NCBI GenBank assembly: GCA_025057115.1 | Contig: JANWWZ010000011.1 | Coordinates: 1 to 64,000 of the forward strand | Reading direction: 5' to 3' | Origin: Bernardetiaceae bacterium | GTDB taxonomy: Bacteria; Bacteroidota; Bacteroidia; Cytophagales; Thermoflexibacteraceae | Length of the DNA stretch: 64,000 nt | Notes under the pieces: generated by a model | Told to the model about the DNA's origin: nothing | Database searches by the model: none | The model's input: the letters and a program-made list of their open reading frames with translations, nothing else | Translations under genes and position numbers: made by a program | Shown here: piece after piece, positions 1 to 64,000 of the stretch | Layout of the letters: the number at the start of each line of letters is the position of its first letter | Position numbering within the stretch: position 1 is the stretch's first letter

Positions 1-383
1 CTATCTTCGTCGTCAAAGCAAAAGTCCAACACCGCCACCAAGTACACCGCCTTGAGCTGATAGTTCCAGTCCCCTTGCTGAGCTTGCTCTTGAATGGGAA
101 AGGTGGCATAGTACAACGCACGGTCTTTGAAAAAGGACTGCTTGGCTTTTTGCAGTTCCACGATGAATTTCTCTCCCCGTTGGTTTTGGCAGTAGATGTC
201 GTAGATGACTTTTCTGTCTAAGTCCGTCTGTCCCAGATGTTCTGTTTTGAGATAGGTGATTTGGCTAATTTGGTTATCGGGTAGGACTTGGTTGAGAAAG
301 CTGATGAGCAAGTCTTTGCTCTGCTCTGAGCCAAAGAGCTTTTTGAAGCCAAAGTCGGTAAAAGGGTTCAGGTACCGCGCCAT
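1..383 (-). CDS. Rpn family recombination-promoting nuclease / PD-(D/E)XK putative transposase (partial, runs off left edge)
   Basis: The reverse complement from an ATG at 383 reads open to the window edge (127 codons seen). It starts MARYLNPFTDFGFKKLFGSE, the usual N-terminus of the PD-(D/E)XK nuclease transposase family (PDDEXK_2, relatives of E. coli RpnA). The expected catalytic elements are visible: an Asp in the segment VIYDIYC and a Glu-x-Gln in FIVELQKAKQ about 14 residues later. These proteins promote RecA-independent recombination or act as DNA endonucleases and occur as dispersed paralogues in Bacteroidota. The C-terminal half lies outside the window, so it is not known whether the gene is intact. 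Family assignment is firm; function in this organism is inferred. Confidence 0.85.
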   Translation of the reverse strand, partial: MARYLNPFTDFGFKKLFGSEQSKDLLISFLNQVLPDNQISQITYLKTEHLGQTDLDRKVIYDIYCQNQRGEKFIVELQKAKQSFFKDRALYYATFPIQEQAQQGDWNYQLKAVYLVAVLDFCFDDED

Positions 384-556
384 AAGTTGCTACCCCGCTA
401 ACAATACAACACCAAACGGAAAAAAGTTTGCACAACCTTTCAGGAATCAAGAAGCGCATGCTAAACTTGCCATCAGATTTATCCGTTTTACAGAAAATTG
501 CGTTAAAAACACAAAATCTAAATTAAATTACAGTTTGCGATAGATTATCTTCACAT

Positions 557-2905
557 ATGGAACCTACTCAATCTTCTTCTAAATATGAAGTAGTAGTTGA
601 CCTATCCAACTGCGAACAAGAACCTATTCACACACCTGGCAAGATACAACCTTTTGGCTTTTTGCTAGCAGTAGAACTATCAAATTGGAGAGTGTTGCAT
701 TGCAGTGATAATACTAATGAATTTCTAGGCGTTAATGCAAATCAACTCCTGCACCAGCCACTGAGCAAAATTTTAACCGAACATAGTCTTGCTCAAATTA
801 AACATGCTGTAGCAAATGAGAAGCTATCTGTTATCAATCCCATAGAGTTGGAATTTATTGCGCGTGCCCAGTCTTTTCAAGGCATTTTACATATTAATTC
901 TTCGGGATTGTTGATCATAGAGTGCGAAGCACTTCATTTGGCTTATTTTCCTTCTTCTGATTTTTACAGTACGCCTTCTCGCTTAATGCGAACTTTGAAA
1001 GATTGTCAAACAGTTCACGAGCTATGCGACAAGACAGTAAAATTTATTCGGCATACTACTTCATATGACCGAGTAATGATTTATCGATTTGATCCCGACT
1101 GGAATGGACAAGTAATTGCCGAATCGCGTAGATCGGATTTGCGGTCTTTTTTTGGGCATCATTTTCCCGCCAGCGATATTCCTACTCCCTCGCGGCAGTT
1201 ATACCTGACCAATCGCTTGCGAATTATTCCCGATATTAATCACACCCCCGTTTCAATTATTCCAACCTCTGATCCCATCACGGGACAACCGTTAGACTTA
1301 TCCAATGCTTTTCTACGCGGTGTATCGCCCATTCACATAGAATATATGCAAAACATGGGCGTAGTAGCTACGCTAGTGATTGGAATTGTCATAGAAGGTA
1401 ACTTGTGGGGGCTTATTGCCTGTCATCATTACAGCATTAAACACATTGATGCTCGCATGCGCCTGCTTTTAGAACACTTAGGCGAGCTGGTAGCTTATCA
1501 AATCCAAACGCTGGAAAATCTCAATGCCCAGCGCTACTACCTGCAAGTGAAAACATATGAAAATGAAATACTCAAAAATATTGCTCAAAAGGAAAATTTA
1601 TTAGAAGGACTACATGCAAGCCTCGACTTATTGTTAAAAATGAATTCTTCCTCAGGAGTGACAATTTGCTGGGATGAAAATATTACTTCTTCTGGAGAAG
1701 TGCCTCCTCAAGAATTGATTAAAAAAATCGTTCATTTTTTAGATTCTACTGGCGAATTGCTATTCCATACCGATTCTCTAAAAACTTTTTTACCCGAAGC
1801 TAGCAAATTTGCCAATATTGCAAGCGGAATGTTAGCAGTTCGACTTTCTAAAACGGATAAAAAATTTATTTTATGGTTTAAACCTGAAACGGTCCGAACA
1901 ATTGTCTGGGGAGGTAACCCAGCAGAGAAAGCCATACTAGTTCCTGACAAAGAAGGAGTTAGACTAAGTCCGCGCAAGTCGTTTGAAAAGTGGGAAGAAA
2001 TTATGCGGCATCGCGCTGTTCGCTGGGAAAAGTTTGAAATTAATGCCGCTTATCACTTCCGCCTTCTTTTACTTGAACAGATAGCTATTCAACACCGCCT
2101 TCTTATAGAGCGAAATCAAAAATTACAACAACTATTAGATACTCATGTGGCTGAAATCAAAAAATCTTACCATGAAATTCAACTACTCAACGAAGAGCTT
2201 GTGCAAAAAAATGAAGAATTAATTACTCAATCAGAAGAAATTGGCCGCATAGCTAAAATACTCAGGCAAAAAGAAGACCAGTTGCGCGCTATCTTTGACC
2301 ACACAAAGCAAGTCATTCTCTTCCTAGACAAACAAGGGAACATTTTATTTTTTAACAAGCAAGCTCAGTGCAATGCACCTTTATTGTACCAGCGCCAACT
2401 ACGGTTAGGTGAAAATCTAAAAACCTATCTCTCTTCCCCTGAAGAAGTAACTTCTTTTGAAGAGATATTTAACCAAGTACTCAAGGGCAATCCCTTCATT
2501 GCAGAACAACAGTACTTTTCTGAGTCTGGTTCGCGTTGGTTTCGCGTGGAGTATAATCCTGTATTTGAAGAAAATAACATTATTGGAGTAGCTCTCCTCC
2601 TAATCGATATTACTCACCTGAAAAAGTACATTAGCTTCATAGAACGCCAAAATGATGTACTTAAGGAAATAGCTTATGTACAAGCACATGAAGTAAGGCG
2701 CCCCGTAGCCAATATTTTGGGACTGCTCAACATTTTCAATTACAATAATTTCGCTGATCCTTTTAACAAGGAAGTATTAGAAAAAATGCAAGCCAGTGCT
2801 ACAGAGTTGGATGTAATAATTCGCAAAATTATTTACAAGACTTACCTAGCAGAAACTTTCGAAAGCCTTAGTGATGAAAGTAGTTCTACTCTTTCACCCA
2901 CTTGA
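557..2905 (+). CDS. Bacteriophytochrome-like photosensor with PAS domain and a C-terminal H-box but no kinase ATPase domain
   Basis: 782 aa. Domain order is PAS_2 (about 20-115), GAF (about 145-310), PHY (about 330-510), a coiled-coil linker (about 525-580), PAS (about 585-690) and a HisKA-like helix pair. Cys19 in the N-terminal extension is at the usual biliverdin-attachment position. The GAF domain carries PASDIP (204-209) and conserved His residues at about 260 and 290; the PHY segment LSPRKSFEKW is typical. The H-box AHEVRRPVANILG places its His at about 711, only 71 residues before the stop, so no HATPase_c domain can fit. Known phytochromes are red/far-red sensors; here output must come from phosphotransfer in trans or a non-kinase mechanism (inference). 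The 3' end overlaps the convergent gene by 20 bp. No heme oxygenase gene for biliverdin is in the window. Confidence 0.9.
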   Translation: MEPTQSSSKYEVVVDLSNCEQEPIHTPGKIQPFGFLLAVELSNWRVLHCSDNTNEFLGVNANQLLHQPLSKILTEHSLAQIKHAVANEKLSVINPIELEFIARAQSFQGILHINSSGLLIIECEALHLAYFPSSDFYSTPSRLMRTLKDCQTVHELCDKTVKFIRHTTSYDRVMIYRFDPDWNGQVIAESRRSDLRSFFGHHFPASDIPTPSRQLYLTNRLRIIPDINHTPVSIIPTSDPITGQPLDLSNAFLRGVSPIHIEYMQNMGVVATLVIGIVIEGNLWGLIACHHYSIKHIDARMRLLLEHLGELVAYQIQTLENLNAQRYYLQVKTYENEILKNIAQKENLLEGLHASLDLLLKMNSSSGVTICWDENITSSGEVPPQELIKKIVHFLDSTGELLFHTDSLKTFLPEASKFANIASGMLAVRLSKTDKKFILWFKPETVRTIVWGGNPAEKAILVPDKEGVRLSPRKSFEKWEEIMRHRAVRWEKFEINAAYHFRLLLLEQIAIQHRLLIERNQKLQQLLDTHVAEIKKSYHEIQLLNEELVQKNEELITQSEEIGRIAKILRQKEDQLRAIFDHTKQVILFLDKQGNILFFNKQAQCNAPLLYQRQLRLGENLKTYLSSPEEVTSFEEIFNQVLKGNPFIAEQQYFSESGSRWFRVEYNPVFEENNIIGVALLLIDITHLKKYISFIERQNDVLKEIAYVQAHEVRRPVANILGLLNIFNYNNFADPFNKEVLEKMQASATELDVIIRKIIYKTYLAETFESLSDESSSTLSPT

Positions 2906-5900
2906 GCCACACTTCACCTTGCCGTGTACGACAACGCAGTAAGTACATTCCTGCAACTAAGTTGCTTATATTTAATTCCCATTTGTTTGGCAGCATGACA
3001 GCAGCATTGGTTTCCACTGCTTGCCCAAGTGCATTGAACAGCTGACAATCTTGTATTTGCAGCATTGAGGTACGCACCGTAATGTACTCTTTTGAAGGAT
3101 TGGGATACAGATGTATCGACTCAACAGGAATCCATTTGTCTATACCTACAATAGTGTTATCCACTTGCACAGTGGCAGAAGTGAAGCGGCAGCCACCAGT
3201 GGTAACAATACTCACCGCATAATTGCCCGGCTGCTCAGCGAGGAATTCCTGCAAGTTACCTGAGGCTACTAACTGACCGTTTAAAAACCATTCGTAACGC
3301 TGCACAGAAGGATTACCGCTTAAAGAAACTGAAAGCCTACCTCCCTGAGCTACATTGAGGGATACAGAAATGCCTTCTACGCGTCGGATTTCAATCTCAT
3401 TGCTGAAGATGAAGCAATTTTGACCCTGACGACGCGCCATTGCGCGGTATTTTCCGGCTGTTTGAGGAGTGAAGGTAGCGCCTCTGAACTCGGGCAAAAG
3501 ACTTCCGTTGCGCAGCCAACGAATTTCAACCGCATCGCTTATTTCTGCTCGAAGGGCAGCCGCAAAGGGTTCATTGCCGCAAAGTTCTGTGAAACCTGTA
3601 GCTTGGACAGGGAAGGTTCCTCCCCCTGCACAAGTAATGCGCACTTGAATAGGTAAACTCTCTAAAGTTAAATCAGGGGCATGGGAATTGGTTATTTGCA
3701 CGTAGTAGCGACCTGTATGGTCTGCTTGGGCTCGCTCTACTGTCCATGGTGCAAGATGCACATCGTTGGGAAGAGGTCGGTCATCTTTGAACCAACGATA
3801 GCGGTTAGCTGCCCCGCCCATAGGCACTAGCAAGCTAAATGGCTGTCCTTCCTCAACCACTAACTCCGATTCTGTTCCTACAGGTGCTTGAGGGGCGTAA
3901 ATTACTTCTGCCATGCTGCGGTTGGCTCGCAAGCTAAGCATAAGCGGTTCAATAGTGCCAAAATCTAAGAAGTTGCCATAAATTGTAAGCAATTGCAAAC
4001 GAGGTCGGTTAGCAATGCTTAGTGGAATAGTACGCAATCGGTTATTGTGCAAAAACAGCTGTTCCAAACTGTTGGGCAGATGGTTAAAAGTCTCAGGCAA
4101 TGACTCTAGAGAGTTGTCAGACAGACTTAGCGATTGAAGATTGCTAACAATACTTACAATAGTCTCTGGAATTTTACTGAGCTTGTTTCCACTAAGGCGC
4201 AATACGCGCAAATGTCGCAGCAGTCCAATTTCTTCGGGTAAATGAGAGAGTTGGTTATTGTCTAAAAACAAGTTTTCAAGCTGTTGCAAACTACCAATTT
4301 GACGGGGCACACTCGTAAAACGATTGCCTGAAAGCCAAACGGTTCTCAATTGGCTCAGATCGCCGAGATGAGCGGGTAAATCTCCTTCTAAGCCATTAAA
4401 ACTCAAGTCCAGATAAGTAAGTCGGCGATGATTAGCCAAAGAAGGCGGGATGTTTCCTCGAATGCGGTTATGGGATAGGTTCAAATAAATCAAACTATCT
4501 AACACCCCTAAGCCACGAGGTTGAGGTATGAAGATATCGGGAATCTCACCAGTGAGATTGTTGTTTGAAAGATTAATTTCTCTTACTCGTCCATTTTCCA
4601 CTTTAATGCCAAACCACGTAGCTACCGGACGAGAGAAGTCAAAGCGATGGTGCCATGCTTCTCCTCCCATGGCGCGATACAAAGCAACTAAAATGAGTGA
4701 ATCGCTGCGGGAGCGCATGTATTCCAACACATTAAGCCGAATTCGGCGGCGTTTAATCACCAATCCTGGTGCATCGGGATTAGTTACCTCACAAGTATAA
4801 ACCCCTGCATCTGTTACACGCAAGTTGCGCAAGGTTAATTCAGCCGATTGGGCTCCTTCTATTCTCCTTTCATCTTTAAACCATTGATAGCGGTTGCGCA
4901 AACCTTTTGCTACCGTGCGCAGGACTACAGTTTTGGTTTCGAACTCTGTGATAGTAAGCTCCTCATTAATAGGCGCCTGTGGGCTCAATGAAACCTCTAC
5001 GCCGCGCGCCAGCAAAGGAGGAATTACATCCTCAAAAGCATCAAATTCTAATTGATTATCACTTACGTTGAGTCTTCCAAGGCGAGGCAATTGCACAACG
5101 GGTGCAATCCGTCCTGAAAGCCTTCTGCTGCTTAGGTCCAGAGATATTACTCGTCCTTTGCGCACGCGTACGCCCGCCCACGTGCGAACAGGTGTTTGCA
5201 AATTCCAACTAGGCTGCCAGTTATTTCCTCCAGCTGCATTATACAGTGCTACTAGTGTAAGGGAGTCGGTTACTTCGTGATATACTCGAATAGTAACCTG
5301 CTGCTCAAGGGCTATTTCGCAACCACTTGTAATATTCTTTGCAATAATTCGGTACGTGGTGTTGCGTTGCAGGGGTTCCGTGTTGAAGGTAAGTGTAGCA
5401 CCTGCTGTTCCAGTTTGTGGGGTTCCCACTTGAGCAGTATCCCGCATTAAGCGATAGCTTACACCACTTTGCACGTTATGTACTCTAATTTGAATGATTT
5501 CTCCTGGATCTGCTTCTGTATCGCCGCTAACTAATAAGTTACTAGCAGGTCTTGGTACTTGGGGCATGGTTTGGTTAAAAGCAAACGGCAGCGACGCACA
5601 ATTGTTAATTGCATACGTTACTTTGATAGAGGTAATAGCAGTGTTTTCTGCCATTCCTTGTACTACTACCAAGCTATCTGAACTTAGCGGTAAGTTAAAG
5701 AAATCATTCACATTATCGTTGTTAATATCTACATGATAAAGACCTGCTACAACTCCGTGTCTAATTTTTAAAGTCAATTTGCCGTCTGGTTGCTGACAAG
5801 CAGTAGGAGGCGTTATTTGAGCACTTACAATACTTGGGCGAGAGGGCGCAATGGTAAAACTCACAGGAAAAGACAACGACACGCATCCTGTTCCCGAGAG

Positions 5901-8900
5901 CCTTACCTTAGGGTTAATGATAGTGGTGCCTACAGGTAGGTTGGTTAGCCAGATGGCATTGCTAGTTACTGGCTGGTTGAAGTAGTCCCAAATGTTGTCG
6001 TTATTAATATCTACATCATAAAACCCACCAGCAGTAACAGAAGAAGGTAACAAGTAAATAATAGCAGCCCCAATGGTAGAAGAACAAATAAACTGACTTT
6101 GATTTTGCACTGAAGTAATTACCGGAACGGTGCAAGGCAACATGACTGTAAAGTTTTGGGCTGTACCAGTGAAAGTAACTGGGTTTACAGTAGCATATGG
6201 CGGACGCGTTGGCTGAGTAGGCAAAGGAACCCATGGGCTATTGGAACTGTGAATTACTGAACTGGCATTGGCTGTACCTCCCACATTGCTAAAGATCAAG
6301 TGGGTACTAGTAGAAGAAGGCAGATTAATGCGCCACATTCCAGCGGCTGCATTGCTTGAAGGAGGAGGTGTAATAGTATTGGTGAATGAAACTTCATTAA
6401 AACCACTACCGAGGGTGCCTACTGTTACTGGTCGCACCGCTACGGCATCTCCTACAGGAAAAATTTGATTGGTGCTCGGTCCTATGTAGATAAGTTTGCC
6501 ATTTCCATTAGTTTCGACCCAGCTACTAGGTGTGTAAGAAAGCAGTCCACTGTTAGTAAGAGTAAGGGAGTAATTGCCTAACTGTAAACGTCCATTAACA
6601 AGTGTAAGCGCACTACTTACTTGGGTGTTGCCCTGCAGTTGTTTTACTCCCCCGCCGTTGATTTCTAAGTTTACATAATTGTAAGTAGGAAAAACAGTTT
6701 GATTAGTTCCTAAATAGCGCACATGTACATTGCCTATGGAAGCAATGTACGTTCCCACTTGATTGGTTGCACCGTATAAGTTGAGAGTATGCGTATTAAG
6801 CGCAGACGGAGTACAGATAATATTGGAAACCGAATTACCTAACAAATCCCCTTGAACTGTAACGGCAGCACTACCTAAGCCAAAGTCGAGCGTAGAACCA
6901 TGAGGATTGTTCATTATCAAGTCATCTGTGATAGTAAGGTAACTATTAATCCCTAATGTTAAGAATGCGGAAGTTTCATCGTTGCTAAAAATGAGTTGAT
7001 ATGCATTAATGACAGCATTAGCAGGTGTACTACGCGAATTGCGCACTACAAGTTTATAGTAAGTAGTAGGTCGGACTTGTGCAAAACCATTGTCATAAAT
7101 GACGACGTTATTCGGAGTGTTGGCAATAAAATTAGCTACTGTAATATTAGAGTTGCTTTGATATATGAGTTCGCCTTTGTTCTGGAATGTCCCCATGCCT
7201 ATTATGGCTCCTGTAGCGGAGTTAATATTTAAAGTGCCATCATTAGTAAATGTGACAGAGGTATTGACATCCAGTAAACCCGATACATATACAGTTTTAA
7301 CACCTGCTGAGGTGGTATTGCCGAGAATGATTAAATTACTTAAATAAATTTCTCCGCCATTGGCTTGAATTTCATGCGGAATAAGCCCTGAAGAACTCAT
7401 TATCACTTGGGTAGAAGGAGCTTGAAAATCTCCCGTGCCGTTGTGGATGAGATGACCAGAAATAGTTGTGGGAATTCCTGGACTTAGTATGCGGTCTCCG
7501 CTTCCTTGTATCTCAATGGTTGGATAATTACGAGTAGGTATATTGTAACTAGTGGTGCCAGCAAATATGATCCTATTAGAAGCGACATTGAAGAAACTAC
7601 CTGGCATGCTTCCCAACAAGGTTGCTGTAGCAGCGCTATTGACAATGAGGGTTCCACTACCCCCCATGTCGTAAAGACTGTTAAAAGTATTGACAGCACC
7701 AGTTAATTCTAATTTTCCGCCTAAAAATACATCATCTGCAGAGAAATTGTAGCTACCCATTTGCAAGCTAGCATTGCTGCTAATAGCACAGTCCGAGACT
7801 AAGATGTTTTGGTCAGCTATGATATTGTGATTGGGACTAATAGTGACATCAGCTCCTGGAAAAGGAACCATACCTGCCACCCATGTGCTCGGACTGCTCC
7901 ATAAACCAGACTGGGCTGTTTGAGCTGATGTAGACACTCCAAAACAGAAAGGCGAAGTACCATTAATGTTATCTGTAGCGGTAGCTGTGTAGCGCGTCCC
8001 AGAAGTAAAAGTTCCCGCAAGGCTCCACGTAGTACCTGTAGCAACAGTTTGACCTACAAAAATTCTTCCTTGATCAGTTGTACCAGTTTGTGGAGAATCT
8101 ATGTACACTTCTATAATATCACCTGCTTGGCAAGTGCCTCCAATAACAGTGGATGAAATAAACGTAATATTAGGTGCTGATTTACTATTATTACCTCCTA
8201 AGAGTAAATGAATACCTCCAGCCAAATTGCCGAAGATGCGATTTCGGGATAGGATATTTCCTGCAGCAAAAATTCCTGATACTTCCACACCCCATGAACT
8301 ATTATGAGCAATGATATTTTCGCCCGCAGCAGTTCCATTACCTATTTGATTGTTGTTAGAGTGTTGACCAATTCGAATGCCATTACCAGAATTAGGCAAA
8401 GGAGTAATACCGTCGGCGGCTACGCCGATGTAGTTGCCTAAAATTTTATTGTTGTTTGAAGTTCCCGCTCCTACTCCATCTATTCGTATGCCGTTTGACA
8501 AGTTACCACTAATTACATTGCGATGTTCAGGTAACAAGCCACCAATAGTATTATTCGTAATTGCAGGACCAGAAGATTGAATTACTACTCCTCCACTGCT
8601 AGAGGATGGAAAAGGAGCATTCCCCGCCGCATCGACTCCAATGTGATTCCCTTGTACAATATGGTTTGAGCCTTCAATCCACAATGCTGCCAGTCCTGAA
8701 GATACACTTTGAGCTATAGAAAGCCCGCGAACAATTACAGGGTCATTACCCGTTAGCTCGAGTGTATTACCACTTGTAGGTTGGCTTATTTGAATGGCAA
8801 TAGTAGCTGGTGTACTACTAGTGGCTGGTGCTGAACCAAAAGCTGAATACCCATCTATAAATGTGCTATCGTTCACAGGGCTAGGTATGCCGAGAAAAGG

Positions 8901-9743
8901 CTGGACAGTCCACACACCGCCGCTGTAGTTCGGATCACTTGTTGGAATACTGAAATCGATATACTGCCTAAGGGGTAATATGTTCGCACTATTAATAGCT
9001 TGGCGAAAACTACCAGGTCCGCTAGCAAGTGTGTTAGTAACGCGCAGTGCCCATAAGGGGGTGTGAGGGGAAGGTCCGAAGACAATATTGTTGACACTTA
9101 AATTCCAGTCTATCGAACTGCTTCCAGTACCTTCTTCAAAGCGCCAAAAATTAATTTCCCCCCCTACTAAACTGGAACTGCTCATGTCGGTAACAATTTG
9201 CGTTGCTGTGCGTGCTGTACCGAATATACGTACTTCATCAATTTGTCCATGAAAAAAGTTTGCGTTGTCAAATAATCCCCCAATACTTACATAGCGAGGA
9301 TTAGAGATGCGGGTAGAAAAAACAAATCCTTCGGGATTGCCATCTATATACAGAGAAAGGGTAATACCATCGTAAACTCCTGCTACGTGGTACCATGTAT
9401 TGGGCTGCAGTATAGTACTTGACGTTACTTGATCACGGTTACCTACTTCCCCAATGCTAAAAGTAACCTTACCATCAGGTTCCACTTCTAGGGCATACCC
9501 ATTCATACCACTTCCTGCGGCAGCTAAAGTAGAAACGATACCTCTATTGGTACCAAAACTATACGGCTTTATCCATGCTTGAATAGTTACAATAGAAGGG
9601 GAAATAGCTGGTGCTTTTAAATAATCATCTCCATCGAAATAAATACCGCGATCGCCAGGAGGTTGGAGTTGTGCTAGAGTCGTCGCAACATTACAAAGTA
9701 GCAGGGCAATTCCACCAATGTATTTTTGTAGATGTGTTTTCAT
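2886..9743 (-). CDS. Giant T9SS-secreted LamG / beta-helix / Ig-like / leucine-rich-repeat surface protein
   Basis: About 2285 aa from the ATG at 9743. That start is preferred over one 16 codons upstream because AAAGGAG sits just before it and a signal peptide (MKTHLQKYIGGIALLLCNVA) follows. Domains in order: LamG/concanavalin-like jellyroll (about 35-210), right-handed parallel beta-helix with NNxI-type turns (about 240-560), a long stretch of beta-rich repeats resembling autotransporter-like passengers, Ig-like domains, plant-type LRRs (LxxLxLSxNxLxxLPE, about 1700-1990), more Ig-like modules, and a Por secretion C-terminal domain (YPNPSKEY near the end, then GMYLLRCRTRQGEVWLKWVKE-type strands). 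Cargo of type IX secretion, probably an adhesin or glycan-binding surface protein. It lies 75 bp downstream of the S8 protease gene on the same strand. Confidence 0.85.
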   Translation of the reverse strand: MKTHLQKYIGGIALLLCNVATTLAQLQPPGDRGIYFDGDDYLKAPAISPSIVTIQAWIKPYSFGTNRGIVSTLAAAGSGMNGYALEVEPDGKVTFSIGEVGNRDQVTSSTILQPNTWYHVAGVYDGITLSLYIDGNPEGFVFSTRISNPRYVSIGGLFDNANFFHGQIDEVRIFGTARTATQIVTDMSSSSLVGGEINFWRFEEGTGSSSIDWNLSVNNIVFGPSPHTPLWALRVTNTLASGPGSFRQAINSANILPLRQYIDFSIPTSDPNYSGGVWTVQPFLGIPSPVNDSTFIDGYSAFGSAPATSSTPATIAIQISQPTSGNTLELTGNDPVIVRGLSIAQSVSSGLAALWIEGSNHIVQGNHIGVDAAGNAPFPSSSSGGVVIQSSGPAITNNTIGGLLPEHRNVISGNLSNGIRIDGVGAGTSNNNKILGNYIGVAADGITPLPNSGNGIRIGQHSNNNQIGNGTAAGENIIAHNSSWGVEVSGIFAAGNILSRNRIFGNLAGGIHLLLGGNNSKSAPNITFISSTVIGGTCQAGDIIEVYIDSPQTGTTDQGRIFVGQTVATGTTWSLAGTFTSGTRYTATATDNINGTSPFCFGVSTSAQTAQSGLWSSPSTWVAGMVPFPGADVTISPNHNIIADQNILVSDCAISSNASLQMGSYNFSADDVFLGGKLELTGAVNTFNSLYDMGGSGTLIVNSAATATLLGSMPGSFFNVASNRIIFAGTTSYNIPTRNYPTIEIQGSGDRILSPGIPTTISGHLIHNGTGDFQAPSTQVIMSSSGLIPHEIQANGGEIYLSNLIILGNTTSAGVKTVYVSGLLDVNTSVTFTNDGTLNINSATGAIIGMGTFQNKGELIYQSNSNITVANFIANTPNNVVIYDNGFAQVRPTTYYKLVVRNSRSTPANAVINAYQLIFSNDETSAFLTLGINSYLTITDDLIMNNPHGSTLDFGLGSAAVTVQGDLLGNSVSNIICTPSALNTHTLNLYGATNQVGTYIASIGNVHVRYLGTNQTVFPTYNYVNLEINGGGVKQLQGNTQVSSALTLVNGRLQLGNYSLTLTNSGLLSYTPSSWVETNGNGKLIYIGPSTNQIFPVGDAVAVRPVTVGTLGSGFNEVSFTNTITPPPSSNAAAGMWRINLPSSTSTHLIFSNVGGTANASSVIHSSNSPWVPLPTQPTRPPYATVNPVTFTGTAQNFTVMLPCTVPVITSVQNQSQFICSSTIGAAIIYLLPSSVTAGGFYDVDINNDNIWDYFNQPVTSNAIWLTNLPVGTTIINPKVRLSGTGCVSLSFPVSFTIAPSRPSIVSAQITPPTACQQPDGKLTLKIRHGVVAGLYHVDINNDNVNDFFNLPLSSDSLVVVQGMAENTAITSIKVTYAINNCASLPFAFNQTMPQVPRPASNLLVSGDTEADPGEIIQIRVHNVQSGVSYRLMRDTAQVGTPQTGTAGATLTFNTEPLQRNTTYRIIAKNITSGCEIALEQQVTIRVYHEVTDSLTLVALYNAAGGNNWQPSWNLQTPVRTWAGVRVRKGRVISLDLSSRRLSGRIAPVVQLPRLGRLNVSDNQLEFDAFEDVIPPLLARGVEVSLSPQAPINEELTITEFETKTVVLRTVAKGLRNRYQWFKDERRIEGAQSAELTLRNLRVTDAGVYTCEVTNPDAPGLVIKRRRIRLNVLEYMRSRSDSLILVALYRAMGGEAWHHRFDFSRPVATWFGIKVENGRVREINLSNNNLTGEIPDIFIPQPRGLGVLDSLIYLNLSHNRIRGNIPPSLANHRRLTYLDLSFNGLEGDLPAHLGDLSQLRTVWLSGNRFTSVPRQIGSLQQLENLFLDNNQLSHLPEEIGLLRHLRVLRLSGNKLSKIPETIVSIVSNLQSLSLSDNSLESLPETFNHLPNSLEQLFLHNNRLRTIPLSIANRPRLQLLTIYGNFLDFGTIEPLMLSLRANRSMAEVIYAPQAPVGTESELVVEEGQPFSLLVPMGGAANRYRWFKDDRPLPNDVHLAPWTVERAQADHTGRYYVQITNSHAPDLTLESLPIQVRITCAGGGTFPVQATGFTELCGNEPFAAALRAEISDAVEIRWLRNGSLLPEFRGATFTPQTAGKYRAMARRQGQNCFIFSNEIEIRRVEGISVSLNVAQGGRLSVSLSGNPSVQRYEWFLNGQLVASGNLQEFLAEQPGNYAVSIVTTGGCRFTSATVQVDNTIVGIDKWIPVESIHLYPNPSKEYITVRTSMLQIQDCQLFNALGQAVETNAAVMLPNKWELNISNLVAGMYLLRCRTRQGEVWLKWVKE

Positions 9744-9818
9744 GGCAGACTCCTTTCGGAAAGCACACTTTTTATCAACTACAAAAAACATACAATATTA
9801 ACACCAGATTTGCTGCAT

Positions 9819-12800
9819 TTACTTGTTAATCAAAAATTTAATCTCCTGATTACCCGAAAAGTGCTCTACCTGTAACACATACCAACCAGAAGCAAAAGAT
9901 ACTTTGCTGCTTAGCTCTTCCACTCCCGTGGCAGTTGTGAGGCTACCTTCGTAGATTACTTTGCCAGTGAGATCTATTAAGCGAATAGAGGCGTTTTGCA
10001 TATTTTCCCACTGCAAGAAAACCTTTTCTGGAGCTGGATTGGGAAAAATTTTAATAAACTGCTTTACAGAAGATGAAGGCAAGGCAGTTAGCATTTCAGA
10101 GCGAAGCTCCAAAGTAGCAAACGGTCCGGCATTGTGATGATAGCCCCATGCTCGTACGTGAATTTGAACAGGTTTGTCAAGCCATTCAGAAGGCAGGGTA
10201 AAAAAAGTATGAGTAGTAAAATCATGCACTACTATCTGTTGCGTTCCTTTCAATTGTACTTGCACTTCGTAGCGCTGTACATTTCCTTGCTGCGGGGGTT
10301 CCCATGTGAGTTGAGTACCTGTTAGGCGTAAATTCAAGGGAGCAGAAATTTCCTGCAGCATCACTTGAATGGTTACTGATGCATTTTTTGATGCTATGGT
10401 ATTTCCCACTCCAGCTGTAAACTCAAAGCTGTCGAATCCGATAAAATCTGTGCGCGGGTAGTAAACCATGCTGCCTATTTGGCTGAGGGAATAATTTTTA
10501 CCACTTTGCGCTAACTGACCCTGAATGCGCAAAACGCCATAGAAGGGCAGCGACTCTAATCGAATAAAGTCAGGGGAAGAATTTCCATAGCTAAAGTGCT
10601 TAACAAAGTCGCTGGCTAAAAATGCCAATGGCTGATTTTCAAAAGTTTGCTTGTCAAAGGAAAACACCTTAGGGCGCAGCAGGGGCTGTGATTGCAAGTT
10701 CAAAAGACCAACATCAGACCACTGGGCTCCATCAAAAGCCTTCCAATAAAGCGTATCAGTAGTTGTTTGTTCTTCGTCTAAAGGTTGGTAAGTGAGATGA
10801 TGCAGTTGGTCAACAGGGAGAATAAAGGGCTCTTGGAGAGGGATGCCGCGCCAGAGAAGTTGTCCTCGCTTGGGCAAGGTCTGAATTTGTATGCTTTTCA
10901 ACGAATCGCCATCGGCATCGGCGTAATGAGCAGCGAAAGTAGCTAGGGAAAGTGCAATGCTGCCTACTCCTTCAGCAGTAAAATTGCTTACTTGAGGAGG
11001 CGTATTCCACACCTGAATTTCCAAAATCGCTGGCGGCTCTGCCCATTCTGTTCCATCAAAGGCTGTCCAGGCAAAACGCTGTACGCCCAGCTTAAACGCG
11101 CTGGGATAAAAACTGATTTCTTGAGTACTGTCCAGCGGAATGGGAATACTGCCCCCTATTACCCGACCATTATGCCGCCAGTTTCCACCCAGTTGGCCCC
11201 ACAACTGAATGGCTTTCAATGGATCGCCATCGGCATCGTGGAAATGCACCGCCCAATGGCTATAGCGCAGTTGAAGAACTTTCCGCCAGTGAACTCGCTT
11301 CTGAAAAGCAATTACTTTGGGTGCAGTATTCCAAACTGCTATTTCAACTCTGGCTGCATTACTCCAATCAACTCCATCAAATGCTTGCCAAGTAAAAAAG
11401 TCTTTTCCTGTAAATTCTTGCAACGGTTGATAGACTAACTGGCTCAGGGCTCTTCTACTTACCGTTACTGGCACAGTTTGAATAGGTTGACCGCCAACTA
11501 ACAAGCGCCCATTTTGTGGCAAATAATCAATGCGGATTTGCTGCAGAGAATCTCCCTCTACATCCCAATAGAGCGAATCAAAAAATTTAGCATCGAATGC
11601 AAACAAATTCCCCGACTTTACTCGGATGTTTTGCCACTTAGTTGTTGGCGCATCATTTACTGGCAATACGCGAACTTTGAACTTAACAGAGGCGGTGTTT
11701 TTTCCATTGCTCACCCACAAAGTAACTTCTGTTTCTCCAAAAGCGTTAGGAGCTGGCACAATCAATAACCTGCGCGAGGCATCAATACCTAGCCAGTAGA
11801 ACCCTTGGCGAGGCAGTAGTTCAGGATTGGCAGCAAAAACTTCGATTCTTAACAATTGATCGGAAAGTTCACCGTAGTGGATGCGCACAGGCAAAGTAAT
11901 GGGAGTATCTTCTAACGTGGTTACATTCAAAATAGGCTCGATGGTGGGAATGGGTAGTACCGGCTCTGGGGGCTTGGTTATTTGGATGGTAGTGGTAGCT
12001 GGAGCGATAGCCCAGTCAGTTCCATCAAAGGCTGTCCATTGAAAGTGCACTGTCCCTGTAAAGTGAAGCGAAGGATGATAGGAAAGCTGCCAAATTTGAG
12101 TAGCAGGAATCACCGTGCCAACAGAAATAGGCACACCAGCCAATTTTAGCGTTCCACTCACAGGTAAGGTAAGTATTTTGATAGCTGCTAGGGGATCATT
12201 TTCCACATCGCTATAGTGCGCAGTGAACTTGGCAAGCGTGAAGCTGTATATGCTGTTTTCAAACATGCTTACAGTGAAATTATTCACTGTAGGGGCATCA
12301 TTCACAGGATTGACTGTGAGTTGAAAAGTTCGCGTAGCAGTATGGACCCCATCGGTTGCCGTAATGGTGATTTGCGCCGTTCCATGTTGATTGGGCAAGG
12401 GAGTAAGTTGTAGCTGTCTACTGGCTCCCGTTCCAGACCAGACTAAATTGGAATTAGGAATTAAGGTAGGATTATTGCTGGCTTGAGAAATAGTCAGCAG
12501 TGTTTCGGGCAATATGCCATAAGTAATTAGAACAGGAGTACTTACTGGAGTGTCTTCGAGAGTGGTAACGTCTGTTATGGGAGCTATAGCAGGGACGTTG
12601 TTGCAAACTATGATTTGTTGTTGCAGGAGGCAGTCTTCGCGTTGATAGCGAAAAGTATAAGTACCTGTAGCGGTGAACAAGCGCGAAGTTTGGTGGCTTC
12701 CATTGTCCAACCATTCAAATTGACTTGCCACGGGAACAAATGCCCATGCTTTTTCTACAACGTTAGCGGTAAGGTGTTGGTTGTTGATTCCAGGAATAGC

Positions 12801-15800
12801 CACTCCTGCTGTTCCATCGAAATTCTCTATACCAGCAATAAACTTGGACACTGGAGAAGCCTCTATGCGCCCAATGTGGAGCTCTATGCGGTTGAAACTC
12901 TCATAGAGCATAATTTGTCCACTAACGGTTTTGCTAAGATCATTTTCTTGCACCATGTCAAAAAATTCAACTATGAACTTGCGCAAGGGAGCAGTTCCCA
13001 CAGTTTGGTAACGAACCTTACTAGTGGTGGCAAAGCGCAAATTCGTCCATGCCAATGCTATAAAGTCGTTGACAATCAATGGGTTAGGGATAGTACGCTG
13101 CAGGAAGTTGATGTAGTCGAAGTCTACTTTTCTGAAGGTCAAAAACCCTTCCGCGCTAATGTAGGCATGAGTAAATGTGCGATTGTAAAACTTAAATGGG
13201 AAACCGATGGGAATAGCGCCAGAAGCTCCGTCGTTAGAGAGGGAAATTTCTGTGGCTGCACTCATGTTTTCAGGCTGAAAATCAATGGCTTGTAATTGAT
13301 AGCCATCGTCTTCCACCCCATTGATTTGCACCATGACTGGCAAGGTACAACTGCTTAAGGAAGGGGTTGCACTTACTGTCATGGTCGGCAAGGCTGGAAT
13401 TGGTACTTGTAGAGAAGCCGAGTTGTTGGTAAAAATTTCGTCGCTACTCCAGTTAATTTTTGCTTCAATGATTACTTGACCAGCTGTGCTGGGAGTAAAA
13501 GTTTGTACAAAAGTATAGGTAGTAGTTTGACCTGTTGCAAGGGCAGTAGTAAGTGCGAAATTTTCGCTTGTCCATGGTCCCCCGTTGATGCGGTAAGAAA
13601 GCGGAATGGTCGTACCTGCTGAGATAGAACTACTGCCTTGGTTTTTTAGTGTCAAGCGCACTTGTTGCGGTTGGGAGGAAGCTATGCAACCTCCCGCTGG
13701 AGTAATTCTTTCTACTTGTATTAGCGCTAAATCCCAGCTAGGTCCACTACCTGTAGGAGTGCCGTGATTGGCGTAGCTATATACTCCTGTTACATTTAAT
13801 GTAGTGTTGCGAGCCCGAACTGTAAACCAATGTCGCATGCCGTTTTGCAGTCCCGTAGCTGTGTAGGTAGTAGTAGGAGCTGGTACAGTGGCAAACACTT
13901 CCCACGTTGCCTTTAAGGGGTTAAGCCATAATACTTCGTATTCGTCGGCTCCTGCAACAGCGTTCCAATTCAGGGTTAAGCTATTATTGCCCGCTACTAA
14001 AGGAATACTATACGGATTGGGAAGCATTAATGGGATATCAATCAACTGCAAGGGCGGGGAAAGATCTACATAAGAAGCCGAACTTGCCCCCGTTCCAGAA
14101 ATGCGTATGCGAGCATTGTTAGCTACTATGCCTGTAGGAGGAGTCCAATGAAACATGCCTTGAGAGGCAGGCGCCGTGCCTAACGTTTGCCAAGTAGTAC
14201 CGTTGAAAAACTCGACCGTTACATTTCCTACAATGCCGCGGCTATCCCATACTACAGGAGTAAGCCGTCGCTCATGAGTAGTGGGATTGCGCAGAGCGAG
14301 AAACTCTCCTTCTATCTGCCAAGTGAGTGCATAAGGCTGTACATCTCCTATGGCAATTCCTGCTCCTGTTACAGTAATTTCCCACACGCCTTCCTCGGGT
14401 AGATCTACTACAATTTGCTCGTTGTTGTTGAGGTTATCTACTCCTTGTACTGCTGGGCTGGCAGGTGTGGTAGGATTAAGCACCAGCGGTAAAAAAACAG
14501 TTGAAGAAGGAGACTTAGCTTGCAGATTGAGATCATTTACCAAAGTAGGTGAAGGAGTAGCACTAGGCAAGGCAGCAGGGTCATTCCAAGAAAGCATGAT
14601 TTTTAATTGCAGCTTGCCAGCAGGGACGTGGATATAATGCGTATGGGTTTGCCCTTGTGCTACTTGATTGAGAGCAAAGCGGGTTTCGGTGATGGCAGCC
14701 GCTGCATTAAAAGCATTGAGCTTGCCAAAGCCGAAAATGTAATCTGGACCAGGATTTCCTAAGTCAGTAGCTCCGTTGAGCAGCACTGCTCGAATTAGGT
14801 CTGAAGAAGGAGTATGCCCATAAAGTTCGCGGTAATGCTGATAGAGCAGAGCAGCTACTCCTGAAACATGAGGAGCAGCCATTGAAGTACCCGTCCAGCC
14901 TACATCACCGTAGGTGTGGGTAGGAATAGTAGAAAGCACATCTACGCCCAATGCAGCAATATGAGGTTGCAAACGTCCATCGCGAGTAGGTCCCGCAGAG
15001 CTTTGATTTCCTCCTACCCACATGCGAGCATCATGAGCATTTAACCCTGCAACGCTGATGATATTTTTAGCTCCATTAACCGTATTGCGATAGCCTCCAC
15101 AAGCCCCGCCGCTGTTCCCTGCAGCAAATACATGCAACAGCTGAGGAAAAGCGTTTACTACTAAGTCTTGAGAGCGGTTAGTAGTGCTATAGTTGATCCC
15201 TCCTGCTGAACAAGTGTGTGAAGGTCCGTAAGAGTTTTGGGTAATTACGATATTATTTCGCTCAACAGCTTGAAGCATCTCGTAAGGAACATAGCCTTCT
15301 GGTGTGCCAGTGGAAACGATGTTATACTGAAATAAGCGAGCTTCGGGAGCTATTCCTCGCGCATCGAGGTAGCGCAGACCAGCTCCTCCTATTGTGCCTG
15401 ATACATGGGTGGCATGTTCGCGCCAACTAGCTGACTCGCCCATGTGAGGTTCTTGTGGCAAACTTCGCCCTAAAAAGTCTATGTGGGTATCTGCTCCAAT
15501 AATCGCGCTGCCATCCCATACACCTACATGGACTCCTTTACCAGTTAAGTGCGGCAAATGGTATTGTAAAGCTCCTGCTCGGCTTTGGGTTACCCCTAGT
15601 TGATTTTGCAACTGCTCAGCAATGGCGTACTCTGCCCATACTAACCAAGGCTGCTCTAACAAGTCAAAAAGGCGTTTTTTAGCAACTTTTATCCGCACTA
15701 GATCAAACTGGGGGTAGTGAGCTTCTATAGTTGCTTCCGAAGGCAAGTTGTTAATTATTTCTTGGAGGCTTGTATTGGGAAGCGTTAAAGCATCTATCCA

Positions 15801-16217
15801 AACAGAATGCTTGTCCTGTATGGCTTCGGAAGGAAAATACTTTCCAAATTCAGGGGCGGCTTTTTGAGCCTTGCCGTAGTTTTCTATTTTTTCTACCCAT
15901 GGCAAGCGTTGCAATGATGTTAATTTTTCTGCCGAAATGCTAACTAAATAAGTATTATTACCCTTATAGCCGATTATTTTACATTGGTATGCTTCCAGCA
16001 CTGCTTTTTCTGAAGGAGTGGGCAGGTGTTTTAATTGTAACAACTTGAGTTGATTGTCCTTGTTGAGTGCGCGGGTATTTTCTCCCTCTATCTCTGATTT
16101 GGATTGCCCAAAGTAGTTTGGTGCAGTTGAATTTCGTTGACCAAGGGCGCTTTGCTGCCAAAATCCAAACAAAATGATCAATGCCTTCGCCAGAGGCAGA
16201 GTAAATTTTCTACTCAT
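9819..16217 (-). CDS. Giant subtilisin-like (S8) serine protease with FN3/CARDB/cadherin-like repeats and T9SS sorting domain
   Basis: 2132 aa with signal peptide (cleavage near ALGQ, residue 26). An inhibitor-like propeptide (about 30-200) precedes an S8 catalytic domain with Asp235 (GVWDG), His268 (EHATHVSG), Asn368 (AAGNSGG) and Ser445 (GTSMAAPH), so the triad is complete. After it come a P-domain-like beta-sandwich, an FN3 module, a CARDB-like module and at least five cadherin/VCBS-like modules with the recurring phrases TLEDTP, PVNDAPT and AFDGTDW/EW. The C-terminal Por domain (IFPNPAPEKVFLQW to the end) marks it for type IX secretion and attachment to or release from the cell surface. 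It probably degrades extracellular protein or processes surface proteins; the substrate is unknown. Likely cotranscribed with the LamG/LRR gene that follows. Confidence 0.9.
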   Translation of the reverse strand: MSRKFTLPLAKALIILFGFWQQSALGQRNSTAPNYFGQSKSEIEGENTRALNKDNQLKLLQLKHLPTPSEKAVLEAYQCKIIGYKGNNTYLVSISAEKLTSLQRLPWVEKIENYGKAQKAAPEFGKYFPSEAIQDKHSVWIDALTLPNTSLQEIINNLPSEATIEAHYPQFDLVRIKVAKKRLFDLLEQPWLVWAEYAIAEQLQNQLGVTQSRAGALQYHLPHLTGKGVHVGVWDGSAIIGADTHIDFLGRSLPQEPHMGESASWREHATHVSGTIGGAGLRYLDARGIAPEARLFQYNIVSTGTPEGYVPYEMLQAVERNNIVITQNSYGPSHTCSAGGINYSTTNRSQDLVVNAFPQLLHVFAAGNSGGACGGYRNTVNGAKNIISVAGLNAHDARMWVGGNQSSAGPTRDGRLQPHIAALGVDVLSTIPTHTYGDVGWTGTSMAAPHVSGVAALLYQHYRELYGHTPSSDLIRAVLLNGATDLGNPGPDYIFGFGKLNAFNAAAAITETRFALNQVAQGQTHTHYIHVPAGKLQLKIMLSWNDPAALPSATPSPTLVNDLNLQAKSPSSTVFLPLVLNPTTPASPAVQGVDNLNNNEQIVVDLPEEGVWEITVTGAGIAIGDVQPYALTWQIEGEFLALRNPTTHERRLTPVVWDSRGIVGNVTVEFFNGTTWQTLGTAPASQGMFHWTPPTGIVANNARIRISGTGASSASYVDLSPPLQLIDIPLMLPNPYSIPLVAGNNSLTLNWNAVAGADEYEVLWLNPLKATWEVFATVPAPTTTYTATGLQNGMRHWFTVRARNTTLNVTGVYSYANHGTPTGSGPSWDLALIQVERITPAGGCIASSQPQQVRLTLKNQGSSSISAGTTIPLSYRINGGPWTSENFALTTALATGQTTTYTFVQTFTPSTAGQVIIEAKINWSSDEIFTNNSASLQVPIPALPTMTVSATPSLSSCTLPVMVQINGVEDDGYQLQAIDFQPENMSAATEISLSNDGASGAIPIGFPFKFYNRTFTHAYISAEGFLTFRKVDFDYINFLQRTIPNPLIVNDFIALAWTNLRFATTSKVRYQTVGTAPLRKFIVEFFDMVQENDLSKTVSGQIMLYESFNRIELHIGRIEASPVSKFIAGIENFDGTAGVAIPGINNQHLTANVVEKAWAFVPVASQFEWLDNGSHQTSRLFTATGTYTFRYQREDCLLQQQIIVCNNVPAIAPITDVTTLEDTPVSTPVLITYGILPETLLTISQASNNPTLIPNSNLVWSGTGASRQLQLTPLPNQHGTAQITITATDGVHTATRTFQLTVNPVNDAPTVNNFTVSMFENSIYSFTLAKFTAHYSDVENDPLAAIKILTLPVSGTLKLAGVPISVGTVIPATQIWQLSYHPSLHFTGTVHFQWTAFDGTDWAIAPATTTIQITKPPEPVLPIPTIEPILNVTTLEDTPITLPVRIHYGELSDQLLRIEVFAANPELLPRQGFYWLGIDASRRLLIVPAPNAFGETEVTLWVSNGKNTASVKFKVRVLPVNDAPTTKWQNIRVKSGNLFAFDAKFFDSLYWDVEGDSLQQIRIDYLPQNGRLLVGGQPIQTVPVTVSRRALSQLVYQPLQEFTGKDFFTWQAFDGVDWSNAARVEIAVWNTAPKVIAFQKRVHWRKVLQLRYSHWAVHFHDADGDPLKAIQLWGQLGGNWRHNGRVIGGSIPIPLDSTQEISFYPSAFKLGVQRFAWTAFDGTEWAEPPAILEIQVWNTPPQVSNFTAEGVGSIALSLATFAAHYADADGDSLKSIQIQTLPKRGQLLWRGIPLQEPFILPVDQLHHLTYQPLDEEQTTTDTLYWKAFDGAQWSDVGLLNLQSQPLLRPKVFSFDKQTFENQPLAFLASDFVKHFSYGNSSPDFIRLESLPFYGVLRIQGQLAQSGKNYSLSQIGSMVYYPRTDFIGFDSFEFTAGVGNTIASKNASVTIQVMLQEISAPLNLRLTGTQLTWEPPQQGNVQRYEVQVQLKGTQQIVVHDFTTHTFFTLPSEWLDKPVQIHVRAWGYHHNAGPFATLELRSEMLTALPSSSVKQFIKIFPNPAPEKVFLQWENMQNASIRLIDLTGKVIYEGSLTTATGVEELSSKVSFASGWYVLQVEHFSGNQEIKFLINK

Positions 16218-16296
16218 AAGCTGCTTTAGCTCAAGGGTTTTTATTTTTTTTATAAAACGAAAGGCAGCAGCTTGAGGTTGAAGCTATTGTAAGATA

Positions 16297-17301
16297 TTAC
16301 AAAAAACTTTTAAGCCATAGTTTACCCATACTGGTTGGATCCAACAATTGGTGAGAAAGAGCGGAGAAACTGTATTTTCTCACCGTCGCCTTATCTACGT
16401 CTGCTTGCGTCAAAATGGCTTTCCAGAAACGGATAAGGGTTCGCTTCATGGCTTTGCAAAGCGCAGGTCGGTGGCAGTGATATTGCCGATAGGCGTTCCA
16501 GAACTTTAATAGCCAGTAGTATGAATTCTCAACAAAAGTACTACTGGGATTAAGTTGCTGATGACCAATCCCAAGATGAAGGGAGATTTCTTCTTCTGTG
16601 GGTTCTATTCCAATCTTTTGCAGCTTGCCTTTGACGATCTGACGTACTTCTGCAGCAGTTTGGTCAGGAGAAGCATTCATCATACTCTGCTGGTAAATGC
16701 GATACTGTACCAAAAATTCAGGAATGAGATAGCAAACAAAATTTTCAGATAATCTACTCCAAAATTCATAGTCCTGACAAATGACAAAATTCTCGTTATA
16801 CTTTTCAAGAGCACAGCTGCGCCGCATCATAATACTGGAATGAATAAAGCAATTGTGAAAAAATAGCCGCGCATAGATTTCTTCAGAAGTCAGGCTCATG
16901 GACAAGGTTTCTCCCAGTGGCATTCCATCAGAATCAATGAATTCTATCCAAGTGCCGCAAAAGCCAATATTGGGATTGGCATCTAAAAGTTGTACTTGCT
17001 TGGCTAACCGCTCTGGCATAGCAATATCATCGGCATCCATGCGAGCAATATATTGACCACCAGTAAGGTCAATGGCTTTGTTTAATGTGCGAGTAAGACC
17101 TAAATTTTTGGGATTGTCAAAAAGTTTAATTCGCTTGTCTTGCTGGGCATAGTGTTCAGCAATAGCACGAGTTTTGTCGGTGGAAGCATCGTTGATAATA
17201 AGCAGTTCAAAATCCTTGAAAGTTTGGTGGAGAATGCTTTCAATGGCTTGGCTGATGTACTTTTCAGCGTTGTAAGCTGACATGATAAGGCTAACTTTCA
17301 T
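16297..17301 (-). CDS. Family 2 glycosyltransferase
   Basis: 334 aa. The GT-A nucleotide-sugar fold is evident: MKVSLIMSAYNAEKYISQAI, then LLIINDASTDKT, and the metal-binding Asp triad in YIARMDADDIAMPERL at about 89-104. Family 2 enzymes transfer a sugar from a UDP/GDP/dTDP-sugar to a growing polysaccharide or lipid-linked acceptor on the cytoplasmic face of the membrane. It has no signal peptide and no clear transmembrane anchor. Its start overlaps the end of the methyltransferase gene by 11 bp, so it is the last gene of a three-gene translationally coupled unit (18175-20019, 17291-18175, this gene). Donor and acceptor cannot be read from the sequence. Confidence 0.92.
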   Translation of the reverse strand: MKVSLIMSAYNAEKYISQAIESILHQTFKDFELLIINDASTDKTRAIAEHYAQQDKRIKLFDNPKNLGLTRTLNKAIDLTGGQYIARMDADDIAMPERLAKQVQLLDANPNIGFCGTWIEFIDSDGMPLGETLSMSLTSEEIYARLFFHNCFIHSSIMMRRSCALEKYNENFVICQDYEFWSRLSENFVCYLIPEFLVQYRIYQQSMMNASPDQTAAEVRQIVKGKLQKIGIEPTEEEISLHLGIGHQQLNPSSTFVENSYYWLLKFWNAYRQYHCHRPALCKAMKRTLIRFWKAILTQADVDKATVRKYSFSALSHQLLDPTSMGKLWLKSFL

Positions 17302-18175
17302 TTTTGTAAACGATGGCGGTAATGTGCTTAGAATAATTGTTGCCTAAATTTTTTGCAATACTCCTCAAAAATAATGCAATTTTCTTACTAGCGAGCCACT
17401 TTTGTGCCCACCAGTACTGCTTAAACGCCTTGAGTAAGCTTTCAAACTGATACCAAAGGCGATCGTACAAGAGTTCTATGCACTCAATTTGCCAAGGAAA
17501 TTTTTCTAAGATACTACTTACCTTATAATGCAAACGAGGATGTAAATAGTCCGTAAAGATGGCGTATGCCTGACGATACATAACCCGATAAATTTCCCCT
17601 GCAGCTTTTTGTTGCAGCTCCTGGGGAAGATGCCAGCCGTGAAGTCCATCAGAAGCTACTACAATGTCAAAAAAATTATCTATAAAAGGCAAATCTGTAG
17701 CACTTCCTACGACAAAATGATAAATATTTGCCTTCTTGTGTGCACTTTGCAAACAATGATAACGTGCTTTTTGAATTGCCGTTAGTGAAATATCCATAGC
17801 GACAATTAACTCAGCATAGGGATGCAAGCGCGCAGTGATATGCCCTAAACTACAGCCTATGTCTAAAATTTTAGCTTTTTTACCTAATTTTTCAGTTAAT
17901 TGGGCTACTTTTTCTACTACGTAATCATGCCGAAGGCATTCAGCAGCACGTTGGCTGTACTTCCAAGGCTCTGAGGCAGTCTGATAAAAATTTTCAAAAA
18001 ACGATAATCCTTCCTGTTGGTTTATCATGGAAGGCATCAGCATAACAGGAATTTTATCAACAAACGAATATTTTGTGCCATCTTCGAAAGACAAGTAATT
18101 TTCAAAAAGCTCAAAATTTTTGCTTTTTGTTTGCGGGCATTGAAGAAAAGAAGTAAGTGAAAAGGACATATGCAT
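17291..18175 (-). CDS. Class I SAM-dependent methyltransferase with Trm112-like N-terminus
   Basis: 294 aa from the ATG at 18175, chosen because it overlaps the stop codon of the upstream fusion gene as TGATG, a classic coupling junction; a longer reading would run 70 bp into that gene. The N-terminus (LTSFLQCPQTKSKNFELFENYLSFEDGTKYSF) looks like a Trm112-type domain that has lost most of its zinc cysteines. Motif I of the Rossmann methyltransferase fold is ILDIGCSLGHITARL (about residues 106-120), followed by VAMDIS and the motif IV-like FDIVVASDGLHGW. In a glycosyltransferase operon it most likely methylates a glycan or lipid-linked sugar intermediate (inference from context). Confidence 0.85.
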   Translation of the reverse strand: MHMSFSLTSFLQCPQTKSKNFELFENYLSFEDGTKYSFVDKIPVMLMPSMINQQEGLSFFENFYQTASEPWKYSQRAAECLRHDYVVEKVAQLTEKLGKKAKILDIGCSLGHITARLHPYAELIVAMDISLTAIQKARYHCLQSAHKKANIYHFVVGSATDLPFIDNFFDIVVASDGLHGWHLPQELQQKAAGEIYRVMYRQAYAIFTDYLHPRLHYKVSSILEKFPWQIECIELLYDRLWYQFESLLKAFKQYWWAQKWLASKKIALFLRSIAKNLGNNYSKHITAIVYKNES

Positions 18176-20019
18176 CAAATTTTCCGCTTCCAGCGATAGT
18201 ATTTGCGATACCACCAAGAAGTTTTTTTGAACATTTGAAACCAACCATCGCGAGGGAAAACGCTAGTGCGAAAAATCCTGAAGCGATCTTCCTCTATGTG
18301 CATTCCCCCGCTATCAGTGGCTACTGCCAGGTCAAAACCCGCCTGTTGTACCATTTTTTTTACTTTTTCATTGTAAAATCCAAAAGGGTAGGCAAAAACT
18401 TGAACAGGCTTGTTTATTTCTTTTTCAAGTTGGAGTTTACTGTTTACAATTTCGGCAAAGGCTTCTTCTTCAGATAACTGGGTAAGATCGGGGTGCGTCA
18501 TGGTGTGGGCGCCAATTTCCCACCCTGCTTTTGCAAAAGCCAACCGTTGCGCCTTGTCCATCAGTGCTGCTCGATGGTAGCCGCGGTCCGCATCCCAGTA
18601 GTTGTAGGTAATACTGGAGTCGCCCAGAAGAAAAATCACTCCTTTGTAGCCATATCGTTCCATCAGGGGTAATAAGTTTTCATAGTTATCTCGATAGCCA
18701 TCGTCAAAGGTAAGAATAATAGGTCGCTTAGGTGCTGTTTGAAGGGGCAACTCTCCTTTGACGTAAGCTAAGTAATCGCTAAAGGTGATGGGTTGCAACC
18801 TTTTCCAGCGAATAAGTTGCAAATGTTTGCCAATAGTAGAGCGCGTGACATAGATAGAATGGCTACAGTCGATAGGTTGAGCAGGAGTTTTATGATACAT
18901 TAAAATCGGAATGTGGCGTGGCCATAACCGATGGGCGATTGCTTTTTCATACACCCTATGAATTTGGGCAAATACTTCTTCTATGTTGTAAAAATTAATC
19001 ACTTGGTGGCTAATACATTTTTCTGGCATTGGGCACAAACCAGCAAGGAATGCATCTAAGTCGCGCTGAAACTGCTGCCAATCAAACGCAGGAAAATTTT
19101 TGCAAGGCAAAATATCACCATAGTTGGAATTAATGGCTTGTTGTAAATTTTCTTTGTTTATTAAGCCATGATAACATGCCTCGCCAATAGCAAACAGCGG
19201 TTTTTGCAACGCTAATGCCCCTATTCCTACTCGCCCTGCCCCAATAATAGCATGAGCTGCTGCCATTCGCTTGGGTACATCGTTTACAAAACCAGTAAGG
19301 ATTATTCTATCTGGAAACCTTTTTTGTAGGTCATTAATTGCAACTCGGTAGTGCAGGGGAAGTTCGTCGTAGCCTCCTCCAATCAAAAAAAGTCGCACGT
19401 CGGCGTATTTTTCAAGGATTTGAGGAAAGACAATGGTAGTAATTTGCGCAGCAATAACGCCCTTTCTGCCATTAAGCCTTCCTATGAGCAATATGTCTCG
19501 GTAAGGCGTTGGGTTGCTTGTTGATTGCAATAGTTCGAGAACAGAACTAAAGTCAGCTCCATTGGGAATTTGATGGATTTTCTCAGGCTTCATGCCTACT
19601 TCTTCTACTAGATGGCGGGTGAGATGAGGGCAAATGGAAATGACCCTATCTCCGTAAATATCAAAAAGTTTTACTGACAGGTGCAACTGCTGCCTGCCGT
19701 GAATCGTAGAGACTAACGGCGTTTTCAAGCCTAAAGTAGCAAAGTAACTCACCCAACTGGAAGCACGCGAATGAGCATGCACCAGATGAATACCGTGAGC
19801 AAGAATAAATTTTCTGATAAAAAAAATGTTTTTAACCCTTTGAGGATAAGAACGGTCCGAAATAGGCAGAGGAATGAGCTTTGCCGAAGTTTCAAGGGTG
19901 GCATCATCGGTGATAATATACACTTGATGCCCTGTCTTTATCTGCCACGCAGCAAGAGTGAGTACGTAATTAGTAGAGCCTGAAAGAAAGTTAGTGCACA
20001 TGACGTGAAGCACATTCAT
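18175..20019 (-). CDS. Fusion of a family 4 glycosyltransferase and a NodB-type polysaccharide deacetylase
   Basis: 614 aa from ATG 20019 (MNVLHVMCTNFLSGS), preferred over an ATG four codons upstream because a GAGG lies about 7 nt before it and GT4 proteins usually start this way. Residues 1 to about 345 form a GT-B glycosyltransferase: LVHAHSRASSWVSYF, HQIPNGADF and a C-terminal GRLNGRKG donor-domain motif. From about 365 a NodB carbohydrate esterase 4 domain begins: ILMYHKTPAQ, LTFDDGYRDNYENLLP (metal Asp), GAHTMTHPDL (metal His pair) and AYPFGFYNEK. All catalytic motifs of the deacetylase are present. No signal peptide is seen, so both activities appear cytoplasmic, which is uncommon for CE4 enzymes. 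First gene of the glycan operon, divergent from the GT2 gene at 20109. Confidence 0.88.
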   Translation of the reverse strand: MNVLHVMCTNFLSGSTNYVLTLAAWQIKTGHQVYIITDDATLETSAKLIPLPISDRSYPQRVKNIFFIRKFILAHGIHLVHAHSRASSWVSYFATLGLKTPLVSTIHGRQQLHLSVKLFDIYGDRVISICPHLTRHLVEEVGMKPEKIHQIPNGADFSSVLELLQSTSNPTPYRDILLIGRLNGRKGVIAAQITTIVFPQILEKYADVRLFLIGGGYDELPLHYRVAINDLQKRFPDRIILTGFVNDVPKRMAAAHAIIGAGRVGIGALALQKPLFAIGEACYHGLINKENLQQAINSNYGDILPCKNFPAFDWQQFQRDLDAFLAGLCPMPEKCISHQVINFYNIEEVFAQIHRVYEKAIAHRLWPRHIPILMYHKTPAQPIDCSHSIYVTRSTIGKHLQLIRWKRLQPITFSDYLAYVKGELPLQTAPKRPIILTFDDGYRDNYENLLPLMERYGYKGVIFLLGDSSITYNYWDADRGYHRAALMDKAQRLAFAKAGWEIGAHTMTHPDLTQLSEEEAFAEIVNSKLQLEKEINKPVQVFAYPFGFYNEKVKKMVQQAGFDLAVATDSGGMHIEEDRFRIFRTSVFPRDGWFQMFKKTSWWYRKYYRWKRKI

Positions 20020-20108
20020 GAGTCGCCTCATATAGGTTGATACTTACAAAATTAGTTTGCTAACTACAGAAAGGTCTTACTTTGCAAGGGTTTTATTTGT
20101 GCAATGCA

Positions 20109-20999
20109 ATGAGCAAAACCATGTCTGAAATGCCTTTTATTAGCGGGTTTACCATTGTCCGCAACGCTATCAAATACGACTATCCCGTTGTAGAGTCCAT
20201 TCTCTCAATATTGCCCTTGTGTGATGAGTTTGTAGTAGCAGTGGGCAAATCAGAAGATGAAACTTTGGACTTAATCCGAAGCATTCACTCCGACAAGCTG
20301 CGAATTATTGAAACGGTTTGGGATGAATCCCTGCGCACAGGAGGCAAGGTGTTAGCAGCAGAAACCAACAAGGCGTTTGATGCCATTTCTCCTGATGCAC
20401 AATGGGCTTTTTACATCCAAGCCGATGAGGTCCTCCACGAAAAATATCATGCCACTGTGCTACAAGCTATTGCCCAGCATACCGATAACCTCCAAGTAGA
20501 AGGTCTTTTATTTCACTACACTCATTTTTACGGCAGCTATCACTATGTAGCCGACTCGCGCAACTGGTACCGACACGAAATCCGCCTCATCCGCAACTGG
20601 AAAGATATTCGCTCCTATCGCGATGCACAAGGATTTAGACGCAACAACCGCAAGCTAAAGGTCAAACTTATTGATGCCCACATTTATCACTACGGATGGG
20701 TAAAAAATCCTTACCAACAGCAGCAAAGATTGAAAGATTTGCATGCTTATTGGAGTGATATAGAAGTACCTGAACAGGTACAAACCAGTGAGTTGTACGA
20801 CTACGGCACCATTGACTCGGTAACATTGTTCAACGGAACACATCCTGCAGTCATGAAAAACCGTATAAATAGTGCCGACTGGGAAGTACACCTCAACCCT
20901 AATGTGAAAAAACTTAGCTTAAAAAATCGCATTTTGGCTAAGGTGGAACAACTCACCGGCAAGCGTTTGTTTGAGTACAAAAACTATCGATTAGTCTGA
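20109..20999 (+). CDS. Glycosyltransferase, family 2-like
   Basis: About 296 aa from ATG 20109. The frame is open back to a TTG at 20082 and another ATG lies at 20121; the start is uncertain, but conserved sequence begins at FISGFTIVRNAIKYDYP. This N-terminus, the segment LPLCDEFVVAVGKSEDET and a QADEV metal-binding site (about residue 105) match GT-A enzymes that handle cell-surface glycans in Bacteroidota. HEIRLIRNWKDIRSYRD and YGWVKNPYQQQ are typical downstream motifs. It is transcribed away from the glycan operon across a roughly 90-bp shared promoter region. Its stop overlaps the next gene as TGATG, implying coupled translation. Confidence 0.85.
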   Translation: MSKTMSEMPFISGFTIVRNAIKYDYPVVESILSILPLCDEFVVAVGKSEDETLDLIRSIHSDKLRIIETVWDESLRTGGKVLAAETNKAFDAISPDAQWAFYIQADEVLHEKYHATVLQAIAQHTDNLQVEGLLFHYTHFYGSYHYVADSRNWYRHEIRLIRNWKDIRSYRDAQGFRRNNRKLKVKLIDAHIYHYGWVKNPYQQQQRLKDLHAYWSDIEVPEQVQTSELYDYGTIDSVTLFNGTHPAVMKNRINSADWEVHLNPNVKKLSLKNRILAKVEQLTGKRLFEYKNYRLV

Positions 21000-21370
21000 T
21001 GAAACAGATTGCGTATTTGGTTGTTATCTTTCTTGTAAATTTGTTTGCCTTGCCAGTTCAAGGACAACAAAAGCCTTCCGGAGAAGGCGAAGCAAATGCA
21101 GGAAAAGAAAAAACTATTGTTTTCAACCTCCGGCAAGACGGAGACCAACAAATGACCTGCTTACTAAGCCAGGATTTCAATTATACCTTTGAGCTTGAAC
21201 TTCCAGAGGAAAGCAAAGCCCAGCGAATCGTAATGAAGCTCTATGACAGCGATATGAATGAGCTAGCATCTTCTACTACAGTGCTAAAAGGCAGTGTGCG
21301 ACCTTCACTCCGCTACGCTCCTAAAAAATCAGGCTTGTATTTGCTCAAAGCTTTTCCATTTGCAAAATAA
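20999..21370 (+). CDS. Small exported protein of unknown function
   Basis: 123 aa with a clear signal peptide (MKQIAYLVVIFLVNLFALPVQGQ, cleavage about residue 22). The mature part is a short beta-rich domain (FNLRQDGDQQMTCLLSQDFNYTFELELPEESKAQ, then LKGSVRPSLRYAPKKSGLYLLKAFPF) reminiscent of the small beta-sandwich domains found on Bacteroidota secreted proteins, without catalytic signatures. Its start shares TGATG with the stop of the glycosyltransferase gene, so it is probably made in fixed ratio with it. A strong terminator follows immediately. I do not recognise a named family. Confidence 0.7.
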   Translation: MKQIAYLVVIFLVNLFALPVQGQQKPSGEGEANAGKEKTIVFNLRQDGDQQMTCLLSQDFNYTFELELPEESKAQRIVMKLYDSDMNELASSTTVLKGSVRPSLRYAPKKSGLYLLKAFPFAK

Positions 21371-21384
21371 CGCTATCTTAATCT

Positions 21385-21448
21385 AAGTAGCATCACAAGA
21401 ACGCTGTCTTCTCAAGGGCGAGTTCTTGAAAAAAGATGCTACTTTTTT
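21385..21448 (+). terminator. Rho-independent terminator with a long two-part stem
   Basis: AAGTAGCATC (21385-21394) pairs with GATGCTACTT (21435-21444), and an inner CAAGAAC/GTTCTTG pair extends the stem; a run of T follows to 21448. It terminates the + strand glycosyltransferase/exported-protein unit. The stop codon of the convergent SpoU gene (21439-21441) lies inside the right arm. There is no T run in the minus direction. Confidence 0.85.
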
Positions 21449-22230
21449 GTTCTCGGGTCTCTAAACTCACTATTTTGACCAACGAGGCGGTCGCAAAAAA
21501 TAGCGGCTGCTATGGCAGCATTGAGCGACTCGGCTTTGCCTATGCGCGGAATCGCAAGTCGATAGTTTACAAAGGGCAGCAAATTCAGGGGGATGCCATG
21601 CGACTCGTTGCCAATGAGAATTGCACCTTTTTTAGAAGGGCTACACTTGTAAATGCTTTCTCCATCAAGCAAAGCACCGTAAACTACTATTGAGTAACGG
21701 CTGAAAAATTCTGACAAGTCAGTGTAAAACGGTTGAACGCGCAAAAAAGAACCCATAGAAGCGCTAATGACTTTGGGATTATACCACTCTGCCGTATCGG
21801 GAGAGCAAACCACCCTATCAATTCCGTACCAATCTGCAATGCGAATGATGGTGCCCAAGTTGCCTGGATCGCGTATGGAAGCAAGGGCAAGTAGCCATTG
21901 GTTAGAAGGAACAAACTCAGTAGGTTGAGGCACCTGCACTACTGCTAGAGCTGTTTGGTTGGTTTGCGTTGTCCCAGCTCGGGATAGCTCCTCGCCTGTG
22001 GCTGTTTGTAGCAAAAATGGCACGGGTTGTTGCAGCACTGGCGTGGACTCGATAAATTTTCGAGTGGCAAATAAAGCCTTAATGCGGAACCCAGCAGTAA
22101 CTCCCTGACTGAGAAGTTCTTGAACGCTTTTTGCGCCTTCTACTAAAAAAAGCTGTTCTTTTTGCCGATATTTTTTGTGATGCAATGCGCGGCAAAGTTT
22201 TAGCCATTTAGAAGATATCGCCATATTCAT
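21439..22230 (-). CDS. TrmH/SpoU family RNA methyltransferase
   Basis: 263 aa. An N-terminal substrate-binding domain (RALHHKKYRQKEQLFLVEGAKSVQELL) precedes a SPOUT domain with its three knot motifs: LASIRDPGNLGTIIRIADW, GAILIGNESHGIPLNLL and LAIPRIGKAESLNAAIAAAI. These form the trefoil-knot SAM site used for 2'-O-ribose methylation of rRNA or tRNA. It is most similar in layout to the RlmB/TsnR-like group, but the exact target nucleotide cannot be told from sequence. It lies downstream of the M61 peptidase gene (about 60 bp gap) on the same strand. Confidence 0.9.
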   Translation of the reverse strand: MNMAISSKWLKLCRALHHKKYRQKEQLFLVEGAKSVQELLSQGVTAGFRIKALFATRKFIESTPVLQQPVPFLLQTATGEELSRAGTTQTNQTALAVVQVPQPTEFVPSNQWLLALASIRDPGNLGTIIRIADWYGIDRVVCSPDTAEWYNPKVISASMGSFLRVQPFYTDLSEFFSRYSIVVYGALLDGESIYKCSPSKKGAILIGNESHGIPLNLLPFVNYRLAIPRIGKAESLNAAIAAAIFCDRLVGQNSEFRDPRTKK

Positions 22231-22292
22231 GGATGATTGACAAAAAGCAACAAAAACAAAAAGCCAATGCCTTTCTGCTCAATGTGCAAATC

Positions 22293-24002
22293 TTACGCAC
22301 CAGATGCGGTTTGAATGCTCATCTGGCTGTTGAGCAATTCCAAACGCGGATATGAAAAGTAGTCTTTTCCATCGGCTTGCAGGGTAATTTGATGCAAGCG
22401 CTCATTTCGGTTTACTACTAACTTGATTTGCGCAGCATGGTCCATTAACCAGGCTACTTCTGCTAAATCTTGCGTTACCAAATCATTTATCGACAAAATT
22501 TTATCGCCTGGAGCTATTGCTCGGTCTGCTGGTGAATCAGGGCAGATGTGCACCACCTGTAAGTAATGTGCCGATTGGGTCAAAGTAAATCCAAAACGGC
22601 GCTCCCATGCATGTTTAGCAGGAACTATTTCAAGTTTGCAGCCTATCCAATGAGCTAGCTTGCCAATGGCTTGGGACAACTCCTCTGTGCCTTCGATGTA
22701 ATCCTCAAAGTATTGATTCATGGAATAGCCTGCTAGTTCTGCTACCAGTTGCTTGTAATCTTGCAAAGAATAGCCCTGCAGTCCATTTCCAAAGCGCTTC
22801 CATAAAAGTTGCATGAGATGATGTAGGGAATACTTTCCTTGAGTTACTTCCAGCAGCCATAAATGCAACAAGAGAGCAGCAAGAGCTCCTTCGTTGTAAA
22901 TAGAAATTTTTCGGTGGGGAATGCCTGCAGTATATCCATCTGTCCATAGGTCGAGGCTGGCTTCTACAAGAGACATGTATTTCCTGCCAAAATTGTTGGC
23001 ATATCTTTTTAACTGGGCGTTGATTTCTTCTATCCAACGCTGCAAACTCCATACGCCGCTGCAGTAGAGCAAGTAACTGCCGTAAAAAGTGGTGATGCCT
23101 TCTATGACAAATCCCGTTGGGAAGAGGCACTCACGCGTTAGGTCATAGGGAGTGAGTTCTACAGGGCGGATGCGCGTGCCATTCCAGCAATGAAATAATT
23201 CGTGAGAAGCAATTTCTAAAAGCTCGTGGTAAAAATCTTCTTCCTCAAATTCCGCATCAGGACCCAATACCAGTACGGTACTTCTGCGATGCTCTACCCC
23301 ATGGTAAAATTTCCAGGGAGCGATCAAAAATTGAAAATGAAACTCCAGCTCGGGGAACTGACCGAAAAGAGCGATGTGCTCTCTTGTAAACTTTTGAAAG
23401 TCAGCTATGAGGCGCTGCCAGTTGGGCAAGCAATTTCCATAAAACCAAACATGAAAGACAGCACTGCTATTCTCTACTTTGTAAGTGCGGTGCTGTAAGT
23501 TGGGGGAAGCCACCAAGGGAGCGTCAATAAGTTGGTAAAAATCAATGGCTTGGAATTGATTGCGCCCTAATGCTGTCAAGGGAAAACTAATTTGGTAATC
23601 CTCAGGTAGGTCAAGAGAGATTTGATAAGGTTGATAAATGCGACCTTCTACGTAAAAAACGCAATTAGACCAGTTGATGTAACAAAGGTCGTGGTCCAAA
23701 AAGCAGCCTCCTGCGTCTAGTTGGCAAGCGTAGAAATTGTAACGCACCAGAATTCGATCAGCATTGCCTACCTCTACCTTCCACCTGTTGCGCCCCAGGC
23801 GTTCTAAGGGCAACTTTTGGCCTGTTTGCGAAAAAACTTCCATTCGCTGGATGTAGCGCGCATAGTTTTGAAGTTCGTACCTTCCGGGACGCCATGCAGG
23901 TAGTTGTAGATAAATCACTTGAGCCCCTTCCGTAGGCAGGCTTAGAAGAAAGTCGAGAAAATGCTTATGCGATTGTTTGCAAGAGACCTCTAATTGTATC
24001 AT
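22293..24002 (-). CDS. M61 family (glycyl aminopeptidase-like) metallopeptidase with PDZ domain
   Basis: About 569 aa from ATG 24002; M61 proteins typically begin like this (MIQLEVSCKQ), and the open frame upstream adds 13 unrelated residues. An N-terminal beta-sandwich (LPAWRPGRYELQNYARYIQ is a family hallmark) precedes the thermolysin-like catalytic domain with HELFH at about 267-271 (zinc ligands and catalytic Glu) followed by CWNGTRIRP; the third zinc ligand Glu lies in FVIEGITTFYG. A C-terminal PDZ domain (VVHICPDSPADRAIAPGDKILSIND) probably binds substrate termini. No signal peptide is apparent, so location is uncertain. It begins 57 bp downstream of the CARF-sigma54 regulator gene and is probably cotranscribed with it. 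Confidence 0.9.
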   Translation of the reverse strand: MIQLEVSCKQSHKHFLDFLLSLPTEGAQVIYLQLPAWRPGRYELQNYARYIQRMEVFSQTGQKLPLERLGRNRWKVEVGNADRILVRYNFYACQLDAGGCFLDHDLCYINWSNCVFYVEGRIYQPYQISLDLPEDYQISFPLTALGRNQFQAIDFYQLIDAPLVASPNLQHRTYKVENSSAVFHVWFYGNCLPNWQRLIADFQKFTREHIALFGQFPELEFHFQFLIAPWKFYHGVEHRRSTVLVLGPDAEFEEEDFYHELLEIASHELFHCWNGTRIRPVELTPYDLTRECLFPTGFVIEGITTFYGSYLLYCSGVWSLQRWIEEINAQLKRYANNFGRKYMSLVEASLDLWTDGYTAGIPHRKISIYNEGALAALLLHLWLLEVTQGKYSLHHLMQLLWKRFGNGLQGYSLQDYKQLVAELAGYSMNQYFEDYIEGTEELSQAIGKLAHWIGCKLEIVPAKHAWERRFGFTLTQSAHYLQVVHICPDSPADRAIAPGDKILSINDLVTQDLAEVAWLMDHAAQIKLVVNRNERLHQITLQADGKDYFSYPRLELLNSQMSIQTASGA

Positions 24003-24059
24003 GAAGCCTATAAAGGGTTGGTAATTTTTACAATAAGCCAACTGTGGAGTGGCAAGCCT

Positions 24060-25550
24060 TCAAGAATACATCTCTTTTTGCAAAGCAAATTTTTTCATTT
24101 TAGCCTTGAGCGTATTGAGGCTAATGCCTAAAGCGCGGGCAGTTTGGGAAAGATTGCCTTTAAAATGTTGCAAAGCTCGCTGGATATGTTGGCACTCAAT
24201 ACTTTCCAAGCTCCAACCGCTAAAGGGCAACACTTTTTCCGACTCTTTGCCGTCAATTTCACTAAGTACCATTTCTAAGGTAACACAAGGCTCATGGCGA
24301 TAGAAAACATACAAGCTAGCAATTAAATTTTGTAGCTGCCTGATGTTGCCCGGAAAATGGCAGCGAATAATAAACTCTTGGGCTTGAGAAGTAATCCTAA
24401 TGGTTCTACCATGATTGAGACGCTGAGCTTGCTGTTGCCAGAAAAAATAGAACAATTCTCGGCGGTCCTGTTCGGGAAGATCTGCCCAAGCACAAAGCCG
24501 AATAATAGCTGGATTGAGCCGATAGTAAAGGTCATCGCGGAAGCGTCCCTGTGCCACCATTTCCAACAAAGGGCGATGCGTAGCAGCAACGATGCGCAAG
24601 GATACTTTTCTGGGGCGCCTGTCCCCTAAAGGCGTAATGAGACCATCTTGCAGCACGCGTAGTAAGGATTGCTGTAACATGGCAGAAGCATCCCCTATCT
24701 CGTCTAAAAAGAGCGTGCCCTCGGCGGCAGCCTCAAAATACCCGCTTCGATCTTCAGTAGCTCCTGTGAAAGCTCCTTTTTTGTAGCCGAAAAGTTCAGC
24801 TTGGAGGAGTTCATCAGGTAAGGCGGCACAATTGACAGCAATAAAGCGTCCTTTTGCACCACTGCACTGGTGAATGTAACGCGCTATCTGTTCCTTCCCC
24901 GAGCCAGAAGGACCCATAATTAAAGCGGGAAAATTAGGCAAAGAAGCTATTTGCTCTGCTCGCTGATAAGCCAGGCGCATCGTAGAGGTGATGCAGGTAT
25001 CTTTAGAGCGACTTTCCACACTTGAGTTTTTCAACAATCCATAGGCTTGGGTGGATTGCTCTTTAGTAAGATCTATTTCCAAAATTTCTGGGCAACCGCT
25101 TTGAGTAAACTCGGGTTTGCGCATGTGGAACAAACGCGTAAAATGGCGGCAGGAGGTCATGCAGCACAGCACCCACGCCAATTGCATCATTTGATAACCT
25201 GCATTGTAGAAAATGTGCACAAGCCCTTCTTCTCTAATGGAGAGCAAAAACGGCTCTACTTCGCCTTTAATTTGAGCCAAGTCGATAGGGTCGGCAATGT
25301 CCATGAACACAGGTGTAATCCGATGAGTGGGAAAATCGTGGCTAATTTTCTGGAGCATTGCTTCCATTTGCGGGTCATCGCGCAAGGAGGCTTTTAAAGA
25401 AAGTAGGTAATGTCGATAGCAATTATATTGGGGGATAAAATAGCGATGTAGCCCCCACGTCATTCCACTATAGGAAGGCACGCAAGGACTGTTGGCATCG
25501 AAATCATAGCGATAGTCAAGCCATGAAACTAAAATATTTTTCATCGCCAT
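24060..25550 (-). CDS. RtcR-like sigma54-dependent activator: divergent CARF-like sensor, AAA+ and Fis-type HTH
   Basis: 496 aa. Residues about 205-435 form a sigma54-activator AAA+ domain: Walker A GPSGSGKE (213-220), the sigma54-contacting GAFTGA (260-265), Walker B GTLFLDEIGD (278-287) and RDDLYYRLNP. A Fis-type HTH (HFKGNLSQTARALGISLNTLKAKMKK) ends the protein. The N-terminal 190 residues are neither a receiver nor a PAS/GAF domain. Their layout (NILVSWLDY strand, RITPVFMDIADPIDLAQIKGEVEPFLLSI, then GLVHIFYNAGYQMMQLAWVL and a RLFHM strand) parallels the CARF domain of RtcR, where LVHITTGTH occupies the corresponding ligand loop. RtcR senses RNA ends with 2',3'-cyclic phosphate or linear oligonucleotides and controls rtcBA. 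No rtc gene is nearby, so the target and ligand are unknown. The CARF assignment is by pattern only. Confidence 0.82.
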   Translation of the reverse strand: MAMKNILVSWLDYRYDFDANSPCVPSYSGMTWGLHRYFIPQYNCYRHYLLSLKASLRDDPQMEAMLQKISHDFPTHRITPVFMDIADPIDLAQIKGEVEPFLLSIREEGLVHIFYNAGYQMMQLAWVLCCMTSCRHFTRLFHMRKPEFTQSGCPEILEIDLTKEQSTQAYGLLKNSSVESRSKDTCITSTMRLAYQRAEQIASLPNFPALIMGPSGSGKEQIARYIHQCSGAKGRFIAVNCAALPDELLQAELFGYKKGAFTGATEDRSGYFEAAAEGTLFLDEIGDASAMLQQSLLRVLQDGLITPLGDRRPRKVSLRIVAATHRPLLEMVAQGRFRDDLYYRLNPAIIRLCAWADLPEQDRRELFYFFWQQQAQRLNHGRTIRITSQAQEFIIRCHFPGNIRQLQNLIASLYVFYRHEPCVTLEMVLSEIDGKESEKVLPFSGWSLESIECQHIQRALQHFKGNLSQTARALGISLNTLKAKMKKFALQKEMYS

Positions 25551-25647
25551 GAAGAGCTATCCATTGCTTCAGGTGAAATCAATTGCAACCATTTTACTTT
25601 GCAAAGAGGGTCACTTTCAGCGAGCTGGTGAGTTAGCGGAAGCAGAG

Positions 25648-26754
25648 CTAGTATTTAGCTGCTCTTAAAATGGCTTCCAGCTCGCGGATAATTTCTCGTT
25701 TGCGGTCGCGAGAAGGAGCAAATATTAGTCCTTCATAGTAGTAAATGATGCCCTTCTGAGCATCGGCAAAGGTATAACTAATAAACGGACCGCCCATTGT
25801 CGAATTGTTAGTCCGCCAAAGCCCGCGCATTTCTTTGGCATACTTGCCATTGACAGTGCTTTCCCTAAAAACTGGAGGTTCAAGAGATTCTGTAACGACA
25901 AAGGTATGAGGCTTTGCTGGATCGCCGTACAAATGCGCTTTGCAAATGGCATTCCGCCAAGCAATGATGCTATCCTCTCTAAATTGCTTATCTGATTCAT
26001 AAGGCTTGTAAGCTAGGATAAGGCTCTTGTCCACTTCTGCATCAGGCATGCGCACCCATAAAAAGCCAGTTTTTTTATCTAGACTCACTTGCTCTTTTAC
26101 AAACTCAAACCCGCGTGGTAATAACAGCTCTATACCATGTGTTTTAGCTACTCGGGATTCGAGGGCATCTTTAGCCCGCAGTTTAGAAAGACCTGCAGTG
26201 ATGCGCTTGCGCTCTGCCTCAGCAAAGATATCTTGCATTTTTCGGCGATTAATTCGCAGATGATTAGCAAGCTGTTTATTAGTTTGTCCAAACAAGAAGA
26301 GCACTATTTGCCCCACAGCAAAGCTATTAGGTACTACTTGATAAAACAAACTGCTATCAGAGGCAATTTGCTGCAGCCCCGCTTCAGGAAAAAAAGACTT
26401 GATGCGCTGAGCTGCTGGCGAGTTTTGTTCAAGCGTCATTACGAATATCAAATTTTTGTGTTGCTTCAGCACGTTGTTGAGCTGAGTGCCATGAGCTTTG
26501 CGCAAAGAAAACATCTTTTCTCCTCGCAAAGTACCTGGCAAAGTGGCAGAAAATACACTGCGCAAGGCTTCGCCTAACTCATCGTGCCAATACATTGTAT
26601 CCATGACTACGATAATTTCTCCTGTTTTGCCACGCGCTGCTGGTAAATTGGAACTAGAGGCATTACTAGTTTCTTTTTCACTGCAAGAAAAAATACTCAG
26701 CAATGCAGCAATAGTAAGCAACTTGCCAATCTTAGTTTGCTGTCGCCATTTCAT
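25648..26754 (-). CDS. DUF4837 family lipoprotein
   Basis: 368 aa. A lipoprotein signal peptide ends in SIFSC with Cys24 as the likely lipidated residue, followed by an acidic/serine-rich linker. The body (GKTGEIIVVMDTMYWHDELGEALRSVF..., LIFVMTLEQNSPAAQ, TGFLWVRMPDAEVDKSLILAYKPY, VNGKYAKEMRGLWRTNNSTMGGPFISYTF) matches the Bacteroidota-specific DUF4837 family. Its role is unknown; the family is envelope-anchored and broadly conserved in the phylum. Transcribed divergently from aroE across a 75-bp intergenic space. Confidence 0.88.
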   Translation of the reverse strand: MKWRQQTKIGKLLTIAALLSIFSCSEKETSNASSSNLPAARGKTGEIIVVMDTMYWHDELGEALRSVFSATLPGTLRGEKMFSLRKAHGTQLNNVLKQHKNLIFVMTLEQNSPAAQRIKSFFPEAGLQQIASDSSLFYQVVPNSFAVGQIVLFLFGQTNKQLANHLRINRRKMQDIFAEAERKRITAGLSKLRAKDALESRVAKTHGIELLLPRGFEFVKEQVSLDKKTGFLWVRMPDAEVDKSLILAYKPYESDKQFREDSIIAWRNAICKAHLYGDPAKPHTFVVTESLEPPVFRESTVNGKYAKEMRGLWRTNNSTMGGPFISYTFADAQKGIIYYYEGLIFAPSRDRKREIIRELEAILRAAKY

Positions 26755-26829
26755 GGCTTCGGTCCAAAGTAGAATAGCAATTTAGGACATAATTTTGGCT
26801 ACCTTTACCGCAAACGCAAATTTTTTCCG

Positions 26830-27570
26830 ATGCAGCGCTACGGACTCATAGGCAGAAAGCTCTCGCATTCATTTTCCAAGAAATACTTCACGGAAAAGTT
26901 TGCTCGCCAGTGCATCGATGCTACTTATCAACTCTATGAACTGGAAAGCGTCCAAGCCTTGCCCGAGTTGATTAAGTCCCAGCCCGAGCTCAAGGGACTC
27001 AATGTTACTATTCCTTTCAAGGTAGAAGTAATCCCTTTGATGGATTATCTAGCTCCTTGTGCGGCAAAAGTAGGAGCAGTAAATGTCATCAAAATTCACT
27101 CTGATGGCAGGTTAGGAGGGTATAACTCTGATTATGATGGATTTAAGTACTCCCTGGAGCGTTTTATTCCTCATGGACGCATTTTTCATGCCCTTATTTT
27201 GGGAACGGGAGGTGCCTCCAAAGCCGTACAAGCCGTGCTAAGTGATATGGAAATGGAATACACTTTTGTTTCCCGCACTCCTGCTGATAGCCGAACAATA
27301 GGCTATGAAGAATTAAAGACATTAGGGCTAGATGCTTTTCGGCTCATTATCAACACCACGCCGCTGGGTATGTATCCCAATATTGACCAGTTTCCTCCTT
27401 TGCCCTATGAACAACTCACTAGTGCTCATTACCTGCACGATTTGGTGTATAATCCCGAAGTAACCGAATTTATGAAGCGCGGCAGCTACTACGGAGCTCA
27501 TGTCAAAAACGGGCTGGAAATGCTCTACCAACAAGCCGAAAAAGCATGGCAAATTTGGCAAAGCGATTAA
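26830..27570 (+). CDS. aroE: Shikimate 5-dehydrogenase
   Basis: 246 aa, short but within the range seen in Bacteroidota. It catalyses NADPH-dependent reduction of 3-dehydroshikimate to shikimate in aromatic amino-acid synthesis. The substrate-binding N-terminus carries GLIGRKLSHSFSKKYF and LNVTIPFKVEVIPLMD with the catalytic Lys; GGYNSDYDGF holds the catalytic Asp; the Rossmann glycine loop is LGTGGASKAVQAVL; INTTPLGMYP is also conserved. The last 132 bp, including the stop, are duplicated in inverted orientation at 58211-58342, and repeat element A starts immediately after the stop codon. Confidence 0.95.
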   Translation: MQRYGLIGRKLSHSFSKKYFTEKFARQCIDATYQLYELESVQALPELIKSQPELKGLNVTIPFKVEVIPLMDYLAPCAAKVGAVNVIKIHSDGRLGGYNSDYDGFKYSLERFIPHGRIFHALILGTGGASKAVQAVLSDMEMEYTFVSRTPADSRTIGYEELKTLGLDAFRLIINTTPLGMYPNIDQFPPLPYEQLTSAHYLHDLVYNPEVTEFMKRGSYYGAHVKNGLEMLYQQAEKAWQIWQSD

Positions 27571-27600
27571 ATAGCTGCCTAGTTTTTAAAAATCATTTTC

Positions 27601-28000
27601 TGCCATTGTTCGTGTCTTCACGAACAATGTTGTCTGTTCATGCTTTGAAACACAACCCACCAGCGTCGCGGCGGGTATTTTCTTTGAAAAGTGTAAAATA
27701 AAACTTCTGCCATTGTTCGTGTCTTCACGAACAATGTTGCCTTGTTCATGCTTTGAAACACAACCCACCAGCGTCGCGGCGAGTATTTTCTTTTTTGCCA
27801 TTGTTCGTGTCTTCACGAACAATGTGCCTTGTTCATGCTTTGAAACACAACCCACCAGCGTCGCGGCGAGTATTTTCTTTTTTGCCATTGTTCGTGTCTT
27901 CACGAACAATGTTGCCTTGTTCATGTTTTGAAACACAACCCACCAACATCGCGGCGAGTATTTTCTTTTTTGCCATTGTTCGTGTCTTCACGAACAATGT
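27601..28000 (+). repeat. X units: five near-perfect hairpins at about 88-bp spacing
   Basis: Perfect 11-bp stems (arm CATTGTTCGTG, loop TCTT, arm CACGAACAATG) start at 27604, 27711, 27799, 27886 and 27974, so the spacings are 107, 88, 87 and 88 bp. The DNA between hairpins is also conserved (TTGTTCATGCTTTGAAACAC, then ACCCACCAGCGTCGCGGCGA, then a TATTTTCTTT stretch). The 107-bp unit has an extra segment containing GAAAAGTGTAAAATAAAAC, which recurs in element C. This is a tandem array of one long unit, not spacers between short repeats. Confidence 0.92.
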
Positions 28001-28090
28001 GCTTTATTCACGCCTTGAAAAACAACCCAGCGGACGACGGCGAGTATTTTCTTTGGTTTGTACTTGCTTTTTGCGTTTTAATCACAAACG

Positions 28091-28421
28091 GTTGTTCGTG
28101 AGGACATGAATAATAGTAGGAAAGTTGTTCGTGAGGACACGAACAACGGTGAATCAGATGGTTGTTTGTGAGGACACAAACAACGGCGAGTGAGGACACA
28201 GTAGTTGTTCGTGAGGACACAGTAGTTGTTCGTGAGGACACAGTAGTTGTTCGTGAGGACACGAACAACGGTAAAACGACGAATCACAAGTTGTTCGTGA
28301 GGACACGAACAACGGAGAGTAAGGACGCAAACAGGACACGAACAACGGTGAATCAGAAGTGGTTGTTTGTGAAGACACAAACAACGGCGAGTGAGGATAC
28401 AAACAGGACACGAACAATGGC
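28091..28421 (+). repeat. Y-hairpin array with compensatory arm changes
   Basis: Repeated 24-nt palindromes: arm GTTGTTCGTG, loop AGGA, arm CACGAACAAC. The first is degenerate (28091), full copies lie near 28123, 28251 and 28290, and three half-copies end in GAGGACACAGTA (about 28203-28245). Two copies (28161-28184 and near 28364) read GTTGTTTGTG with CACAAACAAC, so both arms changed together and the stem is preserved. Spacers such as GGTGAATCAGA and GGCGAGTGAGGA recur. Confidence 0.9.
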
Positions 28422-28478
28422 AGAAGAATTTGACCGTTTTGTAAAGCAACCGCTAAACGAATAGCTTTTAAGGGTTGT
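28422..28478 (+). pseudogene. Duplicated 3' tail of the tlpA-like gene
   Basis: 57 bp encoding EEFDRFVKQPLNE plus a TAG stop and about 14 bp beyond it. It matches the reverse complement of 58887-58943, the end of the intact TlpA-like gene (which reads EEFDRFVKQLLNE), with one or two differences. It lies directly after the Y array and has no upstream coding region, so it is a fragment rather than a gene. A long open frame through the Y array runs into it in frame, probably by chance. Confidence 0.88.
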
Positions 28479-28539
28479 AGACCAACTTTATCAGCCGCAA
28501 AACGACCTTGCAAAATAGTCAATAATCTTGCAGAGTTGT

Positions 28540-31500
28540 TTATATTTTCAATCCCATTAGCAAAATGTCATCTATTTGTTCTTCTTCTCCTTGCCACTGG
28601 GCAAGATGTTTCGCAAAAGCCCGTTCTTGTTCTTCAATGGGTAGGTTGCTAATTTCTATGCATAGTTGCCGAAAGCGCTTCACCGTGAGTTTTTGCTTGG
28701 TTTGGCTACTGATTTGGTCGGCATAGCCGTCGCTAAACATATAAAGCACATCGCCTTTTTGAACAGCAATTTCTTGGGTAGTAAACAGGTGTCCTTCTCT
28801 TTGGAAACCTCCTACGGAAAGTCGGTCAGCTTTGTATTCCATGAGCGTGCCTTCTCTTACCAAATAAAGGGGATTATGGGCACCCGCAAATTGTATCGTT
28901 TGCGTTTGAGCATCGTAGACGATGAGAGACATATCCATGCCGTCGCTGTTGGTACCTTTTTCTTGTTGAAGTGTTCCACGGATGTGTTGATTCATTTCAT
29001 TGAGAATGACGGCGGGATCGATTTGAGTTAAGCGGGCTACAATATTGTCTAAAAGAGAAATGCCCAGCATGCTCATCATGGCTCCTGGTACGCCATGGCC
29101 TGTACAATCTGCCACCACAACAATTGCTTTTCCATCTTTTTCAGCCAGCCAATAAAAATCGCCGCTGACGATATCTCTAGGTCGGTTCAAGATAAAGTAG
29201 CCTGCAAAAAAACGTCGAAGCGCAGAAGCATCTGGCAGCATGGCGTCTTGAATCCGCCTAGCGTATCGAATGCTGCTTGCAGTTTCTTCTTGCTGTTGGC
29301 GTATTTTATCGCGCTGTCGTTCAATTTCCTTATTTTGCCACTGGACTTGCGCCAAAGTGCGACTTAGGGCGCCGTTGAGCTCAAAAAGTTGTTCGTTAGC
29401 TTGCTCTAGTTCAAGGGACTTTTGTTGAATAATTTCGTTTTGTTTTTTGACTTGTGCTAAAGTGCTTTCTAGCTCAGCATTGGCTTGGCTAAGCTCGCGG
29501 GTGCGCAGAGCTATTTGTTGGCTGAGTCGTTCCTTTTCGCGTTTCATGAGCCTCAGTCGCCATTCGCCAATGAGCCAGATAATCAAAATAGCAAGCAAAA
29601 TGTAAAACACATAAGCCACTACTGTGCGGTACCATGGCGATTTGATAACAAAATGATAAGAAGCCTCTTGACTAATATTACCAAATACATCGCGTGCTCG
29701 CAGGCGAAAGACGTAATGTCCTTCAGCAAGGTTGGTATATTCTTTGTCGTTGTCCGCAGTCCAATCGCTCCATTTTTTTTCCAAGCCTTCCAGTTTGTAT
29801 TGGAATTGCATAGCCTGAGTGCTGTTAAAGGCGGTAGCGCTAAAAACAAAGCGAATGCGATTGAGCGAATAGGGCAGGTCTGGGCTAAACAAAGTGCTTT
29901 GCTGTGAAGTAGCTCTTCCTTCCTTGTCAGCAAAAGCGCCGTAGAAAATCACTGAATCTTGCTGGCCTATGCTTACTTGGCGAATAAGTACTTTGAAAGT
30001 AAATTGAGAAGGAATCCTTTGAGAAGGTTGGTAGCGATAAATGCCGTTGAGATCGCTTAGCCAGATGGCGGCAGTGTCTTGGGTGTAAAGTGTTTGTACT
30101 GCATGTAAGTCGTGGAGTCGCTGTAGTGAGCTTTGGTGATAGGTCCATCCGCTGTCTGTCTTTTGCCAGTAGCCTATTTCAATTTTTTTCTTGTAAAAGG
30201 AAAGAGCCCATAGGTTTCCTTGCCTATCTAAAGCGGGCAAAATAACCTTTCGCTGCTGCTTGTTATAGGGTTGATGGAAGGCAGAATCGGGAACAAACTT
30301 GCCTCCTTCGTACTTGTAAATGCCTTTTTCAGTTGCCAGGCGAATTTGTCCGTTGAGGGTAAATAAGTGATTATCTGTAAGAGAGGGAAGTCCATCGGCA
30401 ATGCCTAATTGGCGCACTTGGGGTTGCAAGGTGAATTGGTAAGTGTTGTTCTGCAAGAAACTGATTAGGTAAATGCCGTTGTTGAGTGAGGCTGCCCATA
30501 GGTTGCCGTCTTTATCTTCACAGAGGTGGCGTATGTCATCTCGCACTCCTTCGAGGCGACCTGCGTCTATCCAATTTCCTTCTTTTCTGTAAAGGCATCG
30601 GATGCTGTAAGCCGAACCAGCGAAAACGCGGTCAGGATCTATAGCAGAACGCGTAAGGCAAAAGATGTTAGGGGGGGTCTCCTCACTTATGATGTTGGTA
30701 GCTGTTTCATTGCGAAGGAGCTTTACTCCCATGAAAGTACCTACTAGCAGGTCGCTGTCAATAGAAAGCAATGCCCAACAATCTAATTTGAATCCTGGAA
30801 CGGGTTCGAATTCGGCATCGTAGAATTTTTGTTTTGCGGCATGGTGAGTGAGCTCACGAGGCACTAGCCGAAATAGTCCGCTGATGGTAGCTATGTAAAT
30901 GGTGCCTTGGTGTCTTGTAATGTCGTTTACTACTCCTTTTACTTGGTGATGGTATTCATTGAATACTGTAAGTTCCGAAGGGTACTCTAGGCGGGCAATG
31001 CCGTTGTAAAGTCCTACCCACAGTCCATTTTGGTTGTCTTCAGCGATGCACAAAGCAAAGTCATCTGCCAATCCGTTGCGCCTGTTGTAAATTCCCAGTA
31101 ATTTTCCTTGAGGGCTGATTAGGATGATTCCCACGCCCAACATGCCGATGGCGATAGCTCTATAGTTGCCTTGTCCTACCCAACGGGCGGTATAGCTTCT
31201 AAAGTCGCGCAGCAGTTCGTCTGCTTCTGTAGTCCAGCGAGTAATTTTGTCCTGTCCTAGAATGAAAAAACCGATATTTTGCACGCATATCAACAACTCT
31301 TTTTCACCCCAAGGCAATACTTGGCTAATCAAAGAAGCTGAAAAGGATTCGGTGCCTTTTACAGGAGTAAGAGCGCTGCCGGTCCATTTCATCAATCCGT
31401 AGTCATTTTGTTGCACGTAGAATTGGTTGCGCACTGCGTAGCCAAAGGTGAAAAAGGTAGTAGCGGGCACTACTTGCAAGTAAGGTTTTCCTTTGTTTTC

Positions 31501-31962
31501 CTTAAGAATGTAAATAGTTTCATCAGTTTGAAAAAAAACTCCTTCTGGCAGGCAGTGGACTGTCCACACATCGCTAAAGTTACGCTTGTCTTCTGGCAGC
31601 AGGGTGTGCAACGGTTCATAGCGCATGCGTCCAAGTGAATCGGCGCGCAAATAGCCAAAGTTTTTAGATCCTCCTACGTAAATGCGTCCTTTGTCATCAC
31701 AGGCAAGAGCGCGCACTACGCTGCCCGTTCTGATAAGTTGCCATTTATTGCCATCGTATTCTAAAACGCCGTCATCATTGCCAAAGTAGAGAACCCCTCT
31801 CAAGTCTTGTGCGATAGCCCAGTTTGCCAGTCCCGCTTTGTAGAATTGAGGTAAGTAGTTATTTATAAAAGGAGCGCCTCGCTCGTAACTTTGTCCATAG
31901 CAAAACAGCTGACTCAATAGGTACAAAACAAGCCATTGCCCTGCACTTTGTAGTCGGTTCAT
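28540..31962 (-). CDS. Membrane sensor with beta-propeller, Y_Y_Y domain, coiled coil and SpoIIE-type PP2C phosphatase
   Basis: About 1140 aa from ATG 31962, where a signal peptide starts (MNRLQSAGQWLVLYLLSQLFCYGQ); the open frame begins 20 codons earlier. The periplasmic part is a ligand-binding propeller (repeats such as GVLYFGNDDGVLEYDGNKW and NGLWVGLYNGIARLEYPSELTVF) followed by a Y_Y_Y domain (YKLEGLEKKWSDW...YTNLAEGHYVFRLRARD). One transmembrane helix (VVAYVFYILLAILIIWLIG) leads to a coiled coil (about 830-920) and a SpoIIE/PP2C domain: SGDFYWLAEKDGK, VVADCTGHGVPGAMMSML, LYMFSDGYADQ, with the metal Asp residues present. This class dephosphorylates Ser/Thr on STAS or SiaC-type partners. 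A SiaB/SiaC pair lies at 39471-40411 and could be its partner (inference). Confidence 0.9.
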   Translation of the reverse strand: MNRLQSAGQWLVLYLLSQLFCYGQSYERGAPFINNYLPQFYKAGLANWAIAQDLRGVLYFGNDDGVLEYDGNKWQLIRTGSVVRALACDDKGRIYVGGSKNFGYLRADSLGRMRYEPLHTLLPEDKRNFSDVWTVHCLPEGVFFQTDETIYILKENKGKPYLQVVPATTFFTFGYAVRNQFYVQQNDYGLMKWTGSALTPVKGTESFSASLISQVLPWGEKELLICVQNIGFFILGQDKITRWTTEADELLRDFRSYTARWVGQGNYRAIAIGMLGVGIILISPQGKLLGIYNRRNGLADDFALCIAEDNQNGLWVGLYNGIARLEYPSELTVFNEYHHQVKGVVNDITRHQGTIYIATISGLFRLVPRELTHHAAKQKFYDAEFEPVPGFKLDCWALLSIDSDLLVGTFMGVKLLRNETATNIISEETPPNIFCLTRSAIDPDRVFAGSAYSIRCLYRKEGNWIDAGRLEGVRDDIRHLCEDKDGNLWAASLNNGIYLISFLQNNTYQFTLQPQVRQLGIADGLPSLTDNHLFTLNGQIRLATEKGIYKYEGGKFVPDSAFHQPYNKQQRKVILPALDRQGNLWALSFYKKKIEIGYWQKTDSGWTYHQSSLQRLHDLHAVQTLYTQDTAAIWLSDLNGIYRYQPSQRIPSQFTFKVLIRQVSIGQQDSVIFYGAFADKEGRATSQQSTLFSPDLPYSLNRIRFVFSATAFNSTQAMQFQYKLEGLEKKWSDWTADNDKEYTNLAEGHYVFRLRARDVFGNISQEASYHFVIKSPWYRTVVAYVFYILLAILIIWLIGEWRLRLMKREKERLSQQIALRTRELSQANAELESTLAQVKKQNEIIQQKSLELEQANEQLFELNGALSRTLAQVQWQNKEIERQRDKIRQQQEETASSIRYARRIQDAMLPDASALRRFFAGYFILNRPRDIVSGDFYWLAEKDGKAIVVVADCTGHGVPGAMMSMLGISLLDNIVARLTQIDPAVILNEMNQHIRGTLQQEKGTNSDGMDMSLIVYDAQTQTIQFAGAHNPLYLVREGTLMEYKADRLSVGGFQREGHLFTTQEIAVQKGDVLYMFSDGYADQISSQTKQKLTVKRFRQLCIEISNLPIEEQERAFAKHLAQWQGEEEQIDDILLMGLKI

Positions 31963-32005
31963 GGTCAAAGCTGCCAAATTGTTGGTCAAATATAAACCTA
32001 TTTCC

Positions 32006-32209
32006 CTACTGCTTGCTCTCAAAGGGATAAATCAAAGGGATAAATGGCACAAAAATGACATCTAAAGAAAGATGCACTTGCAAAACGAAGGTAGAAAAAA
32101 TTAGAGCAAGGAGCAATAAAATGGCTTTTTTGTATTTCTGACGCAGTAGAGCAAATTTTTTTGGGCACTTCGAGGCAAATAACTTAGCAACAAATTTTAG
32201 GCTGTGCAT
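32006..32209 (-). CDS. Possible small two-helix membrane protein
   Basis: 67 aa, ending 44 bp upstream of the likely start of the phosphatase gene. A basic N-terminus (KLFASKCPKKFALLRQKYKK) is followed by two closely spaced hydrophobic helices (AILLLLALIFSTFVLQVH and LDVIFVPFIPLIYPF) and a short polar tail, an arrangement seen in small Bacteroidota inner-membrane proteins. No homologue is recognised and no ribosome binding site decides the matter. The alternative is that this is untranslated leader DNA. Confidence 0.35.
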   Translation of the reverse strand: MHSLKFVAKLFASKCPKKFALLRQKYKKAILLLLALIFSTFVLQVHLSLDVIFVPFIPLIYPFESKQ

Positions 32210-32251
32210 CTGGCAGCGCGGATTACTTTTTCACTAACAAAGGATTCGGTT

Positions 32252-32315
32252 AGAAGGCATTTTAAAGCGACGCAGTGGGAAGGCATGTATTGAACCTTAG
32301 CTAGCTGGGATGTAA
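32252..32315 (+). repeat. Left flanking direct repeat of element C
   Basis: About 64 bp beginning AGAAGGCATTTTAAAGC and containing TTGAAC and GCTAGC. It aligns at roughly 70% identity with 32521-32587 on the other side of element C. The start of the motif also occurs at about 40490-40507 (AGGTATTTTAAAGCAACG), so it may be a dispersed sequence rather than an insertion footprint. Confidence 0.6.
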
Positions 32316-32334
32316 GTCGGAAAAAAACTAACTT

Positions 32335-32513
32335 TTGTTATTGTTATGTCTTGGTGAGCAAGCCGCCTTGTTTATGTCTTGAGAAAAACAACCTACCAGT
32401 GTGGCGGCGAGTATTTTCTTTGGAAAGTGTAAAATAAAATTGCGCTTTTCCGCTTATTCTTACTTTTTGCGTTTTAATTACAATCGGTTATCCTTGAAGA
32501 CACGAATAATGGC
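32335..32513 (+). repeat. Repeat element C: decayed, shortened relative of elements A and B
   Basis: It has the same order of landmarks as element A: a mutated X hairpin (TTGTTATGTCTTGGTGAGCAA), GCCTTGTTTATGTCTTGAGA, ACAACCTACCAGTGTGGCGG, CGAGTATTTTCTTTG, GAAAGTGTAAAATAAAA, ACTTTTTGCGTTTTAATTAC and a decayed Y hairpin (CGGTTATCCTTGAAGACACG, then AATAATGG). Many point differences show it is old. It lies in the same orientation as element A. Confidence 0.8.
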
Positions 32514-32520
32514 AGGGAGT

Positions 32521-32587
32521 AGAGGGCATTTTTAAAGCCATGTGATGGGCAAGCATACGTTGAACGCTGGCTAGCGGTGCGGAGTAA
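32521..32587 (+). repeat. Right flanking direct repeat of element C
   Basis: About 67 bp beginning AGAGGGCATTTTTAAAGC, with TTGAACG and GGCTAGC at the same relative positions as the left copy (32252-32315). The two copies are in direct orientation and bracket the decayed element, paralleling the duplicated gene tails inferred for elements A and B. Confidence 0.6.
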
Positions 32588-32698
32588 TTCATTGGCTAGT
32601 TGTCGGGTTGCTCTAAGTAGTTTTCAGGAAATAGCAATCTGCACTTTGGTAGGATAGAAGAAGTATTTTGTCTTCTTCCAAGAAGCGCTAATAGAACG

Positions 32699-34357
32699 TT
32701 ATTGATACAATTCCATCAGTTCTTTTGCACTTTGGTAGGCGTGTTCGGAGGGATTGGCTCCTCCTATCATTTGGGCAATTTCGTGAAGCCGTTCTTGATA
32801 GCTTAGCTGGCGAATACAACTTACAGCCCGTTGATCCGTGTCTTGCTTATACACATAGTAGTGCCTATCGCCATTGGCTGCCGTTTGTGGCAAATGGCTA
32901 ATGACAAATAATTGATGATTACGAGACATTTCCCGCAGCATTTTGCTAACTTTAATGGCAATTTCACCTGAGATTCCCGTGTCAATTTCGTCGAAAATAA
33001 TAGTAGGCAGGGCAGTTTTTCCCGCTAAAACGTATTTCAAGCAAAGCATGAGACGGGAGAACTCACCACCTGAAGCTACGTTTTTCAGCGGCTCGGGGCG
33101 GATGCCTTTGTTAGCACTAAAAAGAAAACTCACAGCATCAGCTCCTTGAGGCGAAGGGGCTGTAGGAGAGATTACAATTTCCAAGCGCGCATTAGACATG
33201 CCCAGTTCTTTAAGCAAAGCATTGACTTGTTCAGCCAAAGGCATGCTAGCTTGGCGGCGGCTCTGGCTTAAGGCTTCTGCTGCTTCGCGTAAGGCATTAT
33301 GAGCATGATGCACATTTTTTTCTGCTGCTGCAATAGCTTCTTCCAAATGCAAAGTCCAATTAACTTGCTCAGCCAGTCGGTTGCGAATGGCTACCAGTTC
33401 TTCTACAGTGGAGACATTGTGCTTTTTTTGGAGTAGATACAACAGATCGAGCTGAGACCTGAGCAATTGGGCTTGCTCTTGGTCAAAAAACAATTCACTT
33501 GCCTGATTTTCAATTTCCGAAACGAGGTCGCGCAGTTCTATCAGCAGGTTTTCCAATCTTTCTGCAAAAGTTTGGTAAGCAGGTGCGTAGGGAGCAATCT
33601 TTCTGACTTCACTCAAAGCATTGCGCACAAGGGTTTCGGCAGAAGGTTCGTTATCAGCCAACAACTGGATAAGGACCGCCAACTGCTGCCTGACGGTTTC
33701 TAAGTTCTCAAACCATTCTAGTTGCTGCTCCATGCTTTCTTGGTGAATTTTTTCCAATGGCAGGCGCTGGAGCTCTTGGAGCAAATACTGGTTATAGTCT
33801 GCTTGGCGGTGGAGAGTTTCTGCTTGGGCGCGAAGATTCTGCAGATCTTGCTCAGCTTTGCGCCAGGTGTGATAGGCTTGTTGATAGGTTTTTCTAAGGG
33901 ATTGGTTTTGAGCAAAATGGTCCAGCAAACTGCGCTGAAAGTCATCGGCAGCCAGTAGCAAGGTATCGTGTTGGCTGTGGATATCCATGAGTCGGCTAGT
34001 GATGCGCCGCAAGGTCTCCAGCGTAACAGGGGTATCGTTAATAAAGGCACGCGATTTTCCCAAAGGACTTACCTCGCGCCTGATAATGGACTGCGGCTGA
34101 AAATCCAAGTCAGCCTCTTGAAACAGTTCTTCTAATCCGTAGCCTTCAATGCTAAAAGAACCTTCTACTAAGCATTTTTCTCCTTCATTAAGGAGCACTT
34201 TGGTATCGGCGCGGTCACCCAAAAGTAAGCCAATTGCTCCTAACATGATGGATTTTCCAGCACCTGTTTCCCCTGTAATAACGTTGAGACGCGGGGAAGG
34301 AGTAATCTCTAAATGCTTGATCAAAGCGTAATTTTTTATTAGCAGGTGCTTGAGCAT
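32699..34357 (-). CDS. recN: DNA repair protein RecN
   Basis: 552 aa from ATG 34357 (MLKHLLIKNYALIKHLEI, the family's usual start). It is an SMC-like ATPase that organises broken DNA ends during recombinational repair. Walker A is VITGETGAGKSIMLGAIG (near residue 30), two long coiled-coil arms follow (about 150-380), and the C-terminal lobe has the ABC signature NVASGGEFSRLMLCLK and Walker B PTIIFDEIDTGISGEIA, then FVISHLPQTAANGDRHYYV. All ATPase motifs are intact. A TAnnTTTG box (TAACTTTG, complement of 34380-34387) lies about 23 bp before the start and is a plausible promoter. Confidence 0.96.
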   Translation of the reverse strand: MLKHLLIKNYALIKHLEITPSPRLNVITGETGAGKSIMLGAIGLLLGDRADTKVLLNEGEKCLVEGSFSIEGYGLEELFQEADLDFQPQSIIRREVSPLGKSRAFINDTPVTLETLRRITSRLMDIHSQHDTLLLAADDFQRSLLDHFAQNQSLRKTYQQAYHTWRKAEQDLQNLRAQAETLHRQADYNQYLLQELQRLPLEKIHQESMEQQLEWFENLETVRQQLAVLIQLLADNEPSAETLVRNALSEVRKIAPYAPAYQTFAERLENLLIELRDLVSEIENQASELFFDQEQAQLLRSQLDLLYLLQKKHNVSTVEELVAIRNRLAEQVNWTLHLEEAIAAAEKNVHHAHNALREAAEALSQSRRQASMPLAEQVNALLKELGMSNARLEIVISPTAPSPQGADAVSFLFSANKGIRPEPLKNVASGGEFSRLMLCLKYVLAGKTALPTIIFDEIDTGISGEIAIKVSKMLREMSRNHQLFVISHLPQTAANGDRHYYVYKQDTDQRAVSCIRQLSYQERLHEIAQMIGGANPSEHAYQSAKELMELYQ

Positions 34358-34402
34358 AGGGCAACTGCTGAAGATCACACAAAGTTAAGAAACCAATGCA
34401 AG

Positions 34403-35041
34403 CTATTTTCTAAGTTGGAGGGCATAGGCAGCTACAGCGCGAATTTCTTGCTCGGCGAGCGTTTTTTTGTACTTGGGCATGGCATTTTTTCCGTTGGTAA
34501 TGATATGAATTACTTCTTCAAGATTTAATTTACTTTCTGCTAAGTTTTTTGCCCCTACAGCTCCTAAAGCGCCATCTATGCCATGGCAAGAGGTGCAATA
34601 TACTTGGTAAATGGCTTTTCCGTGTGCTTGTAAATCATAGCCAGCTTGGGTAGGGTCGGCAAGGATAGCAGCGGTAATTGCTTGCCTGGGAGCATTGCGA
34701 CTCATTTCAGCAAGTCCGTAGGAGATAACTAAGAGGGCAAAAGAAAGAATAGCTAATACCTTTTGCTTTCGCTTAAAGCCTATCACAGCCAGCGGAATGG
34801 CCGCTATTACTGCAACAATTTTTATCCACGTGTACAGATGCACTTGCGGCAATTGCCATAGCATCACTCCACCAGTGAGCAAAAAAAGTACACTGATGAC
34901 AATTTCTGGAATGCGCAACAGTTTAGTAAAGCGGCTGAGAGCTTCTAATCGGTTCATCAGCAACAGCGTTGTTTTAACTAAGTAGATGAGCAGAAAGAGG
35001 ATGACAACCAGCCTGTGGGTGTGCAAAAGTCCTGTGAACAT
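34403..35041 (-). CDS. SirB2-like membrane domain fused to a class I cytochrome c
   Basis: 212 aa from ATG 35041. The N-terminal 110 residues contain about four transmembrane helices in a SirB2-like arrangement (HTHRLVVILFLLIYLVKTTLLL, IPEIVISVLFLLTGGVMLW, IKIVAVIAAIPLAVIGF, AILSFALLVISYGLAEMSR). A periplasmic cytochrome c domain follows with one haem-binding CTSCH and a distal Met in KNAMPKYKK. It is probably an electron carrier in a membrane-bound respiratory chain. Divergent from the SPFH gene with about 90 bp between them. Confidence 0.82.
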   Translation of the reverse strand: MFTGLLHTHRLVVILFLLIYLVKTTLLLMNRLEALSRFTKLLRIPEIVISVLFLLTGGVMLWQLPQVHLYTWIKIVAVIAAIPLAVIGFKRKQKVLAILSFALLVISYGLAEMSRNAPRQAITAAILADPTQAGYDLQAHGKAIYQVYCTSCHGIDGALGAVGAKNLAESKLNLEEVIHIITNGKNAMPKYKKTLAEQEIRAVAAYALQLRK

Positions 35042-35130
35042 GGCAAAATAATTCGAATCCTCCCTCAAAAATATAGCAAGGATTTGTATATTGCCCCCAA
35101 TGGTCTTTGTTTCGCTTAACTCATTTGGCT

Positions 35131-35994
35131 ATGAAACGCATTTTGATTGTAGTGCTTGTTGTAGCAGTTGTATCAACCATATTGTTTTCTACCGTTTCTT
35201 TTACGCGCATTGATGCTGGATATGTTGGCATCAAGGTGAAGCTTTACGGACAAGACAAAGGGGTGCAAGACATCACCGAAGTGACGGGGATTGTTTGGTA
35301 CAACCCTCTTACCACGGCCATTTACGAGTTTCCCACTTTTGTCCAGCACAAAGTATGGTCAGCTGATATTACAGAGGATAGCCCTGTTAATGAGGAATTT
35401 ACTGTTACTACGCGCGACGGGCTAAGCCTTTCTTTTGACGTGGGATTGGACTACAAAGTCATCCCTGAACGGGTGCCGGATATTTTTCGCACTTATCGCA
35501 AGGACCTTAGCCAAATTACCAACGAATTCATCCGAACAATGGTCCGCAATGCGCACAATAGCGTAGCGGCTACCTACACGGCTGAAGACATGGTTTCCCG
35601 AAGAGCAGAATTTGAGGCAGAAGTAGAAAATATTTTGCGCAAAGAAATGCAAAAAGCAGGTTTTGAACTTCAGCAAGTGGGGATTATTGGCAAGATACGC
35701 ATGCCTGCTACCTTAGAAGAGGCTATTAATGCCAAAATCAAAGCCGTGCAGGATGCCATTCGAGCTGAAAATGAAAAGCAACGCATCATTGCTGAAGCGC
35801 AAAAAAGCATAGAACAAGCAAAAGGCGAAGCAGAGGCTATTAGAATCCGCGCTGAGGCAGAGGCTAATGCCAATAAGCTCATTTCCAACACCTTGTCTCC
35901 TTTGTTGATCCAAAAAATGTACATTGAAAAGTGGGATGGCAAGTTGCCTGCCTACGGACAAGTGCCACAATTGTTTAAAAATGTAGAGCGCTGA
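35131..35994 (+). CDS. SPFH/prohibitin (band 7) family membrane protein
   Basis: 287 aa from ATG 35131 (MKRILIVVLVVAVVSTILF); the frame is open 8 codons earlier only to a TTG. An N-terminal membrane helix (about 4-24) is followed by an SPFH domain (FTRIDAGYVGIKVKLYGQDKGVQ, VTTRDGLSLSFDVGLDYKV, IRTMVRNAHNSVAATYTAEDMV, VGIIGKIRMPATLEEAINAK) and an alanine/glutamate-rich coiled coil (EKQRIIAEAQKSIEQAKGEAEAIRIRAEAEA). Such proteins form large rings that organise membrane domains and modulate proteases. It stands alone, with no NfeD-like partner next to it. Confidence 0.9.
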   Translation: MKRILIVVLVVAVVSTILFSTVSFTRIDAGYVGIKVKLYGQDKGVQDITEVTGIVWYNPLTTAIYEFPTFVQHKVWSADITEDSPVNEEFTVTTRDGLSLSFDVGLDYKVIPERVPDIFRTYRKDLSQITNEFIRTMVRNAHNSVAATYTAEDMVSRRAEFEAEVENILRKEMQKAGFELQQVGIIGKIRMPATLEEAINAKIKAVQDAIRAENEKQRIIAEAQKSIEQAKGEAEAIRIRAEAEANANKLISNTLSPLLIQKMYIEKWDGKLPAYGQVPQLFKNVER

Positions 35995-36059
35995 GTTAAT
36001 CAATCCAGAAGTTCGGCAATTTTTTTGTACTTTTTCCAACCTACAAAAACCATTTCATT

Positions 36060-36683
36060 ATGCGTATCTACAAAAAAATAGTTGCATTTTTGATATGCCT
36101 TGTTCCCTTGACAAGTGTTGCCCAGTTGAGTTTAAACGGTGGCATCAAGCTAGGCGGTGGGTCTTCTAAAGTCAATTTTAAACGCGTACAGAACCCACAA
36201 GCAGGGGGCGCTTTTGTTCCTGGAGATGCTAAAGTAAGTTTTCACGGTGGTGCCTTTGTACAAGCCAAAGTGTTGGGTATAGTGCTGCGACCAGAACTTT
36301 ACTTCACCTCCATCGGCAGCCAAGCCATTTTTGAAAGTCAAAACTTACAGCAAGTGCAAACGCAGGTCAAGAATTACAATATCAATCGCATAGACTTGCC
36401 CTTATTGGTAGGTATTGGATTTGCCAAAGTGCTTCGCATTAATGCGGGTCCAGTGCTTAGCGCCACAGCGACCAGTAACACTACTGTCAACGAAAAACTC
36501 AATAGTGCTACCGTAGGCTTTCAAGCAGGCCTGGGGATAGATGTACTTAAATTCGGTCTCGATGTGCGCTATGAAACAGGAATTAGCAAGGTGAGCAATC
36601 AATTAAAATTGGGCAACTTTACTTTTCCTGCAGACCAGCGCATTAGCCAATTTTTATTCAGCCTTAGTTATCGCTTGTTTTAA
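36060..36683 (+). CDS. Small outer-membrane beta-barrel protein (PorT/OMP_b-brl family)
   Basis: 207 aa with a signal peptide (cleaved near TSVAQ, residue 22). The mature part is a run of amphipathic strands (LSLNGGIKLGGGSSKVNF, VRPELYFTSIGSQAIF, RIDLPLLVGIGFAKVLRINAGPVLSA, VGFQAGLGIDVLKFGLDVRYETGISKV) ending in the aromatic FLFSLSYRLF typical of barrel C-termini. This matches the outer-membrane protein beta-barrel family common in Bacteroidota. Role unknown; the related PorT is a T9SS factor, but identity with PorT is not claimed. A strong terminator follows. Confidence 0.82.
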   Translation: MRIYKKIVAFLICLVPLTSVAQLSLNGGIKLGGGSSKVNFKRVQNPQAGGAFVPGDAKVSFHGGAFVQAKVLGIVLRPELYFTSIGSQAIFESQNLQQVQTQVKNYNINRIDLPLLVGIGFAKVLRINAGPVLSATATSNTTVNEKLNSATVGFQAGLGIDVLKFGLDVRYETGISKVSNQLKLGNFTFPADQRISQFLFSLSYRLF

Positions 36684-36730
36684 GACGCTTTGGCGGTAAA
36701 GACGAAAAAATTCAAATTAAGCCAGTTCTT

Positions 36731-36768
36731 ACATCCCGACAGAAGCTATCTTTTGTCGGGATGTTTGT
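36731..36768 (+). terminator. Rho-independent terminator after the beta-barrel gene
   Basis: An 11-bp perfect stem, ACATCCCGACA (36731-36741) with TGTCGGGATGT (36754-36764) around a 12-nt loop, followed by a T-rich TTGTTGCTTT. It lies 48 bp after the stop codon. Confidence 0.8.
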
Positions 36769-36898
36769 TGCTTTGTACTGTAGTGCGAAAACAATTGAAC
36801 AGCGATAGTTTTTGTCAGCAAATTAGGCAAAACCACATTTTTTGTTGATGTTTTTTTCAAACAAGAGCCAAATAAACAAATGCCAAAGCGAGTGCCTC

Positions 36899-36930
36899 TT
36901 GCAGTTTGCAGCCAGCAAGTCCTATCTTTG
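36899..36930 (+). promoter_or_regulatory. Bacteroidota-type promoter of the symporter gene
   Basis: A -7 box TATCTTTG (36923-36930) fits the phylum consensus TAnnTTTG, with a TTG (-33 element) at 36899-36901, 21 nt upstream. It lies 18 bp before the ATG at 36949. Confidence 0.6.
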
Positions 36931-36948
36931 CCCTAAGCCCAAAAACAC

Positions 36949-38316
36949 ATGCTAGAAAAACTGGAAGCGCTTTGCATCGCCTTTAGCGACTTTGCCTGGG
37001 GCTATCATTTAGTAGTGCTACTGGTAGGAGGAGGAATCTTTTTTGCCTTTTATTCAGGTTTTAAACCTTACTTGTACTTAGGGCATGCAGTTGAGATTTT
37101 ACGCGGCAAATACGATGATAAAAACTCCTCAGGGGAGATTAGCCATTTTGCCGCCCTTTCGAGCGCTATAGCTGCTACAGTAGGCATGGGCAATATCAGC
37201 GGGGTGGCGGTAGCTATTGCCACAGGAGGACCAGGAGCGCTTTTTTGGATGTGGGTAAGTGCTTTTTTTGGCATGGCTATCAAATTCTTTGACTGTACTT
37301 TAGCAGTGATGTACCGCGGAAAGGACAGCGCCGGCCACTTACAAGGCGGACCGATGTACATCATTACTGAAGGATTAGGAAAGCGCTGGAAGCCGCTGGC
37401 AATATTTTTTGCCGCTGCCGGTACAGTGGGAATGTTTCCAGTGTTTCAAGCCAACCAACTCACTCAAATTATTCGCCAAGTAGTGCTTCTGCCCAATGGT
37501 TGGACTTTTGACAATCCTTTTGCAACTAATTTATCCACTGGCATTGCTATTACTGCCTTAGTGGCGATGGTCATTTTTGGCGGTTTACAGCGAATTGCGG
37601 AGGTCGCTTCTCGCCTTGTGCCTGCGATGGTGCTGCTGTACGTATCTGCTGTGTTGTTTGTCATCATCAAGCATTGGGAGCATGTGCCCGCTTCTTTTGC
37701 TCTCATTTTGAGCGATGCCTTTTCTGGCAAAGCCGCCTTAGGAGGCGCAGTAGGAACTCTTATTCTCACTGGCGTAAAGCGAGCTGCTTTTTCTCATGAA
37801 GCTGGCATCGGCACCGCTCCTCTTGCTCATGGGGCTGCCAAAACTAACGAACCAGTGCGCGAAGGGCTAGTAGCAATGTTTGGTCCAGCCATCGACACAC
37901 TACTAATTTGCACCATGACTGCCCTCTCCATTATCGTAACAGGAGTATGGACAAATGCCACGCACAGCGGCATTGCTATTACCTTGCAAGCCTTTGAAAT
38001 TGCCATGCCTGGATTGGGGCAATACGTGCTCATTGCTTGTGCTACCATATTCGCCCTCACTACGTTGTTTACTTACTCTTATTTTGGCAGCAAGTGCTTT
38101 GGTTATCTATTTGGTGCTCAGCGGCAAGGATGGTACAACTACATTTACACTGCCAGCATCATTTTAGGAGCGGTAGCCTCTTTGACGGCAATGGTAAGCC
38201 TTATTGATGGAGCATATGCCTTGATGGCATTGCCAAATATGTTTGCCACGCTGGTTTTAGCTCCCAAAGTAAAAGCAGCCATGAATGACTATTTCCGTCG
38301 AATCAATGAAAAATAA
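36949..38316 (+). CDS. Alanine/glycine:cation symporter (AGCS family)
   Basis: 455 aa with about 10-11 transmembrane helices. It imports alanine or glycine with Na+ (or H+). Family hallmarks are visible: GGGIFFAFYSGF near the N-terminus, SSAIAATVGMGNISGVAVAIATGGPGALFWMWVSAFFGMAIKF (sodium/substrate-site helices), LQGGPMYIITEGLGK, and GGVKRAAFSHEAGIGTAPLAHGAA-type sequence near 280-300. Length is normal for the family. Its 3' end overlaps the start of the lycopene cyclase gene by 11 bp, so the two are probably cotranscribed although functionally unrelated. Confidence 0.93.
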   Translation: MLEKLEALCIAFSDFAWGYHLVVLLVGGGIFFAFYSGFKPYLYLGHAVEILRGKYDDKNSSGEISHFAALSSAIAATVGMGNISGVAVAIATGGPGALFWMWVSAFFGMAIKFFDCTLAVMYRGKDSAGHLQGGPMYIITEGLGKRWKPLAIFFAAAGTVGMFPVFQANQLTQIIRQVVLLPNGWTFDNPFATNLSTGIAITALVAMVIFGGLQRIAEVASRLVPAMVLLYVSAVLFVIIKHWEHVPASFALILSDAFSGKAALGGAVGTLILTGVKRAAFSHEAGIGTAPLAHGAAKTNEPVREGLVAMFGPAIDTLLICTMTALSIIVTGVWTNATHSGIAITLQAFEIAMPGLGQYVLIACATIFALTTLFTYSYFGSKCFGYLFGAQRQGWYNYIYTASIILGAVASLTAMVSLIDGAYALMALPNMFATLVLAPKVKAAMNDYFRRINEK

Positions 38317-39490
38317 TCGGCACTATGACTATGTTATTGCCGGTGGAGGGCTAGCAGGTTTGAGCCTTGCGTATGCCATGGTGCATACCCCTGTACTAAA
38401 AGACAAAAAAATTATCATCATAGATCGACAGCCCAAGCAGCAAAACGACCGCACCTGGAGCTTTTGGACGCGCCAATCTACTCGATTTGATCACATCATT
38501 TACAAAACATGGAAAAAAATTGATTTTTTCTCTAACTACCTGCAAAAAAGGTTTGAGCTCGTACACTATCGTTATGCAACTATACGCGGTATAGACTTTT
38601 ACCGCGAAGTATATCACAAGCTGAACCAGTGTTCTAACGTACATTTTGCCTTTGGCGAAATTATTGACATTGGTCAAAGAGAAGAAATAGCGTATGCGCG
38701 CACTCATAGCGATATTTTTTACGGTACCTATCTTTTTAATTCCCTTTTCCAACCTGAGCTGTACGACCCTTACCAAAAAGGATATCATTATATCAGACAG
38801 CATTTTAAGGGATATCTCATCCATACACCCGAGCCTTTTTTTGATAGCTCTGCCGTTACCATGTTTGACTTTCGGACAGAGCAAAAAGATGGTGTATATT
38901 TTTTTTACATACTTCCCTACCGAGAAGACTGTGCTCTTGTGGAGTACACAGGCTTTTCGCGTGAGCTTCTAGATGAGCAAGTCTATGATGCCCAATTGCA
39001 AAAGTATATCCGCTCTCAGCTACAACTTACCGACTATCAGATAAAGGAAACTGAATTTGCCTCTATTCCCATGACGGATTATCCCTTTTGTACAAGGCAA
39101 GGGCGCATTGTGTACATTGGGGTACAGGGTGGGGGCTCGAAACCTTCTACGGGATACGCCTTTATGCGCATTCAAAAACAAGTGGAAAAAATTGTAAAAA
39201 ACTTACAGACGAAAGGCACTCCATTCTACAAACCAGACTTTAGACCTCAGTTTGGGTTTTACGATGCCATGTTGCTCAACATCATGCATCGAGAAGGTTG
39301 GAAAGTTGAAAAAATTTTTTCGGAGATGTTTAGAAAAAATCCAATAGAGCGAATTTTTCGTTTTTTAGATGAAGAAAGCTCAATAGTGGAAGATTTTTTG
39401 ATCATGGCTTCGGTGCCTCCTCTGCCTTTCTTAGAGTCTATAGTCAATTTGCTTGTAGGAAGAAAGCCGATCAAAAGGTATAGAAATTAA
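38306..39490 (+). CDS. Lycopene beta-cyclase family protein
   Basis: 394 aa from ATG 38306 (MKNNRHYDYVIAGGGLAGLS); an ATG seven codons upstream lies deeper in the symporter gene. The FAD-binding dinucleotide motif YVIAGGGLAGLSLAYAM is followed by IIIIDRQPKQQNDRTWSFWT, the characteristic D-x-TW-x-FW region of CrtY/CrtL cyclases, and by FDFRTEQKDGVYFFYILPY and VYIGVQGGGSKPSTGYAFMRI. It cyclises the ends of lycopene to beta-ionone rings. No other carotenoid gene is in the window. The 3' end overlaps the convergent siaC gene by 20 bp. Family assignment is firm; substrate is inferred. Confidence 0.9.
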   Translation: MKNNRHYDYVIAGGGLAGLSLAYAMVHTPVLKDKKIIIIDRQPKQQNDRTWSFWTRQSTRFDHIIYKTWKKIDFFSNYLQKRFELVHYRYATIRGIDFYREVYHKLNQCSNVHFAFGEIIDIGQREEIAYARTHSDIFYGTYLFNSLFQPELYDPYQKGYHYIRQHFKGYLIHTPEPFFDSSAVTMFDFRTEQKDGVYFFYILPYREDCALVEYTGFSRELLDEQVYDAQLQKYIRSQLQLTDYQIKETEFASIPMTDYPFCTRQGRIVYIGVQGGGSKPSTGYAFMRIQKQVEKIVKNLQTKGTPFYKPDFRPQFGFYDAMLLNIMHREGWKVEKIFSEMFRKNPIERIFRFLDEESSIVEDFLIMASVPPLPFLESIVNLLVGRKPIKRYRN

Positions 39491-39848
39491 ACGGCAAGTT
39501 AACATCTTCGGCAAAGTCTTGACCGCTTTCCAGCATGTCGAAGTCATTGTTTTGGTAATACCAATTGATGGTAACTTTTCCTTTTTTGCTGCGTTGATAA
39601 TCTTCCAACATGTCAAAAATCTCTAGAAATCGGCGAGAAGTGCTTGTATTAAAGTAAACCATTTTGAAATTAAAGACGATTTCCCTGCCAGGAGTAGCAA
39701 GGTATTCGCGCAACCATTGAATGATAGGCTGGAAAAACTCCACTGTATATTCGTGGTAAGACTCGCCTGAAATTTCAAGCACGCCCGACTTTGCATCAAA
39801 ATGTACTGTCGGAATATAATTAGAACCCTTAATAGAGAAATTCTCCAT
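39471..39848 (-). CDS. siaC: SiaC family regulatory phosphoprotein (DUF1987)
   Basis: 125 aa. It has the DUF1987/SiaC fold: IPTVHFDAKSGVLEISGESYHEYTVEFFQPIIQWL, then FNFKMVYFNTSTSRRFLEIFDMLEDY, with the SxS/TS segment around the Thr/Ser phosphorylated in characterised SiaC proteins. In Pseudomonas, SiaC is phosphorylated by SiaB and dephosphorylated by the PP2C phosphatase SiaA, and when unphosphorylated it activates the diguanylate cyclase SiaD. Its start overlaps the siaB stop as TAATG, so the two are translationally coupled. No cyclase gene is adjacent. Confidence 0.87.
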   Translation of the reverse strand: MENFSIKGSNYIPTVHFDAKSGVLEISGESYHEYTVEFFQPIIQWLREYLATPGREIVFNFKMVYFNTSTSRRFLEIFDMLEDYQRSKKGKVTINWYYQNNDFDMLESGQDFAEDVNLPFNFYTF

Positions 39849-40411
39849 TACTTATCCGAGTTTTGCTGATGAATAGGAACAGTGAGGAGGAAAAAAGCGT
39901 GTTCCTCGTCCACGTGAATAAAATCGTATGCTAGAGGGTTTTTCGCCCTTCTTGCCACTCCTATCAGTCCTGAGCTATCTTGATCTTCAGGAGCGCGAAG
40001 TTGTTCTAGGTAATAGTCGCGCAATTGCTCTTCACTTAAGCGATTGATATGGTCTATCTTTTGCCGCAGCGATTCAATTTCACTTTTTCGGATAAGGTTA
40101 CCAGAGGCTACGGTAAAAATTTTACCATCTGCTGAAGTGGACAATACTATAATTCCCTTCCCTACCATTTTTTTGTCAGATTCTGAGTAAGCCTTATCTG
40201 CTGAGTGAAGATTGATGTTTTGCACTAGCTCTACCATCACGCTAAAGATGCGCCGGTGAAAGATATGGTCTTCTGCTTGCTCTTTGAGGTTTTTGCCCAT
40301 CATGGTCAAAATGTCTGTTGTCATCATCCCCTGAAAGGCAAGCAGAATGTGGTGCTCCTCTACTAGCCTGTAGAACTCGTAGATAGACTTGTTGGGAACT
40401 AGCTCACTCAT
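39848..40411 (-). CDS. siaB: SiaB family protein kinase (DUF6272)
   Basis: 187 aa from ATG 40411 (MSELVPNKSIYEFYRLVEEH); the open frame begins at a TTG three codons upstream. It resembles GHKL-type kinases of the SiaB group: FSVMVELVQNINLHSADKAY supplies the N-box, and ASGNLIRKSEIESLRQKIDHINRLSEEQLRDYY, then SSGLIGVARRAKNPLAYDF the glycine-containing ATP lid. It is predicted to phosphorylate SiaC. A TATATTTG box on this strand (complement of 40418-40425) lies only a few bases before the start. Confidence 0.85.
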   Translation of the reverse strand: MSELVPNKSIYEFYRLVEEHHILLAFQGMMTTDILTMMGKNLKEQAEDHIFHRRIFSVMVELVQNINLHSADKAYSESDKKMVGKGIIVLSTSADGKIFTVASGNLIRKSEIESLRQKIDHINRLSEEQLRDYYLEQLRAPEDQDSSGLIGVARRAKNPLAYDFIHVDEEHAFFLLTVPIHQQNSDK

Positions 40412-40534
40412 CAGTAGCAAATATAAAGTTTAATCAAAAATCCAAAAAATGGTGGGGTAAAAACTAGCTCACTTTGCTGTATTAGACAGAGGTATTTTAA
40501 AGCAACGTCATCCATGTTAAACTCAGGCAAAACA

Positions 40535-41851
40535 CTATTGCCAGCTTGTGTGAGTGCTAATGACTGCTTTTAGGCTGTGGAGCATAGAATAAAGCCCGAA
40601 GTAAGTGCGGTTGAGATAGAGAGCGTCTTTTGAACCACGTGGCTTTTTGGATTTGCGCAATTCTTCCATTTTGGAAAGTCGCTCGCCAAATTCATACAAT
40701 TGCCTAAAGTAGTCTTGGTCGCCAAAGTCAAACACCTTTTCGCGGAAGGGGCGCACAGTGAGGTAAATCATCTCGCTAAAGGTATCTATGAGCAGTTTTT
40801 TCATCGCTGGCGGATCGTCATCGTAAATAAAACCTAAGTCGTAAAAAGTTTGCTCGAGTTCTTGGCGACTGTCAAAAATGCGCGGGTTAATGACGCGGAA
40901 ATGACTTTTGTAATACTCTGGTGGAATGACTTTTACGCAGCCAAAATCTATAATGCCTATGGTGCCGTCAGGGCGCATTAAAAAGTTGCCAGGATGAGGG
41001 TCGGCGTGTACCATCAAAAGCTGATGCATCTGATAATCATAGAAGTTCCACAGCGCTTGCCCTAATTGGTTGCGAATTTGCTGGGGGGGATCGTCTTGCA
41101 AAAAATCGTTGAGATGTTTGCCTGTAAGCCAATCCATTGTAAGGATTCGCTTGGCAGTATATTCTGGGTAGTACTTGGGAAATACTAAATGGGGAATGTG
41201 GGCGCAGGCAGAGGCAATGTAGGTAGCATTGCGCATTTCTAGTTCGTAGTCCGTTTCGGCAATGAGCATATTTTGCACTTCGTCCATGTACAAATCTAGG
41301 TCTCTTTCGTTGAGCCCTAGGATTTGTACGGCGAAGGGTCGCACCATTCTCAGATCGGATTTGATGCTTTCAGCTACGCCAGGGTATTGTACTTTTACGG
41401 CAAAAGTCTTGTCGCCTTTGGTAGCCTTGTGCACTTGACCAATGGAGGCAGCATTAACGGCCTCTTTAGTGAAAGTGTCAAAAATTTCTGTAGGAGATTT
41501 GCTAAAGTACTGCTGAAAAGTTTTGACTACTAAAGGATAAGACAAGGGAGGAGCTGAGTACTGCGCCATGGCAAATTTTTCTTGGTAAGCCGTAGGGAGC
41601 AGGTTTTTATCCATGCTCATCATTTGGGCTACCTTCAGAGCGCTGCCTTTGAGCTCACTTAGGGCATCGTAAATGTCTTCTGCATTATCGCGGTGGAGGT
41701 CTTCTTTGGTTACATTTCCATCGATGAGCTTTTTGGCATAGTGCTTAATGTAATTCCCTCCAATCTTGACTCCTGTTTTGACAAATCGGGCTGCTCTTTC
41801 TACTTTGGTAACGGGAATGGACTCTTGAGGAATGGGTTTTTCTTCTGCCAT
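40535..41851 (-). CDS. ABC1/AarF/UbiB family atypical kinase
   Basis: 438 aa. It has the UbiB-family KxGQ-like start (LSELKGSALKVAQMMSMD), the invariant-Lys strand KTFAVKVQYPGVAESIKSDL, the catalytic loop MVHADPHPGNFLMRPDG and the metal site GIIDFGCVK. Members are atypical kinases or ATPases linked to quinone and isoprenoid lipid metabolism. Unlike many UbiB proteins it lacks obvious C-terminal membrane helices. The stop lies near 40537, in sequence following a short intergenic region. Separated by only 12 bp from the TetR gene upstream, so the pair is probably an operon. Confidence 0.9.
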   Translation of the reverse strand: MAEEKPIPQESIPVTKVERAARFVKTGVKIGGNYIKHYAKKLIDGNVTKEDLHRDNAEDIYDALSELKGSALKVAQMMSMDKNLLPTAYQEKFAMAQYSAPPLSYPLVVKTFQQYFSKSPTEIFDTFTKEAVNAASIGQVHKATKGDKTFAVKVQYPGVAESIKSDLRMVRPFAVQILGLNERDLDLYMDEVQNMLIAETDYELEMRNATYIASACAHIPHLVFPKYYPEYTAKRILTMDWLTGKHLNDFLQDDPPQQIRNQLGQALWNFYDYQMHQLLMVHADPHPGNFLMRPDGTIGIIDFGCVKVIPPEYYKSHFRVINPRIFDSRQELEQTFYDLGFIYDDDPPAMKKLLIDTFSEMIYLTVRPFREKVFDFGDQDYFRQLYEFGERLSKMEELRKSKKPRGSKDALYLNRTYFGLYSMLHSLKAVISTHTSWQ

Positions 41852-41863
41852 GGTAGTGTTACT

Positions 41864-42493
41864 TTAACGGGCAAGAATGAATTTGACAAAATCAAAAGTA
41901 GCATCGGCAATGTTTTTGCCCAAAAGGTCAAAAGCTAAATTGACGGCTTTTTCGATGGCCGCATCGGTGCGTTCAAAATTTTGGCTATTGTCTCTTATCC
42001 AGAAGCCGAGAATAAATTCCATTTGCAGCCATAGGAAATCGCCATAGCGGTCGGTAAGCAGGTAGCGGTCTGCGATTTCGCCTGAATAAATGCCGTCATT
42101 GATAATATCTTTTACAAAATTGTTAAATGACTTTTTCAACTTACCGAATAAGCTGGGTTCTCCGCAAATCCTTCGGTTAATTCTGCCGCGCATATTGTAG
42201 GTAATTTCAGCAAAACTGCGAAAATTTTTAAGCGTTTCTATGTATCCATAGTACATAGAAAGCATTTTTTCGCGGGCGTTGTATTGATCAAATACGCTGT
42301 CCTTGCGCAATTTGGCGATGGTCTCGTTAAAAGCATCGTCCCAGACGGCTTCTTCTAGTGCAGCAAAAGAGGAATAGTGTTCATAAAAGTTTTTTTCGCT
42401 AATGCCGATGTTTTTTGCAAAGGCGGCCACTGAAGCAGGTCGTTTTTTGTGCTGGGTTAAATAGTCGATGTATTGCTGTTTGATTTGTTCCAT
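41864..42493 (-). CDS. TetR family transcriptional regulator
   Basis: 209 aa. The N-terminal HTH is clear: YIDYLTQHKKRPASVAAFAKNIGISEKNFYEHYSSFAALEEAVW. The remainder is an all-helical ligand-binding domain. It lies 12 bp upstream of the ABC1 kinase gene, which it may autoregulate, and next to the TonB-receptor gene. An inverted repeat upstream of that receptor (45255-45273) is a candidate operator but this is speculative. Confidence 0.85.
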   Translation of the reverse strand: MEQIKQQYIDYLTQHKKRPASVAAFAKNIGISEKNFYEHYSSFAALEEAVWDDAFNETIAKLRKDSVFDQYNAREKMLSMYYGYIETLKNFRSFAEITYNMRGRINRRICGEPSLFGKLKKSFNNFVKDIINDGIYSGEIADRYLLTDRYGDFLWLQMEFILGFWIRDNSQNFERTDAAIEKAVNLAFDLLGKNIADATFDFVKFILAR

Positions 42494-42553
42494 GATGGCA
42501 TGGTAATTACGCTATTTAAACCGAATGAGTAGAGAAAAAGTTCATCGCCTAAC

Positions 42554-42578
42554 AAAAAAGCCGCCCTTTCAGAGCGGC
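42554..42578 (-). terminator. Rho-independent terminator of the TonB-receptor gene
   Basis: On the minus strand GCCGCTC pairs with GGGCGGC around a TGAAA loop, followed by six T. It lies 24 bp beyond the stop codon of the receptor gene. Confidence 0.88.
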
Positions 42579-42601
42579 AATCCATGTGTTATGTGTTGTT
42601 A

Positions 42602-45208
42602 TTATTGGCGATCGGTTTGCTCTTCTTGTTTTACATCATCGTTGTTAATCGTCTTTTTGTTGCGCTTTGTAGCAGGTGGCTGCTGACCGAAGTTCATTTT
42701 GCCGAAGTTGTAGTTAAAGGTAACTCGCACAGCGCGGTTATAAATATTGCGCAAAATATCTTGCTGGAAAACTTGACCACTAAACTGCGACTGGATGCGC
42801 AAAGCGCGTTGCAAAAAGTTGTCAGCTCCAAAAGTAATTCCACCGCGTTTGTTAAGAATTTCTTTGCGCAATCCAAAGGAATAAAAGCTAAATACGCCTT
42901 GTGTGCCTTGTAGCTGCACGGTAGGAGAATTGACAAAGCCAAAACCTTGTACGCTCCAGCCTTTGCCGAAATTGTATTGCGTGTTAAAATTGGCACTGTA
43001 TTGCCAGCCGCTATTGCTCCAGCCCATGGCAGGGCTTCTGAACGTTGCGTAAAAGGCATTGAAATTTCCACTAATGCGCCAGTGTTTTGTAATTTGCATA
43101 GAACCAAAAGCACTGATGCCCCACGCGCCATTTTGAGCTACATTGTCGAAGGTAGTGCTTGAAATCCCCGATTCATTGACTGTTACCACTGTGCTAATGG
43201 CATTGTCGGTTTGCCGCCAAAAAGCACTGATGGTAAATGAACTTCGGTTTACAAAGGCGCTGTAAGTTAGTTCAGTATTGTGGGTAAGTTCTGGCAGCAG
43301 TTCAGGGTTGCCAAAGCGGATATTATTCGGGTCAGAAAGATTAACAAAGGGATTTAGCACGCCAATGCCTGGACGCTGAATCCGACGGCTATAAGAAAAC
43401 TTGATGCTATTGCCTTTTTTGAGCGTTTGCGAAAGGGCGATACTGGGAATTAAATTGCCAAAACTTTGCGTGAATTGCTTGTTTTCCAGAGGTAATACAC
43501 CTATTATGTCAGTGTACTCATAGCGCAATCCTGCTTTGATGCCCAATTTGAACTTGGTGGTATAGCCGTAGCTAACATAGGCAGCCACTACGTTTTGGTC
43601 GTAATTTAGGGCATTATTCCTGAGAGGATGGATGACAAACTGGTTCTGCTCAAAATTAAAAGTTGCAAAATCGTTATTGCTGGTTACTTTGCGCAAAATA
43701 GCTTTAGCACCAGTTTCTAAAAGACTTTGTTGGGTAAAAGGATGCGTATAATCGGCTTGGAAGGTCGTTTCGCGGTTGGTATTGCGGTTGTTGTTTTTTT
43801 CGCGGTAGTCAATTAGGTTAAGTTGGTTGAATTGGTCGAGGCTATAGCGATCAACTCCTCCGCTAAAGGTGTAAAGGGCAAGAAGGGCGAGTTCTTGCTG
43901 AGGCTTTTGAAAAGTTCGCACATAGTCTATGTTAAAAGTATAGTTGTCGCGCACCTCAGCTGAATTGACTTGTCGGGTAAATTGTCGGGCAGGAATGTTA
44001 TTTTGACCTAAAGTAGTGAGTTGGTTTTGGTCATCCCAAAATCCTCGTCTGCCTATTCTAACTCCTGTAGAGAGGTTGCTTTTAGGGCTAATTTCGTAGT
44101 CGGCATTTAGTTGTAGGCGACTAAAGAAGCGTACGCCAAAGCCGTCATCGCTGCGATTGACAAAAGTAGTCTGCCCGAGGGGTAAAAAGTTAGTGCGGTT
44201 ATTGTAGCCGTCGTTCCATACGTAAATAGCGCGTCCACCTCCATTGAGAGAAAGTCCTAACTTTCCTGTGCGAAAGTTCAAACCTCCGTCTAAATTGCTG
44301 CTACGCGTGCCAGCAGAAGCGTTTATGTTTCCATTTAAACCTTGTATAGTGTTCTTCTTTGTGATGATGTTGATAATGCCAGAGGTTCCTTCGGCGTCAT
44401 ATCGGGCAGAAGGGCTAGTAATGACCTCTACGCTCTTGATCATTTCAGCAGGGATTTGGCGCAGGGCATCGGCTACGGTAGGGGCAATAATAGTACTGGG
44501 CTTGTTATTGATGAGCACTTGGACGTTGCTGCTGCCGCGCAATTGTACATTGCCATCTAAATCAACGGAAAGCAAAGGCACTTTGCGAAGTACTTCAGTG
44601 GCATCAGCACCCGCATTAGTAGCATCTTTTTCAGCATTGTAAGTGATGCGGTCAATTTTATCTTCCACCAAGTCCTTTTGTTCTACAATTTCTACCTCAG
44701 CTAGCTGTTTTACCTCTGTAGGCAGAGCAATAGTGCCTAGATGCACCGTAGCGCGATCATTAGCAAGGCTAGCCAAAACGGTAACTGTTTGATAGCCTAC
44801 AAAACTCACTGCTACTTTGTAATTTCCTGCCGCTATTTTGGTGAGGGTAAACTGCCCTTTTTCGTTAGTGATTGTTCCGTCGATGGGTTTGCCAGTATCA
44901 GGATGAAGCAAGGCAACCGTGGCAAATTCTACAGGTTCTTTACTGGAAGCATCTACTACTGTGCCAGTAATCTTTCCATTGCCTTTCTGAGTGGTTGTTT
45001 TCTCCGCTGCTTGAATCCATTCTTGCAATTGTTGCCTTTGTTCAGGGGTAAGGGTGCCTTTTTGGGAGGAGAGCCATTGACGGACTTGTTCCTGCTGGGA
45101 AGGCGGTAAAGTTTGTATTTTTTCGCGCATTTCCTGCTGAACAGGGGGCTGGGCTATTGATATTTGCATCCACACAAGTGCGCAAACTAAAGTGAATAAT
45201 CGCTGCAT
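42602..45208 (-). CDS. TonB-dependent outer-membrane receptor with carboxypeptidase-regulatory-like domain
   Basis: About 868 aa from ATG 45208, where a signal peptide starts (MQRLFTLVCALVWMQISIAQ). A short helical segment with LPPSQQEQ and LTPEQRQQLQ repeats (about 25-75) precedes a CarboxypepD_reg-like domain (GKITGTVVDASSKEPVEFAT to FVGYQTVTV), a plug (VLRKVPLLSVDLDGNVQLRGSSNVQVLINNK..., GIINIITKK) and a 22-strand barrel ending in YNRAVRVTFNYNFGKMNFG. It belongs to the outer-membrane beta-barrel (OMP_b-brl_3) type of receptor; no SusD partner is adjacent, so the substrate is not predictable. The polar tail after the last strand (NKKTINNDDVKQEEQ) is unusual for a barrel. Confidence 0.9.
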   Translation of the reverse strand: MQRLFTLVCALVWMQISIAQPPVQQEMREKIQTLPPSQQEQVRQWLSSQKGTLTPEQRQQLQEWIQAAEKTTTQKGNGKITGTVVDASSKEPVEFATVALLHPDTGKPIDGTITNEKGQFTLTKIAAGNYKVAVSFVGYQTVTVLASLANDRATVHLGTIALPTEVKQLAEVEIVEQKDLVEDKIDRITYNAEKDATNAGADATEVLRKVPLLSVDLDGNVQLRGSSNVQVLINNKPSTIIAPTVADALRQIPAEMIKSVEVITSPSARYDAEGTSGIINIITKKNTIQGLNGNINASAGTRSSNLDGGLNFRTGKLGLSLNGGGRAIYVWNDGYNNRTNFLPLGQTTFVNRSDDGFGVRFFSRLQLNADYEISPKSNLSTGVRIGRRGFWDDQNQLTTLGQNNIPARQFTRQVNSAEVRDNYTFNIDYVRTFQKPQQELALLALYTFSGGVDRYSLDQFNQLNLIDYREKNNNRNTNRETTFQADYTHPFTQQSLLETGAKAILRKVTSNNDFATFNFEQNQFVIHPLRNNALNYDQNVVAAYVSYGYTTKFKLGIKAGLRYEYTDIIGVLPLENKQFTQSFGNLIPSIALSQTLKKGNSIKFSYSRRIQRPGIGVLNPFVNLSDPNNIRFGNPELLPELTHNTELTYSAFVNRSSFTISAFWRQTDNAISTVVTVNESGISSTTFDNVAQNGAWGISAFGSMQITKHWRISGNFNAFYATFRSPAMGWSNSGWQYSANFNTQYNFGKGWSVQGFGFVNSPTVQLQGTQGVFSFYSFGLRKEILNKRGGITFGADNFLQRALRIQSQFSGQVFQQDILRNIYNRAVRVTFNYNFGKMNFGQQPPATKRNKKTINNDDVKQEEQTDRQ

Positions 45209-45254
45209 ATAGGCTGCTAATAAAGCTGTTATAACAATTATCCAATTTGATACC

Positions 45255-45273
45255 ACAAGCTATAAATGCTTGT
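45255..45273. promoter_or_regulatory. Inverted repeat upstream of the TonB-receptor gene
   Basis: ACAAGC and GCTTGT flank TATAAAT, giving a 19-bp palindrome 47 bp before the receptor start. The size fits a dimeric regulator operator; which protein binds, if any, is unknown. Confidence 0.35.
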
Positions 45274-45413
45274 AAATCAGATCTTTCGTTGATGTAGGCC
45301 CGTTTGCGCAAGGCTTTGGTTGTCCACATGCGAACACTGGCAAGCCCAAAAGCGGACAGCATCTAACCTAGACAAAGTAATTAGGAAAGCATCCCATCAA
45401 TTGCCTTCCATAC

Positions 45414-46049
45414 TTAGTCCATGATAACGGGCAGGCGGGCTTTTCGTTCTTCAAAGCGGTGAAACAAAGACTGAAAAAGCAAAGCAGTAGCTAAGGCATC
45501 GCCTGAGGCAGTGTGTTCGTCCTCCAGCGGCAACTGAAAGCGCTGACACAAAGCAGCTAAAGTAAAAAGTTGGGGATTAGGAGTTGCTTCAACGAAAGTG
45601 TGCATCTGTTCAAGTTTTAGAGCTAATTGCATCGTATCGATGTATCCTTTTGCTTGCCAAGTGATTCGATGCCTTTGGCAAGCTGCTTCTATCATATCTC
45701 GGTCAAAAGTAACGAAATGTCCTACTATCCATTTGTGCTGGCAATGCAGTGCTACTTGCTGGAGGGCTTCATGCTCAAGCCAAACTCCTTCTCCAGAAAG
45801 CAAGCCATGCACTACAGAGGCGGTAGAGGAATAGTGCTCGGTTTTGATTTCAAAGCAAGCGGCTTGGTCAGTAAAAACGGTTTGCTTATCAAAAGGCACA
45901 AAGGCGATTTGCAAAATGCGGTCGCGCTTAGGGTGAAGTCCTGTGGTTTCGCAGTCGATGGCTACCCAAGGGTCTTGCTGCAAGACTTCTGGATTGCAAA
46001 GGCGATGAGATAGCAAAACGCGTCGCAACCGACGAAGCCAATCTCTCAT
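45414..46049 (-). CDS. DEDDh 3'-5' exonuclease (DnaQ/PolC-epsilon family)
   Basis: 211 aa. Exo motifs are intact: VAIDCETTGLHPKRDRILQIA (Exo I, DxE), VGHFVTFDRDMI (Exo II, Asp) and HTASGDALATALLF (Exo III, HxxxxD). It removes nucleotides from 3' ends of DNA or RNA. Its ATG overlaps the TGA of the CAP-CBS-DUF294 gene (ATGA), so the two are translationally coupled. The same pairing is common near acetate-metabolism genes in other bacteria (general knowledge), but no acs/actP gene is seen here. Confidence 0.9.
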   Translation of the reverse strand: MRDWLRRLRRVLLSHRLCNPEVLQQDPWVAIDCETTGLHPKRDRILQIAFVPFDKQTVFTDQAACFEIKTEHYSSTASVVHGLLSGEGVWLEHEALQQVALHCQHKWIVGHFVTFDRDMIEAACQRHRITWQAKGYIDTMQLALKLEQMHTFVEATPNPQLFTLAALCQRFQLPLEDEHTASGDALATALLFQSLFHRFEERKARLPVIMD

Positions 46050-47941
46050 GGGCGGAAAAGATTAGTATGAAAACGCACTTGTATGATACTTCTAAGCTCG
46101 CGCAAAGGCATAAGGGCTTTTTTAAGGACTTGTCGCTCAAGGGGAGAAAGGCTGCTCAACTGGAGCCATCTTCCACTATCAGCTTGGGCTACAGCGCGTT
46201 TCATGCGTAGTTGCAGCAAATGTTCATACGCTCTGGCAGCATCTTGCAGCAAGATGGTATGGTTGGGTTCTCTTTGGGCTACTTGGTGAAACCTTGCACT
46301 GGTGCTGTTCTCCTCTAGACCATGCTGCAAGGCAAGTAAACGGGCAATGTCGGCATAAGGAGCCAAGGCGCGTGCTTTGAGGTCAAATTGATTCTTGTGG
46401 CTGCCTTCCGACTCTGTAGCCAGTTCTCCCAGCCAATTGAAAGCAGGAGGAGAGGAAAGGGCATTAGCCGCCAAAAAACTCAAAAAGCGCGGTTGTTCTG
46501 ATAACAACTCTTTGCGGTAGGCAAGTAGATCCTTGTAAAGAGAGATATCTCCTCCTACAGGCAGCATGTCAAAGAAAATAGTAGTTAGCATGACAGCCTT
46601 TGGTTCAGGAGTATCTATCCAGTAACTTAGTTGCCTTTTCCACTCACTCAAGGAGAGGCACCACCGAGAGTTAGAAGCCATTACTTCTGCGGGGCAGGCT
46701 TGATAGCCACATGTTTCTAAAATGCGGTTTACTTGTCGGGCAAACTCCAGTAAAGCGGGTCGTTGAACGGTGAGTTCGTCAGCAAAAAGCAGGGCATTGT
46801 CTTGGTCGGTGCGCAAGATTTGTTCATGGCGTGCAAAGCTCCCCAAGGCAAGCCAGCACCAGCCGTGAGCAGGAGTAGCAGGCAAGGTTTGTTGGGCAAG
46901 GCGAATGGCTACTTCTACAGTCAGTTGATTAATTCGAGCAGCCAATTGGCTAAGGGTTTGTAAAGGAATGTTATTTTGCAGCAGTCTTTTAAGGCGTATT
47001 TCGGCTTGGTTGCGCAAGTGAGCTAACGTTTCTGTATCGGTGGCATTGGAAAGGCGCCGCAAAAGCGAAATTAATGCGGGGCTGCTACTGCCTAATAAAT
47101 CGTGTTCGGACACAACGGCTTGCGGAGCGGTGGCAGGGCTGCCATCGGCTGTGATCACCAAATGCCGAATGCTATGGGTGGTCATCTGCAAATAGGCTTC
47201 TAGCCAACTCGAAGTAGGGGCAATGCAAACGACAGGTTTTGACATGATATCCGCTGCTTTGCATCTGAGAGGGTCAGCTTGTTCTGCTAAGGCTCGTCGC
47301 AGGTCTTTGTCCGTCAGGATGCCCGCCACTTTGCCCTCTGCATCGGTAAGCACCACACTGCCTACTGACTTTTGCAACATCAATTGAGCCACTTGTGGCA
47401 GAGGAGTATCAGGAGAAGCCCACACCAGTTGCCGATTGCTAACAAGGCTAGCCAAAGATACAGCTTCGGGAAAAAATAAATCGGCGGGTTGCTGCAGAGT
47501 GTCTAATTCTTGATAACGGGGTAGCATACCGCTTGCCAGTCCGGCAGCAAAGTAGGATAAAAAACGAGCATTTTGCTGTAATAGCGGCATGAAACGCTCC
47601 ACTGGAATAGCAATTGCCAGTGTTTCTTGAGCACAAATAGCCGTCATTACATAGGGCTTGCCCGAGAGCACCGCTCTGATTCCAAAAGTATCCCCTGGTT
47701 CAGCAGTGTCAAATAGTTCTATAGAGCCGTGTAACATTAAATGCACCAATCCTTTGTAAACCACGTACACCCAGCCAGTTTGTTGCTCTCCTGCTCGGAA
47801 AAAAATGCCATCTTTGGGAAGGTGTTGTAAACGAGCTTGGCTGGTTAAAGACAAGCGCTCTTCCTCTGACAAATTGCTGTAAGGTAAATGTTGAGCTAAA
47901 AAATGCGCCAGTCGGCTAGCAATGGGGTTGGAGGCAGTCAT
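46046..47941 (-). CDS. CAP-CBS-DUF294 putative nucleotidyltransferase
   Basis: 631 aa. Domains: cyclic-nucleotide-binding-like (about 25-140, GDTFGIRAVLSGKPYVMTAI), two CBS domains (about 165-290, VGSVVLTDAEGKVAGILTDKDLRRAL and RHLVITADGSPATAPQAVVSEHDLLG), a DUF294 nucleotidyltransferase domain (about 330-440, WCWLALGSFARHEQILRTDQDNALLF, whose GSxxRxE...DxD layout matches GlnD/GlnE-type enzymes) and a helical DUF294_C (about 480-625). It probably nucleotidylates a partner in response to nucleotide signals; the partner is unknown. First gene of a unit with the exonuclease. Confidence 0.88.
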   Translation of the reverse strand: MTASNPIASRLAHFLAQHLPYSNLSEEERLSLTSQARLQHLPKDGIFFRAGEQQTGWVYVVYKGLVHLMLHGSIELFDTAEPGDTFGIRAVLSGKPYVMTAICAQETLAIAIPVERFMPLLQQNARFLSYFAAGLASGMLPRYQELDTLQQPADLFFPEAVSLASLVSNRQLVWASPDTPLPQVAQLMLQKSVGSVVLTDAEGKVAGILTDKDLRRALAEQADPLRCKAADIMSKPVVCIAPTSSWLEAYLQMTTHSIRHLVITADGSPATAPQAVVSEHDLLGSSSPALISLLRRLSNATDTETLAHLRNQAEIRLKRLLQNNIPLQTLSQLAARINQLTVEVAIRLAQQTLPATPAHGWCWLALGSFARHEQILRTDQDNALLFADELTVQRPALLEFARQVNRILETCGYQACPAEVMASNSRWCLSLSEWKRQLSYWIDTPEPKAVMLTTIFFDMLPVGGDISLYKDLLAYRKELLSEQPRFLSFLAANALSSPPAFNWLGELATESEGSHKNQFDLKARALAPYADIARLLALQHGLEENSTSARFHQVAQREPNHTILLQDAARAYEHLLQLRMKRAVAQADSGRWLQLSSLSPLERQVLKKALMPLRELRSIIQVRFHTNLFRP

Positions 47942-48141
47942 AGCGGGTTTTTTATTGCAAAAAAAGCACTTTTACAATTGGGAGAAAAAATTTGACAGGC
48001 AAATGAACGCAGCCTCCACATCTTGCTATTTAGTTGCGAAATGGAAACTGTGTTTTTTGCCGACCAACATCAAAAAGTGCAGGAGAATGCGGCAGTAGCT
48101 TGTAACAAATTGATAAGATAGCTTTGCCAGTAAGTCGGTGT

Positions 48142-50790
48142 TTAGTAGAATTCTACTTCGCATTTTGGGTTGAGGCGGCGGAAATTTTCCACTTCTCTAA
48201 GGGTGAGTTTAGTGCGGAAACATTGCACTTTTTTAAGACGCGGCAGACTCTCTAAGGGGCGAATGTTGCTAATAGAAGTGCTGTAAAAGCTCAACCGCTC
48301 AAGTTTTTGCAATTGCTCTATGCCTTTTAAGCGCTTGATGGGAGTGCCAGAAATATTTAGTTCGCGCAAATTGGTAAATGGCAATAGCTCTTCTATTTTT
48401 TCTATAGGCGTGCTTTGAATATCCAGCACTTCCAAGTTGGTAAGGCTGTGAATGGCTGCTAAGCTATGAACGGGATTGTTAGGCAGTCGTAAAATTCGCA
48501 GGCTGGTTACCTTTGTCAAGGGCGAAAGATCTTGCACCAGGGTATTACTAAAATTGAATTCATGTAAGCGAAAGAGCATTTCTAAAGGAGTAAGTGAAGT
48601 AATGCGCACACCAGCGGGAATGCTCAAAGTGTGGAGCTTGGCTATTTGATGGAGTTCTTCAGTAGTGAGAGTTTCTTTTTTGATGCCAGTAGCTTGCCGA
48701 AAAACTTGTTTCCACTCGGGTGCCAGTTGCTGCCACCACCGATTGAGCTCTTGAGACATAAATACTACTGTACGGTCTGGTTTGGCATTGATGTAGTCAA
48801 CGAACTCTTTTTGTGGAATGGCAGTCTGGTCGGCGTAGAGCCACGCAAGTTCGGGTAAGTGTTGGATAGGAGCAAGTGAGGCTACCTTTGTATTTGAAAT
48901 ATCCAAGTAATGCAATTGCCGCAAGCCAGCCAGAGGACTCAAATCACTAATGGCAGTAGCGCGGCACTCTAGATGTTGAAGGTTGTCTAAAAACTGCAGC
49001 GGGGCTAAACTGCTAATACCAGTGGAATTGCAGCGTATCTTTTTGAGTTCGTACAATGCTTTCAACGGGTCGAGGTTGGTAATATCTGTTCTGCCTGAAA
49101 GGTCGATTTCCGTCAAGCGGGCAATTTGTGCCAGTTGTTCTCGTGTTGGAGTAGTGCCTGTAACGCGTACGTAGGTGATAATAACGCTGCGCCAGGGCCG
49201 AGGTAATTGCTCCCACCAACTAGCCATCTGATCGCTATTGTTCATTACCAAGCACTTGGGATTGACAGCGATGAATTGGTTAATTTCTTGGCGAGTCAGT
49301 GGAGTGCCGTCAGCGTAAAGGCGTTCTAAAGCAGGCATGTTGCCTAAAGCAGCTAAGTTGTTAATGCGCGTATTGTTAATAGAAAGCAGTTGCAAAGTGG
49401 TTTTGCCGCGCAAGGGTGCAAGGGAATTGACACCTGTATCGTCCAGGTAAAGCCTTTCTATGGCAGGCAAGTTAGCCAGTGGTTCGATGTTGGTGATTTT
49501 TGAACCAGAAACATCCAAGAACTGCAGTGCAGTGAGTTTTTCTATGCCTTCGAGGGTAGTAGCAGGGAGGTTTGTTGCTTGAAGGGTTTGCAAACGGACA
49601 AGGGATGCCAATGCTTCCCATGAGCTCACGCGCGTGCCAGAAATGTTTAGCTGTTGCAGTTGCACTAAATTGCTAATAGGTGAAAGGTCTTCAACAGCAG
49701 TATTGGAAAGGTTGAGTTGTTGAAGGGAGGAAAGGTATTTGAGAGCATCGAGCTGAGTGATGGAAGTATTGGAAAGGTCTAAATTTTCCAGGCGAGCAAG
49801 ATTGCGCAAAGGCCACAAATCCACAATGGAGGTATGGGCTAGCTTGAGAGAACGCAAACCCGTTAGTTCAGCAAGCGGCTCAAAGGAGGTAATTTGCTTT
49901 GCTACTGCCGGAGAGCTCAGATCTAAAGTTTCCAATTGGGTAATGGAGCGCAGCTGTTCAAAGGTCATTTCTTGCTGGTTGGCAAATTGAGGAGCAATGA
50001 GGTTTTTCCATTCAGGAGTGAGGTTGGACCACCATTGTTGCAGTTCTTGCGCTTCGTCTAAGCGATTGGTATATATGCTGGCAATCTTTACCTCTCGCCG
50101 CAGTGTGTCTACGTTCATTTCTATGTAGCGCAACTGGTTGTGCGTGATGGAAGACCCATCTAACAAAGTGGCATTTAGCTGGCGATTAAGAGTTACCTTG
50201 ATGACTCGCATGCCATTCTCTGCTACTAGGTACTCGGTGCGCTGGGGAGTTAGCTTAAACTCCGCATGGCGAAAGAAGAAATCGATATCCTTTAAATAGG
50301 CTTGTACATCTTTGTTAGTGGCAACGGTGCGGCGCGTATCTAGATCGTCTTCTATTTGCACTTTGTTGTCGCGAAATGCTTTGAGATAACTGGAGTTAAT
50401 GATTTCTTCTTTGTCTTGCAGGGGAGTCTCATCAGAGCCTAATTCGTTGAAAATCAACTCCAAGAATTCGATAATTTGCTGCACTTGGCTTTGGTAATAC
50501 GATTCAACAGCGCCCAAATTGCCGCTGCTGGCGGGAGTTCCTTGCCCTAGTTGCGGGCTTGCTTGTGAACCCGAAGCGCCAGTAGAACCATTGTTGATAT
50601 TTTTGCCAGCAGTAGGTTTGGCTGCATTGTTAGCTACTGGCTTTTTGCTGTTGTTAATAGGGGTGGTAGTAGTTTTTTTGCCAGTGCTGGAAGTTTTACC
50701 AGAGGCTTTCTTTTGTCCTTGAGCTCCTTGTACAAAAGCAAATAATATCAACCCCGCGCTTACAAGTATTACCTTCAGGCTAAAGTTCAT
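48142..50790 (-). CDS. Secreted leucine-rich-repeat protein (internalin-like LRRs)
   Basis: About 882 aa from ATG 50790, where a signal peptide begins (MNFSLKVILVSAGLILFAFVQGAQG). A lysine/threonine/asparagine-rich low-complexity linker (about 25-85) leads to a globular region (about 90-270) and then a long LRR array of 22-residue units of the type LANLARLENLDLSNTSITQLDAL, interrupted at least three times by segments such as WWxQLxPEWK/RxVF that look like repeated spacer modules (near residues 250, 530 and 690). There is no T9SS domain or LPxTG motif at the end (RLNPKCEVEFY), so how it is retained is unclear. Preceded by 150 bp and followed by 200 bp of noncoding DNA. Confidence 0.85.
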   Translation of the reverse strand: MNFSLKVILVSAGLILFAFVQGAQGQKKASGKTSSTGKKTTTTPINNSKKPVANNAAKPTAGKNINNGSTGASGSQASPQLGQGTPASSGNLGAVESYYQSQVQQIIEFLELIFNELGSDETPLQDKEEIINSSYLKAFRDNKVQIEDDLDTRRTVATNKDVQAYLKDIDFFFRHAEFKLTPQRTEYLVAENGMRVIKVTLNRQLNATLLDGSSITHNQLRYIEMNVDTLRREVKIASIYTNRLDEAQELQQWWSNLTPEWKNLIAPQFANQQEMTFEQLRSITQLETLDLSSPAVAKQITSFEPLAELTGLRSLKLAHTSIVDLWPLRNLARLENLDLSNTSITQLDALKYLSSLQQLNLSNTAVEDLSPISNLVQLQQLNISGTRVSSWEALASLVRLQTLQATNLPATTLEGIEKLTALQFLDVSGSKITNIEPLANLPAIERLYLDDTGVNSLAPLRGKTTLQLLSINNTRINNLAALGNMPALERLYADGTPLTRQEINQFIAVNPKCLVMNNSDQMASWWEQLPRPWRSVIITYVRVTGTTPTREQLAQIARLTEIDLSGRTDITNLDPLKALYELKKIRCNSTGISSLAPLQFLDNLQHLECRATAISDLSPLAGLRQLHYLDISNTKVASLAPIQHLPELAWLYADQTAIPQKEFVDYINAKPDRTVVFMSQELNRWWQQLAPEWKQVFRQATGIKKETLTTEELHQIAKLHTLSIPAGVRITSLTPLEMLFRLHEFNFSNTLVQDLSPLTKVTSLRILRLPNNPVHSLAAIHSLTNLEVLDIQSTPIEKIEELLPFTNLRELNISGTPIKRLKGIEQLQKLERLSFYSTSISNIRPLESLPRLKKVQCFRTKLTLREVENFRRLNPKCEVEFY

Positions 50791-50926
50791 GATAACAGTA
50801 CTTTTAGCAAGATGCAAATTTCGTTTATATACTGACAAGAGGAATGCCTTTAAACACTTTTTGCAATTTTTTTTGATTGACTAACTTTGAGAACTGCTTT
50901 ATACCCCTGAGAGGATCACAATCCTA

Positions 50927-51715
50927 ATGCCAGAAAGTATGCGCTTACATCTGGGCTTGAGCTTTGGAATAGCAGGGCTGATAGGAATCGTTCTTTGGGT
51001 AGGTCAGCTTAAGATAAAACACCAGCAGGAACTCAAACAACGCCAAGCCCAAGTGAAAGACAGTCTTGAAAAAGTAGCGCGCCTGCAGGATTCCTTAAAA
51101 CAACCTGCGCGGATTGTACCTAAGCAAAACAAATCCCCTAAAGTGAACGAGTTAGTATTTAACCACAAAAGCTCTCGAGCCACAGGCAAGGTATGGCGCA
51201 TTTTGCTCACTGGCGACTCTATGGGCGATGGACTTTTTCTAGCATGGCGCAAACTTTGCCAACAAGGCAATTTTGAAATTCGCTATCAGCCTTGGTATGG
51301 TTCCACTACGGAAAGTTGGGCAACTACTGACCGATTAGAAAACATGATTAAACAGTATCGTCCTTCTTTGGTAATATTTTCTTTAGGCTCTAACCAACTT
51401 CGCGACCATCAAATTAGAAAAAAAGGAGATCACATTCGCGAAATTATTCGCCAGTTCGGCAATACAGAGTTTGTTTGGATTGGACCACCTAATTGGAGAG
51501 AAGACACAGGCATAAATGAGTTGATAAAAAAATACGTGGGAAAGGAACGCTTTTTTGAATCTCGAGGACTTACTTTTGAGCGGCGCAAAGATGGAATTCA
51601 CCCTACAGAAAAGTCTGCTGCTGTATGGGCAGATACCATCCGCCGATGGATAGACCAAAATCCTTGTATTAACTTTTATTTCCTCGAAGGTAAAAAAGCC
51701 TTTTGTAGGCAATGA
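50927..51715 (+). CDS. SGNH/GDSL hydrolase family protein, membrane-anchored
   Basis: 262 aa. A single N-terminal membrane helix (LSFGIAGLIGIVLWVGQL) and a coiled coil (HQQELKQRQAQVKDSLEKVARLQDSL) precede an SGNH domain: block I GDSMGDGLFLAW, block II Gly in WYGSTTESW, block III FSLGSNQLRDHQ and block V GIHPTEKSAAVWAD. Such enzymes are esterases or acyltransferases, often acting on cell-wall or surface polysaccharides. The domain appears to face the periplasm. Substrate unknown. Confidence 0.82.
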   Translation: MPESMRLHLGLSFGIAGLIGIVLWVGQLKIKHQQELKQRQAQVKDSLEKVARLQDSLKQPARIVPKQNKSPKVNELVFNHKSSRATGKVWRILLTGDSMGDGLFLAWRKLCQQGNFEIRYQPWYGSTTESWATTDRLENMIKQYRPSLVIFSLGSNQLRDHQIRKKGDHIREIIRQFGNTEFVWIGPPNWREDTGINELIKKYVGKERFFESRGLTFERRKDGIHPTEKSAAVWADTIRRWIDQNPCINFYFLEGKKAFCRQ

Positions 51716-51785
51716 AAATACTGCCCTATGATTGCTAAGTAGCTTAGGTTAGTTATCTTGCAGCGTTTTTTAATCATCAGCAACA

Positions 51786-52592
51786 ATGTACAATCTACTT
51801 AAAGGCAAGCGCGGTATTATCACTGGAGCGCTGGATAGCAATTCTATTGCTTGGCATGTAGCATTGCGCGCAAAGCAAGAAGGAGCCATCTTTACTCTCT
51901 CTAATGCACCTATTGCCTTGCGCATGGGGCAAATCGAGCAACTTGCACAAGAATGCCAAACTATCGTCATTGCCGCTGACGCTACTTCTGTGGAAGACAT
52001 AGAGCAACTTTACCGCCAGTCTATAGAATACTTAGGAGGCAAGATAGATTTTTTGCTCCATTCCATTGGCATGAGTCCTAACGTACGCAAGAAAAAAAAT
52101 CACGGCGATTTGAATTACGAATGGTTCGTAAAAACCTTGGACATTTCGGCAATTTCATTTCACAAAATGATGCAGATAGGCGAAAAGCTACAAGCCTTTA
52201 ACGATTACGCTTCTATCGTAGCCCTTACTTACATTGCTGCTCAGCGCGTATTTCCAGATTATGGAGACATGGCGGAAGCAAAAGCCTTGCTAGAGTCCAT
52301 TGCCCGCAGTTATGGCTATCGGTTGGGCAAATTGCAAAAAATTCGCGTCAATACAGTTTCTCAGTCGCCTACGCCTACAACGGCGGGCATGGGGATTCCT
52401 GGCTTTAAGGAGTTCCTCAAATATGCTGATGAAATGTCTCCTTTGGGAAATGCTACTGCGGATGATTGTGCTAATTACATTATCACTTTATTTTCTGATT
52501 TGACGCGAAAAGTAACCATGCAGACTCTTTACCACGATGGAGGTTTCAGCAGCATGGGCATTCACCCAGCAGTAATAAATCCAGGCAGTTAA
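51786..52592 (+). CDS. fabI: Enoyl-[acyl-carrier-protein] reductase (NADH), FabI
   Basis: 268 aa. It catalyses the last step of each fatty-acid elongation cycle. The NADH-binding start is GKRGIITGALDSNSIAWHVA, and the family's NAPIALRMGQ and IDFLLHSIGMSP follow. The active site is YIAAQRVFPDYGDMAEAKALLE, which contains the catalytic Tyr and Lys with FabI spacing, and RVNTVSQSPTPTTAG is the substrate-loop region. It is the normal length for Bacteroidota FabI. Confidence 0.95.
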   Translation: MYNLLKGKRGIITGALDSNSIAWHVALRAKQEGAIFTLSNAPIALRMGQIEQLAQECQTIVIAADATSVEDIEQLYRQSIEYLGGKIDFLLHSIGMSPNVRKKKNHGDLNYEWFVKTLDISAISFHKMMQIGEKLQAFNDYASIVALTYIAAQRVFPDYGDMAEAKALLESIARSYGYRLGKLQKIRVNTVSQSPTPTTAGMGIPGFKEFLKYADEMSPLGNATADDCANYIITLFSDLTRKVTMQTLYHDGGFSSMGIHPAVINPGS

Positions 52593-52623
52593 TTGCTTTT
52601 TTAGCAAGCTCGAAATAACTTTG
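52593..52623 (+). promoter_or_regulatory. Promoter of the rpmB-rpmG-DUF4295 operon
   Basis: TAACTTTG (52616-52623) matches the TAnnTTTG -7 box with a TTG at 52593-52595, 20 nt upstream. It lies directly after fabI and 22 bp before the rpmB ATG. Confidence 0.6.
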
Positions 52624-52644
52624 CGCCTCAATCGAATTACTGTC

Positions 52645-52914
52645 ATGTCAAGGATTTGCGATATTACTGGTAAGCGCGTGCGCATCGGGCACAATGTTTC
52701 TCATGCCAATAACAGAACCAAACGCACTTTCACGCCTAACCTGCACAAAAAAAAGTTTTACTTGCCAGAAGAAGACCGCTGGATCACACTCAAAGTATCC
52801 ACCCGTGCCATGCGCACTATTAACAAAAAGGGCTTAAGTGCTGTTCTTAGAGAAGCCGCCGAAAAAGGAACTTTGTCGGAGAAAGCAAGGAAAAAACTAA
52901 AAGCAATTAAATAA
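52645..52914 (+). CDS. rpmB: 50S ribosomal protein L28
   Basis: 89 aa from ATG 52645 ([27 protein letters not shown]); the frame is open 8 codons earlier only to a TTG. The sequence [41 protein letters not shown] is characteristic of L28. First gene of the rpmB-rpmG-DUF4295 cluster. Confidence 0.97.
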
Positions 52915-52922
52915 ACTGCAAC

Positions 52923-53111
52923 ATGGCAAAAAAAGGCAAAGGCAATCGCGTGCAAGTAATTTTGGAATGCACCGAGCACAAAGCATCAGGGTTACCTGGC
53001 ATGTCGCGTTATGTGACCACTAAAAACCGCAAAAACACGCCAGAACGCTTGGAATTAAGAAAGTACAACCCTATTTTAAAGCGTCACACGATTCACCGCG
53101 AAATAAAATAA
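52923..53111 (+). CDS. rpmG: 50S ribosomal protein L33
   Basis: 62 aa ([42 protein letters not shown]), typical of Bacteroidota L33 lacking zinc-binding cysteine pairs (only one Cys is present). It begins 8 bp after rpmB. Confidence 0.97.
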
Positions 53112-53117
53112 CGGCTT

Positions 53118-53273
53118 ATGGCAAAGAAAGTTGTTGCTACGCTCAAGAGGGAAGGAGGTACCAAGTACGTCCGCGTAGTGAAGGCGGTCAAATCGCCCAA
53201 AACAGGAGCTTATACCTTCAGAGAAGAAATTGTGCCCGAAGACCAAGTAAATGATTTTCTCAACGCCAAGTAA
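53118..53273 (+). CDS. DUF4295 family small basic protein
   Basis: 51 aa (MAKKVVATLKREGGTKYVRV, then VKAVKSPKTGAYTFREEIVP and EDQVNDFLNAK). This short lysine-rich protein is found specifically in Bacteroidota, between rpmG and ftsY as here, and is probably ribosome-associated. It begins 6 bp after the rpmG stop. Position, composition and sequence all agree. Confidence 0.9.
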   Translation: MAKKVVATLKREGGTKYVRVVKAVKSPKTGAYTFREEIVPEDQVNDFLNAK

Positions 53274-53290
53274 GCTGGCTTGCAGTTCCT

Positions 53291-53326
53291 TCCCTAAGGA
53301 ATTTTTAGCATTCCTTAGGGATTTTT
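53291..53326 (+). terminator. Rho-independent terminator after the ribosomal cluster
   Basis: A 12-bp perfect stem, TCCCTAAGGAAT (53291-53302) with ATTCCTTAGGGA (53310-53321), and a T5 tail. It separates rpmB-rpmG-DUF4295 from ftsY, which starts 40 bp downstream. Confidence 0.9.
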
Positions 53327-53366
53327 GCTTTAATCTTCGCAACTTTAGGCAAAGCTACCTGCAAGT

Positions 53367-54326
53367 ATGGGTTTGTTCGGCTTTTTTTCGAAGCAACAGA
53401 AAGAGTCGTTGGACAAGGGATTGGAAAAAAGCAGCAGGGGATTTTTCTCCATGCTAGCCAGAGCCATTGCAGGCAAATCCCATGTGGATGAAGAAGTATT
53501 AGACGAACTGGAAAATGTCCTGATTGCGGCAGATGTAGGAGCTGCTACTACGGTCAAAATTATCCGCAACATCGAAGCACGCGTAAAGCGCGATAAGTAC
53601 GTGAGCACTGCCGAGTTAGACAAAATTATCCGCGAAGAAGTCAAAGCGCTGCTGGCACAAAATCCGCACAACACCCTCAATGGCTTTCACATTCCTGAAA
53701 ATAAACGCCCTTATGTGCTAATGGTAGTAGGTGTAAACGGAGTAGGGAAAACCACTACCATTGGCAAGTTAGCTGCGCAGTTTAAAAAAAATGGCTACCA
53801 GGTAGTCATTGGTGCGGCTGATACTTTCCGCGCTGCAGCGGTAGAGCAAATTAAACTATGGGGGCAGCGTGCTGGGGTAACAGTGGTTGATCATGGCATG
53901 CATACTGATCCTTCGGCAGTTGCCTTTGATGCAGTCAAAAAAGGAGTCGAGATGGGCGCTGATATCGTTATCATCGATACAGCAGGAAGGTTGCACACCA
54001 AAATCAACCTGATGAACGAACTGGCTAAAATTAAACGCGTACAGCAAAAGTGCATTCCTGATGCCCCTCATGAAGTAATGCTAGTGCTAGATGGCAGCAC
54101 AGGGCAAAATGCTTTCTTGCAGGCTTTAGAGTTTACCAAAGCCACAGAAGTAAATTCGCTAGCCGTTACTAAACTAGATGGTTCAGCCAAGGGCGGCGTG
54201 GTCATAGGCATTTCTGACCAGTTTAAAATCCCAGTCAAATACATTGGCATAGGAGAGCAAATTGACGATTTACAAGTATTCAACCCCGAGGAGTTTGTGG
54301 AGTCACTGTTTAAAAAACGTCATTGA
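53367..54326 (+). CDS. ftsY: Signal recognition particle receptor FtsY
   Basis: 319 aa. The NG GTPase of the SRP receptor is complete: GVNGVGKTTTIGKLAA (P loop), GAADTFRAAAVEQIKLW, DTAGRLHTKINLMNEL, TKLDGSAKGG and GIGEQIDDLQVFNPEEFVESLF. It docks the SRP-ribosome complex at the membrane. As usual for Bacteroidota the acidic A domain is nearly absent. Its stop overlaps the rhomboid start as TGATG. Confidence 0.97.
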   Translation: MGLFGFFSKQQKESLDKGLEKSSRGFFSMLARAIAGKSHVDEEVLDELENVLIAADVGAATTVKIIRNIEARVKRDKYVSTAELDKIIREEVKALLAQNPHNTLNGFHIPENKRPYVLMVVGVNGVGKTTTIGKLAAQFKKNGYQVVIGAADTFRAAAVEQIKLWGQRAGVTVVDHGMHTDPSAVAFDAVKKGVEMGADIVIIDTAGRLHTKINLMNELAKIKRVQQKCIPDAPHEVMLVLDGSTGQNAFLQALEFTKATEVNSLAVTKLDGSAKGGVVIGISDQFKIPVKYIGIGEQIDDLQVFNPEEFVESLFKKRH

Positions 54327-55090
54327 TGCGCTCCCAAAAGAGCCTTTTGATAAGCATTCTACTTACCGCTCCTATTTGGATAGTAGGATGGGTGCAACTG
54401 AGTAATGACTTCAACTGGGCAAGGCTAGGAGTATTTCCTCGTACTTTGTCAGGAATGATTGGCATTGTAACTACTCCTTTGATTCATGGGGATTGGTTGC
54501 ACCTTTTTTCCAATCTTTTCCCTTTGATTATGCTCATTGCCACTATTCTCATGTTTTACCCGCGAGAAAGTTGGTCTGTATTGTTAATGGCTTATCTAGG
54601 GGCTAATTCCTTGTTGTGGTTGTTGGGTCGCTCTGCGTACCATATTGGCGCCAGTGGACAGGTGTATGCGCTACTATTTTTTCTATTCTTTTGCGGTCTT
54701 TTTCGAGGCGACCGCCCCTCGCTGGCTATTGCAGCAGGTATCTTTATCCTCTACGGAGGTACAATAGAAGGAATTTTTCCTCAACCAGAAAGTTCCTCAG
54801 TTTCTTGGGAGTCGCACTTATTGGGGGCCCTAACAGGCATAGTTGCTGCATGGATTTATCGCCGTGCCCCTGTATCCAACTCACCACCTTCCTCTGGATC
54901 GCCCTCCATTCCCCTGCTGGAGCAAGAAGGATACCTTCCCTTGCAAAATGCAAAAATGCGCTACCTATTCAAACCTACTCAGCAGGCAAACACTAAAGCA
55001 AAAACATCGTTACCTTTGTATACCATTCCTAGAAATGCAAATTACAAATGGTTGAGCAGCCTGAACACCTCACACCGCGTCAAATTGTAG
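54326..55090 (+). CDS. Rhomboid family intramembrane serine protease
   Basis: 254 aa from ATG 54326. Six transmembrane helices are visible. The catalytic Ser lies in [14 protein letters not shown] (GxSG) and the catalytic His in [17 protein letters not shown], so the Ser-His dyad is complete; [14 protein letters not shown] is the conserved helix 2 His/Asn motif. The last 80 residues are a polar, probably cytoplasmic tail. The 3' end overlaps hslU by 43 bp and holds a TAnnTTTG box likely to drive hslU. Confidence 0.92.
55011..55018 (+). promoter_or_regulatory. Candidate -7 box of hslU inside the rhomboid gene
   Basis: TACCTTTG, matching TAnnTTTG, 30 bp before the hslU ATG and within the rhomboid coding sequence. 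No clear -33 element was found. Confidence 0.4.
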
Positions 55091-56433
55091 CTGAACTTGA
55101 CAAATACATTATCGGTCAGCACGAAGCCAAGCGGCATGTAGCCATTGCGCTTCGAAATCGCTGGCGTCGCATGCACGCCCCTCCAGAAATGAAACGCGAA
55201 ATAGTGCCTAATAACATTTTAATGATTGGAGCCACTGGAGTAGGAAAAACTGAAATTGCAAGGCGTTTAGCCAAACTTGCCGATGCACCCTTTGTAAAAG
55301 TAGAGGCTTCCAAATTCACTGAAGTGGGCTATGTAGGACGCGATGTAGAAAGCATGGTGCGCGACCTTGTCGAACAAGCCGTGAACATGGTCAAGATGCA
55401 AAAGCGCGCCGAAGTACAGCAAAAAGCCGCTGAAGCAGTGGAGGAAATCATTCTCGATGCTCTTCTATCGCCTTTAAAAACCAAACGAACCTCTGCTGCA
55501 GAGGGATCTATCGGCTTTGGAACTACAGATCCAGATATAGAATCCAGCCAACGCACGCGGGAGCGCTTTCGCGAGAAACTTCGAAATGGCGAGCTAGAAG
55601 AGAGAAAAATTGAAATTGAAGTTCAAAGTAACGTCGGCGGCATGAGCATCGTAGGCGGGGCATTTGATGAAGTTTCTATGATCAACTTGCAGGAAATGAT
55701 CAACAACATGCTGCCTAAAAAAAGCCGCAAGCGAAAAGTAACTATCGCTGAAGCTCGCCGCATTTTGATGGAGGAAGAAGCCAACAAGCTCATCGATATG
55801 GATGAGGTCAAGCAAATTGCATTGCAAAAAGCTGAAAACTTGGGCATCATTTTCATTGATGAAATAGACAAAATTGCTTCTTCAGGCAAAACAACAGGCG
55901 GACCAGACGTAAGCCGCGAAGGCGTACAACGGGATTTGCTACCCATCGTAGAAGGCAGTGCCGTCAATACCAAATACGGTGTAGTCAATACGGACCACAT
56001 TTTATTTATTGCTGCAGGTGCTTTTCACGTTTCCAAACCTTCCGACCTGATTCCAGAACTACAGGGGCGCTTTCCTATCCGCGTGGAGCTACAAAGCCTC
56101 ACCCAAGAAGATTTCTACCAAATTCTCAAAACGCCTAAAAATGCCCTTACCAAGCAATACCAAGCCCTGCTGGCTGCTGAAGGCGTAGAGCTTACCTTTA
56201 CGGATGATGCCCTAAAAGCCATTGCAGAGGTAGCCTATAAAATCAATTCTGAAGTGGAAAACATTGGCGCGCGGCGGTTGCATACAGTCATGAGTCATTT
56301 GCTCAATGAATTTTTATTCGAAGTACCCGATACCATTCCTCCCAATTCCAAATTAGTGGTCAATCGGCAAATGGTGGAGGAGCGCCTGAGTTCGTTGGTA
56401 AAAAATCGCGACCTGAGTCAATACATTTTGTAA
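55048..56433 (+). CDS. hslU: ATP-dependent protease ATPase subunit HslU
   Basis: 461 aa. It is an AAA+ unfoldase that feeds HslV. Visible: [22 protein letters not shown] at the start, Walker [16 protein letters not shown], the pore loop GYVGRDVES, an I domain (about 110-240), Walker [12 protein letters not shown], sensor [14 protein letters not shown] and the HslV-activating C-terminus (SQYIL). No hslV gene is adjacent. The start lies within the rhomboid gene in another frame. Confidence 0.96.
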
Positions 56434-56482
56434 AAAATATTGCCAGCGTGAAATCGCTGCGCTGTTGCTTTCCTATTGCTCT

Positions 56483-57532
56483 ATGATGGTTGCAGGAAGC
56501 CTTTTTGTGTTCTTTTTGGGCTTTTTGCTGCTTTACACGGTTTTTGCCGTGTATGCAGAGCGCAAAATAGCTGCTTTTATTCAAGACAGGTTAGGACCGA
56601 TGGAAACGGGTCGATATGGGCTGCTGCAAACCATTGCTGACCTGCTCAAAATGCTGCAAAAAGAAGATATCACGCCCCAACAGGCTGATAAAGTGCTATT
56701 TCGGGCGGCGCCTTTTGTCATTTTTGCAGCAGTTTTCTCAGGATTTTGCTTTATTCCCTTAGTGCCTCAAGCCATTGCCTCTACTAGTGCAACGGGCATC
56801 TTTGCCTTACTGGCTATAGTCTCCTTAGACGTAATGGGTATTTTAATGGCAGGATGGGGGAGTAATAACAAATTTTCCCTCATTGGAGCTATGCGCTCTG
56901 TAGCTCAGATTGTATCCTACGAAATTCCTTTGGGGCTGGCAGTGCTTTGTGTCGCCATTTGCACAGGAACGCTGAATTTGCAACAAATGGCATGGCAACA
57001 AAGCATTTTTTACACACCCGATGATTATGGGAGCGGTTTCTTCCAGTGGAATGTGGTACGCTATCCTTTGCTAGTGCCAGTTTTTTTGATTTTTTTCATT
57101 GCTTCGCTGGCAGAGTGTAACCGCGCTCCATTTGACTTGCCCGAGGCTGAATCGGAACTGGTAGCAGGCTATCAAACCGAGTATGCTGGTTTTCGCTGGG
57201 CGGTGCTCATGCTTGGAGAATATGGTATGATGCTGCTGGTGAGTATGCTCTCGGCGGTGATGTTTTTCGGGGCATGGAGTACACCCCTGCCCAACTTCGG
57301 TCCTTTACAACTGGCGCGCTGGACTAGCGGCACTATAGGGCATTTTTCTTCTTGGGTATGGGGAAGTTTCTGGCTATTAAGCAAAACGCTCCTGTTAGTA
57401 GGCTTGCAAATGTGGGTGCGATGGACATATCCTCGTTTGCGTATCGATCAGCTCATGGCTTTGTGTTGGAAATATCTCACTCCAGCAGGGCTGTTACTTG
57501 TTTTCCTATGCAGCATTGCCAAATTGCTATAG
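56483..57532 (+). CDS. nuoH: NADH-quinone oxidoreductase subunit H
   Basis: 349 aa from ATG 56483; the frame is open a few codons earlier only to a TTG. About eight to nine transmembrane helices, with family signatures YAERKIAAFIQDRLGPMETGRYGLLQTIADLLKML and AECNRAPFDLPEAESELVAGYQTEYAGFRWAVL, which contain the acidic residues at the quinone/proton channel. It is the membrane-arm subunit linking to the quinone site of complex I. No other nuo gene is in the window. Confidence 0.95.
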   Translation: MMVAGSLFVFFLGFLLLYTVFAVYAERKIAAFIQDRLGPMETGRYGLLQTIADLLKMLQKEDITPQQADKVLFRAAPFVIFAAVFSGFCFIPLVPQAIASTSATGIFALLAIVSLDVMGILMAGWGSNNKFSLIGAMRSVAQIVSYEIPLGLAVLCVAICTGTLNLQQMAWQQSIFYTPDDYGSGFFQWNVVRYPLLVPVFLIFFIASLAECNRAPFDLPEAESELVAGYQTEYAGFRWAVLMLGEYGMMLLVSMLSAVMFFGAWSTPLPNFGPLQLARWTSGTIGHFSSWVWGSFWLLSKTLLLVGLQMWVRWTYPRLRIDQLMALCWKYLTPAGLLLVFLCSIAKLL

Positions 57533-57624
57533 GATAAGTTTGGCTAGCATTATCAGGGAGTTATGAAACGTTTGTAGCTTTTTTTACTTCGATATTTCAG
57601 CGCGCTTTTTCAAACTTTTTGAAC

Positions 57625-57658
57625 CAAACTTGCCAGAGCTTGTACTCCAGCAAGTTTG
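57625..57658. other. Hairpin in the nuoH to Spy-like intergenic region
   Basis: CAAACTTGC (57625-57633) pairs with GCAAGTTTG (57650-57658) around a 16-nt loop. There is no T run on either side, so it is not a standard terminator; it may still mark the convergent ends. Confidence 0.4.
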
Positions 57659-57704
57659 AATGAAATTTCCTACAGTTTCTCTGTCCAGTCTTGTGCTTGT
57701 AAGT

Positions 57705-58160
57705 TTAAAAATCTTCCAAATCTTCTAAGTCTTCTTCATCGTTGTTGTGGTGATGTTTCCCTTTTCCCTTGTGTTTTGTCTTTTGACGGCGTTGGCGTAC
57801 TTTTTCTCTAATCTCCTGACGGCGCTTAGCTTGGAGTTGCTCAAACTTTGCCTGTTGCTCAGGGGTTAGGATGCCTTTCATGGCATTTTGGAACTCCTGG
57901 CGAATTTGCTGCGCCTTATGGAGGCGTGCTTGCCTTTCAGCAGCCATTTGAGCGCGCAACTGGTCGGCCTCCCTGATGCGTTTTTTAAGAGCTTCTTTTA
58001 CTTGTTCTTGTTGTTTGAGGTCTAGACCTAATTCTTGAGTAAGGCGCTTGAGCTGAGATTCGAGGCGCTGTTGAACATTGGTTTCTTGATTGGCTTGGCT
58101 TTCTTGTCCGCGCACTTGATAAAGTAGCAGCATCAGAAAAATAATTGCGAGAATTCTCAT
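57705..58160 (-). CDS. Spy/CpxP-like (LTxxQ) exported helical protein
   Basis: 151 aa with signal peptide (MRILAIIFLMLLLYQVRG). The mature part is almost entirely helical and charged, with two LTxxQ-like motifs (LGLDLKQQEQVKEAL and ILTPEQQAKFEQLQ), as in periplasmic chaperones of the Spy/CpxP group. The C-terminus is a basic then histidine/aspartate-rich tail (KHKGKGKHHHNNDEEDLEDLEDF) that could bind metal ions. The gene lies just downstream of the duplicated aroE tail and reads in the same direction as it. Confidence 0.75.
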   Translation of the reverse strand: MRILAIIFLMLLLYQVRGQESQANQETNVQQRLESQLKRLTQELGLDLKQQEQVKEALKKRIREADQLRAQMAAERQARLHKAQQIRQEFQNAMKGILTPEQQAKFEQLQAKRRQEIREKVRQRRQKTKHKGKGKHHHNNDEEDLEDLEDF

Positions 58161-58210
58161 AATTGCTTGTTGTCATTTCCCTTGTTGAGACAGCAAGCAA
58201 GGCAAGAAGT

Positions 58211-58342
58211 TTAATCGCTTTGCCAAATTTGCCATGCTTTTTCGGCTTGTTGGTAGAGCATTTCCAGCCCGTTTTTGACATGGGCTCTATAGTAGCTGCC
58301 GCGCTTCATAAATTCGGTTACTTCGGGATTATACACCAAATC
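58211..58342 (-). pseudogene. Duplicated 3' tail of aroE
   Basis: 132 bp identical, apart from about three to four substitutions, to the reverse complement of 27439-27570, the last 44 codons of aroE including its stop. Homology ends exactly at the stop codon on one side and at the Y array on the other. Because reading-frame continuity with the Y array is lost and there is no start, it is a non-functional fragment. Confidence 0.93.
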
Positions 58343-58886
58343 TTCTTCTTGCCGTTGCTTGCATCCTCATGAACAACCACTTGTGATTCGTCGTTTCGCC
58401 GTTGTTCATGTCCTGACGAACAACTTCTCGCCGTTGTTCGTGTTCTGTTTGTGTCCTCACTCGCCGTTGTTCGTGTCCTCACGAACAACTTGTGATTCGT
58501 CGTTTTACCGTTGTTCGTGTCCTCACGAACAACTACTTGTGATTCGCCATTTTTCATGTCCTGACAACATCTTCTCTCCGTTGTTCGTGTCCTCACGAAC
58601 AACTTTCCTACTATTATTCATGTCCTCACGAACAACCGTTTGTGATTAAAACGCAAAAAGCAAGTACAAGCCAAAGAAAATACTCGCCGTCGTCCGCTGG
58701 GTTGTTTTTCAAGGCGTGAATAAAGCACATTGTTCGTGAAGACACGAACAATGGCAAAAAAGAAAATACTCGCCGCGATGTTGGTGGGTTGTGTTTCAAA
58801 ACATGAACAAGGCAACATTGTTCGTGAAGACACGAACAATGGCAGAAAATGACCTTATAATATTAGGCAGTTACTAAAGCTCGTCC
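58343..58886 (-). repeat. Repeat element B: inverted counterpart of element A
   Basis: Read on the minus strand it follows the tlpA-like stop with a leader (CTGCCTAATATTATAAGGTC), two X units (hairpins near 58824 and 58737), the same junction as element A, then a Y-hairpin array (about 58345-58640). The region 58578-58844 is nearly identical to 27884-28150. Y copies here are more varied, some having lost pairing, such as GTTGTTCATG opposite TGCAAGCAAC next to the aroE tail. It ends at the duplicated aroE fragment. Confidence 0.9.
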
Positions 58887-58900
58887 ACAACCCTTAAAAG

Positions 58901-60166
58901 CTATTCGTTTAGCAGTTGCTTTACAAAACGGTCAAATTCTTCTACATAGGTGCTGTAGTAATGCCCCGTTCCTGGACCGCTAAAACCAGTGTGAATTTTT
59001 CGCACGTTGCCTTTTTTGTCTATAAAAATAGTAGTGGGATAAGCAAGCACTGCATTGAGCATGGGCAAAGTGCGGTTAGCGCTTTCTTTATCAGCACTGC
59101 CTGCAAAGAGGACTTGGTAATTTACTCCTAAGCGCTTCATCATTTTTAAAATGCGTGGACGGGCTTCTTCAAAGTTAGCGGAACGCTCATAAGCAAGCCC
59201 GATAATTTCTAGTCCTTTCTCTTTATGAGCATCGTAGTAAGGAGCTAAAAATGCTGTTTCGTCCATGCAATTGGGGCACCACGAGCCTAACAACTGTACA
59301 ATAACTACCTTACCTACATAGCGTTGATCATCTATGCTTACCATTTTTCCCTCCATGTTAGGGAAGCGAAAACTTATCCGTTGATAGCCTTCCTTCAAGT
59401 AAGTGAGTTTTTCTGGGTCGGGAAGGCGAGCATGTGGATTGCGTTTAGCTTGCCAATGCTTATATCCACCAATGCCTGACCACATCTGTCCCTTGATCGA
59501 ATCGCCGCTAATTTTGCCTTCAAAAAGCAAAATGCTCTCTCCATTGAAAGTAGAAAGATGCAACTGATTGCCGTTGACTTGCCCTTCTAAAAAGCGATAG
59601 TCGCCTGTGGGAGTTAAAAAAGTACCTGTTAAGTAGTTGCCATTTTGTTGAAAAATTCCGATAGCAGGGCTAGTTTTTCCATCAAGAGCCATAAAACTCG
59701 TTTCCCACTTGCCAGAAATATCCCCTAAAGGCGGTGCGGGATTTTCATCAAAGCGATGTGCTTTGCCATGGGTGGCTTCAAAAGATACGCGATAAATGGC
59801 ATTGCCAGGTAAGTTTTTTCGGAAAAATCCTTTGAGCATGTTCCCTTCTAACTTAGCAATGATTTCTGAGTCGAATACAGGCATGGAAATAAGCAGTGAG
59901 TCGCGCAGATAGGTTATTTCCTCTGCCTGAATGCGCTCTTCTCCGTTGCGAATTACTATAGAGGTCGGTGCTTCAGAGCGGCTATCTACCTCCATCAAAA
60001 AAGGCACTTGCTTGCCTTGTACGTGCAACACGGCGCGCCAAATGCCTGCGGGAATGGTTTGCGCTTTTGAAAAAGAAATGTTCAACAGCAGGCAAGCGGA
60101 TAGCACAGCTTCTACACGCTTCGCCACCAGAATGGCTGACCATTTGGAAAAATAGTTGCTCATCAT
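58901..60166 (-). CDS. TlpA-like thioredoxin-fold protein with N-terminal beta domain
   Basis: About 421 aa from ATG 60166; the frame extends 10 codons further into the preceding gene. A signal peptide or anchor (SAILVAKRVEAVLSACLLLNISFSKAQ) leads to a beta-rich domain (about 25-260) and a C-terminal TlpA/AhpC-type thioredoxin domain: VVIVQLLGSWCPNCMDETAFLAPYY with a CPNC redox centre, then LAYPTTIFIDKKGNVRKIHTGFSGPGTG. It is probably a periplasmic thiol-disulfide reductase. The last 13 codons are duplicated at the end of repeat element A. Confidence 0.88.
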   Translation of the reverse strand: MMSNYFSKWSAILVAKRVEAVLSACLLLNISFSKAQTIPAGIWRAVLHVQGKQVPFLMEVDSRSEAPTSIVIRNGEERIQAEEITYLRDSLLISMPVFDSEIIAKLEGNMLKGFFRKNLPGNAIYRVSFEATHGKAHRFDENPAPPLGDISGKWETSFMALDGKTSPAIGIFQQNGNYLTGTFLTPTGDYRFLEGQVNGNQLHLSTFNGESILLFEGKISGDSIKGQMWSGIGGYKHWQAKRNPHARLPDPEKLTYLKEGYQRISFRFPNMEGKMVSIDDQRYVGKVVIVQLLGSWCPNCMDETAFLAPYYDAHKEKGLEIIGLAYERSANFEEARPRILKMMKRLGVNYQVLFAGSADKESANRTLPMLNAVLAYPTTIFIDKKGNVRKIHTGFSGPGTGHYYSTYVEEFDRFVKQLLNE

Positions 60167-60170
60167 TTTG

Positions 60171-61142
60171 TCAATAGTGTTGTTTAGGGAATCCATTAAA
60201 TCCTTTTGCTTTGAGTTGATTGGCTAGCTGACGAGCTTGCTCAAGACTTCCCTCACCAGCAATAACGCGGAAAATGCGTAGACTTCCCGCCCAGCCCGTT
60301 TGTATGTAAACATTAGCAAGTTGTGTTTGTTCAACAGCCCGACCTAGTTGCAAGGCTGATTCTAATTTATTGTAAGAACCTAGCTGTACGCCGTGGCCCT
60401 CCGGATAGACCTTTTGACCATCGAGCCGATACGTGTTTATTCCTCCAAAAGGTTCCTCGGGGGAAGTTTTTTTATCTGGCGTTTCGGGCTTAGGAGCAGG
60501 AGGAGGTTGTTCTGGTGGACGAGTTTCTGGAGAGGAAGGCGTTTTATTTTCTTGAGGACGGTGGTTTTCTTCTTTTTGTTCTGGTGGTTTGCCCAGAAGG
60601 CGACGGATGCGCTCAAGCAATTTATTTCGCCGTTCTTCTTCTGAAGAAATGGGTGGTTTTTCCTCAGGTTCGGAGGGTTGTTGGGTACCTTGTTCTTCTT
60701 GTCGGCGGATTCGCTCTTCATTTTCACGGCGTTGGCTTTCTGTCACTGGACCTGTTTCTACGTGCAATACTTCTAGCTGGACAGGCGCCGTTCCTGTGCG
60801 AATCATATCGATCTTCATTGCAGCTGCTTTGGAGAGGTCTATAATGCGTCCTCCTTTGTAAGGTCCCCGATCATTGACTCTAACAATGACTGACTTGTTG
60901 TTGTACAAATTGGTCACCCGAAGCAAGGTGTGAAACCTAATGCGCGGATGAGCTGCTGTGAGAGCATTCATATCGTACTTTTCTCCACTGGCGGTTTTTC
61001 TGCCGTGAAATTCTTCGGCGTAGTAAGAGGCTTCACCGCGCTGCTTGTACCCCACGCGATTGTATATTTGGTCAAGCGGGGCTACTACTAATGGTAAAGT
61101 GGGCAAAAATAACAACAGGGCAAGAGCAATTCGTTTGAGCAC
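60171..61142 (-). CDS. rlpA: RlpA-type septal lytic transglycosylase with SPOR domain
   Basis: 323 aa. A signal peptide is followed by a double-psi beta-barrel with the RlpA pattern ASYYAEEFHGRKTASGEKYDMNALTAAHP, RVTNLYNNKSVIVRVNDRGPYKGGRIIDLSKAAA, which has the catalytic Glu and Asp. A long proline/glutamate-rich linker (about 150-240) joins it to a SPOR domain (about 245-320, VQLGSYNKLESALQLGRAVEQ) that binds peptidoglycan stripped of peptides at the septum. It lies just upstream of the TlpA-like gene and downstream of the related gene at 61180. Confidence 0.9.
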   Translation of the reverse strand: MLKRIALALLLFLPTLPLVVAPLDQIYNRVGYKQRGEASYYAEEFHGRKTASGEKYDMNALTAAHPRIRFHTLLRVTNLYNNKSVIVRVNDRGPYKGGRIIDLSKAAAMKIDMIRTGTAPVQLEVLHVETGPVTESQRRENEERIRRQEEQGTQQPSEPEEKPPISSEEERRNKLLERIRRLLGKPPEQKEENHRPQENKTPSSPETRPPEQPPPAPKPETPDKKTSPEEPFGGINTYRLDGQKVYPEGHGVQLGSYNKLESALQLGRAVEQTQLANVYIQTGWAGSLRIFRVIAGEGSLEQARQLANQLKAKGFNGFPKQHY

Positions 61143-61179
61143 TTTTGTTCAAGTAAGTTTAGGTTAGCAGGTAAAAGGT

Positions 61180-61992
61180 TTACAACTGGCGTACCAGTGC
61201 ACTGAGCTGATGTTGTAACTTAATAGATTTAGCTGCTTTTTCGGCAGCGCTGCGAGTAGAGTAAGTTCCTACAATGACTCGATAAACAGGTTGTTTTTCC
61301 TCCACCTGTATATATACCCTGCCAATTTTCTTCTTTTCTAAATTCTCGGCTGCTTTGAGTGCTTTTTCCAGTTGCTGGAGGGCGTGAAATTGTAGTACGA
61401 ATCCTTTGAGAACCACGCTAGTGCCTTTGCGGTTGTAAATGCCCTTGGGGGCAAAAGGCGTCTTCCTGATAGTGGCTTCTTTTTTGGTGTTTGCAGGCTT
61501 GCTCTTGGCAGGTTTTGCAACAGGTGTGTACTCTGCAGTCGGTGAGGGAGCGTTTTCCGAAGCAGTAGCAGGAGGAGAAGGAACTTCCTCATTTTCATAG
61601 TAAAGAGGTTGTTTTTTGGGCGGCTGACGGCTAGCAATCACATCTCGGTATGCATTAGGTACAATTTGGTGAGCTCTCATCAGCGATATGGGGCTATACT
61701 CAATAGCAATTTGCGCTTCTGCTTCAGTAATGCCTAGCGAATCAGCAGCAGCGCGAGAAATTGCCATCTCAACAGATGGATTCCGGGGCAATGGATGACC
61801 TATTTTCAGCACCACGGTGCGCTTTGTAGGAGGATAACTAGCGCGCACAATAGTACCTAATGGTAGCTGAGAATGGGCAGCAATATTCCACCCCTCCGAA
61901 AAACCATCCTCAAAGACTTTAACTGTCACTTGGCGTTTTTGAGCAACTGCCGCAAAGCTAATCAATCCTATTGCCACAAATAAGCTTTTCAT
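61180..61992 (-). CDS. SPOR-domain protein with a divergent RlpA-like barrel
   Basis: 270 aa from ATG 61992. A signal peptide (MKSLFVAIGLISFAAVAQ) precedes a region that still looks like a double-psi barrel (NIAAHSQLPLGTIVRASYPPTKRTVVLKIGHPLPRNPSVEMAISRAAADSLGI) but lacks the RlpA catalytic acidic residues. A lysine/proline linker (about 140-190) leads to a SPOR domain (VVLKGFVLQFHALQQLEKALK, RVIVGTYSTRSAAEKAAKSI). It looks like a tandem, probably catalytically inactive paralogue of the neighbouring rlpA gene. Confidence 0.8.
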   Translation of the reverse strand: MKSLFVAIGLISFAAVAQKRQVTVKVFEDGFSEGWNIAAHSQLPLGTIVRASYPPTKRTVVLKIGHPLPRNPSVEMAISRAAADSLGITEAEAQIAIEYSPISLMRAHQIVPNAYRDVIASRQPPKKQPLYYENEEVPSPPATASENAPSPTAEYTPVAKPAKSKPANTKKEATIRKTPFAPKGIYNRKGTSVVLKGFVLQFHALQQLEKALKAAENLEKKKIGRVYIQVEEKQPVYRVIVGTYSTRSAAEKAAKSIKLQHQLSALVRQL

Positions 61993-62137
61993 GTGCATGC
62001 ACTTTTAGCAGTTCCAAAATCCAAAATGCTTGTCTACCCACTTGCTCAAATACCATCTTTTGAATATTTACGCGCTCGTACTCCTTTGAGTTTGACCCAT
62101 TTGGCTTTGCTATTCTGCTTGAGTTACTACATTTCTT

Positions 62138-63691
62138 TCAAAGTTTGCGGAATACCAGAACGCCAAATGTTTGGTCTTTGCTAACAATTTGATGAATGAG
62201 CTCGTATTGCTCGGGTTTAGAGGTAAAGTATTCATACGTAAGACTTTCCTTGCGCAGTTCAGGGCGGTAGGAATAGTGGGAATCCCAAATGAACAAACTG
62301 CCTTTAGGAGCGGCTTTTGCATTAGCATCCGTGATAAACTGAGGGCGGCTTTTGAATTCGTAGCGAGTTCTGCCTAAGTAGTAATAAAACATGTCGTGAT
62401 GTAAGTAAAGTGCTGGAGGTTCCCCATGGCGTTGTTCATAATTGCGGTACCACTCAGCAAGTTGCTGACAAGCAGCATCTTCTTGAGAAAGTTTGATGGG
62501 GCGCACAGTAAGCAAAGCAGAAAAAATCAGCAAAGCGCTGTATACCCCCCATTTTTTTCTGCCTGTAGGAACAAGCAAAGCCGCAATGCTCAACAAAGTC
62601 AAAATAAAGGGACGCCAGTCGCGTTCATTGGTAAAAACTACGTAATTGTGTTGGTAAGTCATAAATACAGCTACCAAAATTGCCAGTGCGCCGATGACAT
62701 ACAATGCAGCTTGCTTAGAGGGGAAGGCATCCCATCGCTCTAGGGCAAGGGTTGTCATTACTGCTCCAAGAGGTGAAATCACTAACAAATAACGCAAATT
62801 CCCTCCTCCTGAAGGACCTATGGGCACAGCTTGCCAGTTAAACAGGCAATACATGAAAAAATAGAGCACAAAAACAAGCCATACAAATGTTTCAGCAGGT
62901 GGATTAAAAAGTTCTTGCCATTGCTGGCGAGGTTGAAGCAGCTTCATTGTCAAGTACACCACCACGCCAAGCACAACAGGAGCGCCGTAAATGGTAACCG
63001 ACATTAAAAAATAGTGATCGAAACCTTTTCGAGGGTAAGCACTGCCGATTTCGCTGCTGGACTTTAACACTTGATGGAGCAGATAAAAGACATCGCCAGT
63101 AACTGCCCAGCCCCAAGTATGTTGCACCAACGGAAAAGTAGCCAGCAGCATTGCTGCTATCCATTTCCTTTGCCAGGCAAACCAAAGGAAGTACAATCCC
63201 AAAAATGGATAAAATTCTTGCCTGATAAAAGCTATGTAACTGACCCCCAACGCAGCCAGTTTTTCCCGTTTGCCCAGCTGTAACCACATGGATAGTGCAA
63301 GAAGCAATGCAGTGAGAATTTCTGAGTAATTGCGAAATGCCAAGTTAAACCACAAGGGTTGCATTGCTGTGGCAAAAAAGGCTAAGGCAGGTATTTGACT
63401 ATTCAGCCGATGGGCAATCCGATAACTAAGCTGTGCAGTAAGCCCTGCTACAAGGCAATTGAAAAAAACGACTACTTTTACTCCGCCTAAGGCGGGAAGG
63501 GCATAAATGAGTTTATAGCCTGGCTTAGCCCAATTGCTCAAGATGGAGTGAGGATTGAACCAAAAGCCACGCATAGAAAGAAAATGGGCTGCTTCATCTT
63601 GTTGGTAAAAGCCTTCCGCAGAAAAGGAATATGCAAAATACACCCCTGTCAAGGCAATTGTTGCCAGCCACAATTGTCGTTCATTCCACAT
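62138..63691 (-). CDS. Polytopic membrane protein, probable GT-C family glycosyltransferase
   Basis: 517 aa with about 11-12 transmembrane helices. The first loop carries FYQQDEAAHFLSMRGFW, with an acidic pair (DE) followed by His as in the catalytic loops of ArnT/PMT-type GT-C enzymes, which use lipid-linked sugars on the periplasmic side. The C-terminal soluble part (YRNYEQRHGEPPALYLHHDMFYYYLGR) is typical in position. Acceptor unknown. Its start overlaps by 11 bp the stop of the upstream gene, so the two are coupled. Confidence 0.78.
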   Translation of the reverse strand: MWNERQLWLATIALTGVYFAYSFSAEGFYQQDEAAHFLSMRGFWFNPHSILSNWAKPGYKLIYALPALGGVKVVVFFNCLVAGLTAQLSYRIAHRLNSQIPALAFFATAMQPLWFNLAFRNYSEILTALLLALSMWLQLGKREKLAALGVSYIAFIRQEFYPFLGLYFLWFAWQRKWIAAMLLATFPLVQHTWGWAVTGDVFYLLHQVLKSSSEIGSAYPRKGFDHYFLMSVTIYGAPVVLGVVVYLTMKLLQPRQQWQELFNPPAETFVWLVFVLYFFMYCLFNWQAVPIGPSGGGNLRYLLVISPLGAVMTTLALERWDAFPSKQAALYVIGALAILVAVFMTYQHNYVVFTNERDWRPFILTLLSIAALLVPTGRKKWGVYSALLIFSALLTVRPIKLSQEDAACQQLAEWYRNYEQRHGEPPALYLHHDMFYYYLGRTRYEFKSRPQFITDANAKAAPKGSLFIWDSHYSYRPELRKESLTYEYFTSKPEQYELIHQIVSKDQTFGVLVFRKL

Positions 63692-64000
63692 AATAACAAT
63701 ATTGTTTGTAGCTATCTGTAACCACTTTTAAAAAGTAGGCAACGCCTTGCTCGTCGCTTAGCATTTCCACGAGCTGGTTTAAGCGAGTAATTTCAGCGGT
63801 GAGTTTGTTTTTGTATATTCGAAGTTTATACGGGCTAAATTGATGTTTATGGTTGAAAAATTGGCGAATAAAGTCAGCATCCTCGCTAGAGGCAATATAC
63901 TCTTGTGTTTCTTTCTTGACTACATTGAGTTGGTTGCGAAGTAGTTTGCAATATTGCTTTAGTTTATCTTTTGGAGTGAGTTGGTCTATCGAAGCGGCGT
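63681..64000 (-). CDS. Partial gene of unknown function (runs off right edge)
   Basis: The minus strand is open from the right edge to a TGA at 63681-63683 (about 105 residues). The visible C-terminus is charged and helical with KDKLKQYCKLLRNQLNVVKK, KHQFSPYKLRIYKNKLTAEI and YFLKVVTDSYKQYCYYVE. No motif identifies a family. Its end overlaps the GT-C-like gene by 11 bp. Confidence 0.7.
   Translation of the reverse strand, partial: AASIDQLTPKDKLKQYCKLLRNQLNVVKKETQEYIASSEDADFIRQFFNHKHQFSPYKLRIYKNKLTAEITRLNQLVEMLSDEQGVAYFLKVVTDSYKQYCYYVE

Follow-up and report, generated by a model that had tools for sequence, protein, structure and literature searches.

A gene-less palindromic repeat flanked by long target duplications of variable length in a Bernardetiaceae draft genome

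Background

The target duplications that mobile elements leave behind bear the mark of the chemistry of their insertion. Those left by known bacterial transposases are short and mostly of fixed length, the duplications of bacterial MITEs, classical DDE-transposon MITEs included, are short and fixed in length, and IS200/IS605-derived elements insert without any target duplication. In the available part of a review, most bacterial MITEs are said to have terminal inverted repeats with TA at their ends, the palindromic YPAL/RU-2 element of Yersinia is given a length of 168 bp and target duplications of 3–26 bp, and no transposase action on YPAL-type elements is stated to have been shown (PMC2229807). 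As excerpted, accounts of REPINs propose that these are moved by RAYTs (PMC3116915), and REP hairpins are tagged GTAG or CGTC (PMC3733652).

For small bacterial repeats, duplications both long and variable were not found in the literature searched, which lies mostly outside subscription journals and of which only parts were available; the YPAL range was the only one recovered there. The duplications of 23–190 bp described here point to an insertion route undescribed for small bacterial repeats in that literature.

Results

Elements A and B and their exchanged tails

The window, by which we mean the whole 64,000-nt stretch of DNA analysed (contig JANWWZ010000011.1, assembly GCA_025057115.1), carries an intact aroE-like gene (shikimate dehydrogenase; 26830–27570, + strand; ORF with a Pfam Shikimate_dh_N match) that keeps its own tail at its end. 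The final 132 bp of aroE and the base that follows (27439–27571, +) form the in-gene copy of a 133-bp target duplication, 97.7% identical to 58342–58210. Element A (27572–28421, +) starts one base beyond the aroE stop codon (27570) and is built of a 5' end followed by five X units of ~88 bp and by hairpin (Y) units, terminating immediately past a hairpin arm followed by GGC. Its ORFs reach at most 123 aa and are composed of repeat units. What adjoins its far end is the tail of a redoxin-domain gene located ~30 kb away, a second copy of 69 bp (28422–28490, +; 94.2% identical to 58943–58875) displaced from site B.

At that site, an intact redoxin/AhpC-TSA-domain gene (58901–60196, − strand; ORF and Pfam match) is followed by the copy of the target duplication that lies at and just beyond the gene end (58875–58943, −), comprising the end of the gene and 26 bp more. 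Element B (58343–58874, −), inverted relative to A, starts 26 nt past the stop codon of its gene, and its far end abuts the second copy of the aroE tail (58210–58342, −), by synteny the original aroE end. Close by (57705–58160, −) lies a gene for a 151-aa protein with no Pfam match, which is the neighbour of aroE in three congeners.

Flipping the 30-kb segment 28422–58342 restores both the order aroE, A, aroE tail and the order redoxin gene, B, redoxin tail. A and B share an exact match of 174 bp and, after one mismatch, a further match of 92 bp. From the exchanged tails, congener synteny and this exact match, it is very likely that A and B each lay between the copies of their own tail and later swapped their far flanks, either by recombination between the inverted copies, leaving the segment inverted with respect to the inferred ancestral order, or through an assembly mis-join at A/B, since identity of this extent means that short-read mis-joining could yield the same picture. 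Inversion and mis-join lead back to one and the same inferred ancestral arrangement. Inverted copies of the family may rearrange flanking DNA over distances of tens of kilobases; in the accessible part of the report on Galileo of Drosophila, exchanged target duplications at the ends of inversions were read as ectopic recombination (PMC2775673).

A preliminary description of this DNA had set both elements exactly at stop codons, bounded by copies of gene tails of 132 and 57 bp. For A this is accurate to one base and for B it is not; the duplicated tails are real and close to the lengths measured here (133 bp at 97.7% and 69 bp at 94.2% identity), and the boundaries are indeed tail copies, with the qualification that these are exchanged between A and B. 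Its view of the repeat as a possible non-autonomous mobile element without a gene of its own finds support.

The window also holds a third, decayed copy (32319–32519, +), recognised by matches in a self-comparison of the window, an HMM match and a flanking duplication. The left copy of this 68-bp target duplication (32251–32318, +) is 72% identical to the right copy (32520–32590, +), and none of 300 shuffles was as good.

Flanking duplications across the genome

The genome to which the window belongs (G000) is a 3.0-Mb draft of 86 contigs, in which the palindrome TTGTTCGTGTCTTCACGAACAA has 31 exact occurrences and element A as query gives 129 matches. Thirty-nine family loci were examined. The 32 stretches cut around copies resolved into 34 clusters, four of which lay too close to a contig end, and in the remaining 30 the left and right flanks were compared for direct repeats with a loose (E<0.01) and a strict (E<1e-5) cut-off; a duplication was called strong if it had at least 47 bp and E<1e-10. 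At the loose cut-off 17/30 clusters had a left/right direct repeat, reduced to 16/30 when a 40-bp match at C66:99586 was discarded as built from the element's own unit, and raised to 18/30 by adding A and B via their exchanged ends. Sixteen spans were then compared again with gaps allowed, namely all negative clusters but C15 (11 of 12) and five decayed copies beyond the 30; this yielded one extra locus, the third copy of the window, which brings the total to 19 of 35 testable loci with a flanking duplication. Twelve of the 19 are strong, ten by left/right comparison together with A and B.

Under the strict cut-off 13/30 clusters were positive (14 before the drop; A and B are uncounted here, their tails being exchanged), compared with 1/295 random places and 1/144 element-free intergenic regions, the sole intergenic control match being a tandem pair of near-identical genes. 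The loose cut-off gave 7/295 and 5/144 in the same controls. Absence of a detectable duplication at 16 of the 35 loci may reflect age or another route. Several element clusters are situated at or near contig ends (C11:2–708, C12:17–229, C15:90–230, C25:4260–4414 and C86:95979–96218), so that the assembly probably breaks within elements and further copies may be missing from it.

Over the 19 loci, duplication length ranges from 23 to 190 bp and identity between copies from 72 to 98%, which bears out the earlier argument that the fixed-length duplications of transposons do not explain the element. In 15 of the 16 non-exchanged cases exactly two copies of the duplicated sequence were present in the fetched stretch, both abutting the element; at C1, the weakest duplication (80.6%), the second copy fell below the cut-off of that search. 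At ten separate strong loci, twelve counting A and B in their restored arrangement, the two copies bracket the element exactly.

By mechanical ORF calls, the duplicated targets include gene 3' ends (aroE, the redoxin gene, YchF at C5, C85:57886 and C22:213361), gene 5' ends (C22:95613, C85:41590 and C7:52697) and intergenic DNA. The C5 case (L096, ~C5:12519–12952), in which the duplication takes in the end of ychF, is an independent gene-tail case like that of aroE. Of the 34 clusters, 28 could be classified by gene context, 9 as convergent, 7 as divergent and 12 as tandem; of the other six, five fell at edges and one overlaps an ORF. Element-free gene pairs in the same stretches were 25 convergent, 23 divergent and 76 tandem. 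The rule of insertion at gene 3' ends, as formulated in the preliminary description, therefore fails, copies being found in every context, whereas that of a duplicated flank holds at about half of the loci. Nor is there support for the supposition that the host stop codon is kept in the manner of integrative elements: what is duplicated belongs to the target, 5' ends and intergenic DNA included.

An independent scan of the same stretches (0.57 Mb) plus the window looked for direct repeats with a length of 35 bp or more, >85% identity and a separation of <3 kb, element-like segments being filtered out. Eight of its 13 rows flank elements, two lie inside the element at C2:65667, two correspond to the near-identical gene pair already met among the intergenic controls and one is unexplained (L093, 41 bp, copies 2.4 kb apart). 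Since the rows fall mostly at elements, other sequences would seem rarely or never to have been inserted in such a manner. The gene-pair rows (L091 12772–13970, from C55) are nearly identical tandem genes that we take to resemble Uma2-type nucleases; the first contains a run of N.

Empty sites and palindromes in relatives

Three congeners (G001–G003) have ~66–78% DNA identity to the genome over genes. In all three aroE is single-tailed and followed within ~130 bp by the 151-aa gene (tblastn 48–51%), a gap too small for an element; the redoxin gene likewise has one tail in all three, with no element match in the fetched stretch, and the YchF tail is single in 3/3. The exact position of the element between the copies, together with these empty, single congener sites, indicates that the insertion and the duplication happen together, in a single event or in tightly coupled ones. 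Insertions at the ends or starts of genes leave these intact, since the duplicated sequence makes good what has been split, and the family illustrates how repeats can settle at such places without breaking genes.

Related palindromes occur in two of the three congeners, without long duplications. Element A was matched in 11 of 38 relatives, and among the matches listed these were short and centred on hairpins, none covering the X body. In 44 palindrome clusters from 40 stretches of relatives we found no long flanking duplication like those of G000: seven left/right matches were obtained at E<0.01, four of 13–21 bp and three inside one tandem array, and a separate flank comparison (L031–L067) returned two matches, a 13-bp one and L060, the tandem array again. 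The behaviour is accordingly seen in one genome only, itself a draft.

Other repeats were noted in these stretches. A tandem array in L117 (G006:C12:213000–217500) has units of ~716–759 bp, and every unit contains one or two hairpins belonging to this palindrome family. Away from palindromes, there is a 134-bp direct repeat in G007 (L132 2736–2869 and 3592–3725, 722 bp apart) and one of 47 bp in G006 (L122 769–815 and 1521–1567, 705 bp apart). The hairpin TTGTTCGTG-N4-CACGAACAA is present in 28 stretches of public genomes (L031–L058), mostly of Bacteroidota; carriers comprise Arcicella, Algoriphagus, Mucilaginibacter, Cytophagales MAGs and one Rhodospirillales MAG. This spread suggests that the REP-like family may be wider than the present element.

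Anatomy, ends and junctions

A minimal copy of the element has ~190–255 bp, longer copies containing internal tandem repeats. In an HMM comparison the 3' end, when reverse-complemented, matches the 5' hairpin region (model positions 25–60), and one minimal copy folds end to end with a z of −3.6; the anatomy predicted from the sequence is that of a foldback, REPIN/MITE-like element.

The ends were compared by eye at the 12 strong loci. On the side facing the upstream target copy, 12/12 elements have the 3' arm of a hairpin unit and then no more than ~15 nt before they end, usually in a GGC tail, some arms being partial or decayed. On the other side a GYAGTTGCTTAG-like start is found in 7/12, and 5/12 start elsewhere; orientation is ambiguous in some of the five strong loci without the consensus 5' end, and the C7 element is 5'-complete in + orientation by eye. 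TTA occurs within the last 5 nt of the duplication at six of the seven GYAGTTGCTTAG-like loci, compared with 5.2% at random positions of the fetched stretches, a rate unmatched for intergenic A+T.

Junction microhomology exceeded the control at the 5% level in 3/36 junctions, which is about the chance expectation and favours cleavage and joining over annealing. The exceptions include 9 nt of microhomology at one C44 junction and 6 nt at one C66 junction.

Search for the moving enzyme

Domain searches of G000 returned no match to Y1_Tnp (PF01797; the IS200/IS605- and RAYT-type domain), RVT_1, DDE_Tnp_1 (PF01609) or Ku, for which 5, 3, 9 and 1 (Bacillus subtilis) of 14 control genomes, respectively, were positive. 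Y2_Tnp likewise gave 0 matches, in the control genomes as well. An IS200/IS605-like transposase, suggested initially as an example of a gene to look for, was not found in this assembly. For the other example suggested, an Rpn nuclease linked to copies, five matches to the Rpn-like PDDEXK_2 domain (one full-length, four partial) are present, four of them over the cut-off, at 6–365 of the window (− strand), C85:71218, C3:27276, C22:342320 and C12:50374, and no element was found around them in a model search (E<10) reaching at most 1.5 kb, contig permitting. Three of the five, including that of the window, are at contig ends, which suggests that this gene family may itself break the assembly.

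No Rfam family reached threshold on 27400–32600; a sub-threshold CRISPR-repeat match at 28545–28615 lies outside the element and was taken as chance. Collections of plasmids and phages gave no match at E 1e-5. The moving enzyme may have been lost, or may be absent from the assembly.

Discussion

On balance, we lean towards a small gene-less foldback element that is moved in trans by an enzyme, with widely staggered nicks producing the duplications of 23–190 bp. Such an enzyme would nick the two strands of the target 23–190 nt apart, one of the nicks often falling after TTA. The element would be joined at one end just past the hairpin arm (arm plus GGC), and its other end, less regularly, at or inside its 5' end. 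Gap filling by DNA synthesis over the long single-stranded stretches would then create the duplication. Against this reading stand the failure of the domain searches to yield a candidate enzyme, the 16 of 35 loci where no duplication is seen, the five strong loci without the consensus 5' end, the microhomology at C44 and C66, and the restriction of the behaviour to one draft genome. G000 offers material in which to date and map this insertion route and to look for its enzyme.

The alternative that survives best, though we consider it unlikely, is template switching, which had been raised at the outset as a possible origin. Hairpins are obstacles to replication forks, and a stalled nascent strand could copy the element elsewhere, return upstream and copy 23–190 bp twice, all with no need for a transposase. 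The variable length of the duplications, the different 5' end at five of 12 strong loci, the microhomology of 9 nt (C44) and 6 nt (C66), and the lack of matches to three transposase or reverse-transcriptase families (Y1_Tnp, RVT_1, DDE_Tnp_1) would all agree with it. Over the 36 junctions as a whole, however, microhomology stays at control level, a random switch does not predict the hairpin-arm end, the common start or TTA in 6/7, and the direct-repeat scan indicates that sequences other than the element are rarely or never inserted likewise. This alternative is weakened and still live.

It is also unlikely, in our estimation, that we are dealing with an undescribed transposition route which opens the strands up to ~190 nt apart and proceeds either via an RNA copy, as a SINE-like retroposon, or through a TTA/TTTA single-strand nickase, the duplication rebuilding the gene end.

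Target-primed reverse transcription of an element RNA, in the manner of a bacterial SINE, would account for a constant 3' end, 5' truncation and a long variable duplication. The element does end at a hairpin arm in 12/12 strong loci while its other end, judged by eye, is full in seven and different in five, and duplication length does vary. Against this stand the absence of RVT_1 matches from G000, the absence of an Rfam family at threshold on 27400–32600, and a TTA preference that resides at the end opposite the more constant one; we regard this explanation as improbable.

Still less probable is an origin at breaks with long overhangs, in which pieces of the element would be captured as filler and end-joining would seal the break. 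In mouse cells, pairs of nicks 46 nt apart give tandem duplications by cNHEJ, according to the available part of the report (PMC5730883), which lends the idea a precedent; the genome yielded no Ku match, and neither the use of one filler family every time nor common ends would be expected.

A mere artefact or an ordinary series of events, in which a host tandem duplication came first or an assembly error occurred and the repeat was dropped between copies, is very improbable: the assembly is a draft, the 174-bp and 92-bp A/B identity permits a mis-join, and ordered REPIN clusters of SBW25 are, in the excerpted account, tandem repeats that include flanks (PMC3116915), but with differences of 2–28% the copies are not one sequence assembled twice, the element sits exactly between copies at ten strong loci (or at twelve once A and B are put back in order), and the copy searches gave no duplication-element-duplication-element order.

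Comparison with known systems

Several classes of element fit less well. A classical DDE-transposon MITE does not fit duplications of 23–190 bp, nor an IS200/IS605-derived element their presence at 19/35 loci; the reverse transcriptase expected for a SINE-like retroelement had 0 RVT_1 matches in the genome (3/14 controls positive); and for an integrative element with its attachment site at gene 3' ends the context of the 28 classified clusters (9 convergent, 7 divergent, 12 tandem) is unsuitable. The likeness to Galileo is confined to the logic of flank exchange: as described in the accessible part of that report (PMC2775673), its inverted copies at inversion breakpoints have exchanged target duplications as A and B do, but the duplications are of 7 bp and Galileo is a DNA transposon of the P superfamily.

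Bacterial MITEs such as Correia, ERIC and RUP are similar in being short, gene-less and intergenic, with inverted repeats and a target duplication (PMC2229807 and PMC10969869, in the parts available). Most of them differ in having terminal inverted repeats with TA, and no parent transposon was found here, DDE_Tnp_1 being the DDE family searched for.

Resemblance to REPINs and REP-BIMEs is closer, with two inverted foldback hairpins, many extragenic copies and tandem clusters (PMC3116915, as excerpted), and in our element two inverted REP-like hairpins do fold as one unit. Unlike the REPIN/RAYT system, G000 has no match to a Y1_Tnp (RAYT-type) gene; by eye, its hairpins are followed by GGC and not by the GTAG or CGTC tag (PMC3733652, available portion), and the excerpted REPIN account makes no mention of a long target duplication (PMC3116915).

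Finally, the YPAL class is one of palindromic elements that contain no gene and whose target duplications vary in length, and the family in this genome shows these features. YPAL/RU-2, compared by description in the available part of the review, is palindromic and mobile, its inverted repeats are internal rather than terminal, and its target duplications vary (PMC2229807). It differs in that its duplications are of 3–26 bp as opposed to the mostly longer 23–190 bp here, where internal tandem repeats are also present. As far as the available part of that review describes it, YPAL/RU-2 is the closest precedent for the family (PMC2229807).
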